DNA of 64,000 nt from an uncultured Alphaproteobacteria bacterium (GTDB lineage Bacteria > Pseudomonadota > Alphaproteobacteria > Rs-D84): positions 1 to 64,000 of the forward strand of contig CALXLG010000005.1 in NCBI GenBank assembly GCA_944389135.1, given 5' to 3'. The position numbers were made by a program, and so were the translations under genes. Under the pieces are notes generated by a model. That model had not been told where the DNA came from. It was given only the letters and a program-made list of their open reading frames with translations, and did not search any database. Each line of letters opens with the position of its first letter. Within the stretch, counting starts at the first letter, position 1. This document shows positions 1-64,000 of the stretch, piece after piece.

Positions 1-1734
1 GATACGAAGACACAGAAAAAGACAGTAAAAGTATATGCTGTTTGTGATGATGCCGCTGGGAAGACCGGTGGAAAAGAATATTGCATAAAAGATTTTTTTG
101 AACCAACAAATGTACAAGTAATGCAGGCAATTGCTTTGGCAAAAGAATATGCATTGGTAAAAAATGGTCATACCATTTATTGTGGTGGTTCATATAGAAA
201 ATCTTGGAATGATGATTATATTAAATGTTCTGATGGTACGAATTTTTATGAATTTAGGTTTGATGATATATATGAAAGTTTTGACAGCACAATTCAGTAT
301 TCTATAAAAGATGCAATATGCAGAATGTATGGGGGAAAGCTAAAAGACTCTTCGGCGGCTTATTGCGATATAGATCAATACAATTGCTCGAAAATAAATA
401 CAAGTATGCAAAAGTTTGGATACTCTGCAGAATATGTAAATATTATGAATGGGGTAACTGGATGTAAAATGGGTTTTGATTCTAAAAGCGCAGACAGTTA
501 TGAGTTGAAAACAGCTTTTGGTATAGATAACAAAAAGTTCATTAATTTACAGCTGAAAAGTGGTGCAGATTTACATTTTTTCTTGAAAAGATATGTGGAA
601 AGATCCTTGTCTGACCAAGGTGTTAAATTAACCAGCTTTTCTTGTAATAATAGCTTTAATACATATTATACAGATTCTATTTCTAACCTTAAAGATGATA
701 TATTGACCTGCAAAGTTAATGGTCAGCAAGTAGACTTTTTATTTGATGATATGAATGAAAGTATAAACATAACCTCTGATGGTGGGCAAGCAGGGTTGCA
801 GTGTTTGGCAAGTGATGGTGGTGTTTATGACGGTAAAAATTGCCATGGGTTATCAAAAGAACAGTGCAGCGAGATGAATAGTAAAGTTCCTGGTGGAACA
901 CTATGGGATACAACGTTGGATACATGTATATTAAAGGCAGCAAGTGATGCAGAAAAACTAGATAAAATTACAGATATTGCATCTGGCATAGGGGTTGGTG
1001 TTGGATTGGCTGCTATAACAATTGCAACCGCAGGCAGTGCAACGACGGTGATTCTTGTGGCAACCAGTGCAACTTTAACTACTACTGGTGCGGTAATGTC
1101 TCAGAATGCACAAAAGACAAAAGAAGATGAAATAAGGGCTTTCCTTGCAAAAAGTACTAAGTGTAATTCTGCGTCATGTGCAGAAAGTACTTTAAAAGAA
1201 TATTTAGAAGAAGCTGTGCAATATCAAAACGATATGACGGACGACAATAAAATCGCGCTAGAAGGAGAAATTGCTAGACTTATGGAGTTAATTCCAGGAA
1301 GTTCTAATTTTTATACAGATTTGATAGAACAAGCAATTGCTGATGGTGATGATTTATCTAATTATGAAAATTGGTCGGCTGCAGAAAAGCAAGCTTTTTA
1401 TGGAAAGTTAGTCGGATTCATTGGGGCCGTTGTCGGATTAAGAGGCGTAAGTGGTATATTTAAAAGTATCCCAAATCAGGCTAAAAATGTGGTGGCAGTA
1501 ATTGGTGGAAAAATAGACGTGCAGAAAATAATTAGTATTTATTCTACATATAAAAAGCAGGCAACGGTTGTAAAATCTGTTACAAATGCATCAAGTAGCA
1601 CAGGTAAAGTTGTTGAAAATTTAACTGCAGCGCCAACTAATACAAGTGTTTCTACTACACGCCCGATAACACAGGCACTTATTACAGGTGAAGAAAAAGA
1701 TAAAACAGTTACATCAAGAAATAATTTAATATAG
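1..1734 (+). CDS. Exported/membrane protein of unknown function, 5'-truncated
   Basis: The frame is open from the first base of the window, so the true start lies upstream; 577 codons are visible. I do not recognise a family. The N-terminal two thirds is polar with scattered cysteines, including a cluster CLASDGG...C...C near visible residue 270. Around visible residues 327-365 there is a long Gly/Ala/Thr/Ile-rich hydrophobic stretch that could be one or two membrane-inserted helices. A second hydrophobic stretch (KLVGFIGAVVGLRGV) follows near residue 472. The tail is Thr/Ser-rich. This plan, a Cys-containing ectodomain plus a glycine-rich hydrophobic hairpin, recurs in the convergent gene at 3882-4988, so the two may belong to one exported system. 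It ends at a hairpin terminator shared with the opposite gene. Confidence 0.75.
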   Translation, partial: DTKTQKKTVKVYAVCDDAAGKTGGKEYCIKDFFEPTNVQVMQAIALAKEYALVKNGHTIYCGGSYRKSWNDDYIKCSDGTNFYEFRFDDIYESFDSTIQYSIKDAICRMYGGKLKDSSAAYCDIDQYNCSKINTSMQKFGYSAEYVNIMNGVTGCKMGFDSKSADSYELKTAFGIDNKKFINLQLKSGADLHFFLKRYVERSLSDQGVKLTSFSCNNSFNTYYTDSISNLKDDILTCKVNGQQVDFLFDDMNESINITSDGGQAGLQCLASDGGVYDGKNCHGLSKEQCSEMNSKVPGGTLWDTTLDTCILKAASDAEKLDKITDIASGIGVGVGLAAITIATAGSATTVILVATSATLTTTGAVMSQNAQKTKEDEIRAFLAKSTKCNSASCAESTLKEYLEEAVQYQNDMTDDNKIALEGEIARLMELIPGSSNFYTDLIEQAIADGDDLSNYENWSAAEKQAFYGKLVGFIGAVVGLRGVSGIFKSIPNQAKNVVAVIGGKIDVQKIISIYSTYKKQATVVKSVTNASSSTGKVVENLTAAPTNTSVSTTRPITQALITGEEKDKTVTSRNNLI

Positions 1735-1764
1735 AAAATTATTCATTTAAAAGTTTTTATTAAT

Positions 1765-1790
1765 AAGAAACGCCCATCTGGGCGTTTCTT
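1765..1790. terminator. Bidirectional hairpin terminator
   Basis: A perfect inverted repeat AAGAAACGCCC / GGGCGTTTCTT around a short ATCT loop lies between two convergent genes. It overlaps the stop codon of the minus-strand gene by two bases. Confidence 0.8.
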
Positions 1791-2109
1791 ATCTAAGTCC
1801 TTTGGAACGACAACAGGCGGATGCAGCGCTGCGCCAATCAGAATATTGCTTGCTTGGGTTGCGTAAGTCCTGCCAGGCTTGCCACCCATTGCATTTTTTA
1901 TTATCACCTGTTCCTGTACATTTTACATATCTGCGCAATGAACAAGTTTGGTCTGATATCTTGCCTGTATCTGTTGTACACTTGACAACAACATTTTGAT
2001 TTCTTGCATCATTTTTTCCCAATTCTTTTGAAGACAGTAATTGATATGCGTTGGCACTGCCAATCGTTGCTAAAGTAGCTAAGACGATAAATGATAATAT
2101 TTTTTTCAT
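1789..2109 (-). CDS. Small exported Cys-rich protein, unknown function
   Basis: This encodes 106 residues. The N-terminus is a clear Sec signal peptide (MKKILSFIVLATLATIGSANA, cleavage likely after ANA). The mature part of about 85 residues has six cysteines (KCTTD, TCSLR, KCTG, KCNG and ACCRS), suggesting a disulfide-stabilised periplasmic or surface protein. A ribosome binding site AGGAG lies just upstream. It is the last gene of the minus-strand run that begins with the prepilin peptidase at 6394, with a gap of about 74 bp to the preceding gene. I recognise no family; secretion is well supported, function is not. Confidence 0.75.
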   Translation of the reverse strand: MKKILSFIVLATLATIGSANAYQLLSSKELGKNDARNQNVVVKCTTDTGKISDQTCSLRRYVKCTGTGDNKKCNGWQAWQDLRNPSKQYSDWRSAASACCRSKGLR

Positions 2110-2183
2110 ATTTGCGTCTCCTTTCTTTATTTATATTATAAGAATTTATAAATAAAAAAACAATGGGTAATTGTTCAGATAAT

Positions 2184-3881
2184 TTAATTTTCACTGCTGG
2201 TTGACCAAGGTTGGTCATTCATAATTAAGTAATATAATTCCGCGTTTTCCGTGCCAGGATTCCTTATGACAGGACGGACGATATATATGTCAACGTTACA
2301 TGCATATAAGTCTTGTTCTTCTTGTGTCTTTTCAAGATTATAATGAAATTTATCTGCAAAATCCATTGCTTGTAAATAGGCCGCGTCATCATCTGCTGGG
2401 TTTATATAGTCTCCTGCCCACATTAACCACATACCATAGTTTATTACGTTTTCTTGCCCTGTCAGGTCATCTGCGGAAAGTAAACACAATGGTTTGAATT
2501 CAATATTATTAGTGAAATCACCGGTACTAGTTTCTGTTATGTCATAGAACATACCGCCAGCTAGTTTTATCGCACCATAAATTGCCCCTGCCCCCGCTTC
2601 TAGCTTTGCCAGTGCCCCCAGATTACTCAGCGTTGATTGAAATAGCCAATCGCGTACTTTACCAGATTGCATACTGCTGCGTGCAATTTTGGCACCACTT
2701 TTTAATTCTTTGCCACCTGTTGTTGCAGATTTAACGTATTTCCACAATCGTGCAATTACGTTTCCACGCTGAGCTGGACGTAGCAAACGTAAATTTCTGC
2801 GGTATTGATTTAATGAGGTAAATGTATCCATTGCCTGTTTATATTGCTTTACATTATCATCGCTTTGTTCCATACGTTTCATTGTGTCAGCTAATGATTT
2901 TACTTCATCGCTTTTTCTGGCGTATGCTGCCGCATCTTTCGCTTTATCAATATTCTTTAATTCTTCCGCGGCATCTGTATATTTTTTTGTAGCTTTTACG
3001 TATTCAACAACAGAATCTGTTTTGCTTAATTTGCGTAATGTACCGGTTAGGTTTTTAAGCGTCTTGGATGCACGGGCCGATTTTGTTAGTCCCAACGCAA
3101 CAGTACCGCCCCCCATCGTAAGAACTGTGATTGCAACGTCTAGACCAATTTCTAAATACGTTATCCATTGTAAACTGACATCGCCGGCCACATAATAATC
3201 GTTTGAGTCGTCTTCTATATTTACGGTTTCATGCATTGCAATATTTATTATGTCTTTATCCTCTGCTAGTGCGCTTTTACTGGTGCATCTGTTCCCTTTT
3301 GGATATATGGCGTCAATATTATCATTTATCCATTGCATAGAAATGGTATTGCTTTTCCCTTTACCGACAAAATTATCTAAACTGCCAGATTCAACGACCA
3401 TTATCGCATACCAAGCAGGGTCTGTATTAGTCCATGTGGAATTGTCATTTGGTGCACCAATCCATGGAGATGGGTTAAGGTCTGTAATGTCTCTTTTTTG
3501 ACTTAAACTGATTCTTTGCTTAAGAACTTTTGGTTGTGTTTCATAATTTACGACGATTTCACGTCCGCCTGGGAAAGTGTATTGTATTGGCATAAACTTG
3601 ATAGTTTCATCATCTGCAAGCGTTGCAAATTCAGGACAAGCCAAAACTTTTTCTAAAACATCTTTGTCTTGAAAAGTTTCATAAATCCATTGTTGAATTC
3701 TTGTTTCTGTATCTGTTTCTGAAACCTCACTTCTTCGTTGCGCTAACGCATCTGCAAAAGCAGTAGTTGAACATGTTGTATCTTGTTGTAAAATTTGACT
3801 TTGTTCAAGAATTAATTCTTCTGCACAAAAAGCAGGTAGACTAAAAAGACCGACAAAACAAAGTGCAATGATTTTTCGCAT
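2184..3881 (-). CDS. Large exported protein with central membrane segment, unknown function
   Basis: This encodes 565 residues. A signal peptide (MRKIIALCFVGLFSLPAFCA) is followed by a polar N-terminal domain of about 210 residues. A hydrophobic Gly/Leu-rich segment at about residues 232-262 (LDVAITVLTMGGGTVALGL) looks membrane-active. Then comes a long Lys/Ala-rich, probably helical or coiled-coil region to about residue 400, a second Gly/Ala-rich hydrophobic patch near 425-450 (LGALAKLEAGAGAIYGAIKLAGG), and a C-terminal domain with two cysteines. The start codon lies directly after the stop of the upstream gene (3882), so the two are almost certainly translationally coupled. No known family is recognised. 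The alternation of soluble domain, hydrophobic hairpin and helical stalk is compatible with a surface or translocated effector-like protein, but that is speculation. Confidence 0.75.
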   Translation of the reverse strand: MRKIIALCFVGLFSLPAFCAEELILEQSQILQQDTTCSTTAFADALAQRRSEVSETDTETRIQQWIYETFQDKDVLEKVLACPEFATLADDETIKFMPIQYTFPGGREIVVNYETQPKVLKQRISLSQKRDITDLNPSPWIGAPNDNSTWTNTDPAWYAIMVVESGSLDNFVGKGKSNTISMQWINDNIDAIYPKGNRCTSKSALAEDKDIINIAMHETVNIEDDSNDYYVAGDVSLQWITYLEIGLDVAITVLTMGGGTVALGLTKSARASKTLKNLTGTLRKLSKTDSVVEYVKATKKYTDAAEELKNIDKAKDAAAYARKSDEVKSLADTMKRMEQSDDNVKQYKQAMDTFTSLNQYRRNLRLLRPAQRGNVIARLWKYVKSATTGGKELKSGAKIARSSMQSGKVRDWLFQSTLSNLGALAKLEAGAGAIYGAIKLAGGMFYDITETSTGDFTNNIEFKPLCLLSADDLTGQENVINYGMWLMWAGDYINPADDDAAYLQAMDFADKFHYNLEKTQEEQDLYACNVDIYIVRPVIRNPGTENAELYYLIMNDQPWSTSSEN

Positions 3882-4988
3882 TTATTTGGTGGTACTATTT
3901 GTTTGAGAATTTTGATATTTACCGCATTCTTGTAATATACGACTTCTTTCTGCTTGTATTTTCTGAACCAAAGAATCGTAATCATCAGCTTTGGGGGTTA
4001 CACGTGTTCCATCTGATTTTACACATGTATTACCAGAGCGGGTATATCCGTTTATACAACCCCAATTCCAACAGAAATGTTCTGTATCTGGCGTATAATC
4101 AATGTATTCGTCAATTCCAGATTGTGGTAAGACATTATCACATATACGAATTTCGCATTCTGGCGCCCAAAAGTCGTCTTTCCATAAACCACTCCACCAA
4201 CCGGATTTTTCCCCAGTCCAAGTATCACTTTTATTCATATTGCCTTGGACGCATTGGCGTACTGCTGGTTTGAATATTGCCTCGGTCCCATCTTGTTGGG
4301 TTTTGCTGCAGAACATATATTCACCAATATCTGCATATCGTTCACCCTGGTTAAATTGTGTATGACAACAAGTAAATTTGCCCGTAACAGGGTCATATAA
4401 ACAATCTGTTTCTGAAAACAACTGAGAGCCTGCAACAAGCCCCCCCACCAGTGCACCTGATGCAACTGTTATCGCATATGCTAATTGACCAACCCCCACA
4501 AAAGCGTTTACCCCCGCTGCACCACTAGCTGCGGCTATTCCTCCACCAATAGCTCCTTGAACTACATCGCCCCAAGAATGTTCTTCTTGACCAGCTGTCG
4601 CATTTACAACCATGGCAGTTCCACTTGCTACGCCTAATGCAGCACCCGCAACTTTGCCGGCCTTGGATAATTTACTAGCAGTACTAGTTGTGTTTTTTGG
4701 CCCAGAGGTATTCCCAGGGGGATTCCCGGGGGTGTTTCCAGGGGTGTTGCTGGGGGCGTTCCCAGGAGTTGTGTTTGGTGTATTAGAAGTGACTTCGTTC
4801 CAGGGCTGTGGCATACCTTGTATGTTTATTCTTCTGCCTGTTACACCATCGCGCCAAGCTTGGTCAGAAATGCTCTGAACTGGTATAACACCAGGGTCGT
4901 TCCAATTTAATGCAGTGGCACAATTGGCATAAAACATAACTGCAATAATACTAACAGCAAAACGTCCAAGCTTTTCGTAGCGTTTCAT
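3882..4988 (-). CDS. Exported protein with NTPGN repeats and Cys-rich C-terminus
   Basis: This encodes 368 residues. An N-terminal hydrophobic signal or anchor sits at residues 11-27. A low-complexity linker at about residues 65-95 is built from repeats of NTPGN/NPPGN, which look like a flexible wall-spanning spacer. Next is a long Gly/Ala-rich hydrophobic region (about 110-195, many GxxxG/AxxxG steps such as GAIGGGIAAASGAAG), then a Cys-rich domain with CCH, CNWGC-like and CINGYTRSGNTC elements that resembles an EGF-like loop. The gene is one base from its upstream neighbour (4990) and abuts the downstream gene. The G5 runs on the plus strand reflect Pro/Gly codons of the linker. No family is recognised; it is clearly part of a multi-gene exported system. 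Confidence 0.75.
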   Translation of the reverse strand: MKRYEKLGRFAVSIIAVMFYANCATALNWNDPGVIPVQSISDQAWRDGVTGRRINIQGMPQPWNEVTSNTPNTTPGNAPSNTPGNTPGNPPGNTSGPKNTTSTASKLSKAGKVAGAALGVASGTAMVVNATAGQEEHSWGDVVQGAIGGGIAAASGAAGVNAFVGVGQLAYAITVASGALVGGLVAGSQLFSETDCLYDPVTGKFTCCHTQFNQGERYADIGEYMFCSKTQQDGTEAIFKPAVRQCVQGNMNKSDTWTGEKSGWWSGLWKDDFWAPECEIRICDNVLPQSGIDEYIDYTPDTEHFCWNWGCINGYTRSGNTCVKSDGTRVTPKADDYDSLVQKIQAERSRILQECGKYQNSQTNSTTK

Positions 4989-4989
4989 T

Positions 4990-5892
4990 TTAATATTGCC
5001 CTTGTAATCTGTCTATGCAATCAACGACTGGCAGTTGGTTCGCACGACAGTTTTGTATTGTCTGTAAATCTTTGTCCAAAATCGCAATCTTATTCAGTGC
5101 TTCTTTACAATATGCTTCTTCGCGATTTACATACACCGTTGGGTCTGTTTCCATAAGCTTCTCAAAATTAAAATTTGGTATGACATATGCCGATTTGCCT
5201 GCATATGGCATATAGCCTTCTTTTAAAACTTGCTGTCTTTCTGTAAAGGACAAGTCCGCAAATGTTGTTGGAAAGTCCGTCTTTACAATTTTATTAGTAC
5301 CTGCTGAATTCTGAGATTGCAGTTGTTCTAATTCTTGCTCTCGTTCTTTCATCTCAACCGCCCAATCAGGTGCCTGTTGTGGTTGTAAGATATTAAAGTT
5401 TACTTCTTGTTGATTAACGGAAGGATTCGCAACTGTTGCTTCTGGAAAAGCAACAACTTTCCCTTTTGGAGCTGCATTTGTATTATTCTTTTTATATGTT
5501 TCAAATTCTGTATCAATATATCCACTGCAAGGAGTTACATAATTATGCCCCGGAATACTTGCAAGTTGTACGGTTATAGTTGGTTTTGCGTCTTCTAAGC
5601 TGACCTCTAAACAATTGTTTCTGGTCGAGCAATAAGATGCAATCAGTGCACTGACAACACGTTGGCAATCGCCAGTATCAACATCTGTGCCTTGAATATA
5701 AACTGGTACAGGCATACGCTGATTATATGGTGCATCTGGATTCCAAAATGGGTTAGATGAATAGTTCTGTACGTTTTGTATTTGACCGTATTGTGAAAAC
5801 GGCTGATTCGTTGTCGGAAATGTCGTTGCAGATGCAGCACCAGACAACATACTAACAATGAGTGCAAAAACAGGTATTATTTGCTTTGACAT
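4990..5892 (-). CDS. Exported protein of unknown function
   Basis: This encodes 300 residues. The signal peptide is MSKQIIPVFALIVSMLSGAASA. The mature N-terminus is Asn/Gln/Pro/Tyr-rich (FPTTNQPFSQYGQIQNVQNY), suggesting an extended or beta-rich segment. A middle region has paired cysteines (CQRV...CSTRNNCLEV...CSGYID), and the C-terminal 60 residues carry three more (CKEALNK, NCRANQ, DCIDRLQ) in a predicted helical bundle. It lies 31 bp downstream of the prepilin peptidase stop and one base before the next gene, so it belongs to that operon. It lacks a type IV pilin-like N-terminus, so it is not itself an obvious prepilin substrate. Function unknown. Confidence 0.75.
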   Translation of the reverse strand: MSKQIIPVFALIVSMLSGAASATTFPTTNQPFSQYGQIQNVQNYSSNPFWNPDAPYNQRMPVPVYIQGTDVDTGDCQRVVSALIASYCSTRNNCLEVSLEDAKPTITVQLASIPGHNYVTPCSGYIDTEFETYKKNNTNAAPKGKVVAFPEATVANPSVNQQEVNFNILQPQQAPDWAVEMKEREQELEQLQSQNSAGTNKIVKTDFPTTFADLSFTERQQVLKEGYMPYAGKSAYVIPNFNFEKLMETDPTVYVNREEAYCKEALNKIAILDKDLQTIQNCRANQLPVVDCIDRLQGQY

Positions 5893-5923
5893 TCTCTATC
5901 CATTATCTCCTATTACTAGCAAA

Positions 5924-6394
5924 TTATACCAAAAAGCTAACTATAATTAAAGCTAAAAATCCGCCAATTAAGAAAAACGGTGCAAACGGTATAAAGCGTT
6001 GTTTTTTATATATTCCCCATATTGTTCCAGTTAAACAAGCTATTATTAAAGCTATGGATAGACCCGTCGCACCCAGCCATATACCACCAGTGCCAATTAA
6101 TTTTATGTCGCCCATACCAATAGGTGTTGTTGTGTCAGTGCTTTTTCGTCTGCGTATTATGTCAAAAACAAACCCTATTAAAGCTGCAATTATATATCCA
6201 AAAGCACCTGCAACGGCGCTTTCTGCAGATGAAATTGGCCAAGGAAAGAAGTTAACAATAAGTAAACCTATAAGCAAAAGTGGAAATAAATATGCGTCAG
6301 GAATAATTCTTCTGCGAAAGTCCGCAACAGAAATTAACCATGCGCATAGTAAAGCGCAAATTAATAAAAGTATAAAAAATATATAAAAAATCAT
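5924..6394 (-). CDS. Stand-alone A24 prepilin peptidase (CpaA/TadV-like)
   Basis: This encodes 156 residues and is a polytopic membrane protein. It has the two catalytic aspartate motifs of A24 aspartic proteases: D in SVADFRRRIIPD (about residue 26) and D in GMGDIKL (about residue 96). It lacks the N-terminal zinc/methyltransferase domain of PilD, so it is the short CpaA/TadV type. In the family these enzymes cleave the leader of type IV prepilins and pseudopilins at the cytoplasmic face of the inner membrane. It heads an operon of four exported proteins (down to 1789), none of which shows a typical pilin leader, and no pilus ATPase or secretin is present in the window. Its substrates must be encoded elsewhere or be atypical. 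Confidence 0.88.
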   Translation of the reverse strand: MIFYIFFILLLICALLCAWLISVADFRRRIIPDAYLFPLLLIGLLIVNFFPWPISSAESAVAGAFGYIIAALIGFVFDIIRRRKSTDTTTPIGMGDIKLIGTGGIWLGATGLSIALIIACLTGTIWGIYKKQRFIPFAPFFLIGGFLALIIVSFLV

Positions 6395-6467
6395 ATTTTT
6401 ACCCCTTGCCTTTCGATTCGAAACTATGCTACAATTATATCAGTATATTTAACAAGGGTTTTTTAAT

Positions 6468-7034
6468 ATGAGCAAGGGTTGGGATAACGCAACATTAAAA
6501 AAATTAAAGGCTTTGACTGGGAAAGGACTGTCTACGTCAGAAATTGGCAAACGTTTAGGCATGTCTAAAAATGCTGTTGTAGGTAAGCTAAATCGTATGG
6601 GGTGGAATTCTAAGGCAGGTGGCGTTGCAGCAACAGAAACTAAAAAAACATCTAAAAAAACAGAAGACAAGAAAAGTTTGGTAAAAAAAGTTGCCGAAAA
6701 ACTGCAGAAAAAGAAAGCTGCACCAAAAGTGGATGCAAAAAAAGTTTTACCAAAGAAAAAAGTAGAAAACAAAAAAACTGTCGCAAAAGCAGAAAGCAAA
6801 AAAAGCCCAGCAAAAGATACAAAAACGTTGAATAAATCTTTGGCAATGCACCAACGTATAATTCAACATTCGTTGGAAATGGCAAATTTGAAACCGAATC
6901 AGTGTCGCTGGCCAATTGGTGATCCTGATTCTGAAAATTTTCATTTTTGTGGTGAACAGGTTTTTGTTGGGAAACCTTATTGTTATGAGCATTGTAAACA
7001 AGCGTATCAGTTTACACCACCTAAAAAGAAGTAA
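6468..7034 (+). CDS. gcrA: GcrA-family cell-cycle regulator
   Basis: This encodes 188 residues. The N-terminal 45 residues form the GcrA DNA-binding domain (MSKGWDNATLKKLKALTGKG...SEIGKRLGMSKNAVVGKLNR), a helix-turn-helix typical of alphaproteobacteria. A Lys/Ala-rich linker (about 50-125) joins it to the conserved C-terminal sigma-70-interacting motif, CRWPIGDP...FHFCG...PYCYEH (about 150-180). In Caulobacter GcrA binds methylated GANTC promoters with RNA polymerase and controls S-phase genes. An AAGGG ribosome site precedes the start. The linker is unusually rich in lysine. This is the strongest single taxonomic marker in the window. Confidence 0.95.
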   Translation: MSKGWDNATLKKLKALTGKGLSTSEIGKRLGMSKNAVVGKLNRMGWNSKAGGVAATETKKTSKKTEDKKSLVKKVAEKLQKKKAAPKVDAKKVLPKKKVENKKTVAKAESKKSPAKDTKTLNKSLAMHQRIIQHSLEMANLKPNQCRWPIGDPDSENFHFCGEQVFVGKPYCYEHCKQAYQFTPPKKK

Positions 7035-7072
7035 AGTGCGGAATTAACTGAGAAAGTGAGAGGGATAAATAT

Positions 7073-9166
7073 ATGTCTTACTTGACACAAAAAGAATATA
7101 AAATATCAGGAAACGACTTTAAGGCGTTTTATGATGCAGCTGGTAAGTTGGTCTTTGTTATAGATGCAACGATTGATGACAGAAAAAATAATGTTCTTTT
7201 GGTTATTAACCCTGTTGGTGATAGAAAGTGGGATGATATTTTATCTAATGATTATGGCGTTGCATTGGAAACAATTCGCCCAAAGAAAGACAATAAATAT
7301 CAAAAGCTGGATATAGAATATAGCGGTTTGGCTGTTTATGATGATTTAATACATGCTTTTGAAGATGGTGAAGATATTAATGGTTTGTTAAACGATTTGG
7401 TTGTGTTTCGTGATGCGTCCATTCGTCGTTCTGCCCAAGAACGTTTGGAAATTGCAGAGCAAAAGGCCGAAAAAACACGCGAAACGATTGAGAAAACTAA
7501 TGCAACAATTGCTGATTTGCAGTCCAAACTAAAGATATTACGCACCACATTATCGCAGCAAAGAAAGCAAATTGGAAAAGAACCTACAAAAAAATCAGCT
7601 GCTAAAATTCTTAGAACAGAGGCGCAGATAGATGCAACAAACGAAAAATTGCGTCGTGCGAAAAAAAGGCTAAATAATGCACAACGTAGATTGGTTGTTG
7701 CAGAAGAAGATGCTGAATTGGCTCGTGAAATTTTGGCTCGTAAACCTATTACAGGGGGAAATGTAAAAAGTCAGAGTAAACCCAAGAATTTGCCAGCTGT
7801 TAAATCTGAAAGTGATGCTTTGGTGGTTAAGCAGTTGGTTGAGGTTCCTGAAAAAGAAGAACCACAACCAGAAGAAGAATTTAAACCTGTAGAAGTGGTC
7901 AAAAAAGAAGATTATCAGGAAGAATATACTGGTACAGAAGAAGCAGAGACAAAAACAATGGCAGAAGAAGAAATTCAACCTTTATTTGATAAAGATCCAG
8001 GAATTATAGACGAAGAAATTGCTTTTAAGCCAATTTCTTTTGGTGATGATATAAATGTATCAGATGAAGAAGACAAAAAAGCAGAAAATTATGAAAAATC
8101 TGTTCCAGAAGAAAGTTTTGCAGAAGAACTTTCTTTTACGCCTCCTGTTGCAAAGAAGGAAGAAATAAAAGAAGAAACAGATTTTATTGCACCGATAGAT
8201 ATAAAACCAATTGCAGATGTTCAAGATACATCGGAGAAGACACCTGTTTTAGATTCTATCAAGGCGGTAGATTCTATTCAGAATAATTATTTTGATATCA
8301 AAGAGGATTCTGATAAGAATTTAAGTGCAGAAGATTTTATGCGCCCTGCCCCAATTGTGAGCGAACAAGATGCGGCGCAGAAAGATGATATTGCGGTTGC
8401 GCCTGTATCATCTGATGCAAGACCTGTGTCGCCTATAACTGGAAATGCTGCACCTGTAACCCCAACACAACGTAAACCGACAACTTTATATTATGTTATG
8501 TTGATATTGCTGATAATTTTGTCTGTGTTCACTTTATGGCTATATCAGAAAAATGCTGGGGATAAAACACCTGATTTAATTGCGCCTGTTGTAACCCAGA
8601 CAGAAGTAATTGATAATACACAATCTGTTAGTGAAGACGGTTTAACAGAATCTCCTTTTATTCCTGCTGTTCCAACACCAGTTGAAGAACAAGAACCTGT
8701 TCAGGAAACTGTGGAAGAAGTGTCTGCTGTGTCTGAAACATTGACGCCTGCACAACCAGAAGTTGTGGAACCAGAACCAGTTGTCATAGAACCTGTTCAG
8801 GAAGATGTAGTCGTTGAAGAAGAACCTGTTGTGGAAGAGACAATTGAAGAAACAACTGTTGTACAGCCTATGGTAGAACCTGTTGCGCCACCATATGAAG
8901 AGCCTGCCCCTGTTATAGAATCTGAAGAAGAAATTATTGCAAGTAAACCTGCGTATAATGTCTCTCAGAACGAGAAAATGTTTGTATCGGGTTCGGAATA
9001 TGATGATAGTACTACTTACGTAAATGAAGAAGTTCCGTTATGCCCAGATGGCACAGAACCTGACTTTAACGGTTGTTGCACTGGCGAGGTTTATACAGAT
9101 TTAGGTGCGGCAGGATTTAATTGTTGCCCTGTTTCTGGAGGAGACTGTTTCCCACCGTTGTTTTAG
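7073..9166 (+). CDS. Single-pass membrane protein with coiled coil and Cys-rich tip
   Basis: This encodes 697 residues. A folded N-terminal domain (about 1-110) is followed by a Lys/Glu/Gln-rich coiled coil (about 115-225), a long Glu/Pro/Val-rich acidic region, one transmembrane helix at about residues 470-492 (YYVMLILLIILSVFTLWLY), a second acidic Pro/Val/Glu linker, and a C-terminal tip with six cysteines (LCPDGTEPDFNGCCTGE...NCCPVSGGDCF). There is no signal peptide, so the N-terminus should be cytoplasmic and the Cys tip periplasmic or extracellular. It starts 38 bp after gcrA behind a GAGAGG site, so co-transcription is likely. I recognise no family. The topology suggests a tether linking cytoplasm to envelope; a cell-pole or envelope role is only a guess. 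Confidence 0.8.
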   Translation: MSYLTQKEYKISGNDFKAFYDAAGKLVFVIDATIDDRKNNVLLVINPVGDRKWDDILSNDYGVALETIRPKKDNKYQKLDIEYSGLAVYDDLIHAFEDGEDINGLLNDLVVFRDASIRRSAQERLEIAEQKAEKTRETIEKTNATIADLQSKLKILRTTLSQQRKQIGKEPTKKSAAKILRTEAQIDATNEKLRRAKKRLNNAQRRLVVAEEDAELAREILARKPITGGNVKSQSKPKNLPAVKSESDALVVKQLVEVPEKEEPQPEEEFKPVEVVKKEDYQEEYTGTEEAETKTMAEEEIQPLFDKDPGIIDEEIAFKPISFGDDINVSDEEDKKAENYEKSVPEESFAEELSFTPPVAKKEEIKEETDFIAPIDIKPIADVQDTSEKTPVLDSIKAVDSIQNNYFDIKEDSDKNLSAEDFMRPAPIVSEQDAAQKDDIAVAPVSSDARPVSPITGNAAPVTPTQRKPTTLYYVMLILLIILSVFTLWLYQKNAGDKTPDLIAPVVTQTEVIDNTQSVSEDGLTESPFIPAVPTPVEEQEPVQETVEEVSAVSETLTPAQPEVVEPEPVVIEPVQEDVVVEEEPVVEETIEETTVVQPMVEPVAPPYEEPAPVIESEEEIIASKPAYNVSQNEKMFVSGSEYDDSTTYVNEEVPLCPDGTEPDFNGCCTGEVYTDLGAAGFNCCPVSGGDCFPPLF

Positions 9167-9188
9167 GAACATTACGTAATAAAAAAAC

Positions 9189-9212
9189 AACCGCCTAAAA
9201 AGGCGGTTTTTT
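9189..9212. terminator. Hairpin terminator, convergent genes
   Basis: The stem AACCGCCT / AGGCGGTT has an AAAA loop and is followed by a T-run on the plus strand and an A-run upstream, so it can act in both directions. Confidence 0.85.
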
Positions 9213-9223
9213 TTATTGTTTCT

Positions 9224-9601
9224 TTACATTTTTTCTATAATTACAATAGCGGCTGAGTAATCATCTTGGTCTGTTATAGATAGATGAACTTTTGCATCTG
9301 CGCCTGCTAATTCTTTTAGAGCCGCTTTTGCACCACCTGCAAGTAGTAGTTCTGGACGCCCTGCATCATCATGAATAACAGATACATCAGAAAAAGCTAT
9401 ATCATCACCAAAGCCTGTTCCCAAAGCTTTCAGGCATGCTTCACGTGCAGCCCAGAAATTAGCAAGATGCTTTTCGGCGTTTGCGTTATCTGTATCTGCA
9501 TATTCAAGTTCTTTTTTTGTAAATATGCGTTGTTTTTTAAATGCAGACCAATCAAGAAACCGGCCACACTCTACCAAATCAATTCCAATACCAACTATCA
9601 C
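9224..9601 (-). CDS. acpS: Holo-[acyl-carrier-protein] synthase
   Basis: This encodes 125 residues, normal for AcpS. It transfers phosphopantetheine from CoA to the serine of acyl carrier protein, activating fatty-acid synthesis in the cytoplasm. The family motifs are intact: GIGIDLVE at the N-terminus (Mg-binding Asp), FWAAREACLKALGTG (about 48-62) and VHLSITD near the C-terminus. The start is a GTG preceded by GGGAGG at good spacing; the N-terminus MIVGIGID matches the family exactly. It stands alone, with a terminator on its 3' side. Confidence 0.95.
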   Translation of the reverse strand: MIVGIGIDLVECGRFLDWSAFKKQRIFTKKELEYADTDNANAEKHLANFWAAREACLKALGTGFGDDIAFSDVSVIHDDAGRPELLLAGGAKAALKELAGADAKVHLSITDQDDYSAAIVIIEKM

Positions 9602-9686
9602 GGATATTTCCTCCCATAAGACTGGTTAAACTGATATGCGAATACTAGTCATTTTTTTCCGATTCGTGCAAGCAGAAAATATATTC

Positions 9687-9715
9687 TTGCAATTATTAAT
9701 TTAGAATTGTATAAA
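9687..9715 (+). promoter_or_regulatory. Sigma-70-type promoter of tRNA-Pro
   Basis: TTGCAA (-35) and TATAAA (-10) are separated by 17 bp; the -10 ends 10 bp before the mature tRNA. Confidence 0.65.
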
Positions 9716-9725
9716 TTGCGTACGT

Positions 9726-9802
9726 CGGGGTGTAGCTCAGCCTGGTAGAGTACTTGCATGGGGTGCAAGGGGTCGCAGGTTCGATTCCTGTCACCCCGAC
9801 CA
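9726..9802 (+). tRNA. tRNA-Pro(GGG)
   Basis: The 77-nt gene folds fully. The acceptor stem is CGGGGTG/CACCCCG, with A discriminator and encoded CCA. The D-arm is GCTC...GAGT, and the anticodon stem CTTGC/GCAAG has loop ATGGGGT (anticodon GGG, reading CCC). The T-arm contains GGTTCGATTCC. The 3'-terminal 17 bases are repeated exactly 191 bp downstream. Confidence 0.97.
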
Positions 9803-9841
9803 AAAATAAAGAAACGCCCGCAGTGGCGTTTGTTTATTTTT
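9803..9841 (+). terminator. Terminator directly after tRNA-Pro
   Basis: AAATAAAGAAACGCC pairs with GGCGTTTGTTTATTT with one mismatch around a CGCAGT loop and is followed by a T-run. It would end the tRNA transcript before the rest of the element. Confidence 0.8.
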
Positions 9842-9976
9842 GTATGGGTATTACGGAAATCAACATCGCATACGCAGTATGCCCAGGTTCGACAATGAGT
9901 AGATTTGACAAGCGTTGCGCAGTCAAATCGTTAGGAATGCCCCACAGCCGGCACCATTTTGTGCCGTGCGAGGGAA

Positions 9977-9993
9977 TCCTGTCACCCCGACCA
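9977..9993 (+). repeat. Direct repeat of tRNA-Pro 3' end (att-like)
   Basis: TCCTGTCACCCCGACCA is identical to 9786-9802, the T-loop edge through CCA of tRNA-Pro. Identity stops at both ends, as expected for an attachment-site core. Confidence 0.85.
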
Positions 9994-10114
9994 TTTTTTA
10001 TAATTAATTTTATCACGTGACAAACATATAAATAATTGGTTTTTATTCCTTAAAAAAATTGATTTTTTTCATGTTGTGAATTAATATATTTCTATAAATT
10101 TTAGAGGCGGAAAT

Positions 10115-10999
10115 ATGTTTGTAACAGAAAAATTAAAAACATTCTCTTGGGTAAATGTTGGAAATCCAGACCACGAAGACTTTGAAAAATTACAAACAGA
10201 ATACAAAATAGATGAAGATACTATATCTGACATTCTTGACCCTGATGAACAACCCCGCTTTGAAGTTGAAGATGATTATAAGGTTATTATCGTTCGTTTC
10301 CCTATTATTAATCGCGAAATGGATACTTTGTGGCATACAGAACCATTATCAATAATTTATTCCTCTAACCGTGTTATTACAGTTTGTCGTAAACGCTGTG
10401 ATTTGTTAGATAAATTGAAAAAAGCAGATAAAACATCCCGAGAAGAGTTTATTCTAAATATAATATACTATATTGCTGAATCCTATCTGCGTTCGTTAAA
10501 AGAGCTTAATAAGCGTGTTATTGATTCCAAAAAGATTTTGCTTGAACGTGTTCGTAAAAAAGAGTTGTTGGATTTGTTAGACGTAGAAAATAGTTATACC
10601 TTGTATATGGCGGGTTTAAAAGGAAATGTGGCCGTGTTGGATAAACTTGAAAAAGTTCGTGGTTTTGTTAAGACCGAAGAAACAAAAGAGCTTTCCGAAG
10701 ATGCCAGAATAGAATTATCTCAGGGGATAGAAGTCGTGACGTCATACAGTAAAATGTTGAAATCTATAAAAGAAACTTTTGAAAGTGTTATTAATATGGA
10801 TTCAAATACTTACATTAATCGTCTGACTATGTGGAATATTATATTAGTGGTACCGACTGTTATTGTTGGGTATTATGGTATGAATGTCCGGTTGCCTTTT
10901 GCTGACAATGCCCAGATTGCCACTGCTATATTTGTTTTGATAATGGTTTTATTATTGGGATTTGCAATGTTTAGTCTTATACGAAGAAGAGTTTTTTAA
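10115..10999 (+). CDS. corA: CorA-family Mg2+/divalent metal channel
   Basis: This encodes 294 residues. An acidic N-terminal cytoplasmic domain leads into a long helix (about 140-235) and two C-terminal membrane helices (about 238-256 and 268-290). The signature YGMN that forms the pore mouth is present at about residues 252-255, followed by a short loop and a basic tail (LIRRRVF), as in CorA. The family forms pentameric Mg2+ (or Co2+/Ni2+) channels in the inner membrane. A GAGGCGG ribosome site precedes the ATG. It is monocistronic, bounded by the tRNA element upstream and a terminator downstream. Confidence 0.93.
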   Translation: MFVTEKLKTFSWVNVGNPDHEDFEKLQTEYKIDEDTISDILDPDEQPRFEVEDDYKVIIVRFPIINREMDTLWHTEPLSIIYSSNRVITVCRKRCDLLDKLKKADKTSREEFILNIIYYIAESYLRSLKELNKRVIDSKKILLERVRKKELLDLLDVENSYTLYMAGLKGNVAVLDKLEKVRGFVKTEETKELSEDARIELSQGIEVVTSYSKMLKSIKETFESVINMDSNTYINRLTMWNIILVVPTVIVGYYGMNVRLPFADNAQIATAIFVLIMVLLLGFAMFSLIRRRVF

Positions 11000-11000
11000 A

Positions 11001-11030
11001 AATAAAGCGCCATTAATTTGGCGCTTTATT
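11001..11030. terminator. Hairpin terminator between corA and adk
   Basis: AATAAAGCGCCA/TGGCGCTTTATT is an inverted repeat with A-run and T-run flanks, placed between convergent genes. Confidence 0.85.
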
Positions 11031-11584
11031 TATTCTTTTAGTGCCGATAGTATTTTTGAAAAATTTTCGTTTAATTCTCCTTGAACATTTACAGCAGAAT
11101 ATTTTATATTTGGCACTGTTGATAGCCATTCTATAACTGGTAAAGTCGTGTTCCAAAATATATCTAATCTATGATTAATTGCTGTTATGCTGGCATCGTC
11201 CGCACGACCACCACCTTCGCGAATACGCTTTTGTATTCTTTGAATCATTATTTCTTTTGGTACTTCCAAATAAATTACATGTATGTTGAATTTATCAGCA
11301 AAAGAGTTTACTAACCATTTTGCTTGTTCAAGTGTACGTGGAAAACCGTCTAAGATTATATCTTTATCTGTATTAATTGCAGCTGCAACTATCTTAAGCA
11401 GGTTTTCGTTTGGAACCAAATCCCCGCGAGTTATTATTGCAGCGATATCTGCATCAGTTTTTGCCGCACTGCGCAACAATGCACCTGTTTCAATATGTTT
11501 GAAATCGTGCTTTTCGCATAACATACGGGCAAATGTACCTTTGCCTACACCCTGCCCGCCCATAAGAACAATCATTTCTTTCAT
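11030..11584 (-). CDS. adk: Adenylate kinase, short (LID-less) form
   Basis: This encodes 184 residues. It has the P-loop GGQGVGKGT (about 9-17), the AMP-binding ETGALLR, the DGFPRT motif (about 82-87) and the catalytic arginine region QKRIREGGGRADD. It interconverts ATP + AMP and 2 ADP in the cytoplasm. The long LID insertion of the E. coli enzyme (214 residues) is missing, as in the short adenylate kinases common in alphaproteobacteria. There is no ribosome binding site. An extended -10 box TGTTATAAT lies with its last base 8 nt before the ATG, so the mRNA may be leaderless. Confidence 0.93.
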   Translation of the reverse strand: MKEMIVLMGGQGVGKGTFARMLCEKHDFKHIETGALLRSAAKTDADIAAIITRGDLVPNENLLKIVAAAINTDKDIILDGFPRTLEQAKWLVNSFADKFNIHVIYLEVPKEIMIQRIQKRIREGGGRADDASITAINHRLDIFWNTTLPVIEWLSTVPNIKYSAVNVQGELNENFSKILSALKE

Positions 11585-11591
11585 GCAATTA

Positions 11592-11600
11592 ATTATAACA
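11592..11600 (-). promoter_or_regulatory. Extended -10 element placing the adk start at the ATG
   Basis: On the minus strand TGTTATAAT ends 7 nt before the start codon, which puts the expected transcription start at or one base before the A of the ATG. It lies just after the rpsA terminator. Confidence 0.55.
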
Positions 11601-11633
11601 TAAAAAAATCCCCAGACAACTATATCTGGGGAT
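11601..11633 (-). terminator. rpsA terminator
   Basis: Minus-strand ATCCCCAGATATAGTTGTCTGGGGAT forms a strong stem followed by seven T residues. Confidence 0.85.
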
Positions 11634-11652
11634 AAAATAAGAATTTTTATTC

Positions 11653-13341
11653 TTATTTTTTGCTGTTTTCAATCGCAGCACCAAGAATATCACCTAATAC
11701 AGAGCCACTGTCTGCCTGATTAGAATATTCTTTTACAGCCTGCTTTTCCAACGTTACTTGTAACGCACGGATAGACAATTTAACAGTGTTGTTATCTACT
11801 GATACAACAGATGCTTCAACTGTGTCACCAACGTTGTATTTGCTGGTGTCTTGTTCCGCTTTTTCACGTGACAAGTCTGTACGGCGGATAACGCCTTTGA
11901 TATTGTTTGGTAAATCCAAAATCAATTCGTCAGGTGTTATTTCGGATACTGTACCAGAAACAACCGCACCCTTCTTTATAGATGCTGCGTTATTATCCGC
12001 ACCTTCGGTCAATTGCTTGATACCCAATGTGATGCGTTCTTTTTCTGGATTGATATCCAATATTTTTGCTGTAACTTCTTGGCCACGAACGAACTTTTTC
12101 AGTTCTTCTTCGTCTAATTTGTTCCAAGACAAGTCAGATATGTGAACCATACCATCTAAGTCTGGTGTCAATGCAACGAATAAACCAAATTCAGTTGTAT
12201 TTTTGATTGGTCCTGTAATAACATCACCAACTTTGTGTGTTTCAGCAAATTCTTTCCATGGATTTGGTTGTAGTTGTTTATAACCCAAAGAAATACGACG
12301 TTTATCTTGGTCTATGCCCAATACAACAACGTTGATTTCTTGACCATTTTGCAGAACTTTGCTTGGGTGAATGTTTTTATTTGTCCAAGACAATTCAGAC
12401 ATGTGTACCAAGCCTTCAATGTTATTACCCAAATCAATGAAAGCACCGTAATCTGTCAAAGAAGATACTTTACCTGTTACGGTATCACCTACGTTAAATG
12501 CACGAGATGCATTTTCCCATGGGTCTTCTTCCAACTGTTTTGCGCCCAATGAAATACGATGAGATTCTGGGTCAAATTGGATAACTTTGACTTTGATTTT
12601 TTGACCAACGTGTACTAATTCACGTGGGTGATTTACGCGTTTCCAAGACAAGTCTGTTACATGTAACAAACCATCAATTCCACCTAAATCAACAAATACA
12701 CCGTAATCTGTGATGTTCTTTACTGTTCCTTCAATTACCGCACCCAGTTCAATGTTCTTCATTGCTTCTTTCTGTGCAGCAGCGATTGTATCAGCCTGAA
12801 TAGCACGACGAGAAACAATTGCGTTTGTACGCAAAGCATCCATTTTTAATACACGGAACTTGTCTTTTAAACCAATCAAAGATTTTGCATCACGAACTGG
12901 TTTGTGGTCAACTTGTGAAGATGGCATAAATGCAAATACGCCATTGATATCAACTGTATAACCACCGCGAACAACGTCGATAATTGTACCTTCTGGGTCA
13001 ATACCTTCGGCAACTGTCTTTTCCAATTCTTTCCAAGCTTTTTCAGCACGGGCTTTTGTATAAGACAGAACTGCTGTCCCTTCGCGAGATTCATAGCGTT
13101 CTACAAATACATCAATGATGTCGCCAACTGATGGTACGGACGCACCGAATTCTTTTAATGGAACGCGACCTTCTGATTTAAGACCAACGTCAACCATAGC
13201 GAAATCACCACGGATGTCTTTGACAGTACCTTTTGTTGCGTATCCTTGCAAAGTTTCTTGTTTGCCATAGTTTTGATCAAACATCTGGACAAAGTCTTCA
13301 CCAGATACAGGATTAAATAAATCTTTGGATAAATCTTTCAT
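11653..13341 (-). CDS. rpsA: 30S ribosomal protein S1
   Basis: This encodes 562 residues from the first ATG (MKDLSKDLFNP); a TTG six codons upstream (13359) is a less likely alternative. It contains a tandem array of S1/OB-fold RNA-binding domains. Recurrent signatures include YGVFVDLGGIDGLLHVTDLSW, YGAFIDLGNNIEGLVHMSELSW and FGLFVALTPDLDGMVHISDLSW (shown here only as landmarks), spaced about 85 residues apart between about 190 and 450. S1 recruits mRNA to the 30S subunit. The length matches the six-domain proteobacterial form. No clear Shine-Dalgarno is visible, as is also known for E. coli rpsA. It ends at its own terminator. Confidence 0.95.
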   Translation of the reverse strand: MKDLSKDLFNPVSGEDFVQMFDQNYGKQETLQGYATKGTVKDIRGDFAMVDVGLKSEGRVPLKEFGASVPSVGDIIDVFVERYESREGTAVLSYTKARAEKAWKELEKTVAEGIDPEGTIIDVVRGGYTVDINGVFAFMPSSQVDHKPVRDAKSLIGLKDKFRVLKMDALRTNAIVSRRAIQADTIAAAQKEAMKNIELGAVIEGTVKNITDYGVFVDLGGIDGLLHVTDLSWKRVNHPRELVHVGQKIKVKVIQFDPESHRISLGAKQLEEDPWENASRAFNVGDTVTGKVSSLTDYGAFIDLGNNIEGLVHMSELSWTNKNIHPSKVLQNGQEINVVVLGIDQDKRRISLGYKQLQPNPWKEFAETHKVGDVITGPIKNTTEFGLFVALTPDLDGMVHISDLSWNKLDEEELKKFVRGQEVTAKILDINPEKERITLGIKQLTEGADNNAASIKKGAVVSGTVSEITPDELILDLPNNIKGVIRRTDLSREKAEQDTSKYNVGDTVEASVVSVDNNTVKLSIRALQVTLEKQAVKEYSNQADSGSVLGDILGAAIENSKK

Positions 13342-13506
13342 AATAGAAATTTCATACAAAGCTTGCCATCGCCAATTATTTTATTTAGAAACAGCGAGGT
13401 CTTGTGGGGTTAATCGGATTGATAATGCGCCCACCCGCAAAATCGCAGTGATTATAAAGCATTATTTAGAAAAAAGCAAGATTTGTTTTGTACTTTATTA
13501 ATGTTA

Positions 13507-13534
13507 AAATAAAACCGCTTTCGCGGTTTTATTT
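13507..13534. terminator. Hairpin terminator
   Basis: AAATAAAACCGC/GCGGTTTTATTT is an inverted repeat around a TTTC loop, after the minus-strand gene 13533-14018. Confidence 0.85.
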
Positions 13535-14018
13535 ATCTTACTTTTTGTGCAGATTTTATTATTTGCATAACTATATTTTTCGGCACTGTTTGAATTGCAT
13601 CTGCTGGAATACCAGAAGCGCTAGAATTATGATATACTTTCAGAACTTCTGAATAATATATTTTCTCTGGATTTATTATATTACCTGCAGAATCTATTAT
13701 TGAGTGCAGTTTGTCTTGTTCAAAAGACCAAGATAAATCCATAACCAACCCCGGGTTAACCCCGTTAATAGGTAATACAATTCTATCAGGTGTGAATGGC
13801 AGTGAATATTTTTTATGGATTTTAATATATTCTGGCAGTTCTTTGAAATTACGTTCCATAGATGGTTTATATTCATGTATTTTGCCTGATAAAACATAAT
13901 CTTGTGCCGCCAAAGAAGTTCGCTTGATAAGTTCTTCGTGGCTTTTGTAATAATTTGGGCTTATTTTTTGCAAGCATATTGTGCGTAGTTTAAATATTGG
14001 TGCTAATTTTGTTTCCAT
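13533..14018 (-). CDS. Conserved-looking cytoplasmic protein, unknown function
   Basis: This encodes 161 residues with no signal peptide or membrane helix and a single early cysteine. A good ribosome site (AGGAG) precedes the ATG, and terminators on both sides make it a single-gene unit, so it is probably real and independently expressed. The sequence is mixed alpha/beta and moderately basic at both ends (C-terminus QIIKSAQKVR). I recognise no family or catalytic motif. It lies between the trigger factor and rpsA genes, which suggests no particular pathway. Confidence 0.65.
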   Translation of the reverse strand: METKLAPIFKLRTICLQKISPNYYKSHEELIKRTSLAAQDYVLSGKIHEYKPSMERNFKELPEYIKIHKKYSLPFTPDRIVLPINGVNPGLVMDLSWSFEQDKLHSIIDSAGNIINPEKIYYSEVLKVYHNSSASGIPADAIQTVPKNIVMQIIKSAQKVR

Positions 14019-14048
14019 TTTGATACTCCTGTGGAATTTTTTACAAGA

Positions 14049-14074
14049 TAAAAACGCCCTGTTGGGCGTTTTTA
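14049..14074 (-). terminator. tig terminator
   Basis: TAAAAACGCCC/GGGCGTTTTTA is an inverted repeat directly after the trigger factor stop codon. Confidence 0.85.
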
Positions 14075-15385
14075 TTAACGTACATCGGCTTGTTTGAATA
14101 ATTCTTCTGGCTTTACCGATTTTTCTTTTGTTTTTACATGGCTTAACATTGCGTCTAATGCCTTGCGTTCGAATATCATACCACGCAACATCGCCAAAGC
14201 ATTTTGGTTCTTGTTATAGAATTCAAATACTTGCTTTGGGTCTGGATAACGGGATGCTTCTGCCCAAACAGCTTGTTGTAAGTCATCACGAGATACTTCA
14301 ACCTTGTTTTGTGTTCCCCATTCTGCAAGTATTAAACCAAGTTTAACACGACGTTCCGCTTCTTTGCGTTCTTTCTTTTCATCCCATTTATGACCTTCGT
14401 CACAATCTTTGTCGCAATTTGCATGTTGACGGTCGTGTTCTTGCTTTGCCATATTGTATTCTTGTTCAACCAATGTTTCTGGTAAATCCAATTTTACCTT
14501 GTCAGCAAGAATGTCTAACAATTCATTGCGCATTTCACGTTTTGCAGCTTCTTCATATTGTTCATTTATAATTTTACGAATATGTTCACGTAAAGCTTCA
14601 ACGCTTTCTTGCCCGACTGTCTTTGCTAGTTCATCGTTTAATTCAGGTAATACATGCTTGCGAACTTCATGAACTTTTACCGCAAAACGAGCGTCTTTCC
14701 CAGCCAAGTTTTCTGCATGATAATCTTTTGGGAACTTTACGTTTACATCAAATTCATCGCCAGATTTATGACCGATAATTTGATCTTCAAAGCCAGGTAT
14801 AAAAGCGCCAGAACCCAAAATTAAGTGATGCTTTTCTGCAGCGCCACCTTCAAAAGCTTCATCCCCTAGGAAACCTTTGAAATCAATAACTGCTGTATCA
14901 CCATTTTGTGCAACATAGTCTTCGCCCTGCTTTTCCGCAACGCTACGACCTTTACGTATGTTTTCTAAAGCTTTTTCAACTTCTGCTTCATCTAACTTAG
15001 TTGTCTTTTTCACAACTGTAAACTTTTCAAGGTCTATTTCAGGTAAAGTCGGTAAAATATCAAATTCTAAGGAATATTCTGCGTCTTTACCAATTTCCCA
15101 ACCCGCTAAATCTGCTTTGGGCGCCCCAGCTAGACGAATTTTCTTTTCGGTAATAAAGTCATTTAAGTCTTTGTTCATAATTTTATCGATTGCTTCGCCG
15201 TATGCTGACGCATTATATTTTTGACGCAAAACAGATAGTGGAATATGCCCCGGGCGAAAACCTGGCATTTTTACCTTTTTCCCATATTCTGTTAAAATTT
15301 CGTCGGCAACGGATTGTAATTCTGCTGCTGGTATTACGCCGTTTACAGAGTAATGTAAATCTTTGATTTTTTCTTTTTTAAACAT
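14075..15385 (-). CDS. tig: Trigger factor, ribosome-associated chaperone
   Basis: This encodes 436 residues, normal for the family. The N-terminal ribosome-binding domain carries the docking signature as PGFRPGHIP (about 41-49; family consensus GFRxGxxP). The FKBP-like prolyl isomerase domain follows (about 155-240, ending in KFPKDYHAENLAGKDARF), then the helical substrate-cradling C-terminal domain. It binds L23 at the exit tunnel and helps nascent chains fold. The C-terminal arm has a local insertion rich in Cys/His/Asp (HDRQHANCDKDCDEGHKWD, about 315-333) that I do not know from typical trigger factors; a metal-binding role is conceivable. An AGGGG ribosome site precedes the ATG. Confidence 0.95.
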   Translation of the reverse strand: MFKKEKIKDLHYSVNGVIPAAELQSVADEILTEYGKKVKMPGFRPGHIPLSVLRQKYNASAYGEAIDKIMNKDLNDFITEKKIRLAGAPKADLAGWEIGKDAEYSLEFDILPTLPEIDLEKFTVVKKTTKLDEAEVEKALENIRKGRSVAEKQGEDYVAQNGDTAVIDFKGFLGDEAFEGGAAEKHHLILGSGAFIPGFEDQIIGHKSGDEFDVNVKFPKDYHAENLAGKDARFAVKVHEVRKHVLPELNDELAKTVGQESVEALREHIRKIINEQYEEAAKREMRNELLDILADKVKLDLPETLVEQEYNMAKQEHDRQHANCDKDCDEGHKWDEKKERKEAERRVKLGLILAEWGTQNKVEVSRDDLQQAVWAEASRYPDPKQVFEFYNKNQNALAMLRGMIFERKALDAMLSHVKTKEKSVKPEELFKQADVR

Positions 15386-15478
15386 TTGTTTTCCCCTAAA
15401 AAAGTATGAATTGCTGTATGATTATACACAGATTTTTTATAAACGCAATACAAACTTGAATAAGTTTTTATGCATAAG

Positions 15479-15507
15479 AAAAAATCCGCACAAAGGCGGA
15501 TTTTTTA
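15479..15507. terminator. rplM-rpsI terminator
   Basis: AAAAAATCCGC/GCGGATTTTTT is an inverted repeat after the rpsI stop. Confidence 0.85.
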
Positions 15508-15521
15508 AGCTTTGTAAACAA

Positions 15522-16013
15522 TTAACGTTTACTAAACTGTGTTGAACGACGTGCTTTGTGATGACCAAAGTGCTTACGTTCTACAACACGACTATCACGA
15601 GTTAAGAACCCTGCGGCCTTCAAAGCTTTACGTAGTTCTGGTTCTGCCTTTTCAAGTGCTTTTGAAATACCGTGTTTAACAGCACCTGCTTGACCAGACA
15701 AACCACCACCCATAACAATTGCGTGTACATCATATGCACCTTCGCGTTTTGTAACACCAAAAGGTTGCGCAATTATCATTTGTAATACTGGACGACGGAA
15801 ATATTCATTTACAGGAATACCGTTTATAACAACTTCACCCTTACCCGCGATTAAATATACGCGTGCAACAGAATCTTTACGTTTACCAGTTGCGTAAGTC
15901 GCGTTAGATAATTTTACTTCTTTTGCAACAGTCTTTTTTGCAGCGGCTTTTGCAGGGGCTGCTTTTTTAGTTGTTTTTACTGCTTTTGTTGCAGTCTTTT
16001 TTGCTTCTGTCAT
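15522..16013 (-). CDS. rpsI: 30S ribosomal protein S9
   Basis: This encodes 163 residues. The conserved S9 core starts at about residue 40 ([15 protein letters not shown]) and ends in the diagnostic C-terminal tail [13 protein letters not shown] that reaches into the ribosomal P site. About 38 extra N-terminal residues form a Lys/Ala/Thr-rich extension ([18 protein letters not shown]), longer than in E. coli (130 residues). Its ATG overlaps the rplM stop by one base (TAATG), so the two are translationally coupled, the standard L13-S9 operon. Confidence 0.96.
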
Positions 16014-16486
16014 TATTCGCCCCTTTTGTTTTTACGATTTAAACCAGCAAAATCAATAACAATTGGTTTTTGTGCTTCGTGCTTGTGTTCTGCACCCGCA
16101 TATACGTGAAGTTTTGTCAAACGTTGATTTGCCAAAGCAACTGCTGTACGACGCCCCATCATACGTTTAACCGCGTTGAAAACCAATTTTTCTGGTTTTT
16201 CTTCACGCATTTGGCCCAATGTACGTTCTTTTGTGCTGCCTGTCCATAAAGAATGCCAAAAGAATTTTGTTTTATCTGCTTTTTTACCAGACAAAGCAAC
16301 TTTATCAGCATTGATGATAATTACATGGTCGCCACAATCCATATTTGGTGTCCATGTAGGTTTGTTTTTACCACGCAAGATGTTTGCAGTAAATGCTGCC
16401 AAACGACCCAACGTGCAATCTGTTGCGTCAATCAGATACCATTTGGCTTCTAATTCGCATTTTTTTAACGATTTTGTCGCTGCCAT
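16013..16486 (-). CDS. rplM: 50S ribosomal protein L13
   Basis: This encodes 157 residues with the family landmarks [38 protein letters not shown] and AVKRMMGRR. It is an early-assembling protein of the large subunit, and first gene of the rplM-rpsI operon, with an AAAAAGGAATAA-type ribosome site upstream. The length is slightly greater than E. coli L13 (142), with a short basic C-terminal tail. Confidence 0.96.
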
Positions 16487-16576
16487 TTTTATTCCTTTTT
16501 AATTTTTTAGCGGGACTATTATGCCCCGCCGTACCAGAAAAGTCAAGAAAAATCAGTACGGTATTATAATACCTTA

Positions 16577-17857
16577 TTAGATAGGTAGTACAATTCTTAC
16601 TTTTAAACCACCCAAGTCGCTGTTTTCTAAGAACATTTGACCACCATGATTTTCTATAGCCGTCCGGGCAATTGATAAGCCCAGCCCAGTGCCACCTGTT
16701 TGCTCGCCACGGGATTCATCAAGTCTAACGAATGGGCGTAATGCGTCGTTCTTTTTATCATCTGGAATGCCTGGTCCGTCATCTTCTATTATGATTTCTA
16801 CCTGTTCGTTCAAGTCTTTTTCTGTTATTTTTATTGTGCTTTTTGCGTATCTGGCAGCATTTTCAATTATGTTACCAAACGCACGTGCCAGTGCCATTGG
16901 ACGCGCATAAAATTGAACAGGTTCTTCGGGGAAATCTGTTTCAATATTTTTTGTTGGTGCTGCATCACGTGCAATACGCAATAACATTGCTGGTAGTTCG
17001 GTTGTTTGCTCTATTTCTGGCATTTCACCACGTGCAAACGCTAGATAACCATTTACCATCTCGGTCATTCTATCAATATCATGCAACAGGTCGTCTTTTG
17101 AAGCAGAACCGGTTTCCACAGCTAAACGCATACGTGTAAGTGGTGATTTTAAATCGTGGCTGACCGCATTTAACATATCTGTTCTTGTTCTATTATAGCG
17201 ATTTAGCCGTTCTTTCATTGTAATCATAGCTGTTGCCGCTTCTCGGATTTCTTTGGAACCTGTTGGTTGGAACCCTGGGGCATCTAAGCCGCGACCAAAT
17301 CGTCCAGCAGCCTTCGCTATTCTGCGAATACTGCGCGTGTGTATTATTATAAATGGCGTTATTAATATTGATACAATTAATATTGAACCTATTAACCAGA
17401 TTATAAACACTTCTGTGCTTGTTGAATAAATTCTGTATAAAGATGTCCCAAAAGTCGCAATTTTTCCGTCGTTTGTTGGCACGTCAATAAATACAAGTCT
17501 TTTGCCTTTGTCTATGTATATTTGTGCAGGTCTTTTTAAGCGGTTTGATAATTCGGATGCTAGCAATCCTGCTTCACGAGACTCGTTATCATTATTTTTC
17601 GGTCTGTTTAGTTTTTGGTTTATGGACACATTTATACCGATGTCGCGAGCCATTGATTGCACAGCACTTTTTTCGCCATTGTCCATCAAGTTCATCATAG
17701 TGACGATTTCACCAGAAAGACTGCGGGCAAGTGTTGCATGAACGCGCGCCCAGTGATTGCCAAAGAAAACGTTCGCAATTATAACCTGCGCGATGATTAG
17801 CGGAATAAGAATCATTAATATTGTGCGCCATAAAAAGCTGCGTGGTACAAGTCTCAT
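16577..17857 (-). CDS. EnvZ-like sensor histidine kinase
   Basis: This encodes 426 residues. Two membrane helices (about 10-30 and 150-172) flank a periplasmic sensor of about 120 residues. A HAMP linker follows, then the dimerisation helix with the phospho-acceptor His in AVSHDLKSPLTRMR (about 232), the N box NIIENAARYA, the G1 box EDDGPGIPDD and the G2 box GGTGLGLSIA. This is the EnvZ layout. It overlaps the response regulator gene (17854-18516) by four bases, so the pair is one transcript. The stimulus is unknown; by family it may respond to envelope or osmotic state. Confidence 0.92.
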   Translation of the reverse strand: MRLVPRSFLWRTILMILIPLIIAQVIIANVFFGNHWARVHATLARSLSGEIVTMMNLMDNGEKSAVQSMARDIGINVSINQKLNRPKNNDNESREAGLLASELSNRLKRPAQIYIDKGKRLVFIDVPTNDGKIATFGTSLYRIYSTSTEVFIIWLIGSILIVSILITPFIIIHTRSIRRIAKAAGRFGRGLDAPGFQPTGSKEIREAATAMITMKERLNRYNRTRTDMLNAVSHDLKSPLTRMRLAVETGSASKDDLLHDIDRMTEMVNGYLAFARGEMPEIEQTTELPAMLLRIARDAAPTKNIETDFPEEPVQFYARPMALARAFGNIIENAARYAKSTIKITEKDLNEQVEIIIEDDGPGIPDDKKNDALRPFVRLDESRGEQTGGTGLGLSIARTAIENHGGQMFLENSDLGGLKVRIVLPI

Positions 17858-18516
17858 TTTTGACCCTCGTCTATGTTTGTATCAGCGGGTTGTGTTTCTA
17901 TCAATTTATAACCGCGCCCCCTGACTGTGATTATATCTATGTTTGATAATACAATATTTATTTTATTGCGCAAGCGTTTTGCAACCATTGGTGCCGCACT
18001 GGAAATGTTCCCTACAGGACTTATTAGCGCAAGCAATAATTTCTTTTCTTCACCAGACAGCGCTAAAACCTTGGCATCGTTGTTTTTATCTGTTAAGAAA
18101 AACTCATCATCAATAAAAGTCAACCCTTTTGGCAGTTGGCTGTTAGTAATTGGTTGCTTTTTTATAATGTTGTTCAGACGTAATACAAGTTCCTTTAATT
18201 GAAAAGGTTTGGCAAGATAGTCATCTGCACCGTTTGATAGACCATCTATCGTGTTTTCCGGCCCTGTCATAGCTGTTAACATTATTACAGGGGTGTTATT
18301 TCCGTTCTGGCGCATCTTTTTCAAAAAACTTAGTCCATCTTGTCCTGTCATCATTCTATCTAGGACTATGGCATCAACTTTTATCTTGTCTAATATTTCT
18401 TGGCCTGTTTCTGCCGAATTTGCAGTTAATACATAAAAATTTTCGTTTCTAAGCCCGTGCGCTAGCGTCTTGCGCAAAATGTCATCATCGTCAATAATTA
18501 AAATTGTTTTGTTCAT
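17854..18516 (-). CDS. OmpR-family response regulator with shortened DNA-binding domain
   Basis: This encodes 220 residues. The receiver domain (1-120) has the acidic pair near residues 9-11, the phospho-acceptor Asp in AIVLDRMMTG (about 53), the switch Thr in VIMLTAMTG and the Lys in LAKPF. The output domain keeps the start and the end of an OmpR winged helix (LSGEEKKLLLAL...VRGRGYKLIE), but the segment around the recognition helix is about 20 residues shorter than usual (MVAKRLRNKINIV). It lies directly upstream of its kinase with a 4-bp overlap. The missing stretch may change DNA recognition; the family assignment is sure, the target genes are unknown. Confidence 0.9.
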   Translation of the reverse strand: MNKTILIIDDDDILRKTLAHGLRNENFYVLTANSAETGQEILDKIKVDAIVLDRMMTGQDGLSFLKKMRQNGNNTPVIMLTAMTGPENTIDGLSNGADDYLAKPFQLKELVLRLNNIIKKQPITNSQLPKGLTFIDDEFFLTDKNNDAKVLALSGEEKKLLLALISPVGNISSAAPMVAKRLRNKINIVLSNIDIITVRGRGYKLIETQPADTNIDEGQK

Positions 18517-18557
18517 ATCAAATTAAAAACTTTATGCAATATGAACCACGTATAAAT

Positions 18558-19484
18558 TTATTTTGTTAGTGGTCCAACTGCATATTCACCTGGTTGAATA
18601 GTACGCATTGCATTGTTTGGGCCCTGCATATCTTCTTCTATATCAATTGCCGCACGGAATTGCATACCACCAGTTGTAAATTCTGTTTTAAATAAAGCAT
18701 ATCCTGTACCACCACCAGTCGTTGGACCTTGCATACCCAGTGAATAATAACCACCCAAAATTCCATAATCTAAATCAATGTAATCAATGCTTACTAATAA
18801 TGAAACATTACTCATTCCATCACTGGTCATATTGCATGTGAATTCGCGGTTAGAAAGTGTCGCTTGGGAATTAATGGGAACCATTATATCCATAACTGTT
18901 GGTTCACATTGTCTGTCAATGCCGTTAACTAAAAATTCATAAGTCATTCCAACGGTTGCTTTGGAAAGTCCTGTTGAAACATTTACTTGTGATATTGTTG
19001 CCTTTGGTATCTTTACCAACGCATTTGCAATTCCACTGCGTACAGGAAAAGATATCCCTGATTGTAAACAATCACGAGAAAATGGGTCCGCTTCACAAAT
19101 ATATAAACGAGAATGCGCATTCATCATAAACATGTTTGCCAGACTGTTAAATAAGAACGTTCTGGTAATTCTGTCGTTTAGACGTGTGCAACCAAAATTT
19201 CTGCATATTATCATTGGTCTGTCTGCAAACATTACGCCAGGATGCAAAGCGACCTCTTGTTCACGAGCTGCGATTATATTTTGATCATAATCAATACTGT
19301 CTGCCCGTTCCATAAATTCTGTTTCCGGAATGAAATTAGGGTCGTCTGGATATGCATAATAAGATTGAACAGGTGTTTCTGTGTATATAGTCTGAAAGTT
19401 ATCATATACGATGTTTTCTGTTGCAGCAATGGCGCTTGTTGCCAAAAAAATTGAAAAAATTGCCATAAAAATTGGTCTTGCCAT
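18558..19484 (-). CDS. Exported protein of unknown function
   Basis: This encodes 308 residues. It has a signal peptide (cleavage after SAIAA, about residue 21) and a mature part of mixed beta character with six cysteines (CRNFGCTR, ICEADPFSRDC, QCEP and TCNM), likely disulfide-bonded in the periplasm. The C-terminal third is Gly-rich (GGYYSLGMQGPTTGGGTGY). An AAGG site precedes the ATG. It lies 42 bp downstream of the response regulator start on the same strand but upstream of it in transcription, so it might be co-transcribed with the two-component pair. I recognise no family. Confidence 0.75.
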   Translation of the reverse strand: MARPIFMAIFSIFLATSAIAATENIVYDNFQTIYTETPVQSYYAYPDDPNFIPETEFMERADSIDYDQNIIAAREQEVALHPGVMFADRPMIICRNFGCTRLNDRITRTFLFNSLANMFMMNAHSRLYICEADPFSRDCLQSGISFPVRSGIANALVKIPKATISQVNVSTGLSKATVGMTYEFLVNGIDRQCEPTVMDIMVPINSQATLSNREFTCNMTSDGMSNVSLLVSIDYIDLDYGILGGYYSLGMQGPTTGGGTGYALFKTEFTTGGMQFRAAIDIEEDMQGPNNAMRTIQPGEYAVGPLTK

Positions 19485-19621
19485 ATCGAACCTTTTTTTC
19501 TCTCTGTTAAATCTTAGAACATTCTGCGCCCCCCTGTCAAAGCAAAAATATTTTTATTGAAAAATGTATTCAGTTTGTTCTATAAAGTAAAAGACGATAA
19601 AAATACAAGGATGGTGAATAA

Positions 19622-20281
19622 ATGGTTGATATAGTAATTGCTGGTGAAGCTGGTAAACTGCATGCGGTTTATCATAAGTCTGCAATGCCTGCAGCGCCCT
19701 TGGCGGTTGTGTTGTCTGGGAACCCAAGACAAAAATATCATATGAATGATAGAGTTTCTTATGCTATGTTTCGGGCATTTATGGATATTGGTTTTTCTGT
19801 TTTACGCTTTAACTATCGTGGTGTTGATGATTCAGAAGGTGCAATTGGAACCACGTCTGAAAATATGCTGGATATTGCAACTGTTATAGATTGGATTCAA
19901 AATAAAAACGAAGATAGTGATAAAATATGGTTGGCGGGCAATCAGCTGGGGGCATGGTACGTATTGCAGGTTATGATGCGCAGACCAGAGGTGTCTGGAT
20001 TCGCTCTGGTATCCCCTGACCCGTCTATTTCGGACTTTTCTTTCTTATCACCACGTCCAAATCGTGGCTTGTTGTTGCAAGGTGCAGCAGAATCTGATGA
20101 TGCAAAAGCTTTTGCAACACATTTAACGCAGATACTTAAAAAGCAAGCACAGATAGATTTAGAAACTATACGCGTAAAAAATGCAGACCAAAGTTATGCA
20201 CAACCTGCTGATTTGCGTCAAATGTATAACGATTTAAAAGCGTATGTTGGGCGCGAGAATGCGGAAAACAAGCTATTATAA
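19622..20281 (+). CDS. Alpha/beta-hydrolase-fold protein lacking the catalytic triad
   Basis: This encodes 219 residues and resembles the small alpha/beta hydrolases of the COG2945 type: the N-terminal strand GEAGKLHAVYH, LSGNPRQ, the FRAFMDIGFSVLRFNYRGVDDSEG block (quoted in part) and the nucleophile-elbow region WLAGNQLGAWY. In active members the elbow reads GxSxG; here it is GNQLG, so the serine is replaced by glutamine. The usual late Asp and His positions (GAAESDD, KNADQSY) also seem changed. It is therefore probably a non-catalytic relative. It sits 9 bp upstream of ruvB and is likely co-transcribed. Confidence 0.75.
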   Translation: MVDIVIAGEAGKLHAVYHKSAMPAAPLAVVLSGNPRQKYHMNDRVSYAMFRAFMDIGFSVLRFNYRGVDDSEGAIGTTSENMLDIATVIDWIQNKNEDSDKIWLAGNQLGAWYVLQVMMRRPEVSGFALVSPDPSISDFSFLSPRPNRGLLLQGAAESDDAKAFATHLTQILKKQAQIDLETIRVKNADQSYAQPADLRQMYNDLKAYVGRENAENKLL

Positions 20282-20290
20282 GGTATAAAA

Positions 20291-21280
20291 TTGCAAACAA
20301 ACGATAGATTTTTAAATCCAAATATACCAGATGAAATGGCGGCTTCTATCAGACCGCATGTATTGTCTGATTTTATAGGACATGACAGTTTGAAACAGAA
20401 TTTATCTGTGTTTATATCTGGTGCGAAAGCTCGTGGCGAGGCAATGGACCATGTGCTTTTATATGGTCCCCCAGGGCTTGGCAAAACAACCTTGGCGCAT
20501 ATTGTGGCCAATGAATTGGGAACGAATTTTAGGGCAACTTCTGCCCCTATGCTTACGAAACAAGGCGATTTGGCTGCTATTTTAACTTCTCTAGAGCCAA
20601 TGGATGTCTTGTTCATTGATGAAATACACAGATTGCCAACTGCAATAGAAGAAGTTCTTTATTCAGCAATGGAAGACTTTAAGCTTGATATTATGCTTGG
20701 TGAAGGCCCCAGTGCAAAAAGCGTAAGAATTGACCTGCCCCCGTTTACACTGGTTGGTGCAACAACACGTACTGGTTTGTTGTCTAATCCGTTGCGTGAT
20801 AGGTTTGGAATAGACTTAAGGTTGTCTTTTTATTCACCAAAAGATTTGGCAAAAATAATAATGCGTAGCGCAAATATTTTAGGTACGCCGATTGATGAAG
20901 TTGGCGCAGAAATGTTAGCGCAAAGTGCACGCGGAACGCCACGTATAGCAAATAGATTATTAAAGCGTGCGCGTGATTTTGCAGCGGCATTAGGCAAAGA
21001 AACTATTTCATCGGATACAATAAAGACTACCCTGTATCAATTACATATAGACGGCTGTGGGTTGGATGAAATAGATCGTGAATATATGAATACAATTGTA
21101 CGGCATTATGCTGGTGGACCTGTCGGAATAGAAAACTTAGCAGCGGCTTTGTCGGAACCGGCGGATACCATAGAAGATGTGATAGAACCCTATCTTATGC
21201 AACTTGGGTTTATTCAGCGTACACCACGTGGAAGAATAATAACTGATGCAGGTTATGCTCATTTAGGTTTACAAAAATGA
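20291..21280 (+). CDS. ruvB: Holliday junction branch-migration ATPase RuvB
   Basis: This encodes 329 residues. An AAA+ ATPase with Walker [10 protein letters not shown] (about 57-65), Walker [10 protein letters not shown] (about 107-115), sensor 1 [10 protein letters not shown], the arginine finger in LRDRFG, and the C-terminal winged-helix domain ([14 protein letters not shown]). The start is a TTG with AAGG nearby; it fits the family N-terminus (DRFLNPN compared with DRxxSP). With RuvA, RuvB drives branch migration in recombination repair. No ruvA or ruvC is adjacent. The end overlaps ybgC by four bases (ATGA). Confidence 0.96.
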
Positions 21281-21651
21281 AAATTCATAAATTTCCTTTT
21301 TCTGTCGCGTATGCAGATACAGATGCTGGTGGTATTGTGTATCATGGACGTTATATCGAGTTTGCAGAGCGTGCGCGTATGCAATGGTTGCATGGCATAA
21401 AGTTGCTTGACGGCGATATTGGTTTTGTTGTGCGTGAATTAAACATTAAATATCTTCGTCCTTTAAGATTGGGCGATGATTTTATTGTAGAAAGCAGAAT
21501 AACTAAAGTCGGAGCCGCTTCTTTGTCTGTAGAACAAAAAATTGTGAAAGATGAAGAAATTTGTGCTATACTTTATGCGACTGCAGCGTATATTGGGGCA
21601 AATTTACGCCCTAAGCGCATACCAGATTTTATAGTTTCAAAAATAAGTTAA
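21277..21651 (+). CDS. ybgC: Acyl-CoA thioesterase of the Tol cluster
   Basis: This encodes 124 residues with a hot-dog fold. The catalytic block [20 protein letters not shown] contains the active Asp of 4-hydroxybenzoyl-CoA thioesterase-type enzymes. YbgC precedes tolQ in most proteobacterial Tol-Pal operons, as here (18 bp gap). It hydrolyses short or long acyl-CoA or acyl-ACP and is thought to link phospholipid metabolism with the Tol system. It overlaps ruvB by 4 bp. Confidence 0.93.
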
Positions 21652-21669
21652 AAATAAAAGGTGTAAAAA

Positions 21670-22161
21670 ATGGGAAATACGTTTTCTTTGGCAACGTTAT
21701 TTACTGGGGACGTTATGACTTTGTTCATATCCTTGGTTTTGGTGTTTGGCAGTGTTATGTCTTGGGCGATAATAATTGAGAAAATTCGTCTGTGGCGTTT
21801 TCAAAAAAGAAACCCTGTAAAAATAAAAAATGGGGATAATTTGTCTGTCATAGCAGACAAGTTAATAAAGCCTTTTGATAGAAATTTGTGGTTCTTGTCA
21901 ATGGTTTCTTATGTTGCGCCTTTTATTGGGTTGTTTGGAACAATATGGGGGGTTATGGATTCTTTTGCGTCTATTGGTGTAAATCAATCGGTTAGCATTG
22001 GTGTTATTGCGCCAGGCTTGGCAACTGCTTTGGGTACGACTGCTTTGGGCTTGATTGCTGCAGTACCTGCTGCAATTGCATATCAGTATTTTATTAAAAA
22101 AGCCGATGATTTATATGATAGTCTGACGGAAACATGTAAAGAACTGAAGTGTAAAAAATAA
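21670..22161 (+). CDS. tolQ: TolQ (MotA/ExbB family), short form
   Basis: This encodes 163 residues, clearly shorter than usual TolQ (about 230). An N-terminal helix (about 14-36) is followed by a strongly reduced cytoplasmic loop (about 40-70) and two membrane helices with the family motif VAPFIGLFGTIWGVMDSF (about 88-105) and ATALGTTALGLIAAVPAAI (about 120-138). The shortened loop explains most of the length difference. TolQ and TolR form the proton-driven motor that energises TolA during outer-membrane constriction. The gene lies in order ybgC-tolQ-tolR-tolA. Confidence 0.9.
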   Translation: MGNTFSLATLFTGDVMTLFISLVLVFGSVMSWAIIIEKIRLWRFQKRNPVKIKNGDNLSVIADKLIKPFDRNLWFLSMVSYVAPFIGLFGTIWGVMDSFASIGVNQSVSIGVIAPGLATALGTTALGLIAAVPAAIAYQYFIKKADDLYDSLTETCKELKCKK

Positions 22162-22177
22162 TTAAAGGAACGATATT

Positions 22178-22579
22178 ATGTCGCGTAGAAGACAACGTGG
22201 GGCGGATGCAAGCATTTCTTTGACGCCAATGATAGATATCATGACTGTACTATTGGCTGTTTTTATGGTCACAACGCCTATGTTGACAACTGGAATTGAT
22301 TTAGATTTACCACGTGCGGGAAATTCCGCACTGTCTGGTAATGACCATGCTATTCAGATAAGTGTTGACGCAAATGGTCGCTATTATGTCGGTAAATCAG
22401 AATTGGGCTTAGAAGATGTTGTTAAGCGTGTAATTGCGATGCGCGGTGAAAATGCACAATTAACCATAATGATAAACGGTGATAGACATGCCGACTACGG
22501 TGCTGTTATGGCAGTTATGGGGAAGCTTAAAGATGTTGGCTTTCAACGTGTAGGTTTGCGAACACAGGTAGAAAAATAA
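22178..22579 (+). CDS. tolR: TolR (ExbD family)
   Basis: This encodes 133 residues. One N-terminal membrane helix carries the essential Asp in LTPMIDIMTVLLAVFMV (about 17-33), followed by a periplasmic domain of ExbD/TolR type. The proline-glycine-rich start (SRRRQRGADASI) is typical. It partners TolQ as the stator of the Tol motor. An AAAGGAA site is 7-10 bp upstream; it is one base from the next gene. Confidence 0.93.
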   Translation: MSRRRQRGADASISLTPMIDIMTVLLAVFMVTTPMLTTGIDLDLPRAGNSALSGNDHAIQISVDANGRYYVGKSELGLEDVVKRVIAMRGENAQLTIMINGDRHADYGAVMAVMGKLKDVGFQRVGLRTQVEK

Positions 22580-22580
22580 T

Positions 22581-23339
22581 ATGAACTTTTCAGATAGATT
22601 TTCTTCAGAAAATTTATTGATGTCTGTTTGTGGGCATTTGTTTTTGGTTGCCATAATGATAACGTCTTTTGTCGTGGTGGTAGATAGAGCTAAATTGGTC
22701 GCACCAGATAGAATTGAAATAATGGAAATAGACTTAAATTCTGTAAAAGTCAGTGGCGATGAAAGTATTTTGTATAATGTAAATGCAGATAAAGAGCCAG
22801 TTCCAGAAACAAAAGAAGAAATACAAAAAGAAGAAAAAGTTGCGGAACCAGAAAAAGAAATTGAACCAGAACCAATAGAAACACCAAGCTTGGTTGAAGA
22901 AAAAAAAGAAGAAATCAAAGATTCCGACTCAAGCAAAAAGGAAAAAGTGGAAGAAATAAAGCAAGAACCCAAGAAGAAAAGAACGGTTGTTCGTGTTAAT
23001 CGAGAAGTTGTGTCATTAGATAGAACATTAACTATTTCTGTGGTTGATGCGTTGCGTGTGGCAATGACGCGTTGTTGGGTAATAGATAAGAACCGTCCAG
23101 ACATAGATAATATTCGTGCGGTTGCACATTTAACAATGCGCAGAAATGGAACAGTTAGAGATGTTTGGTTTGAATCTGCAGCACGCGAACAGACTGACCC
23201 TGCTTTTGCATATGTATTACAAACGGTTCGTCGCGCAATAGATGTTTGCCAACCGTTTAGGATGTTGCCTGTAAATGAATTTGATAAATGGGAAAAAATT
23301 CAATTAACTTTTTATCCAAGTCAAGGTAAGGTAATGTAA
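22581..23339 (+). CDS. tolA: TolA-like envelope-spanning protein
   Basis: This encodes 252 residues. A single N-terminal membrane helix (about 14-34), a Lys/Glu/Pro-rich periplasmic stalk (about 65-140), and a C-terminal TolA/TonB-type globular domain (from about 150, with DALRVAMTRCWVIDKN and AHLTMRRNGTV). The position after tolR identifies it as TolA; sequence alone would also allow TonB. Compared with E. coli TolA (421 residues) the stalk is short. tolB and pal do not follow; the operon ends at a terminator facing rnpB. Confidence 0.85.
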   Translation: MNFSDRFSSENLLMSVCGHLFLVAIMITSFVVVVDRAKLVAPDRIEIMEIDLNSVKVSGDESILYNVNADKEPVPETKEEIQKEEKVAEPEKEIEPEPIETPSLVEEKKEEIKDSDSSKKEKVEEIKQEPKKKRTVVRVNREVVSLDRTLTISVVDALRVAMTRCWVIDKNRPDIDNIRAVAHLTMRRNGTVRDVWFESAAREQTDPAFAYVLQTVRRAIDVCQPFRMLPVNEFDKWEKIQLTFYPSQGKVM

Positions 23340-23363
23340 AAAAACGCCAATTTGGCGTTTTTT
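23339..23363. terminator. Terminator between tolA and rnpB
   Basis: AAAAACGCCA/TGGCGTTTTT is an inverted repeat flanked by A- and T-runs; it serves the plus-strand tolA and possibly the minus-strand rnpB. Confidence 0.8.
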
Positions 23364-23365
23364 TA

Positions 23366-23688
23366 ACAGAAGCACTATAAGCCGGATTCTGTTCTGCCAA
23401 GGTCCAGTTTGTTCAACCAAACCAAGGTAGCGAGCATAATTAATCTGCATAATGTGTTACCACAAGATGTCAAGCCTTCTACCCGTTCCCAACGAGGGAC
23501 TGCGTATAGGGAACCTATTTGAAGTTGCTGCGCATAGAGATTGCCCGTTTCACTCGAATTAAATCGTTTACGTCACTGTTGCTCTAATCGTCGGATTACT
23601 CCGCTCGGTAAATTAGCCGATATGCTGTCCCAAGCAGTCCGGACTTTCCTCCGCCTAATATAAGACGGCTATGCTCTGTGCTTCTGTT
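23366..23688 (-). ncRNA. rnpB: RNase P RNA (type A)
   Basis: The catalytic RNA that matures tRNA 5' ends. On the minus strand the universal CRI block GAGGAAAGTCCGGAC is near 23652-23638 and the CR V block ACAGAATCCGGCTTATAG is near 23395-23377. The outer helix P1 pairs ACAGAAGCAC (23688-23679) with GTGCTTCTGT (23375-23366). Length (about 323 nt) is slightly shorter than E. coli (377). It fills the gap between tolA and the giant Cys-rich gene. Confidence 0.96.
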
Positions 23689-23805
23689 GTGCGAAATTTT
23701 ATCAGTAAAAAAATATTTTTCAAATAAATTTAATTTTTTTCACTTGAGGCATATATGCAATATTTTCTAAGATAAAGGGTAAAAGAGAAGGAGTATTAAG
23801 GGGAA

Positions 23806-26800
23806 ATGCGCAAAATCCTTGGTTTTCTAGCGTGTTTGTTAATGTTAATTACAGCAGGTAATGTACTTGCTGCTGGTTATACATGCCCTACTTATAAGAA
23901 ATACACCAGCTGTAAATCTGGGTATTATATATCAAACTGCCCTACTTCATCATCTAGTTGGACAGGGCAAACTATATCAAGTAGCAGTTTAACAACAGGT
24001 AATTCATGTAAAGCCTGCCCTACGGGATATACTTGTTCTGGCGGTTTGGTGTGTCCAAAAGCAAAGACAGTAACTTGTTCTGCGGGTTATTATTTACCTG
24101 CTAATGCTACTTCTTGTTCTGCATGTGGTGGAAATAGGTATTGGTGTCCTGGTGGAACATTTACACCGTCTAGTAGTGCACAGGGACGAAATTCTGTTAC
24201 TTCTGGTTATTATACTACTGGTGGAACGCCGACAACCCGTACAGGACAATCAGCCTGTGGAAGTAACGCATATTATTGTACAGGTGGTGTAAGAAACCGT
24301 GTAAGTAGTGGTTATTACTCTACTGGTGGAACATCGACAACCCGTACAGGTCAGTCACAATGTACAGGTGCAACGTATTGCAGTAGTGGTGTAAAAAATA
24401 ATTGTCCTGGTAGCTATACTGCGAACACAACCGCAGGAAAGACTTCGGCAAGTCAGTGTCAAATAAGCTGTGCTGCAGGAACACGAGTTGCAACAAAGAA
24501 TGGTTCTTGTACAACGTCTTCTGGGGCTTGGTTTAGTTCGGCAACAACAACGAATTATGGACAAGTTTCATTATATAATTTCTGTCCTAAAGGTTTTAAC
24601 TCCTCAAGTACAAGTGCTTCTGGACATGATGCGTCAACAGATTGCAAAATAAGTATTTCTGGTGGAAAATATATATCTGCTAATAATATGCAGGCAAGAT
24701 ATGTGAAATTATGGTCTTCTGGAAATACAACGAATACTTTGACTCATGTTGTTGAAATACAGGCATTTGCATCTAGCAATGGAACTGGTACCAATTTATT
24801 ATCAGGTAAAGGTGGAACACGAGGAAGTAATTTAACCAATGCAACAAATGGTAGTTGGTCACGTAGTGCGTATGCTTCTGGTACAACAGGGGATTTAGAT
24901 TTGATTTGGGATATGGGTAGCGTTCAAACTGTCGGGTCAATAAAGTTTGCTATGTATACGGATGGTAGAACTTATAACGATGTTCAAATCGCTTTGTCTA
25001 CCAATGGTACCACTTGGACAACTGTTTTGGGGCCAGTAGACATAATTACTCAGAATTTAATGACTGCATCTCCTCATCTGTTGGTTGTTGCCCCCTCGCA
25101 GCAGAATTCGTGTCCAGCAGGAACGGCTATTTCGTCCAGAACAAAAGCTTTGTTAAGTGCTGCAGGCAGTTGTAGTGCTTGTACTGGACGCACAAAGTAT
25201 AGTGCTGCCGGCGCCAGTTCTTGTAGTACAGTAAGCAGTGGATATTATACAACAGGATGTAATACAAGTGGTAATAATTGTACGGGTCAAACTCAATGTA
25301 CCGGTGCAACATATTGTGCCAGTGGTGTAAAAAATAATTGCCCATCTGGATATACCGCGAATACAACAGCTGGTAAAACTGCGGCGAGCCAATGCCAAAT
25401 AAGTTGCGCAGCTGGTGCAAGAGTAGCAACTAAAAATGCTGCCTGTACGTCACCTGCCGGTAATTGGATAAGCACTGCTGCCACAACCACTAATTATGGG
25501 CAAGTTTCTTTGGTAACTTATTGCCCCGCTGGATTTTATGCCGCCGGTACTACAGCAGCAGGACATAATGCCGCATCTGATTGTACCGTTTCTGTATCAG
25601 GGGGGTATTACATACCGTCTAATACGATGAAGACAAGATATATAAGAATGCAGTCAGGTGATTATCCTATGTATGTTACAGAAATACAGGCTTTTGCTGC
25701 AAATAACGCTACGGGAACAAATTTGTTGCTTGGTAAGGGCGGTATAGCTGGTTCTAATTTAACTAATGCGACCAATAATAATTGGAACCCTACAGTATAT
25801 GCCTCTGGTACAGACTTGATTTGGGATATTGGTAGTATTCAAACTGTAGCTTCTATTAAATTTGCTTTGTCGAGTAATGTATCAACAAATTCTCCTGAAG
25901 TTGTAATAGCTTTTTCAGAAAATGGTAGTGAATGGACTATGGTAATGGAACCAACAACAATAACGCCACGTTCTGGTGTTTCGCAGTTGCCAGGAGAAAT
26001 ACTTATTGTTGCACCTAGTGAAGAATTAAAGTGCTCTGCTGGTACTTTCGGTGCATCAAGAACAAAGCCTTTATTAAATGCGGCAGATACTTGTACTAAG
26101 TGTACAGGTGCAACCTACTCTGGTGCTGGGGCGTCGGCTTGTACTAGTTGCCCTGCACAAACAAGTGGTTGGACAAGAGCAACTGGCACTGGTTGGACTT
26201 CGTACACATCTTGCTATCAAACGAAATCGGGTACGGCAATAAGTTCATATTGTAGTTCTGGCACACTTAAGCAAACCGCAACAAGTTCAACTACTTGGGG
26301 TGCTACAACAATATCATCTGCATTAAGTGCAAAAGCTGGTGCATATGTAAATGGTCAAACATGTAGCCAATGTACGTCAGGATACTATTGTACAGGTGGA
26401 ACAACCGCAAGGAAAGCCTGCTCAACTCTGGCAAATGGATTTTATCCGAACAGTGCTGCAGGTTCTGATGCAGCAACAGATTGTTATACAGACGACTTAA
26501 GTGGGCAATATATTGCAAGTGCAAAGGCAACAAGCGCTACTAACTGTGCAGCTGGCACATATAAAGGTAAAAATAATGTAAACTATGGCTCTACATCCAG
26601 CTGTAGTGCATGTACAGGTGCAACTTATTCTGGCGCTGGCGCATCTTCTTGTACAAGTTGTCCTAAAGCTACTAAGTATTTGGATAGAGTAACCAGCTAT
26701 TCGTATTGGACAAGTGATGGTGTTCATGATGACAGGTATGGATGCAGAGCTTTTATAAAAGAAGATGATCCAAAAGGCAATTATACTATGTCATGTTCTT

Positions 26801-28812
26801 TATCTAGTACAAACGAAGACTATGGGGTGTTGGGTAGTAGTCTACATTGTATGGCATCAAGTATTAGCAGTTGTATAGGTGGGTATTATGCACCAAGTGG
26901 TACAAGTAATACTTGGGCAGAAAGCGTTGAAGCTTTAAAAGACGTTGTTTGTGTTGATGCAGGAAAAGGTTATTATTCACCAGAAGGAAATATAAACAGA
27001 ACTCAGTGCCCAACTGGTTATACTGATGGTAATGCCGCAACTGCAGAAAGTGGTTGTAAAATGAGTGTTGACGCAGGAAAATATGTGGCAAGCGCAAAGG
27101 CAACAAGCGCGACGCCATGTGCTAATTGGACATACAAGGGGGCTCATACAGTAAACTATGGTTCTACATCCAGTTGTACATCTTGTCCTACATTAACTAG
27201 CGGGTGGACAAAAGCAACAGGTACTGGATGGACTTCGTACACATCTTGCTATCAAACGAAATCGGGTACGGCAATAAGTTCATATTGTAGTTCTGGAACA
27301 CTTAAACAGACTGCAACAAGTTCAACTACTTGGGGAGCGACAACAATATCATCTGCATTAAGTGCAAAAGCTGGTGCATATGTAAATGGTCAAACATGTA
27401 GCCAATGTACGTCAGGATACTATTGTACAGGTGGAACAACCGCAAGGAAAGCCTGTGTTATAGGTTCTTATAGCGCGGCAGGTGCATCTAGTTGTATTGC
27501 CTGCGCAGATGGAAAAACAACAAGTGCCGCAGGTAGTAAGTCTTGTAATGCAACCTGCTCTAATGCAAATGACAGTGATGGAGATTCTGCTGTTAAAGGT
27601 TGGGTTGATACAACGTGGAATACGAATAATACTGTATCAAATTTATGTAAGGCCGCGTCTTGTTTGGGTGGCGAAAATGGGCACTACCTAGATAACGGTA
27701 ATTGCCCGCGCTGTGATAGTTTTGCGAACGGCTTATATCCACGCAGTTCTAATAGTGGTACAACAAAGGGACAAGAAGCATGTTTCTTATATACTGCGGA
27801 TATACCTGGAAAGTATATTGCATCTCAAAGAGCAACCAGTGCGACTTTGTGCCAAAAAGGAACTTATTCTGCAGGTTCAACGTCAAGAGTTGTTCATTAT
27901 GGTGAAACGTCAAGTTGTGATGGGTGCCCTGATAATACATATGCAGATGAACAAGGTTTAACAGCATGCAAATCGTGTTTGGAAAACTATACAACTTATG
28001 GTGCAAAGACATCGCCGTCTGCATGCAGAATATTATGTCAGGGTGGTTCGTATCTTGCGTCCGCTAATGCTACGCAGTGTTCCAATGTAGGTTCAGGATA
28101 TTGGGCGCCACAGGCATATGTTACACAAGGTAATGTTGGTACAAGAAACAGATGTGCAACAGGTTTAACAACAATCGGTTTTGGCTCTGGTGCAGATGAA
28201 GAAGACGATTGTGGTAGAATACTTCATATTGGAGACGGAAAATTATACTTAAGAAGTACGAAAAAAACAGATTTAGCATTGAATGTAAATATAGGGGGGA
28301 CCACTTATTATGGCAATATGTCCACAGAAGATAAATTTATGAGTGACGGAATAGAAAAAAGCTTAAAACTTAATGTAAACGGAACAATATACTCTGTCTA
28401 CGATGATAGTGCAGATGCCTTCTTTGGTGGTGGTGAAACAGGCATATCTATAAGCCCGAATTTAGCTGCAACAACGATAGTTCCTGCATCGTATAATAAC
28501 GCGTCAGGTTTAAGCTGGTCCGCAACTTTATCTGATGGTACAACGGTGTCTGGTGTTGGTGCTTGTGATGCAACAACCGCAGAAAATGGAGATGTTTCAG
28601 CAGATGGATTTTCGCCAAGTGGAACAGGAAGTGGTTGTTGGTGTAAAATTAATTCGCCGGCACAAGGTGCCAGATATGTATACGGAACAACTAATTCGTC
28701 TTGTTCTACTAAATGCGGATATTTCTGTGCTAATAATATGAAAGGCACCAGTGCCAAGAACATTACATATCGTACGAATTTGTATACAACCGCAGGAATA
28801 TCAGTTCAATAA
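23806..28812 (+). CDS. Giant secreted Cys-rich protein with two discoidin-like domains
   Basis: This encodes 1668 residues. A signal peptide (MRKILGFLACLLMLITAGNVLA) is followed by many short Cys/Gly/Thr/Ser modules of the type CxACxGxxYCxxGxxxxC and SGYYxxG, resembling GCC2/GCC3 or TNFR-like cysteine modules. Two F5/8 type C (discoidin)-like domains lie at about 285-435 and 598-742; both have RYV/RYIR...VTEIQAFA and LIWDxGSxQTVxSIKFA, typical of carbohydrate- or lipid-binding beta sandwiches. A module of about 85 residues occurs twice (about 787-872 and 1132-1216), almost identical in DNA. A distinct Cys-poor C-terminal domain starts near 1470. It is most likely an extracellular adhesin-like surface protein. 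The smaller genes at 60977 and 61990 are relatives. Confidence 0.85.
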   Translation: MRKILGFLACLLMLITAGNVLAAGYTCPTYKKYTSCKSGYYISNCPTSSSSWTGQTISSSSLTTGNSCKACPTGYTCSGGLVCPKAKTVTCSAGYYLPANATSCSACGGNRYWCPGGTFTPSSSAQGRNSVTSGYYTTGGTPTTRTGQSACGSNAYYCTGGVRNRVSSGYYSTGGTSTTRTGQSQCTGATYCSSGVKNNCPGSYTANTTAGKTSASQCQISCAAGTRVATKNGSCTTSSGAWFSSATTTNYGQVSLYNFCPKGFNSSSTSASGHDASTDCKISISGGKYISANNMQARYVKLWSSGNTTNTLTHVVEIQAFASSNGTGTNLLSGKGGTRGSNLTNATNGSWSRSAYASGTTGDLDLIWDMGSVQTVGSIKFAMYTDGRTYNDVQIALSTNGTTWTTVLGPVDIITQNLMTASPHLLVVAPSQQNSCPAGTAISSRTKALLSAAGSCSACTGRTKYSAAGASSCSTVSSGYYTTGCNTSGNNCTGQTQCTGATYCASGVKNNCPSGYTANTTAGKTAASQCQISCAAGARVATKNAACTSPAGNWISTAATTTNYGQVSLVTYCPAGFYAAGTTAAGHNAASDCTVSVSGGYYIPSNTMKTRYIRMQSGDYPMYVTEIQAFAANNATGTNLLLGKGGIAGSNLTNATNNNWNPTVYASGTDLIWDIGSIQTVASIKFALSSNVSTNSPEVVIAFSENGSEWTMVMEPTTITPRSGVSQLPGEILIVAPSEELKCSAGTFGASRTKPLLNAADTCTKCTGATYSGAGASACTSCPAQTSGWTRATGTGWTSYTSCYQTKSGTAISSYCSSGTLKQTATSSTTWGATTISSALSAKAGAYVNGQTCSQCTSGYYCTGGTTARKACSTLANGFYPNSAAGSDAATDCYTDDLSGQYIASAKATSATNCAAGTYKGKNNVNYGSTSSCSACTGATYSGAGASSCTSCPKATKYLDRVTSYSYWTSDGVHDDRYGCRAFIKEDDPKGNYTMSCSLSSTNEDYGVLGSSLHCMASSISSCIGGYYAPSGTSNTWAESVEALKDVVCVDAGKGYYSPEGNINRTQCPTGYTDGNAATAESGCKMSVDAGKYVASAKATSATPCANWTYKGAHTVNYGSTSSCTSCPTLTSGWTKATGTGWTSYTSCYQTKSGTAISSYCSSGTLKQTATSSTTWGATTISSALSAKAGAYVNGQTCSQCTSGYYCTGGTTARKACVIGSYSAAGASSCIACADGKTTSAAGSKSCNATCSNANDSDGDSAVKGWVDTTWNTNNTVSNLCKAASCLGGENGHYLDNGNCPRCDSFANGLYPRSSNSGTTKGQEACFLYTADIPGKYIASQRATSATLCQKGTYSAGSTSRVVHYGETSSCDGCPDNTYADEQGLTACKSCLENYTTYGAKTSPSACRILCQGGSYLASANATQCSNVGSGYWAPQAYVTQGNVGTRNRCATGLTTIGFGSGADEEDDCGRILHIGDGKLYLRSTKKTDLALNVNIGGTTYYGNMSTEDKFMSDGIEKSLKLNVNGTIYSVYDDSADAFFGGGETGISISPNLAATTIVPASYNNASGLSWSATLSDGTTVSGVGACDATTAENGDVSADGFSPSGTGSGCWCKINSPAQGARYVYGTTNSSCSTKCGYFCANNMKGTSAKNITYRTNLYTTAGISVQ
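26195..26420 (+). repeat. Intragenic repeat, copy 1
   Basis: 226 bp that recur 1035 bp downstream (27230-27455) with about six substitutions by eye. The offset is a multiple of three, so both copies encode the same module. Confidence 0.85.
27230..27455 (+). repeat. Intragenic repeat, copy 2
   Basis: Near-identical partner of 26195-26420; identity ends sharply at codon ACC/TGT after the shared ARKAC peptide. Confidence 0.85.
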
Positions 28813-28844
28813 AAAAGCGCTAATTATATAATTAGCGCTTTTCC
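28813..28844. terminator. Bidirectional hairpin terminator
   Basis: AAAAAAGCGCTAATTAT/ATAATTAGCGCTTTT is an inverted repeat that overlaps the 3' end of the convergent minus-strand gene. Confidence 0.85.
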
Positions 28845-29047
28845 CCTTGATGTTTTGCAGCAATAAGTGCTGTCTTTAAAGATTGTTCGGCAATTTGTCG
28901 TAATTTTTGGGCAAATGTTCGCATATTCATGGCGTCTGCCACGCTGTCGCCAAAAATCTGTGCAATATACTCTATTTGTGTGGGTGCAATTACAAAAACA
29001 TCACTGGTTATATTAGAAGGACTTAGACGATAAACATTTTCTCTCAT
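28832..29047 (-). CDS. Small protein of unknown function
   Basis: This encodes 71 residues with a strong ribosome site (GGGAGG) 9-14 bp before the ATG, which supports it as a real gene. It has no signal peptide. The second half is helical and amphipathic (MRTFAQKLRQIAEQSLKTAL), and the first half contains SNITSDVFVIAPTQIEYIAQIFGD. I recognise no family. It is divergent from secA and convergent with the giant Cys-rich gene. Confidence 0.65.
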   Translation of the reverse strand: MRENVYRLSPSNITSDVFVIAPTQIEYIAQIFGDSVADAMNMRTFAQKLRQIAEQSLKTALIAAKHQGEKR

Positions 29048-29182
29048 TATGCAAAACCTCCCTAAAAATATAAAAAATCAATTTTGATACTTGTTTGTTC
29101 GTTTGTTTGCATTATATCATAAAGTATCTTGACCGCAAGCCGCAAAATTGCTATACCAATCAAGAAAAGATAAGGAAAAAGT

Positions 29183-31792
29183 ATGTTAAAAAATATAATT
29201 GGAAAAATTCTGGGGTCTGCAAATGACAGACTTGTAAAGTCTTATGACAAAACTGTGTCTTTAATCAACGACTTAGAACCTAAATATCATGCAATGTCTG
29301 ATGAAGAGTTGCGTGCACAGACTGATGTATTGCGTAAGCGTATTGCAGACGGTGAAAAAGAAAAAAATATTTTGCCAGATGCTTTTGCTCTTGTTCGTGA
29401 AGCGTCAATTCGTTCTATTGGCTTGCGTCATTTCAATGTCCAGATGATTGGTGGTATGGTTTTGACAAACGGTCAAATTGCAGAAATGAAGACCGGTGAA
29501 GGTAAAACTTTGGTTGCGACTTTGGCGCTTTATTTGAAGGCTTTGTATGGTAAAGGCGCACATCTTATTACTGTTAATGATTATTTAGCTTCCCGAGACG
29601 CAGAATGGATGGGGCAAGTTTATCGCTTTTTAGGTATGTCTGTCGGTATAATACAGCATGATATGACCGATGACGAACGTCGTAATGCATATGCTTGTGA
29701 TATTACATATGTAACGAATTCAGAACTAGGTTTTGATTATTTGCGTGATAATATGAAATTCTCAAAATCTCAGCAGGTATTACGCCCGTTATTCTTTGCC
29801 ATCGTTGACGAAGTTGATAGTATTTTGATTGACGAAGCTCGTACCCCTTTAATTATTTCTGGACCGGCAGAAGACACCAGTGAGCTTTATGAAAAAGTTG
29901 ACGCGGTTGTTGCAAAACTAGGACCAGATGACTATAAGAAAGACGAAAAAGATAGACATGTTACTTTGACCGAGGCTGGTGTTGATACCGCTACACGTCT
30001 ATTAAAAGAAGCGGGTTTGCTGGTTGGTGATAACTTATATGCGTCAGAAAATGCGGCACTTGTTATGCATATTCAACAGTCTTTGTTGGCACACCACTTG
30101 TATCAAAAGAACGTTAATTATGTTGTAAGAAACGGTGAAATTCTGATAGTTGATGAATTCACTGGGCGTGTTATGACAGGACGTCGCTTTGGTAAAGGCT
30201 TGCATCAGGCAATTGAAGCAAAAGAACATGTAAAAGTTCAGCCTGAAAATCAGACAGTTTCTAGCATTTCTTATCAGAACTTGTTCCGTTTGTACCCTAC
30301 TCTTTCTGGTATGACGGGTACTGCAATGACAGAAGCGGCAGAATTTGAAGAAATTTATAAGTTGCGTGTTGTTTCAATTCCTACAAATCGCCCGGTTGCA
30401 CGTATTGACCATCATGACGAAATATATCGTAATAAAGAAGAAAAGTATGATGCGATTATAAAGCAAATTAGCGATTGTATGGCAAGAAAGCAACCTGTTC
30501 TGGTTGGTACCGTTTCAATTGAAAAATCTGAAGAGCTGGCGGCAATTGTTCGTAAAAAACTTGGTATAGAGCCAGCAGTTCTTAACGCGAAACATCATGA
30601 ATCTGAAGCAAAAATTGTTGCACAGGCAGGTGCACCAGGTGCTGTAACAATCGCAACTAATATGGCTGGTCGTGGTACTGATATTAAATTGGGTGGTAAT
30701 GCAGAAGATTTAATTGCTGCGTTAAGCCCAGAAGACCCAGATTTTGAAGCTAAGAAAAAAGAAATCTATGAAAAAATAGAAAATAATAAAAAGCAGGTGT
30801 TAGAAGCTGGTGGTTTGTACGTAATTGGTACAGAACGTCATGAATCACGTCGTATTGATAATCAGTTGCGTGGTCGTAGCGGTCGTCAGGGTGACCCAGG
30901 TGATTCTAAATTCTTCTTGGCGTTGGATGACGATTTAATGCGTATATTTGGTGCAGCGCGTCTTAACGGTATGTTAACCACGTTGGGCCTAAAAACGGGT
31001 GAAGCTATTACTCATCCGTGGATAACGAAAGCTCTTGAAAAAGCCCAGAAACGCGTAGAATCAAGATACTTTGAATCTCGTAAAGAATTATTAAAGTATG
31101 ATGACGTTATGAATGAACAGCGTGGTGTAGTCTATAAGCAACGTGATGATTTAATGACGTCTGAAGATTTAGCGCCGTTGGCGAAAGAAATGATTGGCGA
31201 CGTTGTTGAAATGATTTGCGAAAATAATATACCTGAAAAATCTCATCCAATGGATTGGAACACAGAAGGTATTCATAATGCAATGATACGCGTCTTTGCC
31301 TTGGATATAACAGATATAGAAAAATGGAAAACAGACGAAACTATTACAGAACGTAAAGCGTATGAGTCTTTGTTGGCTTTGGCAATGCGCAGATATAACA
31401 ATCAGGCAGAAAAGTATGGTCCTGAATTAATGCAGATGGCGTCACGTCAAATGATGCTGGGTGCCTTAGATTCTGTGTGGAAACGTCATTTGCAGCAAAT
31501 GGATTATTTGCAGACAGCAATAGGTTTGCGTGGTTATGCACAGAAAAATCCTTTATATGAATACAAACGTGAAGCATTAGATTTATTTAAGAACACAATA
31601 AATAATTTCAAGATAATGTCTGTATCTTATATTTCAAGAATGGAGCTGACACGCGAAGATGTTGCAGCAACAGAAAAAGAACGTGCACAACATGATGCGG
31701 CGTTAAATCAGGCCGGTGAAGCACGCAGAAATGCGCCCTGTCCGTGTGGGTCTGGCTTAAAATACAAGCATTGTTGTGGAAAACTTCATTAA
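29183..31792 (+). CDS. secA: Protein translocase ATPase SecA
   Basis: This encodes 869 residues, normal length. It has the DEAD-like motor with Walker A KTGEGKTL (about 103-110), Walker B VDEVDSILIDEARTP (about 208), the second nucleotide domain with NMAGRGTDIKLGG, and the RGRSGRQGDPG arginine-finger block. The helical scaffold follows, and the C-terminal zinc motif CPCGSGLKYKHCCG is intact, the site for SecB/ribosome contact. SecA drives preproteins through SecYEG, which matters here because this genome exports many Cys-rich proteins. An AAGGAAAAAG site precedes the ATG. It ends at a terminator before dnaE. Confidence 0.98.
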   Translation: MLKNIIGKILGSANDRLVKSYDKTVSLINDLEPKYHAMSDEELRAQTDVLRKRIADGEKEKNILPDAFALVREASIRSIGLRHFNVQMIGGMVLTNGQIAEMKTGEGKTLVATLALYLKALYGKGAHLITVNDYLASRDAEWMGQVYRFLGMSVGIIQHDMTDDERRNAYACDITYVTNSELGFDYLRDNMKFSKSQQVLRPLFFAIVDEVDSILIDEARTPLIISGPAEDTSELYEKVDAVVAKLGPDDYKKDEKDRHVTLTEAGVDTATRLLKEAGLLVGDNLYASENAALVMHIQQSLLAHHLYQKNVNYVVRNGEILIVDEFTGRVMTGRRFGKGLHQAIEAKEHVKVQPENQTVSSISYQNLFRLYPTLSGMTGTAMTEAAEFEEIYKLRVVSIPTNRPVARIDHHDEIYRNKEEKYDAIIKQISDCMARKQPVLVGTVSIEKSEELAAIVRKKLGIEPAVLNAKHHESEAKIVAQAGAPGAVTIATNMAGRGTDIKLGGNAEDLIAALSPEDPDFEAKKKEIYEKIENNKKQVLEAGGLYVIGTERHESRRIDNQLRGRSGRQGDPGDSKFFLALDDDLMRIFGAARLNGMLTTLGLKTGEAITHPWITKALEKAQKRVESRYFESRKELLKYDDVMNEQRGVVYKQRDDLMTSEDLAPLAKEMIGDVVEMICENNIPEKSHPMDWNTEGIHNAMIRVFALDITDIEKWKTDETITERKAYESLLALAMRRYNNQAEKYGPELMQMASRQMMLGALDSVWKRHLQQMDYLQTAIGLRGYAQKNPLYEYKREALDLFKNTINNFKIMSVSYISRMELTREDVAATEKERAQHDAALNQAGEARRNAPCPCGSGLKYKHCCGKLH

Positions 31793-31794
31793 TG

Positions 31795-31826
31795 TGCGGG
31801 GGTAAAAATCCCCGCTTTTTTTATAA
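31795..31826 (+). terminator. secA terminator
   Basis: GCGGGGG/CCCCGC stem with a TAAAAAT loop, followed by seven T residues. Confidence 0.8.
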
Positions 31827-31867
31827 AAGCTGTCAATAAAAAAATCCTAAAAATTTTAAATATAGGG

Positions 31868-31897
31868 TTGCGTTAGTTATGGCTTTTTTGCTATCGT
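31868..31897 (+). promoter_or_regulatory. Promoter of dnaE with start at the ATG
   Basis: TTGCGT (-35) and TATCGT (-10), 18 bp apart. The -10 ends 6 nt before the ATG of dnaE, so the predicted start of transcription is the A of the ATG; no ribosome binding site is present. Confidence 0.55.
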
Positions 31898-31903
31898 GCC
31901 GGC

Positions 31904-34900
31904 ATGGGAAATAACTTTGTTCATCTTCGTACGCATTCTAGGTTTTCTATCGGGGCAAGTACCCTAAAAGTAAAAGATATACCAGATTTATGTAAGGCCT
32001 TGAATATGAGTGCGTGCGCACTGACTGACACAAACTTGATGTCGGGATGTGCAGAGTTTTCTGATGTTATGCCTAAAAATAAAGTTCAGCCAATAATAGG
32101 TATAGAAATTACGTTGAATCAACATAATGTAGACCCAAAAATACTAAGAATGTCTGCCCTTTCAAAAATTGTTTTGCTGGCGCAAAATCATGAGGGGTAT
32201 TTAAATCTTTGCGAGTTGAATCGTATAATGTATATGCGTGAAGAAAATCATCACTTGGGACCATATATTACATTTGACGAACTAGAATTTCATAACAAAG
32301 GTCTGATTTGCTTATCTGGGGCACATACAGGACCTGTTGGGGTTGCTATATTAAATGGTCAACAAAATTTGGCGGTTTCTTATGCAAAGCAGTTATTAGA
32401 AATCTTTGGTAATCGTTTTTATATTGAAATTCAGCGCCACGGGTTAGAAGAAGAAATCAAGACAGAACCAGAATTCTTGAAAATTGCCCAAGATTTAAAT
32501 ATACCTATTGTCGCAACAAATGATGTCTCTTTTGCAGCGGATAGTGATTATGAGGCAGAAGATGCACTTAGCTGTGTTTTAGGTCAAACAAAAGTTATTG
32601 ACCCAGAAAGACCAAGAAAGTCATCAGAGCAGTATTTTAAGTCCGCAGAACAAATGACAGAATTATTTTCTGACTTGCCAGAAGCAATAGAAAATACGGG
32701 TATAATTGCACAAAGATGTGCGTTTTTTGTAAACGTTCATGAAAAACCGTTGTTGCCTAGATTTGGTGATGACTTAGAGCAAGAGTGTCAAATGTTGCGC
32801 GACCATACAATGACAGGTCTTGCTAAAAACTTGAAAGAGCACGGCATAACAGATACTGCCCCTTATTATGAACAGGCCGAATTTGAGCTGGGGGTAATTA
32901 TAAATATGGGCTTTCCAGGGTATTTCCTGATTGTTGCGGACTATATAGACTGGTGCAGAAAAAACGATATTTTAACGGGCCCCGGGCGTGGGTCTGGTGC
33001 GGGTTCTATCGTTGCATGGGCGTTGGGAATTACACACGTAAACCCGTTGCAGTATGGTTTGCTGTTCGAAAGATTTTTGAATCCTGACCGTATATCGATG
33101 CCCGATTTTGATGTTGACTTTGAACCAACTGGTATTGAACGTGTTTTGGCATATATATGCGATAAGTACGGGCATGATTCGGTATGTCGTATTATTACTT
33201 TTGGCAGTTTACAGGCGCGTGGTGCAATACGTGATATTGGGCGTGTTTATGGAATACCTTATTCTAAATCAGATAGGCTTTCTAAATTAATTCCTCAAGA
33301 TGCAAAAACTCTTAAAATAGCTGTAGATTCTTCACCAGAAATTCAGACTATTTTGCAAAATGACGAAGATATGAATAAGGTTGTTCATATTGCTGAAGAG
33401 CTAGAGGGGTCTTTGCGTAATTTGGGGCAACATGCATGTGGCGTTGTTATCGGTGATCGCCCTACTACAAAAATTGCACCAGTTTATCGTGACCCCGCGA
33501 ACCAATTGCCGTCGTGTCAGTTTGACGGGCATTATCTTGAGTCAGCCGGATTAATCAAATTTGACTTTTTGGGCCTAGAAACATTGGCGGTATTAAAGTA
33601 CGCGATTAAGCTTATTCAGCAAACACGTGGTATTAATATTGATTTAGACCAAATACCAACGGATGATGAAAAAACTATGAAATTGTGGCAAGCTGGGTTA
33701 ACAGAAGGCATATTCCAGTTTGATGCGCCGTTTGTTCAACAGACTTTGCGTAAGATGCATCCGACAAGTTTCTTAGAAATTTCAGCTTTGAATGCGTTGA
33801 ACCGCCCTGGCCCAATTGCTTTTATTCCGCAGTTTATTGCGCGTATGCATGGTGATGAAAAGGTTGAATATGTTCATCCACGTGCAGAACCAATATTAAA
33901 AGAAACATACGGTATTATTGTTTATCAAGAACAGGTTATGCAATTAACACGTGTCTTAGCAGGTTTTACGCGTGGGCAGTCTGATAACGTGCGTAAAGCT
34001 ATGGGTAAGAAAATTATTAAAATGTTGGATGAGCTAGAAGGTAAGTTCTATGAGGGGTGTGAAAAAGAACAAACCTTAAACCGTGAACAGGCAAAAGAAT
34101 TATGGGAAAAGTTCAAAGAATTTGCAAAATATGCATTTAATAAATCTCACGCAATTGCATATTCTATTGTGGCAAATCAATGTGCTTATCTGAAAGCTAA
34201 TTATACACCAGAGTTTTTGGCCGCGTCTATGTCCAGTAATTTAAATGACACTGACCAATTGGCACTGTTTGTTGATGACGCAAAAGCTAATTTTGGTATT
34301 CAAATAATTGCCCCAGATATAAATCAAAGCGAATCTTTGTTTACTGTTCGTAACGGGAAAATAATATATGGATTGGCGGCAATAAAAGGTGTTGGAACTG
34401 CGGCTACAGATGCAATTGTCGCAGAACGTAATGCAAATGGCAGGTTTAAGAATTTAACTGATTTTGCAAAACGTTGCGCACCAATAATGAATAAACGAAT
34501 TTTAGAAGCTTTTGCTAAGGTTGGGGTTTTAGATTCTTTGGAATCAAATCGTGCGGCAATATTTATGAATGCTGATGCTATATTGTCTTATGCGTCTAAA
34601 TCAAAAGAAGGTGCGAATTCATTATCTTTGTTTGCTAATACTGTTGAAGATGACGTAGAAGAAGATAGATTGAAGAAAAATTTACCTAATACGACACCAT
34701 GGACGTTTGGTCAAAGATTAGAAAACGAATTATCAGCGCTGGGGTTCTATATATCGGCACATCCACTTGACCAATATAAACATTTAATAGCACGTGCTAA
34801 GCTTACAACCAGCGCAACACTAGAAAGCGTTGGTGATAGAAAGCCTGTGCATATTGCTGCGAATGTAAATTCTTTCTCAAGACGCAGAACAAAGACCGGT

Positions 34901-35314
34901 AAGGATATGATTACAATTAGCGCGTCCGATAGTTTTGGTAATATTGATGCGGTTGCTTTTGGCGATTCTGCGGCTGAGTTTGCGCAAATACTATCAAAAG
35001 AAACTGTTGTTTTGATTTCTGGCAAGTCTTCTAATCGTGATGATCGTGTTTCTGTTTTTGTTGATTCAATAACGCCTTTGACACAATGGGTCGCAAAGAT
35101 AGCAAATAAAATTATATTGGATATTTATGACCAGTCAGTATTACAAAATGTAAAAAAAGCTTTGGTTGCATTAAAACCTGGTATGACAAAAGTGGTTTTG
35201 AATTTACATACAGGTGATAAAGTCGCTGCAATGGCTTTAAAAGGTGGCGTGGAATTGGGGGCAACAACTGCAAACGATTTTGTTAATTTAGGAATACGTG
35301 TTGGAATAGAGTAA
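31904..35314 (+). CDS. dnaE: DNA polymerase III alpha subunit
   Basis: This encodes 1136 residues, the replicative polymerase. The N-terminal PHP domain begins FVHLRTHSRFSIGASTL (the usual HSDYS reads HSRFS, which may affect metal binding). The catalytic palm has GPGRGSGAGS (about 360-370) and the aspartate motif MPDFDVDFE (about 397-405). The tiny-finger, helix-hairpin-helix and C-terminal OB-fold domains follow (OB around VHIAANVNSFSRRRTKTGKDM). There is no Shine-Dalgarno; the -10 box position suggests a leaderless message. rsmH starts one base after the stop. Confidence 0.97.
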   Translation: MGNNFVHLRTHSRFSIGASTLKVKDIPDLCKALNMSACALTDTNLMSGCAEFSDVMPKNKVQPIIGIEITLNQHNVDPKILRMSALSKIVLLAQNHEGYLNLCELNRIMYMREENHHLGPYITFDELEFHNKGLICLSGAHTGPVGVAILNGQQNLAVSYAKQLLEIFGNRFYIEIQRHGLEEEIKTEPEFLKIAQDLNIPIVATNDVSFAADSDYEAEDALSCVLGQTKVIDPERPRKSSEQYFKSAEQMTELFSDLPEAIENTGIIAQRCAFFVNVHEKPLLPRFGDDLEQECQMLRDHTMTGLAKNLKEHGITDTAPYYEQAEFELGVIINMGFPGYFLIVADYIDWCRKNDILTGPGRGSGAGSIVAWALGITHVNPLQYGLLFERFLNPDRISMPDFDVDFEPTGIERVLAYICDKYGHDSVCRIITFGSLQARGAIRDIGRVYGIPYSKSDRLSKLIPQDAKTLKIAVDSSPEIQTILQNDEDMNKVVHIAEELEGSLRNLGQHACGVVIGDRPTTKIAPVYRDPANQLPSCQFDGHYLESAGLIKFDFLGLETLAVLKYAIKLIQQTRGINIDLDQIPTDDEKTMKLWQAGLTEGIFQFDAPFVQQTLRKMHPTSFLEISALNALNRPGPIAFIPQFIARMHGDEKVEYVHPRAEPILKETYGIIVYQEQVMQLTRVLAGFTRGQSDNVRKAMGKKIIKMLDELEGKFYEGCEKEQTLNREQAKELWEKFKEFAKYAFNKSHAIAYSIVANQCAYLKANYTPEFLAASMSSNLNDTDQLALFVDDAKANFGIQIIAPDINQSESLFTVRNGKIIYGLAAIKGVGTAATDAIVAERNANGRFKNLTDFAKRCAPIMNKRILEAFAKVGVLDSLESNRAAIFMNADAILSYASKSKEGANSLSLFANTVEDDVEEDRLKKNLPNTTPWTFGQRLENELSALGFYISAHPLDQYKHLIARAKLTTSATLESVGDRKPVHIAANVNSFSRRRTKTGKDMITISASDSFGNIDAVAFGDSAAEFAQILSKETVVLISGKSSNRDDRVSVFVDSITPLTQWVAKIANKIILDIYDQSVLQNVKKALVALKPGMTKVVLNLHTGDKVAAMALKGGVELGATTANDFVNLGIRVGIE

Positions 35315-35315
35315 A

Positions 35316-36161
35316 ATGAAGCATATACCAGTATTATTAAACGCAGTTATGAAGGCTTTGGGCGATGTTCAAGGCAAAAAAATTATAGATGCAACGTTTG
35401 GTGCTGGTGGTTATACAAAGGCTTTCTTGGCAGCTGGGGCGGAAGTAGTTGCATTTGATAGAGACCCTAATGTTATAGCAGATGCGGAAAAAATAAAAAA
35501 AGATTTTGGCGGTCGTTTTTCTTTTGTAGCTAAACCGTTCTCGGCTATTGCGGAACTGAAAGATAAATATGATGCGATTGTTTTTGATTTAGGAATATCT
35601 TCTATGCAAATAGACATACCTAATCGTGGTTTTTCTTTTCGTGAAGATGGCCCATTAGATATGAGAATGTCCCAAACTGGGAAAACAGCAGCGGAACTAA
35701 TAGAACAAATTTCTGTTGATGACTTGGCACAATTATTAAAAATGTACGGAGATATAAAAAAAGCATCTTTGTTGGCAAAGATAATAAAAAATGCCGCACC
35801 CAAAACAACCATGGACTTAAAAGCACTTATAAAGAACCCAAAAGATGTTGCACCTATATTCCAAGCTTTGCGTATTACTGTTAATGATGAAATGGGGGAA
35901 TTAACCCGGGCTTTACAAGCTGTACCTGATTTATTGAACAAAGACGGTAAATGTATATGTGTTACTTTTCACTCGTTAGAAGACAGAATTGTTAAAAATA
36001 CTTTTCGTGACTGGACTAGCGTTCCAGGTGACCCAAGATTGCCGACAATTGAAAGCGCAAAGTTTAAATTGATAAAACCTGCGGTGCCTGATAATGAAGA
36101 ATTAGACAATAATTCGCGTGCTCGCAGTGCTCATATGAGGGGTGTGATAAAATCATATTGA
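35316..36161 (+). CDS. rsmH: 16S rRNA (cytosine-1402-N4)-methyltransferase RsmH
   Basis: This encodes 281 residues. SAM-binding motif I is IIDATFGAGGYTKAFL (about 22-37), with family blocks FDLGISSMQID, RGFSFREDGPLDMRM and FHSLEDRIVKN. It modifies C1402 in the decoding centre of 16S rRNA. In most bacteria rsmH sits in the division and cell-wall cluster with mraZ, ftsL and ftsI; here it follows dnaE by one base and no cell-division genes follow, so that cluster is broken up in this genome. Confidence 0.96.
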   Translation: MKHIPVLLNAVMKALGDVQGKKIIDATFGAGGYTKAFLAAGAEVVAFDRDPNVIADAEKIKKDFGGRFSFVAKPFSAIAELKDKYDAIVFDLGISSMQIDIPNRGFSFREDGPLDMRMSQTGKTAAELIEQISVDDLAQLLKMYGDIKKASLLAKIIKNAAPKTTMDLKALIKNPKDVAPIFQALRITVNDEMGELTRALQAVPDLLNKDGKCICVTFHSLEDRIVKNTFRDWTSVPGDPRLPTIESAKFKLIKPAVPDNEELDNNSRARSAHMRGVIKSY

Positions 36162-36218
36162 CCAAAGCGATATGATTTTTGTACGATTATAAAAAATGAA
36201 GATAAAGGAAGGACGAAT

Positions 36219-36728
36219 ATGAAAAAAGTTTTTTCATCGGCTATGTTTGCTTTGTTGTTTGTAATTATTACATTGCCTGTCGCAATGGCGGTTTGCCCTG
36301 TTTGTACAGTTGCTGTGGGTGCGGGGTTAGAAGGCGCAAGATTGCTGGGGGTTGATGATGTAATAACAGGAATTTGGGCAGGTGGTTTGACCTTGTCTTT
36401 GTTCTTTTGGACGGCGGGTTGGTTAAAAAAACGTGGTGTTAAAAGTGCTTTTTGGCAAATTGTTGTACCGTTCGTCTTTTATTATGGGTTGTTAGGGTTG
36501 GTTTATGCCCTGCCCGGTGTTACGTTTGGTGTTAATACACTGTGGGGAATAGATAAATTCTTGTTGGGTACAATTGTTGGTACTGTTGCCTTTTATTTGG
36601 GGGCGCGTTGGTATATTAAAATTAAAAGAAGCAATGGTGGACATGCAAAGTTCGCTTTTCAAAAAGTTGTTGTTCCATTATTCTTTTTGTTTATTGCTAC
36701 GGCTATATTCTGGTTAATTACAAAATAA
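36219..36728 (+). CDS. Membrane protein with N-terminal CPVC motif
   Basis: This encodes 169 residues. A signal-like first helix ends in AMAVCPVCTVAVGAGLEG; the CPVC pair would sit just outside the membrane. Four further membrane helices follow (about 48-62, 80-98, 112-130 and 145-166). I recall similar CPVCT-VAVGAG membrane proteins from unrelated uncultured bacteria, including candidate-phylum genomes, but no assigned function. A thiol-redox or metal role of the CPVC pair is conceivable. An AAGGAAGG site precedes the ATG. Confidence 0.75.
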   Translation: MKKVFSSAMFALLFVIITLPVAMAVCPVCTVAVGAGLEGARLLGVDDVITGIWAGGLTLSLFFWTAGWLKKRGVKSAFWQIVVPFVFYYGLLGLVYALPGVTFGVNTLWGIDKFLLGTIVGTVAFYLGARWYIKIKRSNGGHAKFAFQKVVVPLFFLFIATAIFWLITK

Positions 36729-36750
36729 TTTATAAAAAAGGATGTTGGTC

Positions 36751-37347
36751 ATGAAAAATACAAAAAATAAAAAAATGACTATGGAAGAAATGATAGAAAA
36801 AGTTGATGCATCTAAAAAAGTAAATCCGTTGGATTTGTCTTCTGACCAAGATTTGTCTATTGCGTTGATGAACTTAATTTCATTGGAAGAACATTTCTTT
36901 TTTAGTGGTGCAAAAACTCAGAAAACAGGTTTTTATGATTTGATAAACACTGTTCGTGATATGCGTAAAGAATTGATGGCAAGAATAGTAAAAAAATCAA
37001 CTGCTGAAAATGGCGAAGTATGGTGCATTTCTAAGCATTTGTTGGCTGCTTCTATGCGTGTTATGGAAGTTGGGACAAAGGCTTTGGGGGCTGGTAATAA
37101 AAAAGAAGCGTATGATTTATTTAATAAATCTTACGAGTTATATTCTTTGTTTTGGGGCATAAATATGGATTTAATTGACCTGACTGGTGTAAAAAAAGTT
37201 GCCCCGGATGTTTATGATAAATGTGTAATTGATAAAAAGGCGAAAAAATCCGCAAAAACGGATACCGAAGAATTAAGTCAATCAAAGTCTGCGGTTCGTC
37301 GTTTGGGTGATTGGGTAAAAAATGCAGTGAATTGTTGCATAGAATAA
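36751..37347 (+). CDS. Helical cytoplasmic protein, unknown function
   Basis: This encodes 198 residues from the ATG at 36751; AAGGA lies about 8 bp upstream of it, whereas an ATG at 36742 directly abuts that site and is less likely. The protein is largely alpha-helical with many Lys/Met, without signal peptide. A basic C-terminal tail (SAVRRLGDWVKNAVNCCIE) might be amphipathic and membrane-associated. It follows the CPVC membrane protein by 22 bp and is probably co-expressed with it. I recognise no family. Confidence 0.7.
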   Translation: MKNTKNKKMTMEEMIEKVDASKKVNPLDLSSDQDLSIALMNLISLEEHFFFSGAKTQKTGFYDLINTVRDMRKELMARIVKKSTAENGEVWCISKHLLAASMRVMEVGTKALGAGNKKEAYDLFNKSYELYSLFWGINMDLIDLTGVKKVAPDVYDKCVIDKKAKKSAKTDTEELSQSKSAVRRLGDWVKNAVNCCIE

Positions 37348-37407
37348 ATTTCACTATTGATTAAACATTATAAAAAGTGGTAAAATACGAAACAAGAGAG
37401 AAATAAT

Positions 37408-39882
37408 TTGGGCGTATATATTACTAATTTTTGTAAATTGTCGTTTGTAAGTGCCGCATTATGTCTTGTCGCTGGGCAGGTTTTTGCTGCGCAGGCGCCT
37501 AATCCGCGTTCTGGTGTTGTGGTTAATACAGAAACGGCAGTTAGTAGTGTTTCACCTCAACGTGCATCGGGACGTGATGTTGTTCAAGTAAATAACGTTG
37601 CAACAAATGCTACCAGTGCCAGAACAGCCACAACAGAACGTTCTAGTGCAACCGTATCTAGAAGTGCGACGTCACGTCCAAGCGTAACTGTTTCTAGAAG
37701 TGCTGCGGTTCCAACTTCTCAGAATGTTGTAAACAGCAGTCGTAGTGCAACAGTTGCACGTCAAGGTGTTGTTACTTCTAATTCTGGTGCTACGGCATCA
37801 AGGGCTGCGACATCGCGTGCGGCGTCTTCTAATGTTGTGCGTAGTGCGACTTCACATAGTGCGACAAGTACTGCTAGGGCGGCGTCAAATCTTTCTGTTG
37901 TTGGCGCGTCTCGTTCTAGTATGGCGCGTGCAACGGCTGTTTTTGACGATATTTCAAAAATTGGTGGTGGGTATGCAACTTGCCGTGAAGCGTATGCAAC
38001 ATGTATGGATCAATTGTGTGCAAATGCAAATGATACATATCGTCGTTGTTTCTGTAGTTCAAAATTTACAGAATTTCGTGATATAGAAGAAGGTTTAGAC
38101 CAGGCTTTACAATTGTTGGCGCAATTTGAAGATAATAATTTGAATGCTGTTGATAAAACTGCAGAAGAAGTCAATGCTATGTACTCTGCAACAGAAGGTG
38201 AAATGGCAATTAAAAATGATACCAGTGGTGCTGCAGCAATGTTGTCTGAAATTGGTGATATATTATCTGGGAAGAAAAAAAATGAAACAACAATTACTGG
38301 GTTGATAGACGTTGATTTTACATCTGACTTAGACGATATTTGGGGGAATTCTGGGTCTTCTATTTTTGGTGGGGGATCTGGTGTTGATTTAGCGTCATTA
38401 GAAGGTCAAGAACTTTATACCGAGGCGCAAAAACAATGCTTACAGTTAATTACAGATTCTTGCGAAAATGATGCAGTGTTAAACATGGCAAAAAGTGCCT
38501 ATAGCATATTAATTACCCAAGATTGTAATGCGTATGAAAAAAAGATAAATGCGCAAAAAGAAAGCGTTGAACAAACAGTTCGTACTGCGGAAAAATATTT
38601 GCGTGAAGCACGATTGGAAGAATATCGCTCTCATAATTCTGCGGATGTTAACGAGTGTATAGAAAAAGTAAAAACAGCGATAACAGCTGATGTTGCATGT
38701 GGACCAAATTATAATAAGTGTTTGGACTATACGGGGGCATATGTAAATCAAAGTACAGGCGAACCTATATATTCCCCAAGGTTGTTTGAATTACAGAATT
38801 TAATTACTTTGGATGGCGCTGGTGGAAATGGTGATGTTCTAGGGCAAAATGCTGATTTTAACTCATTTTTAGATTCCAGACGTATGTTTGCAGAGACTGC
38901 ATTGGATACATGCCGTGATAATGCAGAAATTGTTTGGGAAGAATTTAAGCGTCAAGCAATAATAGAAATTTCACAAGCACAAGATGAAAAGATAGAAGAA
39001 GTAAAGATGTCTTGTGTAAACACAATGGCAGAGTGTTATGATACGCAAACAGGGGCACTGCAAAGTTTTGATAATACAACGTCCCAATATTCTGGGGCAC
39101 TAAGTGCAACGGCTGCCAGAGATATGTGCGCAGATAAGGTTATTGCGTGTGCTTCTTTATATGGTGATACCCAGAGGTGTGAATTTGATGGAAACGGTAA
39201 GTTAATAAGTGGAAATACTACTATTGGTGCAGGTGATTCTTGTGGTTTGACAGCACTATTAGCGTTTGTTGAAACAGTTGATAATGTCCGTATTGCAGAG
39301 GGTTGTTCAACTGCGATTGAAAGCTATGTTACAAATTTATGTACGCCTTCAACAGGTGACGAAGATTATCCTTGGTTGTGCAGAACAAAAGATTTGGGAG
39401 ATAGCGTTGAAGACGCAAATGAAAGTTCGACACTTGAAGCTTCTTTGGCAGCAAATATTAAACAATTTGCTATTAGTAATTGTACAACATCTGATTCTTG
39501 GGATGATGTGCCGGAGGAAGCGCAAATCGGTGCAGAAAGAATATTGCAAAATATCGCGGAAGCTTTAGATGCCGTAATGGGTGAAAAATGTGAAGAATAT
39601 GAAGGTGTATGGTTAGATGCGGGTACGGTAACAGGGGCTTCGCGTGTTAGTGCTTTTTATCAAGATGTTTATGGTGGTGAGACAATAGAAACGTATGGAA
39701 TTTGTGTTGAAGATTCTGTAAGAATAAGTTGTGAGAATTATAATTCTTCTGTTGGAGAAGCGGTCGCTACTTATGATATTACAAATGACGAGTGCACGTT
39801 TACGGATGATTGGTTTAAAAACAAGTGTGAAGAAGTATTAGGCGGGTATTATGAAAATTCTGTATGTTATTTTGCAGAATAA
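37408..39882 (+). CDS. Large exported protein with Ser/Ala/Arg-rich stalk
   Basis: This encodes 824 residues, starting with TTG after AAGAGAG. A signal peptide (FVSAALCLVAGQVFAAQ) is followed by a low-complexity region (about 40-175) made of Ser/Thr/Ala/Arg/Val, with recurring SRSATS/SRAATS units, likely an extended stalk. The C-terminal 640 residues are acidic and mostly helical, with about 30 cysteines in spaced pairs (CREAYATCMDQLC, CFCSSKF, CGPNYNKCLDY, CVNTMAECYD). It is followed by another exported protein after 22 bp. No known family is recognised; a structural envelope or surface role is plausible. Confidence 0.75.
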   Translation: MGVYITNFCKLSFVSAALCLVAGQVFAAQAPNPRSGVVVNTETAVSSVSPQRASGRDVVQVNNVATNATSARTATTERSSATVSRSATSRPSVTVSRSAAVPTSQNVVNSSRSATVARQGVVTSNSGATASRAATSRAASSNVVRSATSHSATSTARAASNLSVVGASRSSMARATAVFDDISKIGGGYATCREAYATCMDQLCANANDTYRRCFCSSKFTEFRDIEEGLDQALQLLAQFEDNNLNAVDKTAEEVNAMYSATEGEMAIKNDTSGAAAMLSEIGDILSGKKKNETTITGLIDVDFTSDLDDIWGNSGSSIFGGGSGVDLASLEGQELYTEAQKQCLQLITDSCENDAVLNMAKSAYSILITQDCNAYEKKINAQKESVEQTVRTAEKYLREARLEEYRSHNSADVNECIEKVKTAITADVACGPNYNKCLDYTGAYVNQSTGEPIYSPRLFELQNLITLDGAGGNGDVLGQNADFNSFLDSRRMFAETALDTCRDNAEIVWEEFKRQAIIEISQAQDEKIEEVKMSCVNTMAECYDTQTGALQSFDNTTSQYSGALSATAARDMCADKVIACASLYGDTQRCEFDGNGKLISGNTTIGAGDSCGLTALLAFVETVDNVRIAEGCSTAIESYVTNLCTPSTGDEDYPWLCRTKDLGDSVEDANESSTLEASLAANIKQFAISNCTTSDSWDDVPEEAQIGAERILQNIAEALDAVMGEKCEEYEGVWLDAGTVTGASRVSAFYQDVYGGETIETYGICVEDSVRISCENYNSSVGEAVATYDITNDECTFTDDWFKNKCEEVLGGYYENSVCYFAE

Positions 39883-39904
39883 AAAATGTTAAATAAGGTA
39901 AAAA

Positions 39905-41356
39905 ATGAAAATGTTGTTAATACGAAATATTTCTTTATTGTTTGTTTTAACAGTATTCACATTTGACGTGTTTGCTGGTGGTATAAATAATAATGATATG
40001 AAAAAAAATTGGGGTAATGCCCAAATGTCTTATTGTCAAGCATCAAACCCTGGTAATGCCGTAATAGGAAACAAAAAAGATGTTTGCACCGGAAATAATA
40101 ATTCTGCGTGTTTATTAGGCGATGATTACGGAATGTTGATGTTAATTGCGCGTGATGTTAACGCAAATGGCGCTAAATTTTGTGTAACAACTGTTTATGG
40201 GGACCGCGAAAAAAGGAAAACTGCTTGGACAATATATGCAGAACCGGCACAAGGGACAAAATGTTTTTGGTTGTGTAAGTCTGGATATAGTGGTGACGGC
40301 TGTAGCAGTACAACGCCCAGTGGTTGTGATACAACACCCTTGCAAAGAAGTGATTTTGATAAATATTCTATATCTCGTGATATAGGTGTTGAAGGTGGTA
40401 TTTATATGTTCCATTGGGACGAAAATGATGACTGTGACCTTAATTCAAATCATGAACACGATATGGTTTTAGCTATATCCAATTGGTTGCCCAGTGGTCA
40501 TGGCGCTAAGGCTCGTTCTTTCGTTATCAGTAGCAGACGTGGTGAATGGAAAGAGCCAATTGCATGGCCACAAGTTTGGGGCGTAGGAGAAGAAACTTTA
40601 TTATGTAAGAACGGTTATCGTGCAAACGCGGCCGGAACAGATTGTGAAGAAATTGATGCAAATGAATGCGCAAGAACGCAAATGTGTTCGGGTTGGTCTG
40701 GAAGTGCATTTGATGCTGGAACAATGTTAATGGAATATAATAGTAGTTGTACAAACGATGCGGGTACAAAAGGTGGGTATATATATAAATGTAAAGGTGT
40801 TGGGCAAGCTTTTGCTTCAGCAACTGACAGAACTTGTGTAGCATGTAACGCGAATTTACGTGGTGGCCCTTCGCCTGACGATGGAACTTGTATCAAATGC
40901 GATTTAGGTAAGATATATGATGAGAATGCAAGTTCTTCTGGTTATTGTAAGGCCACAGTAGCGCTGTCAAAAACAGATTTGCAATATGGATTAGGAAAAA
41001 CAAAAGATTCCGTAAAAGACATAAAAAAGCAATGTTGGACAATCATAAATCCAGATGAATATAAAGAGTGCGTTACAGGAAGTAGTTTAGATAGTAATAC
41101 CAGAAGTATATTGAACTCTATTATGGAAAAATCTGGATTTGGTACCCCAAAACAAATTATTACGGATGTACCGCCTGTTTCTGAAATGTTAAAAACAGTT
41201 AATAGTTCAGGTGGTGCAGGTCAATTTCAGACGGTAAATTTGGGTACAAGTACGACTGGTTCAACACCACAAATTACAACCGGTGCGAATACAGGGAATT
41301 TAAATCAAACAACAACTTCTACTTTGATTACGGCGCCGCATATGTTCCAAATGTAG
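39905..41356 (+). CDS. Exported Cys-rich protein with EGF-like segments
   Basis: This encodes 483 residues. The signal peptide ends near residue 24 (FDVFAG). There are several short Cys-rich elements: CFWLCKSGYSGDGCSS (EGF-like, about 118-133), CKNGYRANAAGTDCEE and CVACNANLRGG...CIKCDLGK. A Thr/Ser/Gly-rich tail (last 70 residues) ends in APHMFQM. Motifs such as CKNGYxxxxxxxDC resemble those in the giant Cys-rich protein (23806) and the protein at 3882. It shares a transcript with the 824-residue protein. Function is unknown; a surface location is likely. Confidence 0.75.
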   Translation: MKMLLIRNISLLFVLTVFTFDVFAGGINNNDMKKNWGNAQMSYCQASNPGNAVIGNKKDVCTGNNNSACLLGDDYGMLMLIARDVNANGAKFCVTTVYGDREKRKTAWTIYAEPAQGTKCFWLCKSGYSGDGCSSTTPSGCDTTPLQRSDFDKYSISRDIGVEGGIYMFHWDENDDCDLNSNHEHDMVLAISNWLPSGHGAKARSFVISSRRGEWKEPIAWPQVWGVGEETLLCKNGYRANAAGTDCEEIDANECARTQMCSGWSGSAFDAGTMLMEYNSSCTNDAGTKGGYIYKCKGVGQAFASATDRTCVACNANLRGGPSPDDGTCIKCDLGKIYDENASSSGYCKATVALSKTDLQYGLGKTKDSVKDIKKQCWTIINPDEYKECVTGSSLDSNTRSILNSIMEKSGFGTPKQIITDVPPVSEMLKTVNSSGGAGQFQTVNLGTSTTGSTPQITTGANTGNLNQTTTSTLITAPHMFQM

Positions 41357-41374
41357 CCGATTTTATAGTAAACT

Positions 41375-41404
41375 AAACCGCCTTTTTTAGGCGGTTTTTT
41401 TTTG
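41375..41404. terminator. Bidirectional hairpin terminator
   Basis: AAACCGCCT/AGGCGGTTT stem followed by a T-run, between convergent genes. Confidence 0.85.
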
Positions 41405-41417
41405 ATTGTTGATATTT

Positions 41418-41828
41418 TTATACACCATTTAGACTTTTTAACATCTTCATTACCATTTTTCGCTGGTCGTCATTAGGTAAACGCCAATATAAATTTATTA
41501 ATTGTAATGATTCATTTTTAGCCAAAGGATCGTCTGATTTCTGTTCTGATGCACGAGTAATCTTACCAGATTTCGTCGGTTCAGGCATATTCCCAGGCAA
41601 TCCCAAAAAGAAAAATGATACGGGCGTTTCCAAGGCCGTGCTTAATTCAAATAGACGTGACGCAGAAATGCGGTTCCCTGCACTTTCGTATTTTTGAATT
41701 TGCTGAAATGTTACACCGCAAATTTTTGCCAAATCTTTTTGTGATAACCCCATCATTAAACGACGTAATTGAACACGTTGCCCAATATGTTCGTCTATTG
41801 CTGTTGGAGTAAATGATTTTCCTCTCAT
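41418..41828 (-). CDS. XRE-family helix-turn-helix regulator
   Basis: This encodes 136 residues. An N-terminal lambda-repressor-like HTH (about 15-70: RVQLRRLMMGLSQKDLAKIC, then FQQIQKYESAGNRIS) is followed by a linker and a short helical C-terminal domain (LINLYWRLPNDDQRKMVMKML). This architecture is common for chromosomal alphaproteobacterial XRE regulators. No toxin, phage or restriction gene is adjacent, so an antitoxin or repressor role is not supported. It is divergent from gpmI. Confidence 0.88.
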   Translation of the reverse strand: MRGKSFTPTAIDEHIGQRVQLRRLMMGLSQKDLAKICGVTFQQIQKYESAGNRISASRLFELSTALETPVSFFFLGLPGNMPEPTKSGKITRASEQKSDDPLAKNESLQLINLYWRLPNDDQRKMVMKMLKSLNGV

Positions 41829-41971
41829 TTTGTCTTATCTCTCTATTTATGGATATTTTACGAAATACTTCCTATATACATAAATAATTTATACAATTTT
41901 TCTTTTTGTTTTGCAATCAAAAAAGCCTTATGATAACCTTTTGCTGATTGATAAGATTTTTAGGGGGAAAT

Positions 41972-43444
41972 ATGAAGAAACCTTTGCTTTTATGTATTAT
42001 GGATGGGGTCGGTATTAATAATAATGTCAAACATAACGCTGTTGCAGAGGCAAAAATGCCTTTCTTTAACGGCTTGTTGGAAAAATATCCACACTCAATA
42101 CTGGACGCAAGCGGTAATGCTGTGGGGTTGCCTGATGGTATAATGGGAAATTCAGAGGTAGGTCATATCACAATCGGTTCTGGTCGTGTCGTTAACCAGT
42201 TCCTACGTCGTTTTCAGCTGGAAAATTGGCATAAAAATCAACCTTTACAAGATTTTATTGCGTCTGTAAAGCAAGATAATGGTATCGTTCATATTGCCGG
42301 CTTAATGTCAGATGGGCGTGTTCATGCCGATGTTAACGATATGATGCTGATTGCAAAACATATTTTACAGTCAGGGTTAAAGTTATGCATACACTTCATC
42401 GCAGACGGTCGTGATACTTTGCCTAAATCTGCTCAAAAATATATCGATGTAATCAAAGATACCCTAAAAGAATATATGGCATCAGGTCAGGCGTTTTTTG
42501 GTACTTTGTCAGGTCGTTATTATGCAATGGATAGAAATCAGAATATGGACCGCACAGAGCTTGCTTTTAACGCAATTGCAAACGCAACGGCAGAATTTAC
42601 TGCACCAACAATAGAAGAGGCTTTGCAAGAAGCTTATGAACGCGGTGAAACGGACGAATTTATTAAACCGACTGTAATAAGCGGTGATGTGTCAATTTCT
42701 GAAAAAGATGGATTCTTGTTCGGTAATTATCGCAGTGACAGAGCACGTCAAATAGTTAGAGAAATCTTAAAAACAAACGCGCATATCTTATGCTTTTCGC
42801 AATATGGAGAAGGGTTAAACGAATTATGCCCTGCTCTTTTACCTGATGTAGCAGTCCGAAATACTTTAGGCGATGTCCTAGAAAAAAATGGTTTATCACA
42901 ATTGCGTATTGCAGAAACTGAAAAGTACAATCATGTGACGTATTTCTTTGATGCGGAAAGAAATATAGACTTCCGTGGGGAAAAGAAAATTTTAATAGAT
43001 TCTCCGTCTGTGGCAACGTTTGACTTGAAACCAGAAATGTCAGCCAAGGAAATAACTGATGCGCTTTTACCAGAATTGTCAAAGTTTGACGTGGTTATAT
43101 TGAATTATGCTAATGGTGATATGGTTGGTCATACAGGAAATGAAACAGCTGCAATTAAGGCAATGGAATTTTTAGACAATCAATTATCAAGATTGGTTCC
43201 TGCTGTATTAGAAATGGGTGGTTGTGTCCTTATCACTGCAGACCATGGTAATGCGGAAAAAATGTGGGACGATAAAAATGATGTCCCATGGACTGCTCAT
43301 ACCACAAATCCGGTTAATTTTATAGTTGTATCTGATGAGTTTAATTCAGTAAAAAATGGCGGTTTGGCAGATATAGCACCAACTATGCTTAAAATTCTGG
43401 GAATAGATAAACCAGAAGATATGACGGGCGAAAGCTTGGTTTAG
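41972..43444 (+). CDS. gpmI: 2,3-bisphosphoglycerate-independent phosphoglycerate mutase
   Basis: This encodes 490 residues from the ATG at 41972, which follows AGGGGG at good spacing; the frame extends upstream without a usable start. It interconverts 3- and 2-phosphoglycerate in glycolysis using two Mn ions. Landmarks are LLCIMDGVGINN (first metal Asp), the phospho-serine motif MGNSEVGHITIGSGR (about 60-74), DGRDTLPKSA, and the late metal site TADHGNAEKM...HTTNPV. The 23 residues separating metal ligands are normal. Confidence 0.96.
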   Translation: MKKPLLLCIMDGVGINNNVKHNAVAEAKMPFFNGLLEKYPHSILDASGNAVGLPDGIMGNSEVGHITIGSGRVVNQFLRRFQLENWHKNQPLQDFIASVKQDNGIVHIAGLMSDGRVHADVNDMMLIAKHILQSGLKLCIHFIADGRDTLPKSAQKYIDVIKDTLKEYMASGQAFFGTLSGRYYAMDRNQNMDRTELAFNAIANATAEFTAPTIEEALQEAYERGETDEFIKPTVISGDVSISEKDGFLFGNYRSDRARQIVREILKTNAHILCFSQYGEGLNELCPALLPDVAVRNTLGDVLEKNGLSQLRIAETEKYNHVTYFFDAERNIDFRGEKKILIDSPSVATFDLKPEMSAKEITDALLPELSKFDVVILNYANGDMVGHTGNETAAIKAMEFLDNQLSRLVPAVLEMGGCVLITADHGNAEKMWDDKNDVPWTAHTTNPVNFIVVSDEFNSVKNGGLADIAPTMLKILGIDKPEDMTGESLV

Positions 43445-43450
43445 TAATAG

Positions 43451-43473
43451 AAACGGCGTCTTATTCGCCGTTT
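43451..43473. terminator. Hairpin terminator gpmI/tadA
   Basis: AAACGGCG/CGCCGTTT stem with a 7-nt loop between convergent genes. Confidence 0.75.
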
Positions 43474-43919
43474 TTATTTTTGCGAAGTTCTTGAAAGAAA
43501 GCTTTTAGTAATTTTGCAGATTCTTTTTCATATTCTTGTAAATAGTGTATTGCAGGTTTCCACAGATGTTTATCGTTGTCGTATATATTTGCATTATTAA
43601 GTATAGCCCCGCCCTTGATATCTTGGGCAGCAAAATAAACGTTTTTTATGCGGGCAAAACTTATCGCCGTTGCACACATTGCGCAGGGTTCCAAAGATAC
43701 ATAAATATCACAACCATCTAGAAACTTTGTTCCAAGTTTTTTACATGCTTTATTAATCGCTATAATTTCTGCGTGTAGAGTTGGGTTTTTCTTTTGTTGA
43801 ACTTGGTTTTCACCACGTGCTATTATCTTTCCGTCTTTAACAATTACTGCGCCAATAGGAACATCTCCGTGAGATTTGGCGCGAATTGCTAAATTTAAGG
43901 CTTGCTTCATAAATGACAT
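43461..43919 (-). CDS. tadA: tRNA adenosine(34) deaminase TadA
   Basis: This encodes 152 residues from the ATG at 43919 (MSFMKQALNLA); a GTG three codons upstream is possible. It deaminates A34 to inosine in tRNA-Arg(ACG). The zinc site is complete: His in NPTLHAEIIAIN (HAE with proton-shuttle Glu, about 51-53) and the cysteines in LEPCAMCATAI (about 81-84). The N-terminal GDVPIGAVIVKDG block is typical. It diverges from rsmD with start codons 17 bp or less apart, so their promoters must overlap. Confidence 0.93.
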   Translation of the reverse strand: MSFMKQALNLAIRAKSHGDVPIGAVIVKDGKIIARGENQVQQKKNPTLHAEIIAINKACKKLGTKFLDGCDIYVSLEPCAMCATAISFARIKNVYFAAQDIKGGAILNNANIYDNDKHLWKPAIHYLQEYEKESAKLLKAFFQELRKNKNGE

Positions 43920-43936
43920 AGTATACACTTTATAAT

Positions 43937-44500
43937 ATGAATTCTAAATTGCAAATCATTTCAGGAAAATTTCGTGGGCGTAAATTAAGGCTTTCTGATG
44001 ATGCGCGTCCTACTCAGAATCGTGCAAGAGAGGCGTTGTTTAATATGCTAAGTTCGGGTATTTTAGAACCAGATAAAAAGTATTGCGCTTGGGATGCTTT
44101 TGCCGGCAGTGGTGCATTAGGTATAGAATTTTTATCTAGATATGTTAATTCGGAAGTTGTATTTACTGATATTTCTGATATATCTATTAACGCTATAAAG
44201 AAAAACTTGGCTGATTTGGGCGTTGAAAACGTCGCAACCGTTAAAAAAGGCGATGCATTAGAGCTGGTTTCAAAATACTTACAAGAAATAGATGTTGTTT
44301 TTCTGGACCCACCTTATGACAATTCTTACTTGGGGAAAGTTTTTTTAGAAAAAACAGAAAAAATCGGAAAAGTTGGAATATTGGTTGTCTGGGAACAAGA
44401 AGCAAGTAATTTTGTTTTGCCGTCTGAAAAATGGGTGATTCTGCGAGATAAAACCTATGGACGTGCCAGATTTTTAATAATTCAATTAAAAGACAAATAA
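43937..44500 (+). CDS. rsmD: 16S rRNA (guanine-966-N2)-methyltransferase RsmD
   Basis: This encodes 187 residues. The N-terminal block ISGKFRGRKLRL...RPTQNRAREALFNML is diagnostic, with SAM motif I AFAGSGALGIEFLSR and the catalytic DPPY in DVVFLDPPYDN (about 122-132). It modifies G966 in helix 31 of 16S rRNA. No Shine-Dalgarno is present; TATACA ends 9 bp before the ATG, so the mRNA leader may be only a few bases long. Confidence 0.95.
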   Translation: MNSKLQIISGKFRGRKLRLSDDARPTQNRAREALFNMLSSGILEPDKKYCAWDAFAGSGALGIEFLSRYVNSEVVFTDISDISINAIKKNLADLGVENVATVKKGDALELVSKYLQEIDVVFLDPPYDNSYLGKVFLEKTEKIGKVGILVVWEQEASNFVLPSEKWVILRDKTYGRARFLIIQLKDK

Positions 44501-44597
44501 AAACCTTGATTTTTCAATCTTTTTGATAAATAATATGCCCCGCACGGCACCCTTGGAGGTCGTGTAAAATAACTATAGTTTATAAAAAGGACAAAAA

Positions 44598-45215
44598 ATG
44601 GCTATCAATTTAAAAGCAGAAATCCGCAATGTTGCTGGCAAGGGGGCCGCACGTAGCGTTCGTAATAATAAAAACATCCCAGCTGTTATTTACGGTGAAA
44701 AGAAAGCCCCAGTTGCAATTGAATTAAATGGGCGTGATTTTGAAATGTTAATAAAAACACCTGGTTTGCGTACAAAATTGTTCCAGATTGAAACACCAAA
44801 TGGTACAGAAGATGCAATGTTAATGGATATTCAATATCATCCTGTGTCTGATGCTGCTATTCACGCTGATTTTAAGCGTATTGATGTAAAAAGCCCAGTT
44901 AACGTTAGTGTTCCTGTAGAAGTTATAAATATGGAAACATCAAAAGGCTTGAAACTTGGCGGTGTGTTAAACTTTGCTGTTCGTAAGGTTGCTTTGCGCG
45001 GTTTGATTCACAATATTCCAGAAAAAATCACTATTGATTTATCAAATTTAACAATTGGTGATTCCGTCCATGGAACAGATTTGGTATTGCCAGAAGGTGT
45101 TGAATTAGGTTTGCACCAAGCAGAATTAGCTTTTGCTACAATTGGTGGTAAAATGCCTGATGAAGAAGCTGCAAAAGCTGCCGCGGCACCTGCTGCAGAA
45201 ACTGCTAAAAAATAA
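44598..45215 (+). CDS. rplY: 50S ribosomal protein L25/CTC form
   Basis: This encodes 205 residues, the long CTC-type L25 with an extra C-terminal beta domain. Landmarks are GKGAARSVRNNKNIPAVIYG, LMDIQYHPVSDAAIHADF and the LRGLIHNIPEKITIDLS block. It binds 5S rRNA. The C-terminal tail is Ala/Glu/Lys-rich. AAAAGGAC lies upstream of the ATG. The leader (44540-44566) contains a weak CACG/CGTG hairpin around an AGGAGG-like stretch, which I would not over-interpret. Confidence 0.95.
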   Translation: MAINLKAEIRNVAGKGAARSVRNNKNIPAVIYGEKKAPVAIELNGRDFEMLIKTPGLRTKLFQIETPNGTEDAMLMDIQYHPVSDAAIHADFKRIDVKSPVNVSVPVEVINMETSKGLKLGGVLNFAVRKVALRGLIHNIPEKITIDLSNLTIGDSVHGTDLVLPEGVELGLHQAELAFATIGGKMPDEEAAKAAAAPAAETAKK

Positions 45216-45228
45216 TTTTTTAATAAAA

Positions 45229-45260
45229 GAAAAAAGTGCCGAAATGTCGGCACTTTTTTT
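45229..45260 (+). terminator. rplY terminator
   Basis: AAAAAAGTGCCGA/TCGGCACTTTTTTT inverted repeat. Confidence 0.85.
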
Positions 45261-45281
45261 ATGTTATTTTTTTCCTGTGGT

Positions 45282-45310
45282 CTTGAAATAAGTTTTATTG
45301 TTCACTATAT
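45282..45310 (+). promoter_or_regulatory. Candidate heat-shock (RpoH) promoter of dnaK
   Basis: CTTGAAAT and CACTATAT, 36 bp before dnaK, resemble the alphaproteobacterial sigma-32 consensus (CTTG, 17-18 bp, CYTATnT), with slightly long spacing. Confidence 0.5.
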
Positions 45311-45345
45311 GGTATCTTAGTAAAAGATTTTGAAGGAGTGAACAA

Positions 45346-47238
45346 ATGGGAAAAGTATTAGGTATTGACTTAGGTACAACAAATTCTGCCATGGCTTTTA
45401 TGGATGGCAGTGATCCTAAAATTATTGAAAATTCAGAAGGTCAACGCACCACACCTTCTGTGGTCGCATTAACCTCTGGTGGAGAACAGTTGGTTGGTAT
45501 TACTGCAAAGAACCAAGCAGTTACAAATCCAGAAAATACTATTTATGAAATAAAGCGTTTGATGGGTTTGCGTTATGATAGCCCTGCTGTTAAAGAAATT
45601 GCAGCACGTGTACCATATAAAATTGTCGCAGGTGACAATGGTGATGCGTGGGTAGAAATGGAAGGTAAAAAATATGCACCTTCACAGATTTCTGCAATGA
45701 TTTTGGCAAAATTAAAAAAAGATGCAGAAGCATATCTTGGTGAAACTGTAACGGATGCAGTTATTACTGTTCCTGCTTATTTTAACGATTCTCAGCGTCA
45801 GGCAACAAAAGATGCAGGACGTATTGCAGGTTTGAACGTTTTGCGTATTGTTAATGAACCAACTGCTGCTGCGTTGGCATATGGTTTGGATAAAGATAAA
45901 AATGGAACTATCGCAGTATATGACTTAGGTGGTGGTACATTTGATATTTCTATCTTGGAAATCGTTGATGGTGTATTTGAAGTAAAATCAACAAATGGTG
46001 ATACAGCGCTGGGTGGTTCTGATTTTGATGCACGTATATTAAAATACTTAATTGACGAATTCAAAGCGCAAACTGGTATAGATTTGTCTAATGATAAATT
46101 AGCATTGCAACGTCTGAAAGAAGCTGCAGAAAAAGCGAAGATAGAGCTTTCTTCAAAGACGTCTGCGGATATTAATTTGCCGTTCTTGACTGCTGACGCA
46201 ACAGGACCAAAGCACTTTAATACAACGCTTACACGTGCAAAATTAGAATCTTTGGTAGATGATTTGATTCAAAAAACGATTGAACCATGCCGTAAAGCTT
46301 TAAAAGATGCTGACTTGGACAAATCACAGATTAATGAAGTAATCTTGGTTGGTGGTCAAACACGTATGCCAAAAGTTGTTGAAACAGTTAAAGAATTCTT
46401 TGGTCGTGAACCACACAAGGGTGTAAATCCTGATGAAGTTGTTGCACTTGGTGCCGCAATTCAAGGTGGAGTTTTGAAAGGTGATGTAAAAGACGTTCTG
46501 CTGTTGGATGTTACACCTCTGTCCTTAGGTATTGAAACTTTAGGTGGTGTATTTACACGCTTGATTGACCGTAATACGACAATACCTACGAAAAAATCTC
46601 AGGTATTTAGTACGGCAGAAGATAATCAATCCGCTGTTACAATTCGTGTGTTCCAAGGTGAACGTGATATGGCAGCAGACAATAAGTTGCTGGGTCAATT
46701 TAATCTAGAAGGTATTGCCCCTGCTCCACGTGGTATGCCACAGATTGAAGTATCTTTTGATATTGATGCAAACGGTATTGTCCACGTTTCTGCAAAAGAT
46801 AAAGGTACCGGTAAAGAACAGGCTATATCAATTAAATCAGACGGCGGCTTGTCCGAAGAAGAAATCAAACGTATGGTTGATGAAGCTGCGGCAAATGCTG
46901 ACGCTGATAAGAAAAAACGTGAATTGGCAGAAGCTAAGAATAACGCTGAAACCGCAATCTTTAGTATTGAAAAATCGCTAAAAGAACACGGTGATAAAAT
47001 TAGCGAAGATGAAAAGAAAGCTATTGAAGAAGCGAAAAAAGACTTAGCTGATGAGTTAGCAAAATCTGACGTAACAGCCGAAGCGTTAAAGACAAAGACT
47101 GAAGCTTTGGCGGAAAAAGCGATGAAATTGGGCGAAGCGGTTTATAAAGCTGCCCAAGAAGCATCAGCAAACGCGGGGCAAGAAAACAAACCTAATGAAG
47201 ACGGTACCCGTGACGCAGATTTTTCTGAAAAGAAATAA
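45346..47238 (+). CDS. dnaK: Hsp70 chaperone DnaK
   Basis: This encodes 630 residues. The ATPase domain has [12 protein letters not shown] (about 5-16), VTVPAYFND-like [14 protein letters not shown] (about 138), [15 protein letters not shown] (about 190) and [11 protein letters not shown]. The substrate domain has [15 protein letters not shown]. The C-terminus is polar and Gln/Asn-rich and ends DADFSEKK. It folds newly made and stressed proteins with DnaJ and GrpE, neither of which is adjacent. An AAGGAG site precedes the ATG. It is monocistronic with its own terminator. Confidence 0.98.
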
Positions 47239-47253
47239 ATCTGATTATTAAAT

Positions 47254-47283
47254 AAAAAATCCGCATTAATGCGGATTTTTTTA
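47254..47283. terminator. Terminator dnaK/pfk
   Basis: AAAAAATCCGCATT/AATGCGGATTTTTT inverted repeat between convergent genes. Confidence 0.85.
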
Positions 47284-48360
47284 TTTTGTTTCACCAATAT
47301 AAATTCCCATATTTGTTGCAATTTCTAGTAGTGGGTCATCTGGGGAAACATATGCATCAGATGTTTTTACGTCTGGTATATTTGGGTCTGCAGAAATTTC
47401 ACCTGCAGCAAAGAAGTCCCCAAGACTTACTGTCTTGCATTCGCAGTTGTTTATAGTTGTCATAACATACGTTTCATTATTCGCAATCGCATTTAACGCG
47501 CAATCTGCCATACGTGTTGCAAGAATTCTGTCTGATGCAACAGTGTCACCCGCACGTTGGGTGTGTTCTGGGAATGCAGTTCTGTTCACAATTCCAGCAG
47601 CTGTTAATTTGCGAGAAATCATATCCGCAGGTCGCCCAGAATGCCCACGCAAAGAAATACCTTCTGATACAAGAATTATCCCATGGTCTTCTGGTAAAAA
47701 CTTTATGTGGTTTATTAAAGAATTTACATCAAATTTTATTTCTGGAATTAATATGGCCCTTGCACCGATTGCAATTCCTGCATTTAATGCAAGTTGTCCG
47801 CAATCACGCCCCATAGTTTGAACAACAAACCATCTGTGATGACTGCGTGCTGTCATCATCAGCTGGTCACAAAAACTTGTTAATTGTTGTACTGCTGTAT
47901 CAAAACCAATGGTTCTTTCTGTTAATGGTATGTCCATGTCTATCGTTTTCGGAATACAAACAAGCTGTACTTTGTCATAAATATCTTTGTTGCACCAAGC
48001 TAAAGATAAACTACCGTTTCCCCCAACTAATACTAACGCAGCTAGCTTAAGAGCTTTGATAGATTCTTTAAGCTTTTTATTAAATTGCTCCAATTGATTA
48101 TATTCTACGGCGGTTTCAAAATTTAATGCCGTTGCACGTCCATTGTGTAAAAAACTTCCTGCCAGTCTGGCGTTCTCTATGGGTAATGTATCTTCTGTAA
48201 ATTTTATTGTGGTTGGCGGTGTTGTGCATAAACCATCTGTGCCGTCTTGAATGCCGATAAGTTGCCACCCACGCAAGGTCGCACCACGATAAATTCTTTG
48301 TATCACTGTGTTCAAACCAGAACAATCACCGCCAGTTGTCATTATCCCTATTCTTTTCAT
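47281..48360 (-). CDS. 6-phosphofructokinase-family enzyme
   Basis: This encodes 359 residues from the ATG at 48360, behind GAGGGGAAA. It phosphorylates fructose-6-phosphate in glycolysis. The family blocks are GIMTTGGDCSGLNTVI (1-20), a metal/phosphate site reading GGNGS (about 101-105), the catalytic PKTIDMDIPLTERTIGFDTA (about 127-146) and MGRDCGQLAL. The usual GGDGS aspartate is Asn here, while the catalytic Asp of the TID motif is kept. Substrate (ATP or PPi) cannot be decided: neither the canonical ATP (GGDGS) nor the PPi (GGDDT) signature is present. Confidence 0.9.
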   Translation of the reverse strand: MKRIGIMTTGGDCSGLNTVIQRIYRGATLRGWQLIGIQDGTDGLCTTPPTTIKFTEDTLPIENARLAGSFLHNGRATALNFETAVEYNQLEQFNKKLKESIKALKLAALVLVGGNGSLSLAWCNKDIYDKVQLVCIPKTIDMDIPLTERTIGFDTAVQQLTSFCDQLMMTARSHHRWFVVQTMGRDCGQLALNAGIAIGARAILIPEIKFDVNSLINHIKFLPEDHGIILVSEGISLRGHSGRPADMISRKLTAAGIVNRTAFPEHTQRAGDTVASDRILATRMADCALNAIANNETYVMTTINNCECKTVSLGDFFAAGEISADPNIPDVKTSDAYVSPDDPLLEIATNMGIYIGETK

Positions 48361-48470
48361 TTTCCCCTCTATTATGTCCGTGTAATTATAGCACAAATAA
48401 GTTGACAAAGAAAATATATTTGCAATAATTTGTCTAATAATTAATGTTTGTACCAGCAGGAGAACCCATT

Positions 48471-49607
48471 ATGGTGAAAAAAAATAATACCAACAAAAAG
48501 AACAAACCTTCTACAGATGAATTAATTAACAGTGCAATTGCACAGCAGAATAAATGGATGGAAAATCGCAGAACTTTTGCGCGCCGTTTTCTGAAAACAT
48601 TGAATATATTTGCGCGCCCTGCACCAAAGAAAGAAGAAGAAAATGTTGGTGTTATAGAAACTCCAAAGCGCAGAACAGGTTTGGCCGCATATTGGTTTCC
48701 TATCTTTTGTGCGTTGTTGGTAATATTTATTGCTGTTTGGGTTGCTTTTGTTCGCACCAGTGCAACACCGACAGTTGTTATAAATCATAATAATGTACCA
48801 GAACCTGTTGTTCGTCCTGTTCAAGAAGTTTCTAGTCCCATGTTTGATATCGTTAGAATCGATCCAGAAGGAAAAATTCTTGTTGCGGGTCGTTGGATGC
48901 CAGATGCAAATATTTCAATCTTAATTGACAACAAAGTTGTTGCAACAGAAAGAACGAATGCAGATGGTGAATTTGTTTATTTACCTACCCGTGTTTTTGA
49001 ACCAGGTAATTATACAATTTCTTTAATGGGTGTTAGCCCAGAGATGAAATCCGAAGAAAAGGTTTTTATTTATGTTTCTGACCGCGGCTATAAAAATTCT
49101 GTTTCTTTATTAATGACACAAGACGGCAGTACTTTATTGCAGGCGCCAACCTTGTTGTTTGACGGTGATTTAAAGGTTTCAAAAATAGATTATCTTGACA
49201 CTGGTCGTATAGTCGTCACAGGTGATGCTTTGCCACGTTTAAGAGTGTCTTTATCATTAAATGATAAATATCTTGGATTTGCAAAAGTTTCTGATCATAA
49301 GCATTTCGGTTTAGGTGCAGATGTTGGTCAATTAGAAAGCGGTAAAAAATATACTTTAACAGTACGTTTGCATGATGGCGATGGACGTACAATTTCTCAA
49401 GTAGGTCATACTTTTGTAATGCCAGAAATGACGGGTGATGATGATACTTATTACACTGTTAGACAAGGCGATTGCTTGTGGATTATAGCGCGCAACTTTT
49501 TGCGTCGTGGTGTATTATTTAGTATAATAGCAGAACGTAATAATATTGCTAATCCAGATTTAATTTTTCCTAAACAGTTATTACAAATACCAGTTGGAGA
49601 AAAATAA
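48471..49607 (+). CDS. Inner-membrane-anchored LysM protein
   Basis: This encodes 378 residues from the ATG at 48471 (AGGAG 8 bp upstream); an ATG at 48444 lacks a ribosome site. A basic N-terminus is followed by one membrane helix (about 73-92), a periplasmic region with two Ig-like/bacterial-Ig-type beta domains, and a C-terminal LysM domain (YTVRQGDCLWIIARNF...NPDLIFPKQLLQIP, about 325-375). LysM binds peptidoglycan. The architecture is common in alphaproteobacteria for a wall-linking protein. A 91-residue gene follows three bases later. Confidence 0.88.
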   Translation: MVKKNNTNKKNKPSTDELINSAIAQQNKWMENRRTFARRFLKTLNIFARPAPKKEEENVGVIETPKRRTGLAAYWFPIFCALLVIFIAVWVAFVRTSATPTVVINHNNVPEPVVRPVQEVSSPMFDIVRIDPEGKILVAGRWMPDANISILIDNKVVATERTNADGEFVYLPTRVFEPGNYTISLMGVSPEMKSEEKVFIYVSDRGYKNSVSLLMTQDGSTLLQAPTLLFDGDLKVSKIDYLDTGRIVVTGDALPRLRVSLSLNDKYLGFAKVSDHKHFGLGADVGQLESGKKYTLTVRLHDGDGRTISQVGHTFVMPEMTGDDDTYYTVRQGDCLWIIARNFLRRGVLFSIIAERNNIANPDLIFPKQLLQIPVGEK

Positions 49608-49609
49608 AT

Positions 49610-49885
49610 ATGAATGAAAAGCGTCAAAGTTTTAATAAATATAAAGAAGGCAAAACAGATTTAGAATCAAGCATGGAAAATTTGATTGCATTACTGTCTT
49701 CTTTAGAATCTAGTGCAAAATTATGTGGCAGTTTTATAATTGCGCGACAGGTAGAACAGCTAAAACGGGCTGCAATAAAAAACAATGGTAATAAAAAAAT
49801 ATTAAAATCCATTCGTGCTAAATACGAAACGTATAAGCAACAAGTACAAGAACTAGAATACGCTAAGAAGCAAAGAATAAAATAA
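49610..49885 (+). CDS. Small helical protein
   Basis: This encodes 91 residues, basic and predicted all-helical (coiled-coil-like Glu/Lys/Leu pattern, ending EYAKKQRIK), without signal peptide. It is coupled to the LysM gene (gap of two bases) and ends 2 bp before a terminator, so it is very likely expressed. One Cys. I recognise no family; it could be a cytoplasmic partner of the LysM protein. Confidence 0.65.
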   Translation: MNEKRQSFNKYKEGKTDLESSMENLIALLSSLESSAKLCGSFIIARQVEQLKRAAIKNNGNKKILKSIRAKYETYKQQVQELEYAKKQRIK

Positions 49886-49909
49886 AAAGGGGCCCCGCCC
49901 TTTTTTATT
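49884..49909. terminator. Bidirectional terminator beside the tRNA-Gly array
   Basis: AAAAAGGGGCCCCGCCCTTTTTT has a GGG/CCC core with A- and T-tracts on either side; it can end the LysM operon and the outermost element copy. Confidence 0.75.
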
Positions 49910-49910
49910 T

Positions 49911-49929
49911 TGGTGCGGGCGAAGGGAAT
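49911..49929 (-). repeat. Copy of tRNA-Gly 3' end (att-like, outer)
   Basis: TGGTGCGGGCGAAGGGAAT equals 50294-50312, the T-loop to CCA end of tRNA-Gly. Identity ends outside the tRNA sequence. Confidence 0.85.
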
Positions 49930-50070
49930 GTATAATTCCCTGCCGAAATCAATCCAATCGTATGATATACTCTTGGTGATTTCGGCGGGTCCCTTTCACT
50001 GCGCGCAAATGCGCTACGTTCCGAACCCTCTGTGTCGGGTTCTATTCCGTCGCCGACAAAGCCAAAAAAC

Positions 50071-50093
50071 AAAAGCCAACACAAGGTTGGCTT
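50071..50093 (-). terminator. Terminator hairpin inside outer element copy
   Basis: Minus-strand AAAGCCAACCTTGTGTTGGCTTTTG stem followed by a T-run; the same hairpin occurs in the inner copy at 50263-50285, right after tRNA-Gly. Confidence 0.8.
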
Positions 50094-50101
50094 TATTTTT
50101 T

Positions 50102-50120
50102 TGGTGCGGGCGAAGGGAAT
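50102..50120 (-). repeat. Copy of tRNA-Gly 3' end (att-like, middle)
   Basis: A 19-base exact copy of 50294-50312 between the two tandem elements. Confidence 0.85.
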
Positions 50121-50293
50121 GTATAATTCCCTGCCGAAATCAATCCAATCGTATGATATACTCTTGGTGATTTCGGCGGGTCCCTTTCACTGCGCGCAAA
50201 TGCGCTACGTTCCGAACCCTCTGTGTCGGGTTCTATTCCGTCGCCGACAAAGCCAAAAAAACAAAAGCCAACACAAGGTTGGCTTTATTTTTT
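50102..50293 (-). mobile_element. tRNA-3'-end element, inner copy (192 bp)
   Basis: Tandem partner of 49911-50101, directly adjoining the CCA of tRNA-Gly(CCC). Its own copy of the tRNA 3' end is at 50102-50120, so the order is tRNA, element, 3'-end copy, element, 3'-end copy. Near identity of the two units points to recent duplication, repeated insertion or ongoing gene conversion. Confidence 0.7.
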
Positions 50294-50367
50294 TGGTGCG
50301 GGCGAAGGGAATCGAACCCTCGTCTTCAGCTTGGGAAGCTGACGTGCTACCATTATACCACGCCCGC
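50294..50367 (-). tRNA. tRNA-Gly(CCC)
   Basis: 74 nt with encoded CCA. The acceptor stem is GCGGGCG/CGCCCGC, the anticodon stem TCAGC/GCTGA with loop TTCCCAA gives anticodon CCC (codon GGG), and the T-arm has GGTTCGATTCC. TATAAA lies 14 bp upstream on the minus strand as a possible -10. The 3'-end 19 bases are the repeated att-like core. Confidence 0.97.
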
Positions 50368-50496
50368 AAATATGTCGCGATTTTATAACTTTGTTATCTA
50401 AAAGTCCAGCAGAAAAAGCAGACGCTTTTTCTTGTTGCTTTTTGTTTTTTTCGGTCCTACCGTTAATGTTGCCTATCAAAATAAGGGAGATTTATT

Positions 50497-51750
50497 ATGG
50501 CAAATGAAAATATGAATCCGTTATTAGCAGCTCAGCAACGCGTAAAGGTAGCATGCGATAAGTTGGGGTTAAATGCGGATGTTTACGAAATTCTTAAAAA
50601 TCCACAACGCACTTTAGAAGTTTCTATACCTGTAAAGATGGATGACGGTACTATAAAAGTCTTTACTGGATATCGTGCACAGCATAATACTGCAATAGGG
50701 CCTTCGAAAGGTGGGGTTCGTTTTCACCCTGCGGTTAGCAAAGACGAAGTGTCTGCGTTGTCTATTTGGATGACATTCAAATGCGCAGTTACAGGAATTC
50801 CATATGGTGGTGGCAAAGGCGGAATAATTGTTGATCCAAAAACTTTGTCTCAAGGTGAATTGGAACGTTTGTGTCGTGGTTATGTGGATGCAATTTATCC
50901 GATTTTGGGAGAAAAGAAAGATGTCCCTGCCCCAGATGTTAACACAAATGGTCAGATTATGGCTTGGATGATTGATGAATATATTAAATTATCAGGCGAA
51001 GCTTCATTCGGTACATTTACAGGTAAACCAGTAGAACTTGCGGGTTCTTTAGGACGCACAAAAGCAACTGGGTTGGGTATTTCTATAGTCATTTCTGAAT
51101 CTTTGAAAAAGCAAGGTAAAGATATGCGTAATGCTAAAATTGCCATCCAGGGCTTTGGAAATGTAGGAAGCTTTACAGCAAAATGCAGCAGCGAAATGGG
51201 AGCAAAAATAGTGGCTATTGCAGAATGGAATACTATCTTGTTTAACGAAGCTGGTTTAGATATAGAGGCTTTGTTAAAATATAAAGCCGACAATAAGGGA
51301 AGCATAAAAGATTTTCCAGGTGCAAAAGAAATATCTGCCGAAGAATTCTGGGGCTTGGATGTAGATGTGTTGTCTCCTTGCGCAATGGAAAATACTATAA
51401 ACAAAGATACTGCGCCTCTGATAAAGACAAAATTGGTGGTAGAAGGTGCAAATGGCCCAACAACACTGGAAGGTGAAGAAATATTGCTTAAAAACGGTGT
51501 TACAGTTGTTCCGGATATATTGGCAAATGCTGGTGGTGTAACAGTGTCTTACTTTGAATGGGTTCAAAATCGTTATGGGTATTATTGGACGGAAAGCGAA
51601 GTTGAACAAAAAGAAGAACTGGCGATGAAAAATGCATTTGATGCGATATATAAAATCAAAGAAGAATATGATGTATCAATGCGTGAAGCTGCATATATGC
51701 ATTCTATTAAGCGTGTTGCAGCGGCAATGCAATTGCGTGGCTGGTGCTAA
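50497..51750 (+). CDS. gdhA: Glu/Leu/Phe/Val-type glutamate dehydrogenase
   Basis: This encodes 417 residues. The catalytic domain has the GPSKGGVRFHP block (about 67-77), the catalytic Lys in IPYGGGKGGI (about 108-117) and DVPAPDVNTNGQ. The Rossmann domain has IQGFGNVGSFTA (about 215-226). It deaminates glutamate to 2-oxoglutarate with NAD(P). The sequence pattern fits the class of about 415 residues. A good GGGAG site precedes the ATG. The gene symbol is by function; leucine or phenylalanine dehydrogenase is less likely. Confidence 0.9.
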   Translation: MANENMNPLLAAQQRVKVACDKLGLNADVYEILKNPQRTLEVSIPVKMDDGTIKVFTGYRAQHNTAIGPSKGGVRFHPAVSKDEVSALSIWMTFKCAVTGIPYGGGKGGIIVDPKTLSQGELERLCRGYVDAIYPILGEKKDVPAPDVNTNGQIMAWMIDEYIKLSGEASFGTFTGKPVELAGSLGRTKATGLGISIVISESLKKQGKDMRNAKIAIQGFGNVGSFTAKCSSEMGAKIVAIAEWNTILFNEAGLDIEALLKYKADNKGSIKDFPGAKEISAEEFWGLDVDVLSPCAMENTINKDTAPLIKTKLVVEGANGPTTLEGEEILLKNGVTVVPDILANAGGVTVSYFEWVQNRYGYYWTESEVEQKEELAMKNAFDAIYKIKEEYDVSMREAAYMHSIKRVAAAMQLRGWC

Positions 51751-51756
51751 AAAAAA

Positions 51757-51788
51757 ATAAAAATCCCCAATTTTGGGGATTTTTATTT
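51757..51788 (+). terminator. gdhA terminator
   Basis: ATAAAAATCCCCAA/TTGGGGATTTTTAT inverted repeat. Confidence 0.85.
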
Positions 51789-51807
51789 AATGTTTTAGAT
51801 AAAATAT

Positions 51808-51835
51808 TTGACTTTTCGTATTTTTTTGATAATAA
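51808..51835 (+). promoter_or_regulatory. Promoter of the rpsP operon
   Basis: TTGACT (-35) and TAATAA (-10) with 16 bp between; predicted start near 51842, giving a leader of about 140 nt. Confidence 0.5.
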
Positions 51836-51897
51836 TTAACAAGCAAATCCCAAAGATTGCCATTATTATAACACCAGTACGCGGTATGCGTGTGGAA

Positions 51898-51932
51898 CAT
51901 CAACCGGCGAGTGTTCGCTCTTGATGCGGTTG
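51898..51932 (+). promoter_or_regulatory. Leader hairpin upstream of rpsP with two alternative stems
   Basis: CATCAA/TTGATG and CAACCG/CGGTTG are both perfect 6-bp stems around GCGA/TCGC, but they share three bases and so exclude each other. It lies about 50 bp before the rpsP ATG. It could be the site of ribosomal feedback; this is inference from pairing only. Confidence 0.4.
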
Positions 51933-51981
51933 TTTATTTGGTATATCTGTTGGAAAATAAAAAAGTTAAGGAGCAAAAATT

Positions 51982-52428
51982 ATGGCAACAGTTATTAGAT
52001 TAGCACGCTTTGGTGCAAAGAAACGTCCTTATTACCATGTGGTTGTTACAGATTCTCGTAACGCACGTAATTCTGGTAATGTTTTAGACACAGTTGGTAA
52101 ATACGACCCAATGCAACCAAAGGGTAGCGAAAAGCGCGTCGTTTTAAAAATAGATGCAGTTAAAGAATGGATGGCAAAAGGTGCAAAACCATCTGACCGT
52201 GTTTATAAATTCTTAGCTAATGCGGGCTTGGTTGAAAAGAAACCTGTTCCTGTTCAAACAAAGAAACATTTACAGTCTGAAAAAACTTTGATGAAAATCA
52301 AAGACAAACAAGAAAAATTGGCTAAAATAGCTGAAGAAAAAGCCGCCGCAGAAGCTGCTGCAAAGGCTGCTGCAGAAGCACCAGCTGAAGAACCAGCTGC
52401 GGAAACAACAGAAGCTGTCGCTGAATAA
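51982..52428 (+). CDS. rpsP: 30S ribosomal protein S16
   Basis: This encodes 148 residues. The S16 core is residues 1-85 (VIRLARFGAKKRPYYHVVVTDSR, in part, then DTVGKYDPM). A Lys- then Ala/Glu-rich C-terminal extension of about 60 residues (AAEAAAKAAAEAPAEEPAAE) is unlike E. coli S16 (82 residues) but common in alphaproteobacteria. It is the first gene of the rpsP-rimM-trmD-rplS operon, with AAGGAGC before the ATG. Confidence 0.96.
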   Translation: MATVIRLARFGAKKRPYYHVVVTDSRNARNSGNVLDTVGKYDPMQPKGSEKRVVLKIDAVKEWMAKGAKPSDRVYKFLANAGLVEKKPVPVQTKKHLQSEKTLMKIKDKQEKLAKIAEEKAAAEAAAKAAAEAPAEEPAAETTEAVAE

Positions 52429-52492
52429 TTTTTTGCTAACATGTGCCCATAAAATATTATGGGTACATGTATAAAAAATAAGGCAACGTCAT

Positions 52493-52759
52493 ATGGACAA
52501 GATAATTACTGAATATGAGATAGAATATTTTGAAAATTTATATCCTGACAGAACAAATACTTGCCCTTATGATAAGAGTTTGTGCCTTAGAAAAGAATTA
52601 CGCAAACAAAAATGGAAAAAACACATATCTGATATAGCAATAAAACAGCAAAATATAATGTTTTTTACTTCTGAAGATATGTTTGATATATGTCCATATC
52701 AAAAACCTGAAATGTGCAACAGGTACGTTTATTGGAAAAACAATGGTAAAATCAGATAA
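52493..52759 (+). CDS. Small Cys-pair protein inserted in the rpsP operon
   Basis: This encodes 88 residues. Two similar elements, TCPYDKSLC and ICPYQKPEMC, give the pattern C-P-Y-x4/5-C twice, suggesting a metal or disulfide site. The middle is basic (RKELRKQKWKKH). There is no signal peptide. AAGG precedes the ATG. Its end overlaps rimM by 17 bp. I do not recognise a family; the position suggests co-regulation with ribosome genes. Confidence 0.7.
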   Translation: MDKIITEYEIEYFENLYPDRTNTCPYDKSLCLRKELRKQKWKKHISDIAIKQQNIMFFTSEDMFDICPYQKPEMCNRYVYWKNNGKIR

Positions 52760-53207
52760 GATTTTAGTTGGTAAAATTGTTGCGCCACAAGGAATTCGTG
52801 GTGAGGTACGTGTTCAAACATATACGCAAACCCCAACAGATTTAAAAGCTTTAAAGCTATATAGTGATAAATTGGCTGACGGTGCTTTTCATTTTGTACG
52901 ACAGCTAAACCCGCAATCTACAGTGATAATTGCAAAAATAGACGGTGTTAATGACCGTAATGCTGCAGAATTATTACGTGGTGTAGAGTTGTTTATTAAT
53001 CGTAGTGATTTACCTGAATTAAAAGATGGCGAATATTATCAAGCAGACCTAATAGGTATGCGTGTCATTCGTGGCGGCATAGAGTTGGGTGTGGTTGATA
53101 ATATACAAAACTATGGTGGGGGAGATATTTTAGAACTTGATAACGGTGATTTGGTTTCTTTTACCGGTGCAACGGTCGATTTAGACAATAAAGTTATAAA
53201 CGTATAA
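52743..53207 (+). CDS. rimM: Ribosome maturation factor RimM
   Basis: This encodes 154 residues from the ATG at 52743 (MVKSDKILVGKI); a longer frame starts with TTG 60 bp upstream and lacks a usable site. The N-terminal RimM domain (GKIVAPQGIRGEVRVQTYT) and the C-terminal PRC-barrel (EYYQADLIGMRV, then GGGDILEL) are complete. RimM helps assemble the head of the 30S subunit by binding S19. Confidence 0.93.
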   Translation: MVKSDKILVGKIVAPQGIRGEVRVQTYTQTPTDLKALKLYSDKLADGAFHFVRQLNPQSTVIIAKIDGVNDRNAAELLRGVELFINRSDLPELKDGEYYQADLIGMRVIRGGIELGVVDNIQNYGGGDILELDNGDLVSFTGATVDLDNKVINV

Positions 53208-53219
53208 AGAGCTAATAAA

Positions 53220-53576
53220 ATGTCAAAAAAGTTAAAGCTTACACATGTTACCCCTAAAACATTTGTTTTAGAAACAAAAGACCTCGTTTTTATTCCAAAT
53301 CAACCAACTATAAAAAAAGCAACAAATGAAAGATATTGCTGTTGTGTTCATGTTTGTAGTCAATTTTTGGAATATCCAGTAGATAAATGGGGGCGTAGAA
53401 TAATTCCTAGCAGTGCGATATGTCCACATGTAAAAACTTTGCAAGGATATCCAATGCACTGTACAGGGGATTTTGTGTATAAAGAATCTAAAGACGGCAA
53501 GAAGTTTGTTGATTCAATAAACAATAGAATTAGGGCTTTATATAAGATTGTTATGTATTCTAAGGAACGTGATTAA
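53220..53576 (+). CDS. Small Cys-rich protein between rimM and trmD
   Basis: This encodes 118 residues with seven or so cysteines, including YCCCVHVC (about 38-45) and ICPHVKTLQGYPMHC (about 66-80). There is no signal peptide, so the cysteines probably bind metal rather than form disulfides. The C-terminal part is basic and helical. It is tightly spaced (12 bp after rimM, 2 bp before trmD) and so surely co-transcribed. I recognise no family. Confidence 0.7.
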   Translation: MSKKLKLTHVTPKTFVLETKDLVFIPNQPTIKKATNERYCCCVHVCSQFLEYPVDKWGRRIIPSSAICPHVKTLQGYPMHCTGDFVYKESKDGKKFVDSINNRIRALYKIVMYSKERD

Positions 53577-53578
53577 TC

Positions 53579-54259
53579 ATGCATTTTAATATACTGACCA
53601 TTTTTCCTGAAATGTTTCCTGGAACCTTATCTGGTGGGGTCGTTGGGCGCGCTTTGGAAAAAGGAATATGGTCTTTGGATACCATAAATATTCGTGATTT
53701 TGCAATAAATAATTATGGCAGTGTTGATGACGAACAATTCGGTGGTGGCGTTGGTATGGTTATGCGCCCAGATGTTTTGGGAAATGCTATAGATTCTATT
53801 AAAGAACGTGGAAAAATCATATATTTTTCCCCACGTGGTCCAACACTTAATCAGCATATGGTTCGTGAATTTGCAAGTGATAAAGATGCAACTTATACCC
53901 TGCTCTGTGGTCGTTATGAGGGTATAGACCAAAGAATTATAGATGAATATAATATAATGGAGTTATCTATTGGTGATTACATACTGTCTGGTGGCGAAGT
54001 GGCAGCACAGGTTTTTGTTGACAGTGTGGTTCGTGTGATGGATAATGTACTGGGTGGTGGCAACGAGGCCACTGCTAATGAAAGTTTCGAAATCGGGGGG
54101 CTTGAATGGCCGTTATATACCCGCCCGTCGGCATGGCGTGGACGAAATGTCCCAGAAGTCCTGCTGTCCGGTCATCACGGCAATATAGAAAGATGGCGGA
54201 AACAACAATCGGACGAAATAACAAAACAACGTCGTCCGGACTTAATAAAGGAAAAGTAA
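53579..54259 (+). CDS. trmD: tRNA (guanine-37-N1)-methyltransferase TrmD
   Basis: This encodes 226 residues. It starts [15 protein letters not shown]; the trefoil-knot SAM site is [14 protein letters not shown] (about 103-116), followed by [14 protein letters not shown]. It methylates G37 of tRNAs reading CNN codons to prevent frameshifting. Its stop is followed after one base by rplS. Confidence 0.97.
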
Positions 54260-54260
54260 A

Positions 54261-54653
54261 ATGAGCATTATTAAAAAAATTGAAGCAGCGCAAGTTGCTA
54301 AACTGAAAGGCGACAAAAAAATCCCTAACTTTAAATCTGGTGATACTTTGAAAGTACACGTAAAGATTAAAGATGGTGATAAATTCCGTATTCAGGTTTT
54401 TGAAGGCGTCGTAATCGCACGCGATGGCGGCGAAGGAAATAATGCATCCTTTACAGTACGTCGTGAATCTTATGGGGTTGGCGTTGAACGTAAATTCCCA
54501 TTGTACAGCCCAGCAATTGAAAAAATTGAAAAGGTTCGTACAGGTAAAGTTCGTCGTGCTAAATTGTTCTTCTTGCGTGGTTTGTCAGGCAAAAAAGCAC
54601 GTATTGTTGAAGATTTGTCTGCAAACACAGCAGAAAAGAAAGCTGATAAATAA
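54261..54653 (+). CDS. rplS: 50S ribosomal protein L19
   Basis: This encodes 130 residues. The landmarks are [37 protein letters not shown], and [19 protein letters not shown] (parts). It contacts 16S rRNA at the subunit interface. It is the last gene of the operon, ending before a terminator. Confidence 0.97.
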
Positions 54654-54671
54654 TGAGCTTTATTTATTAAT

Positions 54672-54697
54672 AAAAACCCGCTTGTGCGGGTTTTTTG
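54672..54697. terminator. Terminator rplS/pagL-like
   Basis: AAAAACCCGC/GCGGGTTTTTT inverted repeat between convergent genes. Confidence 0.85.
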
Positions 54698-55243
54698 TTA
54701 AAAATTTATGGTGTACCCCATGCCTATAAAATTCTGCCCAGAATTTGATTCTGTTAACGTGCCGTTTGAAAAATGTCTTATGAATATTTCAATCGCGTTT
54801 TTTTGTGAAATGTGCAACCCGACGAAAATCTTTTGACCGAATGTAAATTTAGAACTGATTCTGTCCGTCGTTGCTGATTTTATGTATGCGCCAAGGGACG
54901 CGCCTGTATAGAATTTGTCGTTGGCGTATAATACGACGTCTTCTGATATACCAAGAATAATATGTTGGTTATATTTACTAAATGCACCTATGCCTTGGGC
55001 GGTTAGTACTTCAATGTTTTGCCTGCCGTCCAAACCGAAAAAAGTGTTCCCTTGGCTATATTGAATTTCAAAAACATATAAGTTTTCCAGTTTGTCGCGC
55101 AGGGATACGCCTGGATACAAAGATACTTGGTGCTTTTTGTCATTAAACAGTGTATTAGTTGTTGCTTTTGATTGAAAGGTTGTAAAAATTAAGACAAATA
55201 TTGATAAAATTATAATGAGCATTATGTTCCATATTTTGTTCAT
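54698..55243 (-). CDS. PagL-like lipid A 3-O-deacylase
   Basis: This encodes 181 residues. A signal anchor (about 7-26) is followed by an eight-strand-barrel-type sequence of alternating hydrophobics ending in aromatic F. The C-terminal active-site block IEIFIRHFSNGTLTESNSGQNF (in part) carries the His and Ser (HFS) of PagL, followed by the final strand MGYTINF. PagL removes the 3-O acyl chain of lipid A in the outer membrane. It lies 20 bp downstream of a PAP2 gene. An AAGGAG site precedes the ATG. Confidence 0.82.
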   Translation of the reverse strand: MNKIWNIMLIIILSIFVLIFTTFQSKATTNTLFNDKKHQVSLYPGVSLRDKLENLYVFEIQYSQGNTFFGLDGRQNIEVLTAQGIGAFSKYNQHIILGISEDVVLYANDKFYTGASLGAYIKSATTDRISSKFTFGQKIFVGLHISQKNAIEIFIRHFSNGTLTESNSGQNFIGMGYTINF

Positions 55244-55263
55244 ACCGAAACTCCTTACTTGAT

Positions 55264-55794
55264 TTAAAATGTTGTATTAAAATGTACGTTTATTGATTGT
55301 GCGTCGGCACTGATGTTTACGTTTGTTCGTTTGCTTACAAATATCCATGTCATAGCGCTGCTGATTGCGGCGCCGGCAAGTACGTCGTGCAGGTGGTGTT
55401 TGTTTGCGTAAATTCTTGAAAAGCCCGTAAATGACGCTAATAAGTAAGGTACGATGGCTTGCTTTAATCCGTATCTTTTATGTATAAACGTTGCACCTGA
55501 AAACGCGGCGGCGGTATGTCCGCTGGGGAAAGAGTTATCATCGCTTTTATCGGGGCGTTCTTCTTTTATTAACGTTTTTAATCCCAATACAGTAGTTTCC
55601 ATTGCCAGAAAAGATACGGAAAATTCCATCGCGCCACACCAGTCTGTTTCGTTCATTGCCATGCCGAAAGCGTATGCGGGAACTATGACCTGCATATAGT
55701 CGCCGATTTCTTCTATGCCGGGGCCGGCATAGGTCGGAATACAATGCTGTGAAACGACAAACAAGACGGCTGTCGCTTTATAAAAGTTTTTCAT
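55264..55794 (-). CDS. PAP2-family membrane phosphatase
   Basis: This encodes 176 residues from the ATG at 55794 (AAAGGA 10 bp upstream). The frame extends upstream through the leader RNA without a ribosome site, so that extension is rejected. The PAP2 motifs are complete: KTLIKEERP (C1), FPSGHTAAAF (C2) and FSRIYANKHHLHD (C3 with catalytic His). Being paired with a PagL-like gene, it is a candidate lipid A phosphatase (LpxE/LpxF-like) or undecaprenyl-pyrophosphatase. Transcription must pass the leader terminator (55815-55841). Confidence 0.88.
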   Translation of the reverse strand: MKNFYKATAVLFVVSQHCIPTYAGPGIEEIGDYMQVIVPAYAFGMAMNETDWCGAMEFSVSFLAMETTVLGLKTLIKEERPDKSDDNSFPSGHTAAAFSGATFIHKRYGLKQAIVPYLLASFTGFSRIYANKHHLHDVLAGAAISSAMTWIFVSKRTNVNISADAQSINVHFNTTF

Positions 55795-55814
55795 TGTAAT
55801 ATCCTTTTGATTAA

Positions 55815-55841
55815 AAAAACACCCACTGAAAGTAGGTGTCG
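55815..55841 (-). terminator. Intrinsic terminator in the PAP2 leader
   Basis: ACACCTAC/GTGGGTGT (one G-T pair) with a TTTCA loop, then seven T residues, 20 bp before the PAP2 ATG. Confidence 0.8.
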
Positions 55842-56031
55842 GGAAGTTAATCAGTCTGATATTACAAAGACCTCGTCGCTTTCCCTGTTCGGTATTGTAT
55901 GGCAAACGACTTCCCGACTTTTATATATCGGGACCGAAAGTGTCAATAATGCATTTCTGCATCAGTAATATCAGGGTGATTAAGCCCCTTTATCTACTAA
56001 CAGTATGCTGACCCTATTTTTATATAGGGAT
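55815..56031 (-). promoter_or_regulatory. Structured leader RNA ending in a terminator ahead of the PAP2-PagL operon
   Basis: Read on the minus strand from the promoter at 56065-56038. The segment holds CCCTAT/ATAGGG near the 5' end; a GATGCA/TGCATT hairpin with GAAA tetraloop; a 9-bp helix GTCGGGAAG (55918-55910) with CTTCCCGAC (55848-55840); an inner GTCGTTT/AAAGCGAC helix; and GTCT/AGAC. An alternative pairing CTGATATTAC with GTAATATCAG (10 bp) extends imperfectly over TGATTAA and would exclude the 9-bp helix. It ends with an 8-bp hairpin and seven T residues (55841-55815), just before the ribosome site. It looks like an attenuator or riboswitch; no known class is recognised. Confidence 0.65.
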
Positions 56032-56037
56032 AATATT

Positions 56038-56065
56038 AATATAAACTTTTTATCGGTTTAGTCAA
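56038..56065 (-). promoter_or_regulatory. Promoter of the leader RNA
   Basis: Minus-strand TTGACT (-35) and TATATT (-10), 16 bp apart; predicted start near 56031. Confidence 0.6.
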
Positions 56066-56111
56066 TTTTATTGTGTAATCTTTTTTTTTACATTGTGTGA
56101 CATTTAACAAT

Positions 56112-56140
56112 TTGACATTGCTTGGTGGCGAGGATAATAT
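56112..56140 (+). promoter_or_regulatory. Near-consensus promoter of the DUF2155 gene
   Basis: TTGACA, 17 bp, TAATAT. The -10 ends 7 nt before the ATG at 56148, so transcription would start at or one base before the start codon. Confidence 0.7.
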
Positions 56141-56147
56141 ATGTTGT

Positions 56148-56507
56148 ATGAATAAAGTACTTGCATTATTTATGACGATTTTATCAGGTGCATTAATTTG
56201 GCAGGCAAATGCCTTGGCTTACATTGATAAAAACGTTGCGGTTGTTCGTATCCTTAATAAAGCCGCAGGTAAAACGCAAATGGTTAATTTGCCTGTCGGA
56301 CAAAAAACTGCATTTGAAAAATTAGATATCATTGTTCGTTCTTGTAAACAAAATGATCCGTTTGATGCAGAAAATTTTTTCGCGTTTGTTGAAATAGAAA
56401 AAAATACAGAAGGTAAAATTTTTAGCGGTTGGATGAACGCTAACGAGCCCGGTAATAACCCACTGCAGAATGCAGATTATGACGTTTGGTTGGTTAAATG
56501 TGAATGA
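56148..56507 (+). CDS. DUF2155 exported protein
   Basis: This encodes 119 residues from the ATG at 56148. The frame opens further upstream at 56097, but that lies upstream of a near-perfect promoter and is rejected. It has a signal peptide (MNKVLALFMTILSGALIWQANALA) and the DUF2155 landmarks LNKAAGKTQMVNLPVGQ, LDIIVRSC and FSGWMNANEPGNNPL...YDVWLVKC, with two cysteines that may form a disulfide. DUF2155 proteins are typical of alphaproteobacteria; their function is unknown. No ribosome site: probably leaderless. Confidence 0.88.
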   Translation: MNKVLALFMTILSGALIWQANALAYIDKNVAVVRILNKAAGKTQMVNLPVGQKTAFEKLDIIVRSCKQNDPFDAENFFAFVEIEKNTEGKIFSGWMNANEPGNNPLQNADYDVWLVKCE

Positions 56508-56526
56508 TTTTATGTAGGAGAAAATT

Positions 56527-56832
56527 ATGAATTTTATAAAAAAATATTTAAAGATTTTTATCGGCGCAGCGGTTTTGGTTCTTGCAGTAGGGGTTTTCTT
56601 TTTTGCACAACAATCTGGTGATTTAGAAGGGGCATCATTAAAAAAATGGCGCAATGCTGATTTAGCTAGACGCTCTGCCGCAGTTCAAATATTAGTGGCT
56701 TCAGATGAGTATACCGAATTGTTAGTACAATGTGTTGATAAAATTGCTTCATTGCCAGATTCTGGTGAAATGGCTGTTAAAGACGCTGTTTCTTTGTGCT
56801 ATACTGGTATTCAACTGAAAGAAAATAATTAA
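56527..56832 (+). CDS. Small membrane-anchored protein
   Basis: This encodes 101 residues. One N-terminal membrane helix (about 9-29, AAVLVLAVGVFFFAQQ), then a helical periplasmic domain with two cysteines. TAGGAG precedes the ATG and it overlaps the next gene by one base, so it belongs to the DUF2155-DUF1460-tsaD transcript. I recognise no family. Confidence 0.7.
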   Translation: MNFIKKYLKIFIGAAVLVLAVGVFFFAQQSGDLEGASLKKWRNADLARRSAAVQILVASDEYTELLVQCVDKIASLPDSGEMAVKDAVSLCYTGIQLKENN

Positions 56833-57509
56833 TGAAGTATATTTTCTTTTTAATGTTTTTAACCGCTTGTTCAACAAATTATATTGGTGGTGAATATGTG
56901 GGGCAAAAGTATGTCCCTGACCCGTTAGGTGAAGAAAAAGCACCCGATGTTGACCCGTTGATACGTTTTGATGCTTTTGATTGTATGACTTTTGTAGAAA
57001 CTTCGCTGGCAAATGGTGATTTAGATAATCTGATAAGTATTAGATATAAAAATGGGCAAGTTAATTTCTTAAATAGAAACCACTTTGTTGAAACAGATTG
57101 GTTAAAAAACAATGCGAATCTGCTAGAAAATGTAAGTCATCAATACGGAAAAACTTCATTTCGTACAGTTGTCATTGATAAAAAGAATTGGTTCAAGAAA
57201 GTACATAATACAGAAACTGGCTTTTTGCCCGAAAAAGTAGCTTTAGAATATATACCATACGAAAATTTAACAGATATAAAAAATGAAGAGCCTTTGATAG
57301 TTTTATTTATTACTGGAAATTCTGGAAAAAGTGATAAAATAGGTACAGATTTAGCGGTCGTTCATATGGGCTTTTTGCTGCCTAATGGAATATTAAGACA
57401 CGCTTCGTCTGAAAAAGGAAAAGTAATAGATGTAGATTTTAAGAAATATGCATCAAGACGCGCGAAGAATAAGAATAATTTAGGTATAGCTTTGGTGAAG
57501 ATAAAATGA
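56832..57509 (+). CDS. DUF1460 (amidase-like) lipoprotein
   Basis: This encodes 225 residues. The lipobox LTAC gives cleavage before Cys13. The domain carries the DUF1460/NlpC-P60-like signature: nucleophile Cys in FDAFDCMTFVETSLA (about 51), NRNHFVETDWLKN, and the His in VVHMGFLLPN...LRHASSEKGKV. Relatives are N-acetylmuramoyl-L-alanine amidase-like enzymes acting on peptidoglycan peptides. It overlaps tsaD by four bases (ATGA). Confidence 0.85.
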   Translation: MKYIFFLMFLTACSTNYIGGEYVGQKYVPDPLGEEKAPDVDPLIRFDAFDCMTFVETSLANGDLDNLISIRYKNGQVNFLNRNHFVETDWLKNNANLLENVSHQYGKTSFRTVVIDKKNWFKKVHNTETGFLPEKVALEYIPYENLTDIKNEEPLIVLFITGNSGKSDKIGTDLAVVHMGFLLPNGILRHASSEKGKVIDVDFKKYASRRAKNKNNLGIALVKIK

Positions 57510-58633
57510 GTGAAGAAAAATTAATTCGTTTAGATATGGGTAAGCTTGATGGCGATACGCATAAAACGTCAGACAAACCGATTTTATGCTTAGGCATAGA
57601 GTCTTCTTGTGATGAAACAAGTGCAGCTATTGTAGATTCTGATAGAAATATTTTATCGCATATAATTTATTCTCAAATTCCAGAACATCAGAAATATGGC
57701 GGTGTTGTGCCAGAGTTAGCGGCTCGTGCGCATATTCTTGCAATAGATGAAGTAATCAAACAAACGCTAGAAAAAGCTGGTAAAACAATTAATGACATAG
57801 ATGTTATTGCAGCAACTGCGGGACCTGGTTTAATAGGGGGCGTGTTGGTTGGTTGGTTGGCAGCAACGGGGCTTGCACAGTCTACAAATAAACCGTTAGT
57901 TGCAGTTAATCACTTAGAAGGTCATGCGTTGGTTCCAAGATTACACGCATCGATTGCAAACGGTGAAGACGGCGTAAATTCTGTAGAATTTCCGTACTTA
58001 CTAATGTTGGCGTCCGGCGGGCATTGTCAAATATTATTAGTTCGTGGTGTTGGACAATATGAATTAATTGGCCAGACACTGGATGATAGTGCTGGTGAAG
58101 CTTTTGATAAAATAGCTAAAATGTTAGGTCTGGGTTATCCTGGTGGACCAGTTGTAGACAAGCGTGCTAGCTTGGGCAACCCAAAAGCTTTTAATTTCCC
58201 ACGACCATTGTGCGACAAACCGGGGTGTGATTTCTCATTTAGTGGTATAAAAACGGCGGCGCGTACGTTCTTAGAAAAAGCGTCCGCACCCTATTCTGAT
58301 GAATTTATAAACGATTTTTGTGCGTCTTTCCAAGCCGCTGTCGTAGATTGTATAGTGAACAGATTAAACAATGCAATGCATGATGAACGGGTTATAAGCG
58401 CAGCACCAAAAACTTTAGTCGTTGCGGGCGGTGTTGCGAAAAACAGCGCTATACGCGCATCAATGGAAAAATTGGCTGCAGAAAAAAATATGCAATTTGC
58501 AGCACCACCAATGAATTTGTGTACAGACAATGGCGCAATGATTGCATGGGCAGGTCTAGAAAATTATAGGCTGGGCAAAATTGTAAAAGAACCTGTTGCC
58601 CCACGCCCACGTTGGCCTTTGACAGAATTATAA
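57506..58633 (+). CDS. tsaD: tRNA N6-adenosine threonylcarbamoyltransferase TsaD
   Basis: This encodes 375 residues. An N-terminal extension of about 27 residues precedes the core ILCLGIESSCDETSAAIVD. The metal-binding His pair is in AVNHLEGHALVP (about 134-145), followed by LASGGHCQILLV, ALDDSAGEAFDK-like TLDDSAGEAFDK, and MNLCTDNGAMIAWAG. It makes t6A37 in tRNAs reading ANN codons. The start is fixed by overlap with the DUF1460 gene. Confidence 0.96.
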   Translation: MSEEKLIRLDMGKLDGDTHKTSDKPILCLGIESSCDETSAAIVDSDRNILSHIIYSQIPEHQKYGGVVPELAARAHILAIDEVIKQTLEKAGKTINDIDVIAATAGPGLIGGVLVGWLAATGLAQSTNKPLVAVNHLEGHALVPRLHASIANGEDGVNSVEFPYLLMLASGGHCQILLVRGVGQYELIGQTLDDSAGEAFDKIAKMLGLGYPGGPVVDKRASLGNPKAFNFPRPLCDKPGCDFSFSGIKTAARTFLEKASAPYSDEFINDFCASFQAAVVDCIVNRLNNAMHDERVISAAPKTLVVAGGVAKNSAIRASMEKLAAEKNMQFAAPPMNLCTDNGAMIAWAGLENYRLGKIVKEPVAPRPRWPLTEL

Positions 58634-58636
58634 TTG

Positions 58637-59638
58637 CTATTTAACTTTGGACATGGCGTTGTTTTTCAGCGCCGTGTTTGCTTTTAAATTACCTTCTAAA
58701 ATTACTTTTTGTTTGGCTTTTTCAAATTTTTTTGACCCTTCAATTTTTTCAAGATAATTTTTTATTTTTGTTATGTCGTTTCTTATTAATGTTATACGAA
58801 TTTGCGGAACCAATTTCGGATTTTTCAAAAATTCTATCGCAGACGATTTAAAGTTATATAATGCTGTTCGCATATCTTTTACATTTTGTGAAGATTTTAT
58901 ATTAACATTTTGCTTTTTGGGCAGTTTTTCGTATTCTTTTATTAGTCTGTCTATGTCCAGCCAACCAAGTCTGGCTAAATCTACATTAAACATATAATCT
59001 GCATTTTGATATTTTGAATCTGCAAAATCTATTACAGATAAAGTTTTTGTTTCTTTATTAAAGAAAATATTATTTTCATTCATATCGCCATGAGAAAACA
59101 CAACGCTTGCATCATTGTCTGACGTAACATCAAACCAGTCTTTCGCTTGGCGAACAATCGTTAGTTCTTCTGAAGGGATGTGTTCTTGTAGCTTTAATAA
59201 AACTTCACCAAGAGTCATATCTTTTTCGCCCGATACCGCATCAAAAAAATCTTTTTGTTTAAGTACGGGTCTTGATTGGTTTATATCATTTAAGAAATTT
59301 GCAAAACTCTTATAAATAATATCAAGCTCTTTCGGTTCCAAGGATTCTACGAATGAAGTTTTTAGCGGTGTGCCGACAACACGTTCTTCTTCAACAATAA
59401 AATCTTCGTCATATATTTTTAAAGTGCGTGGTATTTTATATGTTGAATTATTGAATTTTAATACCCCGTCAGAAACGGATTTAGCAATCTTTTGTTTACC
59501 TAACCATGTTTGTAATCTTTGTTTGTTATTGTTTGAAACAGGGGCTTTTATCACTTTTTTGCCATCTTTGGATAAATAGACTAATGTTTCTCTGGGTGCA
59601 TTAGTATTTATTAGTTGCAAATTTGTAAGGTTTTGCAT
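58637..59638 (-). CDS. Aminoglycoside-phosphotransferase-fold kinase
   Basis: This encodes 333 residues. The fold of the APH/choline kinase group is shown by the Brenner-type catalytic motif VFSHGDMNENNIFFN (about 180-194) and the metal motif LSVIDFADSKYQ (about 199-210). The N-terminal lobe has the ATP-binding strand pattern (VYLSKDGKKVIKAPV) and EEERVVG. The C-terminus is Lys-rich (KKFEKAKQKVILEGN). A GGAG site precedes the ATG. The substrate cannot be inferred; family members phosphorylate antibiotics, choline, sugars or proteins. It is isolated and convergent with tsaD. Confidence 0.82.
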   Translation of the reverse strand: MQNLTNLQLINTNAPRETLVYLSKDGKKVIKAPVSNNNKQRLQTWLGKQKIAKSVSDGVLKFNNSTYKIPRTLKIYDEDFIVEEERVVGTPLKTSFVESLEPKELDIIYKSFANFLNDINQSRPVLKQKDFFDAVSGEKDMTLGEVLLKLQEHIPSEELTIVRQAKDWFDVTSDNDASVVFSHGDMNENNIFFNKETKTLSVIDFADSKYQNADYMFNVDLARLGWLDIDRLIKEYEKLPKKQNVNIKSSQNVKDMRTALYNFKSSAIEFLKNPKLVPQIRITLIRNDITKIKNYLEKIEGSKKFEKAKQKVILEGNLKANTALKNNAMSKVK

Positions 59639-59673
59639 AATATAAACTCCATAATAAAATATCAGAATAATTA

Positions 59674-59679
59674 TATCAT
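59674..59679 (+). promoter_or_regulatory. -10 box placing the xseA start at the ATG
   Basis: TATCAT ends 6 nt before the ATG; no ribosome site is present and no clear -35 is seen. Confidence 0.4.
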
Positions 59680-59685
59680 AAAACC

Positions 59686-60921
59686 ATGCAAAAACCAGAG
59701 CCTTTTGTCCAGCCAGATATGATTTTTAGCGTTTCTGACGCATCTGCATTATTAAAAAATGTTGTAGAAACTGCATTTCCACGAATAAAAATTCGTGGCG
59801 AACTATCGCAAATTACACGTGCCACGTCTGGGCATATGTATATGACAATAAAAGATTCTGGTGCAGCAATTTCTGTAATTATATGGCGTGGAACACCTGT
59901 ACCCTTTAAGCTAGAAGATGGTTTAGAAGTTATTATTACAGGTCGATTTACAACGTACCCTGCCCGCAGCAACTACCAGATTATCGTCAGTGAAATAGAA
60001 ATGGCGGGTGTTGGCGCAATATTAAAAATGCTGGAAGAAAGAAAGCAAAAGCTTGCAGCAGAGGGTTTGTTTGAAGCGTCAAGAAAAAAACCTTTACCCA
60101 GATTTCCACAAAGAATAGGTATTGTAACCAGTCCAACAGGTGCAGCTTTTCAAGATATACAAAACAGATTACGTGAAAGATTCCCTGTTCAAATTGTTCT
60201 ATACCCTGCAACGGTACAAGGCGCGACTGCCGCGGCAGAAGTTGCAGCAGGCATTGAATATTTTAATCGCGCAGGTAATGTCGATGTAATTATTGTTGCG
60301 CGTGGTGGCGGTGCATTAGAAGATTTATTGCCTTTTTCTGAAGAAATTGTGGTTCGTGCTGCCGCAGCCAGTAAGATACCTTTGATATCTGGTGTCGGTC
60401 ATGAACCAGATTGGATGTTGATTGATTTTGCCGCCGATGTACGCGCACCAACCCCAACAGGTGCGGCAGAAATGGTTGTGCCGACAAAGCTGTCGTTATT
60501 TCAAGAATTAGATAATTTGTGGCATAGATTGTCAAACAGCTTTACAACAAGATTAACTAATGCAAAAAGCCGAGTAGAAGCAATATCTATTAAAAGTCCA
60601 AAACAAATGGTAATGGAACAAGGTCAACGAATTGATGACGTGTCACGAACATTATCTGTAATAATGTCCAATAAAATATTATCAGTAAAGCAAAAGATGA
60701 CCGCAGTTGGCAACATTGAAAATATATTACAAACAAAATTAGATTCATTAACGCAATCTGTAAATCATTCTGAACAAATGTTAAACTCTTTAAGCTATAA
60801 AAACGTTCTACAACGTGGGTATGCAATTGTCCGGGATGCCGAAGGCGATATTATTAGTCGTGCTTCGGACAATAAAAAGCCCGCTAGTATAGAATTTGCA
60901 GACGGGGTGCGTGAAATATAA
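59686..60921 (+). CDS. xseA: Exodeoxyribonuclease VII large subunit
   Basis: This encodes 411 residues. An N-terminal OB-fold DNA-binding domain (KIRGELSQITRATSGHMYMTI, in part) is followed by the catalytic domain with GIVTSPTGAAFQDI (about 145-158), DVIIVARGGGALEDLLPF and GVGHEPDWMLIDF...RAPTPTGAAEM, then a coiled-coil region. It degrades single-stranded DNA with XseB. It appears to have a leaderless message. Confidence 0.95.
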   Translation: MQKPEPFVQPDMIFSVSDASALLKNVVETAFPRIKIRGELSQITRATSGHMYMTIKDSGAAISVIIWRGTPVPFKLEDGLEVIITGRFTTYPARSNYQIIVSEIEMAGVGAILKMLEERKQKLAAEGLFEASRKKPLPRFPQRIGIVTSPTGAAFQDIQNRLRERFPVQIVLYPATVQGATAAAEVAAGIEYFNRAGNVDVIIVARGGGALEDLLPFSEEIVVRAAAASKIPLISGVGHEPDWMLIDFAADVRAPTPTGAAEMVVPTKLSLFQELDNLWHRLSNSFTTRLTNAKSRVEAISIKSPKQMVMEQGQRIDDVSRTLSVIMSNKILSVKQKMTAVGNIENILQTKLDSLTQSVNHSEQMLNSLSYKNVLQRGYAIVRDAEGDIISRASDNKKPASIEFADGVREI

Positions 60922-60976
60922 TAGTCTTGTAAAAAAAGTTTGTATAGATTATAGTAATACCTAAAGGAAAGGCGAA

Positions 60977-61765
60977 ATGAAGTCGGTATTAGTATTTGTA
61001 TTATTATGTTTTTTTACAATTAATTATGCAGAAGGTGCTTGTGTAGATGGATTGTGTCAAACAGGAAAAGTTGAATGTAAAGCCTTTGACGAAGCGGGTT
61101 CATACGCTAAGGTCATTAATAATTGTAACATTTCTGGCGTAAATATAAAGCCCAATGATATAATTTGTGGCTGTGGCGAAGTTAAGACAGGTGAAGCACT
61201 AAGACTCTGGGGGGGGACGGTTTGTTCCTCCTTCCTCCCTTGTACATATGCTCGTGTTTGTGCAAAGGGCTATTATGGTTATCCGTATAATAGTGGTTGT
61301 TATCGGTGCTCTGACGGCGGAACGACAAATGGCGCTGGCGCAACAGAAGTATATAATTGTTATAAGATAATAGAAAAAGATACACCCGATGGACATGGAA
61401 GACGACAAGAAAAGTGTTATTTTCAAATAGGCTACCAAGCTGGTTATACAAATTGTGTAGAGGAAGATGAATACCCCAAAGTAATTAGTTGCAAGGCCGG
61501 ATATTATTCTACAAACGGTCAATGTCAAGAAGTCGGATATAAATATTATAGTCCAGAGGGAGATTTAACAGCGACCCTATGTCCATCTTATAAAAAGGGA
61601 AGTTTAACAGTAAGTGGAACGACAGCCACAACCACTTCTGCATCTATAACAGATTGTATGGTTCCTGCGTATATTGATAATGACCCTGCTAAAGGAAAGG
61701 AAACATTTACAGATTACAAAGGTACGTATTATTTCCCAAATAACTGCTGGCATCCAGACAACTAA
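60977..61765 (+). CDS. Secreted Cys-rich protein with a G8 tract
   Basis: This encodes 262 residues. A signal peptide (VLVFVLLCFFTINYAEGA) is followed by about 25 cysteines in short modules like those of the giant protein at 23806: CAKGYYGYPYNSGCYRCSDGG, CKAGYYSTNGQCQEVGYKYYSPEG (in part), ending TDYKGTYYFPNNC. A run of eight G residues (61209-61216) lies in frame at the codons W-G-G (about residue 78). The next gene is a paralogue. AAAGGAAAGG precedes the ATG. Likely surface-exposed; function unknown. Confidence 0.8.
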   Translation: MKSVLVFVLLCFFTINYAEGACVDGLCQTGKVECKAFDEAGSYAKVINNCNISGVNIKPNDIICGCGEVKTGEALRLWGGTVCSSFLPCTYARVCAKGYYGYPYNSGCYRCSDGGTTNGAGATEVYNCYKIIEKDTPDGHGRRQEKCYFQIGYQAGYTNCVEEDEYPKVISCKAGYYSTNGQCQEVGYKYYSPEGDLTATLCPSYKKGSLTVSGTTATTTSASITDCMVPAYIDNDPAKGKETFTDYKGTYYFPNNCWHPDN

Positions 61766-61989
61766 AAAGTGTCTTTTGAATTATTAAAAACTCGTATTTT
61801 ATTTATGGGTATTCTATTTGTTTTTTGTCTGGGGCTTTGATAACATAAATTTTGCATCCAGACCTAAAAACATATAACGATTGTGTTTATTAAAGATATA
61901 AATTATACTTATAAATGAATCCAAAGGGATATTGGGTTCGGGGTCGTTATGTCTGATTAGTGGTTTATTTTTAACAAAACGGGGAAAAT

Positions 61990-62839
61990 ATGAAAAAGGG
62001 TCTTTTCGGGTGTTTGTTTTTATGTTCGCTTGTTGTTCAAAAAAGTTATGCCGCTTGTCAGTTATCGTATAATCCTAACTATTCTGGCTGTAATGGCCCT
62101 GCGGTTGTTACATCTGGTACAGGAACCTGCTCTTTTGGTAATAAAAGCGTTCCGGCAGGTTCTTATATTTGCGGAGAAACATGGTGCACAAATTCAGCTA
62201 ATACAATATTTGTTGCGCAATCTATTAGTATGACAAACAAAAAGTTCTATTGTGTGTGCAAGTCTGGATATTATGGTGATGTTTCTACTGGTAACGATTC
62301 TAGTTGTACAGCATGCCCAAGTGGTGGTACTTCTAGTGCAACTAATGGGGCCTTGTTAAATCCAGTTATTACAAATACAGAAGAAAGCGACTGTTATTCA
62401 AGTACTGAAAAAGACGTTAGTTATGGAACTTCTACAAAAAAATGTTATTGGAGTAACGCGTTTGTAAGCACAAGAATATGTGAAGGCAATATATGCAAGA
62501 ACTATGCCAGTTCTTCATATAAACCAGCTTGTTGCTATGGAGATTATAATGTCAGTTGTACAGAAACATTAAAAACTTGTGATGCTGGATATTACCGTGC
62601 TTCGTCTTCTGACTTATATTGTAGTGCGGTTGGTAGTGAATATTACAGTTCAAATGGTTCGTTATCAAGAACCAGGTGCCCCAACATATACAAACCCATC
62701 TGGTGGTACCAGTTATGGTAAAACCACCGGCAGTGGAACGGGCGCCGATGCAATAACAGATTGCAAACTGCCAAATACAGAGGTTTTTTCTGAGACATCA
62801 GGCAGTTTTGTATTTGAAAATTGTTATTACGTACAGTGA
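61990..62839 (+). pseudogene. Frameshifted Cys-rich secreted paralogue
   Basis: The intact first frame (61990-62721) encodes a signal peptide (FGCLFLCSLVVQKSYA) and Cys-rich modules including CVCKSGYYGD, CDAGYYRASSS and VGSEYYSSNGSLSRTRCP. At a CCCC run (62679-62682) the homologous sequence continues in the next frame as YTNPSGGTSYGKTTGSG to FVFENCYYVQ. Removing one C restores a frame of about 282 residues whose end parallels that of the gene at 60977. The shift is a real mutation, a phase-variable off state, or an assembly error. It ends at the recN stop. Confidence 0.75.
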
Positions 62840-64000
62840 TTATTTTAACAGTGTTTTTGCTGTTTCTAATGCTTGCGGGGTGATTTCTGCCCCGCTTATT
62901 ATTCGGGCCAGTTCTTGTAATCTTTCTTCATTAGGTAGTTTCTTTACATCTGTTATAGTTTTACCGTCTATAACACTTTTTGAAATTTTAAAGTGCGCAT
63001 CTGCAAACCCCGCAACCTGTGCAGAGTGTGTTATTACAATTGCCTGTCCGTTTTGGGCCAATCTATTTAGTCTTTGACCGACTGCGCTTGCAGTTGCGCC
63101 ACTAATACCAGTGTCTATTTCGTCAAAAATAAATGTATGCGCACTTTTATTGTCCCCTAGAACAACACGCATTGCCAACATTAATCGCGCCAATTCACCG
63201 CCAGAGGCTGCCTTGTTTAATGGCGCAAAAGGCATTCCAGGATTTGTTTTTATTGTAAATAAAATATCATCTGTGCCGCTTTGGCTTGGTGTACTTTCAT
63301 ATTGTTGAACCATAAAATCAGCCTGCCCTAGCTTTAAGTCAGGCAATTCTGTTAATATGCTTTTCCTTAAATCTTCTGCTGCAACTTTGCGTGCAACAGA
63401 TAAATCTTGTGCTGCTTTATCAAATGCGGCTTTCTTTGTTGCCAGTTCTGATGTTAGTTTTTTTAACTCTGCATCAGAATTATCTAACTGATTTAATTGC
63501 GCTGTCATTTGTGCAAGCTTTTGTGGTAATTCATCTGCACCTACCCTATGTTTTCTGGCAGCAGCACGAATTGCAAATAGTCTTTCTTCTATTGAATCTA
63601 AGCTCTCAACATCTATATCAACTGGATTTAATGATTGTGAAATTTCAGATATTCTTTGTGCAATATCATATAGTTCATCTATTTGTTCTTGATATGGATT
63701 GGGCTCAGTCTTTATGCGTTGTAAAATGTGGGCAACTGAAAATATTTGCGAATCTAATGACTCGCCACGTGGGTTTAGTGCCGCGGTTGCGTCAGACAAA
63801 ATAGCTGCGTCTTTTTCAGCGTTCATCATGATTGCACGACGATTGGCCAATTCTTCTTCTTCGCCGACTTTTACATTTAGTGTATTTAATTCCGCAACAT
63901 TATGCTGTAAAAAATCGCGTTCCATTGAAGATTTTTCTAACGTTTCTTTTAATTCTTTCAGACGGCTTTCAGCATTGTGATATTCGGTATATGCCTGTTT
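62840..64000 (-). CDS. recN: DNA repair protein RecN, N-terminally truncated by window edge
   Basis: The C-terminal 387 codons of RecN; the frame is open to the window edge, so the gene continues beyond. Visible parts are the long coiled coil, the ABC signature region AASGGELARLMLAMR, Walker B FIFDEIDTGISG and the switch His in VITHSAQVAGFAD. RecN is an SMC-like protein that gathers DNA ends at double-strand breaks. Its stop abuts the frameshifted Cys-rich gene, in convergent orientation. Confidence 0.93.
   Translation of the reverse strand, partial: KQAYTEYHNAESRLKELKETLEKSSMERDFLQHNVAELNTLNVKVGEEEELANRRAIMMNAEKDAAILSDATAALNPRGESLDSQIFSVAHILQRIKTEPNPYQEQIDELYDIAQRISEISQSLNPVDIDVESLDSIEERLFAIRAAARKHRVGADELPQKLAQMTAQLNQLDNSDAELKKLTSELATKKAAFDKAAQDLSVARKVAAEDLRKSILTELPDLKLGQADFMVQQYESTPSQSGTDDILFTIKTNPGMPFAPLNKAASGGELARLMLAMRVVLGDNKSAHTFIFDEIDTGISGATASAVGQRLNRLAQNGQAIVITHSAQVAGFADAHFKISKSVIDGKTITDVKKLPNEERLQELARIISGAEITPQALETAKTLLK

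Follow-up and report, generated by a model that had tools for sequence, protein, structure and literature searches.

tRNA-linked repeats in gut Alphaproteobacteria: a probable trans-mobilised unit behind tRNA-Pro(GGG)

The 191-bp insert behind the tRNA-Pro(GGG) gene of an uncultured alphaproteobacterium is interpreted here as a tRNA-linked repeat (TLR) and as a putative non-autonomous mobile unit, which would recombine via the tRNA 3' end and its own copy of this end by an activity supplied in trans; we assign this reading a probability of roughly 60%. A TLR is a small non-coding DNA unit found immediately downstream of a tRNA gene, the 3' end of which it repeats at its own end. The insert was recognized in a window of 64,000 nucleotides (the whole stretch of DNA that was analysed) from contig 5 of a 987-kb genome that is 98.5% complete. 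The original prediction, a small element flanked by a duplicated tRNA end, is partly supported, and the geometry that it described is already known as the TLR class, which it did not name (PMC8144298). What is new here is the evidence of TLR mobility: the same architecture with unrelated cores, clean empty sites and interspecies transfer in gut Alphaproteobacteria recast the TLRs as mobile units, and both their movement and the role of a tRNA-complementary arm become open to direct test, with E. coli K-12 itself. In the openly searchable literature we found neither a description of alphaproteobacterial TLRs nor one of TLR mobility.

The unit behind tRNA-Pro(GGG)

The terminal 17 nt of the host gene, TCCTGTCACCCCGACCA, are repeated exactly at a spacing of 191 nt (D and D', Table 1), as had been claimed, and no further copy with up to three mismatches exists in the 64 kb (0.02 expected by chance). 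Chance falls far short of explaining the match, since the best own-end matches downstream of the unit-less tRNAs of the genome reach only 8-12 of 17 positions, barring cross-matches with neighbouring tRNAs. At this locus the identity ends at CCA, in agreement with the original prediction, while in about a quarter of the related loci, and in the relative G056, it continues through a second copy of the terminator. At least 17 identical bases past CCA follow D' in 28 of 111 loci; the terminator is recopied there, therefore the repeating unit consists of arm I and core followed by D and T. The interior was rightly described as a terminator and hairpins with no gene: the terminator stands directly past CCA, several hairpins lie 3' of it, the 191 nt fold with a z of -3.2, no convincing gene was found inside the element, and an Rfam scan of it returned no convincing family besides tRNA.

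Table 1. Parts of the tRNA-Pro(GGG) element and the second tRNA locus of the window.
Feature	Position	Strand	Basis
tRNA-Pro(GGG), host gene	9726-9802	+	ARAGORN; Rfam tRNA, 60.4 bits
D, left direct repeat, tRNA-Pro 3' end (strict family-wide core: last 14-15 nt)	9786-9802	+	
T, rho-independent terminator hairpin abutting CCA	9803-9842	+	
Arm I, imperfect reverse complement of the tRNA-Pro 3' end (TATGGGTATTACGGAAATC...)	9843-9867	+	Permutation test at family level
P2 hairpin GCATAC-gca-GTATGC, then CCAGGTTCG	9868-9891	+	
Type I core: ACAATGAGTA, P3 hairpin (9902-9929), P4/P5 hairpin (about 9941-9974)	9892-9974	+	Helices covary in 45 relatives
D', right direct repeat, exact copy of the host tRNA 3' end	9977-9993	+	
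tRNA-Gly(CCC), second window tRNA with the same kind of elements	50294-50367	-	
First tandem unit after tRNA-Gly(CCC), 192 bp, type II core, ends in the tRNA 3' end (17/17)	50102-50293	-	
Second tandem unit after tRNA-Gly(CCC), 191 bp, nearly identical to the first, same terminal 17 nt	49911-50101	-	

The two tandem units behind the second tRNA of the window share the type II core GTGAAAGGGACCCGCC...GGGAATTATACA.

Anatomy of the units

Throughout the family the parts are ordered as D (tRNA end), T (terminator), arm I, hairpin P2 ending in GGTTCGA, core and D'. In 79 of 113 first units all 17 nt of D' agree with the D of the host. The copy is near-exact for the terminal 14-15 nt of the tRNA and drops off abruptly at -14/-15, upstream of which the unit carries its own GGGAATC. 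Arm I scores 16.0 on average against the host tRNA, compared with 13.9 ± 0.43 for permuted hosts (none of 5000 permutations scored as high), and the same holds for arm I of the RtT units of other proteobacteria (18.1 versus 14.9 permuted, 0/5000). The complementarity is imperfect, the host tRNA being top-ranked in only 7-9 of 84 elements, and arm I of single elements often scores equally well against other tRNAs. We propose that arm I tracks the host tRNA because its pairing with D', probably in single-stranded DNA or in RNA, would produce a double-stranded likeness of the target.

Complementarity between an arm and the tRNA 3' end, together with a D' that stops exactly at CCA, would also be expected of a reverse-transcription product, in which arm I is a primer-binding-like site and D' was copied from the tRNA or its precursor. 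This origin is highly improbable, in view of the imperfect complementarity of the arm and the finding that four element-carrying genomes (G000, which is the genome of the window, G095, G079 and G068) have no reverse transcriptase.

Helix P3 and the short helix that closes P4 covary strongly in 45 type I units. Conserved helices, as well as the sense orientation of nearly all units behind their tRNA, are consistent with a functional small RNA gene that is inherited with the tRNA, transcribed when the tRNA terminator is read through, subject to CCA-end processing and active in regulation (e.g., of CsrA/Hfq, as proposed for E. coli RrB); in E. coli, RtT and RrB are transcribed and processed, RrB between the terminators T1 and T2 (PMC8144298). 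Against such a gene stand the wobble counts, which in the terminators (36 G.T to 2 A.C) show the pattern expected of RNA hairpins, unlike the near parity in the core hairpins (23 G.T to 14 A.C) and in the arm I:D' pairs (103 to 91) of the same elements. This difference suggests that arms and core may be maintained at the DNA level, although it is a hint only, because the units share descent and the arm alignments are noisy. The core alignment also lacks a conserved GGA motif, the starvation phenotype of RtT has been withdrawn (PMC8144298), and the patchy presence of the units, their replacement and their cross-species near-identity at diverged loci (see below) argue against an inherited RNA gene as well; we hold this explanation to be unlikely. 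A putative cellular role as RNA in addition to mobility is possible. The alternative posed originally, a tiny element or a structured RNA, need not be a choice: the unit appears non-autonomous and its paired hairpins are conserved.

Distribution in the genome, the genus and beyond

When the tRNA neighbourhoods of the genome were scanned, copies of the own 3' end were found downstream of 9 of its 41 tRNAs. The interior of the tRNA-Pro(GGG) element recurs three times, behind tRNA-Ser(TGA) and tRNA-Arg(ACG), with exact host 3' ends, and behind tRNA-Val(TAC), with a diverged end. The own-end scan adds Gly(CCC) with its two tandem units, His with four copies, Asp, Arg(TCT) and Leu(CAA), the units of which have different core types (non-type-I cores being assigned by eye) on the identical plan; a degenerate remnant remains near Pro(TGG). 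Two core types alternate in the tRNA-His array (L045, G000:C3:54200-56450), in units of 208 bp and 165 bp, thus a single array can mix types. The Rfam family STnc430 scored 41 bits on a His unit, below the cut-off of 47, and this was taken as terminator-plus-stem similarity.

Tandem arrays and exact 3' copies, with a repeat that often takes in the terminator, could in principle arise by plain tandem duplication of the tRNA gene, the copies having decayed to a 3' remnant. We find this barely credible: the interior is not a decayed tRNA, its reverse-complement arm runs unbroken across T-stem and acceptor strand, and the core is common to unrelated tRNA species.

Homologues are present in 77 of 96 genomes of the genus (one genome per species, mostly metagenome assemblies), with up to 12 matches each and a tandem spacing of 171-181 bp, and more than 100 comparable inserts lie behind many tRNA genes across the genus; since related loci were retrieved by homology, these counts are not an unbiased census. 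The search suggested by the original prediction, for tRNA-end copies in the same and in related genomes, has thus yielded many tRNAs with the pattern and a shared interior. A broader pattern scan gave 51 matches at most 700 bp downstream of a same-strand tRNA, mostly 63-93 bp away, and the named relatives that matched the core pattern are uncultured Alphaproteobacteria from gut and rumen, including 'Candidatus Enterousia'. The type I model R1 is all but restricted to the genus: among 289 genomes from the class it matched 4, of which two belong to the genus; the two matches outside it have the identical plan and lie behind Lys and Gly tRNAs. Pattern matches in Bacteroides, archaea and phages have neither core nor tRNA and are attributed to chance, as are those on viral contigs without tRNA or core, and a viral origin was dismissed. 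Secondary insertion sites outside tRNA genes were likewise rejected, as the apparent orphans (L105, L118, L129) sit at tRNA-linked islands or behind cargo.

Several loci have features of their own. On JAFSDI010000016.1 (L118, L105), tRNA-Ser(GGA) is followed by TLR units, a seryl-tRNA-synthetase-like ORF, a serine-recombinase-like ORF (ORF names given by eye) and a further TLR about 17 kb downstream; the region is an island linked to the tRNA, with TLRs at its borders. The inverted repeat AGTTCGAAAGT...ACTTTCGAAC was seen repeatedly on the downstream side of tRNA-Gln units (L050, L095, L117, L129). Another AT-rich core type with long hairpins (ATACGA...AAAAATCGA...TGTGTATTGAGG; L024, L176, L184) ends in the host tRNA tail. 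At L015 (1400-1600) and L109 a TLR core is fused directly to the T-arm of a displaced tRNA-Arg(TCT) 3' half (CAGGTTCGA joined to CAACAAGTAG), as if by recombination at the shared GGTTCGA.

Relation to the TLRs of Escherichia coli

The TLRs of E. coli have been on record since 1978 (Egan and Landy 1978; Rudd 1999; PMC8144298). Stenum et al. count 22 units at ten loci of E. coli K-12, with a 3' end identical over 18-19 bp to the upstream tRNA or 5S gene (PMC8144298). No function is known for them apart from the CsrA and Hfq binding of the 5S-linked type (RrA/B/F), and a phenotype ascribed to RtT was withdrawn (PMC8144298). By this defining geometry the window element fits the TLR class, as far as sequence can tell: it lies immediately downstream of a tRNA gene, its end equals the host tRNA end (17/17), and units of its kind occupy several loci per genome with one to five units each. 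Shared with E. coli are the position behind a tRNA or 5S gene, the same orientation, one to five tandem units, host-matched 3' ends, a terminator preceding the unit (as in rrB) and an arm that complements the tRNA end, as seen in the tyrT units. The present units differ in coming from gut and rumen Alphaproteobacteria, in their core sequences, in the shorter strict copy (14-15 nt versus 18-19), in the terminator found in nearly every unit and in the use of more than 12 tRNA species in one genus.

The Rfam family RtT (RF00391) is the Tyr type of TLR. It was found in 33 of 249 genomes of a phylum-wide sample, behind Tyr, Lys, Ser and Gln tRNAs with host-matched ends, and in none of the class of the window; its covariance model gave no match in the window element (E up to 5) and none in the whole genome. 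RtT has the same part order (GGATGAGAA..C..GGTTCGAC, hairpins, AATCC plus tRNA end), and the type I core differs from it in its helices. As the RtT model gives no match, the window element is not placed in RF00391, and on sequence grounds the alphaproteobacterial units are a separate branch of TLRs with new core types.

Gain, loss and transfer of the units

The acpS - tRNA-Pro - element - corA locus (gene names by eye) is orthologous in the genome of the window and in G056. The elements are 99.0% identical (189/191), compared with 82.0% for acpS, 79.7% for corA and 53.7% for the downstream intergenic region, and each D' fits the allele of its own host tRNA. Further pairs behave alike, with elements 91-97% identical between flanks of 71-82%: L008/L009 (97% versus 82%), the Arg(TCT) group (95-97% versus 73-79% in the upstream flank) and L135/L175 (92% versus 71% in the upstream flank). 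The near-identity of elements is not mere constraint, because element identity at the Pro(GGG) locus varies between 57% and 99% across relatives while the flanks hold at 71-83%. The reverse case occurs at other loci, where flanks of 92% or 89% identity surround elements of 65% or 58%.

Orthologous tRNAs also differ in occupancy, and the comparison of loci with and without the insert that had been asked for gave positive results, including elements that move between species. In the cleanest case, tRNA-Gly(TCC) is empty in G079 and filled in G025; the downstream flank, 97.6% identical, begins at the first base past CCA in the former and past the second CCA in the latter. Lys, Asp, Met and Pro(CGG) orthologues vary likewise between conserved flanks. 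Because the genus comparisons use one genome per species, a within-species empty site comes from E. coli only, where loci were compared through annotated records: the tyrT-tyrV spacer of XH988 reads CCACCACCA-TCTCAAGTATTACC with no unit, and K-12 has this sequence plus a 175-bp unit that ends in a second AATCCTTCCCCCACCACCA. This is an exact empty site within one species, and the annotated RtT count at the locus ranges from none to four across genomes. Judged from sequence, these comparisons show that units are acquired and lost, supplant one another, accumulate in tandem and pass from one species to another, and that their junctions fall precisely at the 3' end of the tRNA.

No recent jump between isotypes was demonstrated, because cores of different isotypes are at best 95% identical and the only exact core match is between two serine isoacceptors that share the same tRNA end; recent retargeting across tRNA species was accordingly set aside. 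In two E. coli genomes with RtT-less tyrT/tyrV loci (NZ_CP097370.1, NZ_CP013835.1; L292, L293), fatty-acid and sterol desaturase genes directly follow tRNA-Tyr.

Candidate mechanisms and enzymes

We propose that recombination of the tRNA 3' end with the copy carried by the unit, D', lets a unit enter or leave, and that the tRNA stays intact after insertion because the unit restores its 3' end. The recombination activity would come from trans, either from the host XerC/XerD or from the integrase of a visiting phage or island. G079 and G095, with 6 and 8 element matches, have tyrosine recombinases of the XerC- and XerD-like kinds only, as judged by their number and size. The original comparison with tyrosine-recombinase elements holds in part: direct repeats of the tRNA 3' end, a restored tRNA, empty sites in relatives and tandem accretion are shared with tRNA-targeting elements and satellites of this kind, whereas the present units are below 250 bp, use many tRNA targets per genome and carry no integrase, none having been found linked to any element.

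In the single informative allele pair D and D' both match the host, which conservative site-specific recombination fits only with a same-allele donor or with later gene conversion; copy-type insertion or gene conversion is thus possible. Loss through plain short-repeat recombination, combined with spread through homologous recombination, could do without a dedicated enzyme. A REP/RAYT-like mechanism, prompted by a GTAG before hairpin P3, was dropped, as no Y1 (TnpA/RAYT) transposase (PF01797) was present in any of 10 genomes, which also separates the units from REP/BIME.

The units recall integron cassettes (attC) in having inverted arms around a structured loop and arrays at a fixed target. 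In single-stranded DNA the stretch from arm I through the core to D' might accordingly adopt an attC-like hairpin, the tRNA 3' end taking the role of attI and an integrase joining the two. The arm I:D' pairing that tracks the target, the near-symmetric wobble counts, which fit pairing at the DNA level, the tandem arrays and a single segment resembling a unit, whose inverted arms enclose a methyltransferase-like gene, agree with this. We nevertheless consider it doubtful, as no integron integrase was identified (PF00589 matches being classed by size and number only), the GTT-type crossover triplet of cassettes is not seen at the junction, the target is a tRNA gene, G079 and G095 hold no tyrosine recombinase beyond XerC/XerD, and the arm I:D' pairings lack the consistent one-arm bulge of attC sites. 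A broader conjecture, which we rate only slightly higher and still as improbable, is that the TLRs of Proteobacteria at large are the smallest tRNA-targeted mobile units known, cassettes recognised by structure in which the inverted arm and the copied tRNA end rebuild the target in single-stranded DNA; tRNA 3' ends would then be platforms as attI is for integrons, and the recombinase would read structure instead of one tRNA sequence.

Apart from the preferred reading of a unit mobilised in trans, two loci bear on cargo and integrases. At L216 (G004:C11) and L025 a phage-type integrase gene (382 aa) adjoins the 3' half of tRNA-Lys, to which TLR units are still attached; another element has entered the same tRNA-Lys and displaced the TLR array, so the integrase belongs to a separate insertion and an autonomous, integrase-bearing version of the unit was discarded. 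At L129 (5100-6190) inverted arms of 23 bp, TGGTTGTGGGGTGCTGGCAAAAC and GTTTTGCCAGCACCCCACAACCA, enclose an ORF of 265 aa that resembles a class I methyltransferase, and the second arm ends like the tRNA-Gln tail; this is possibly a gene-bearing unit.
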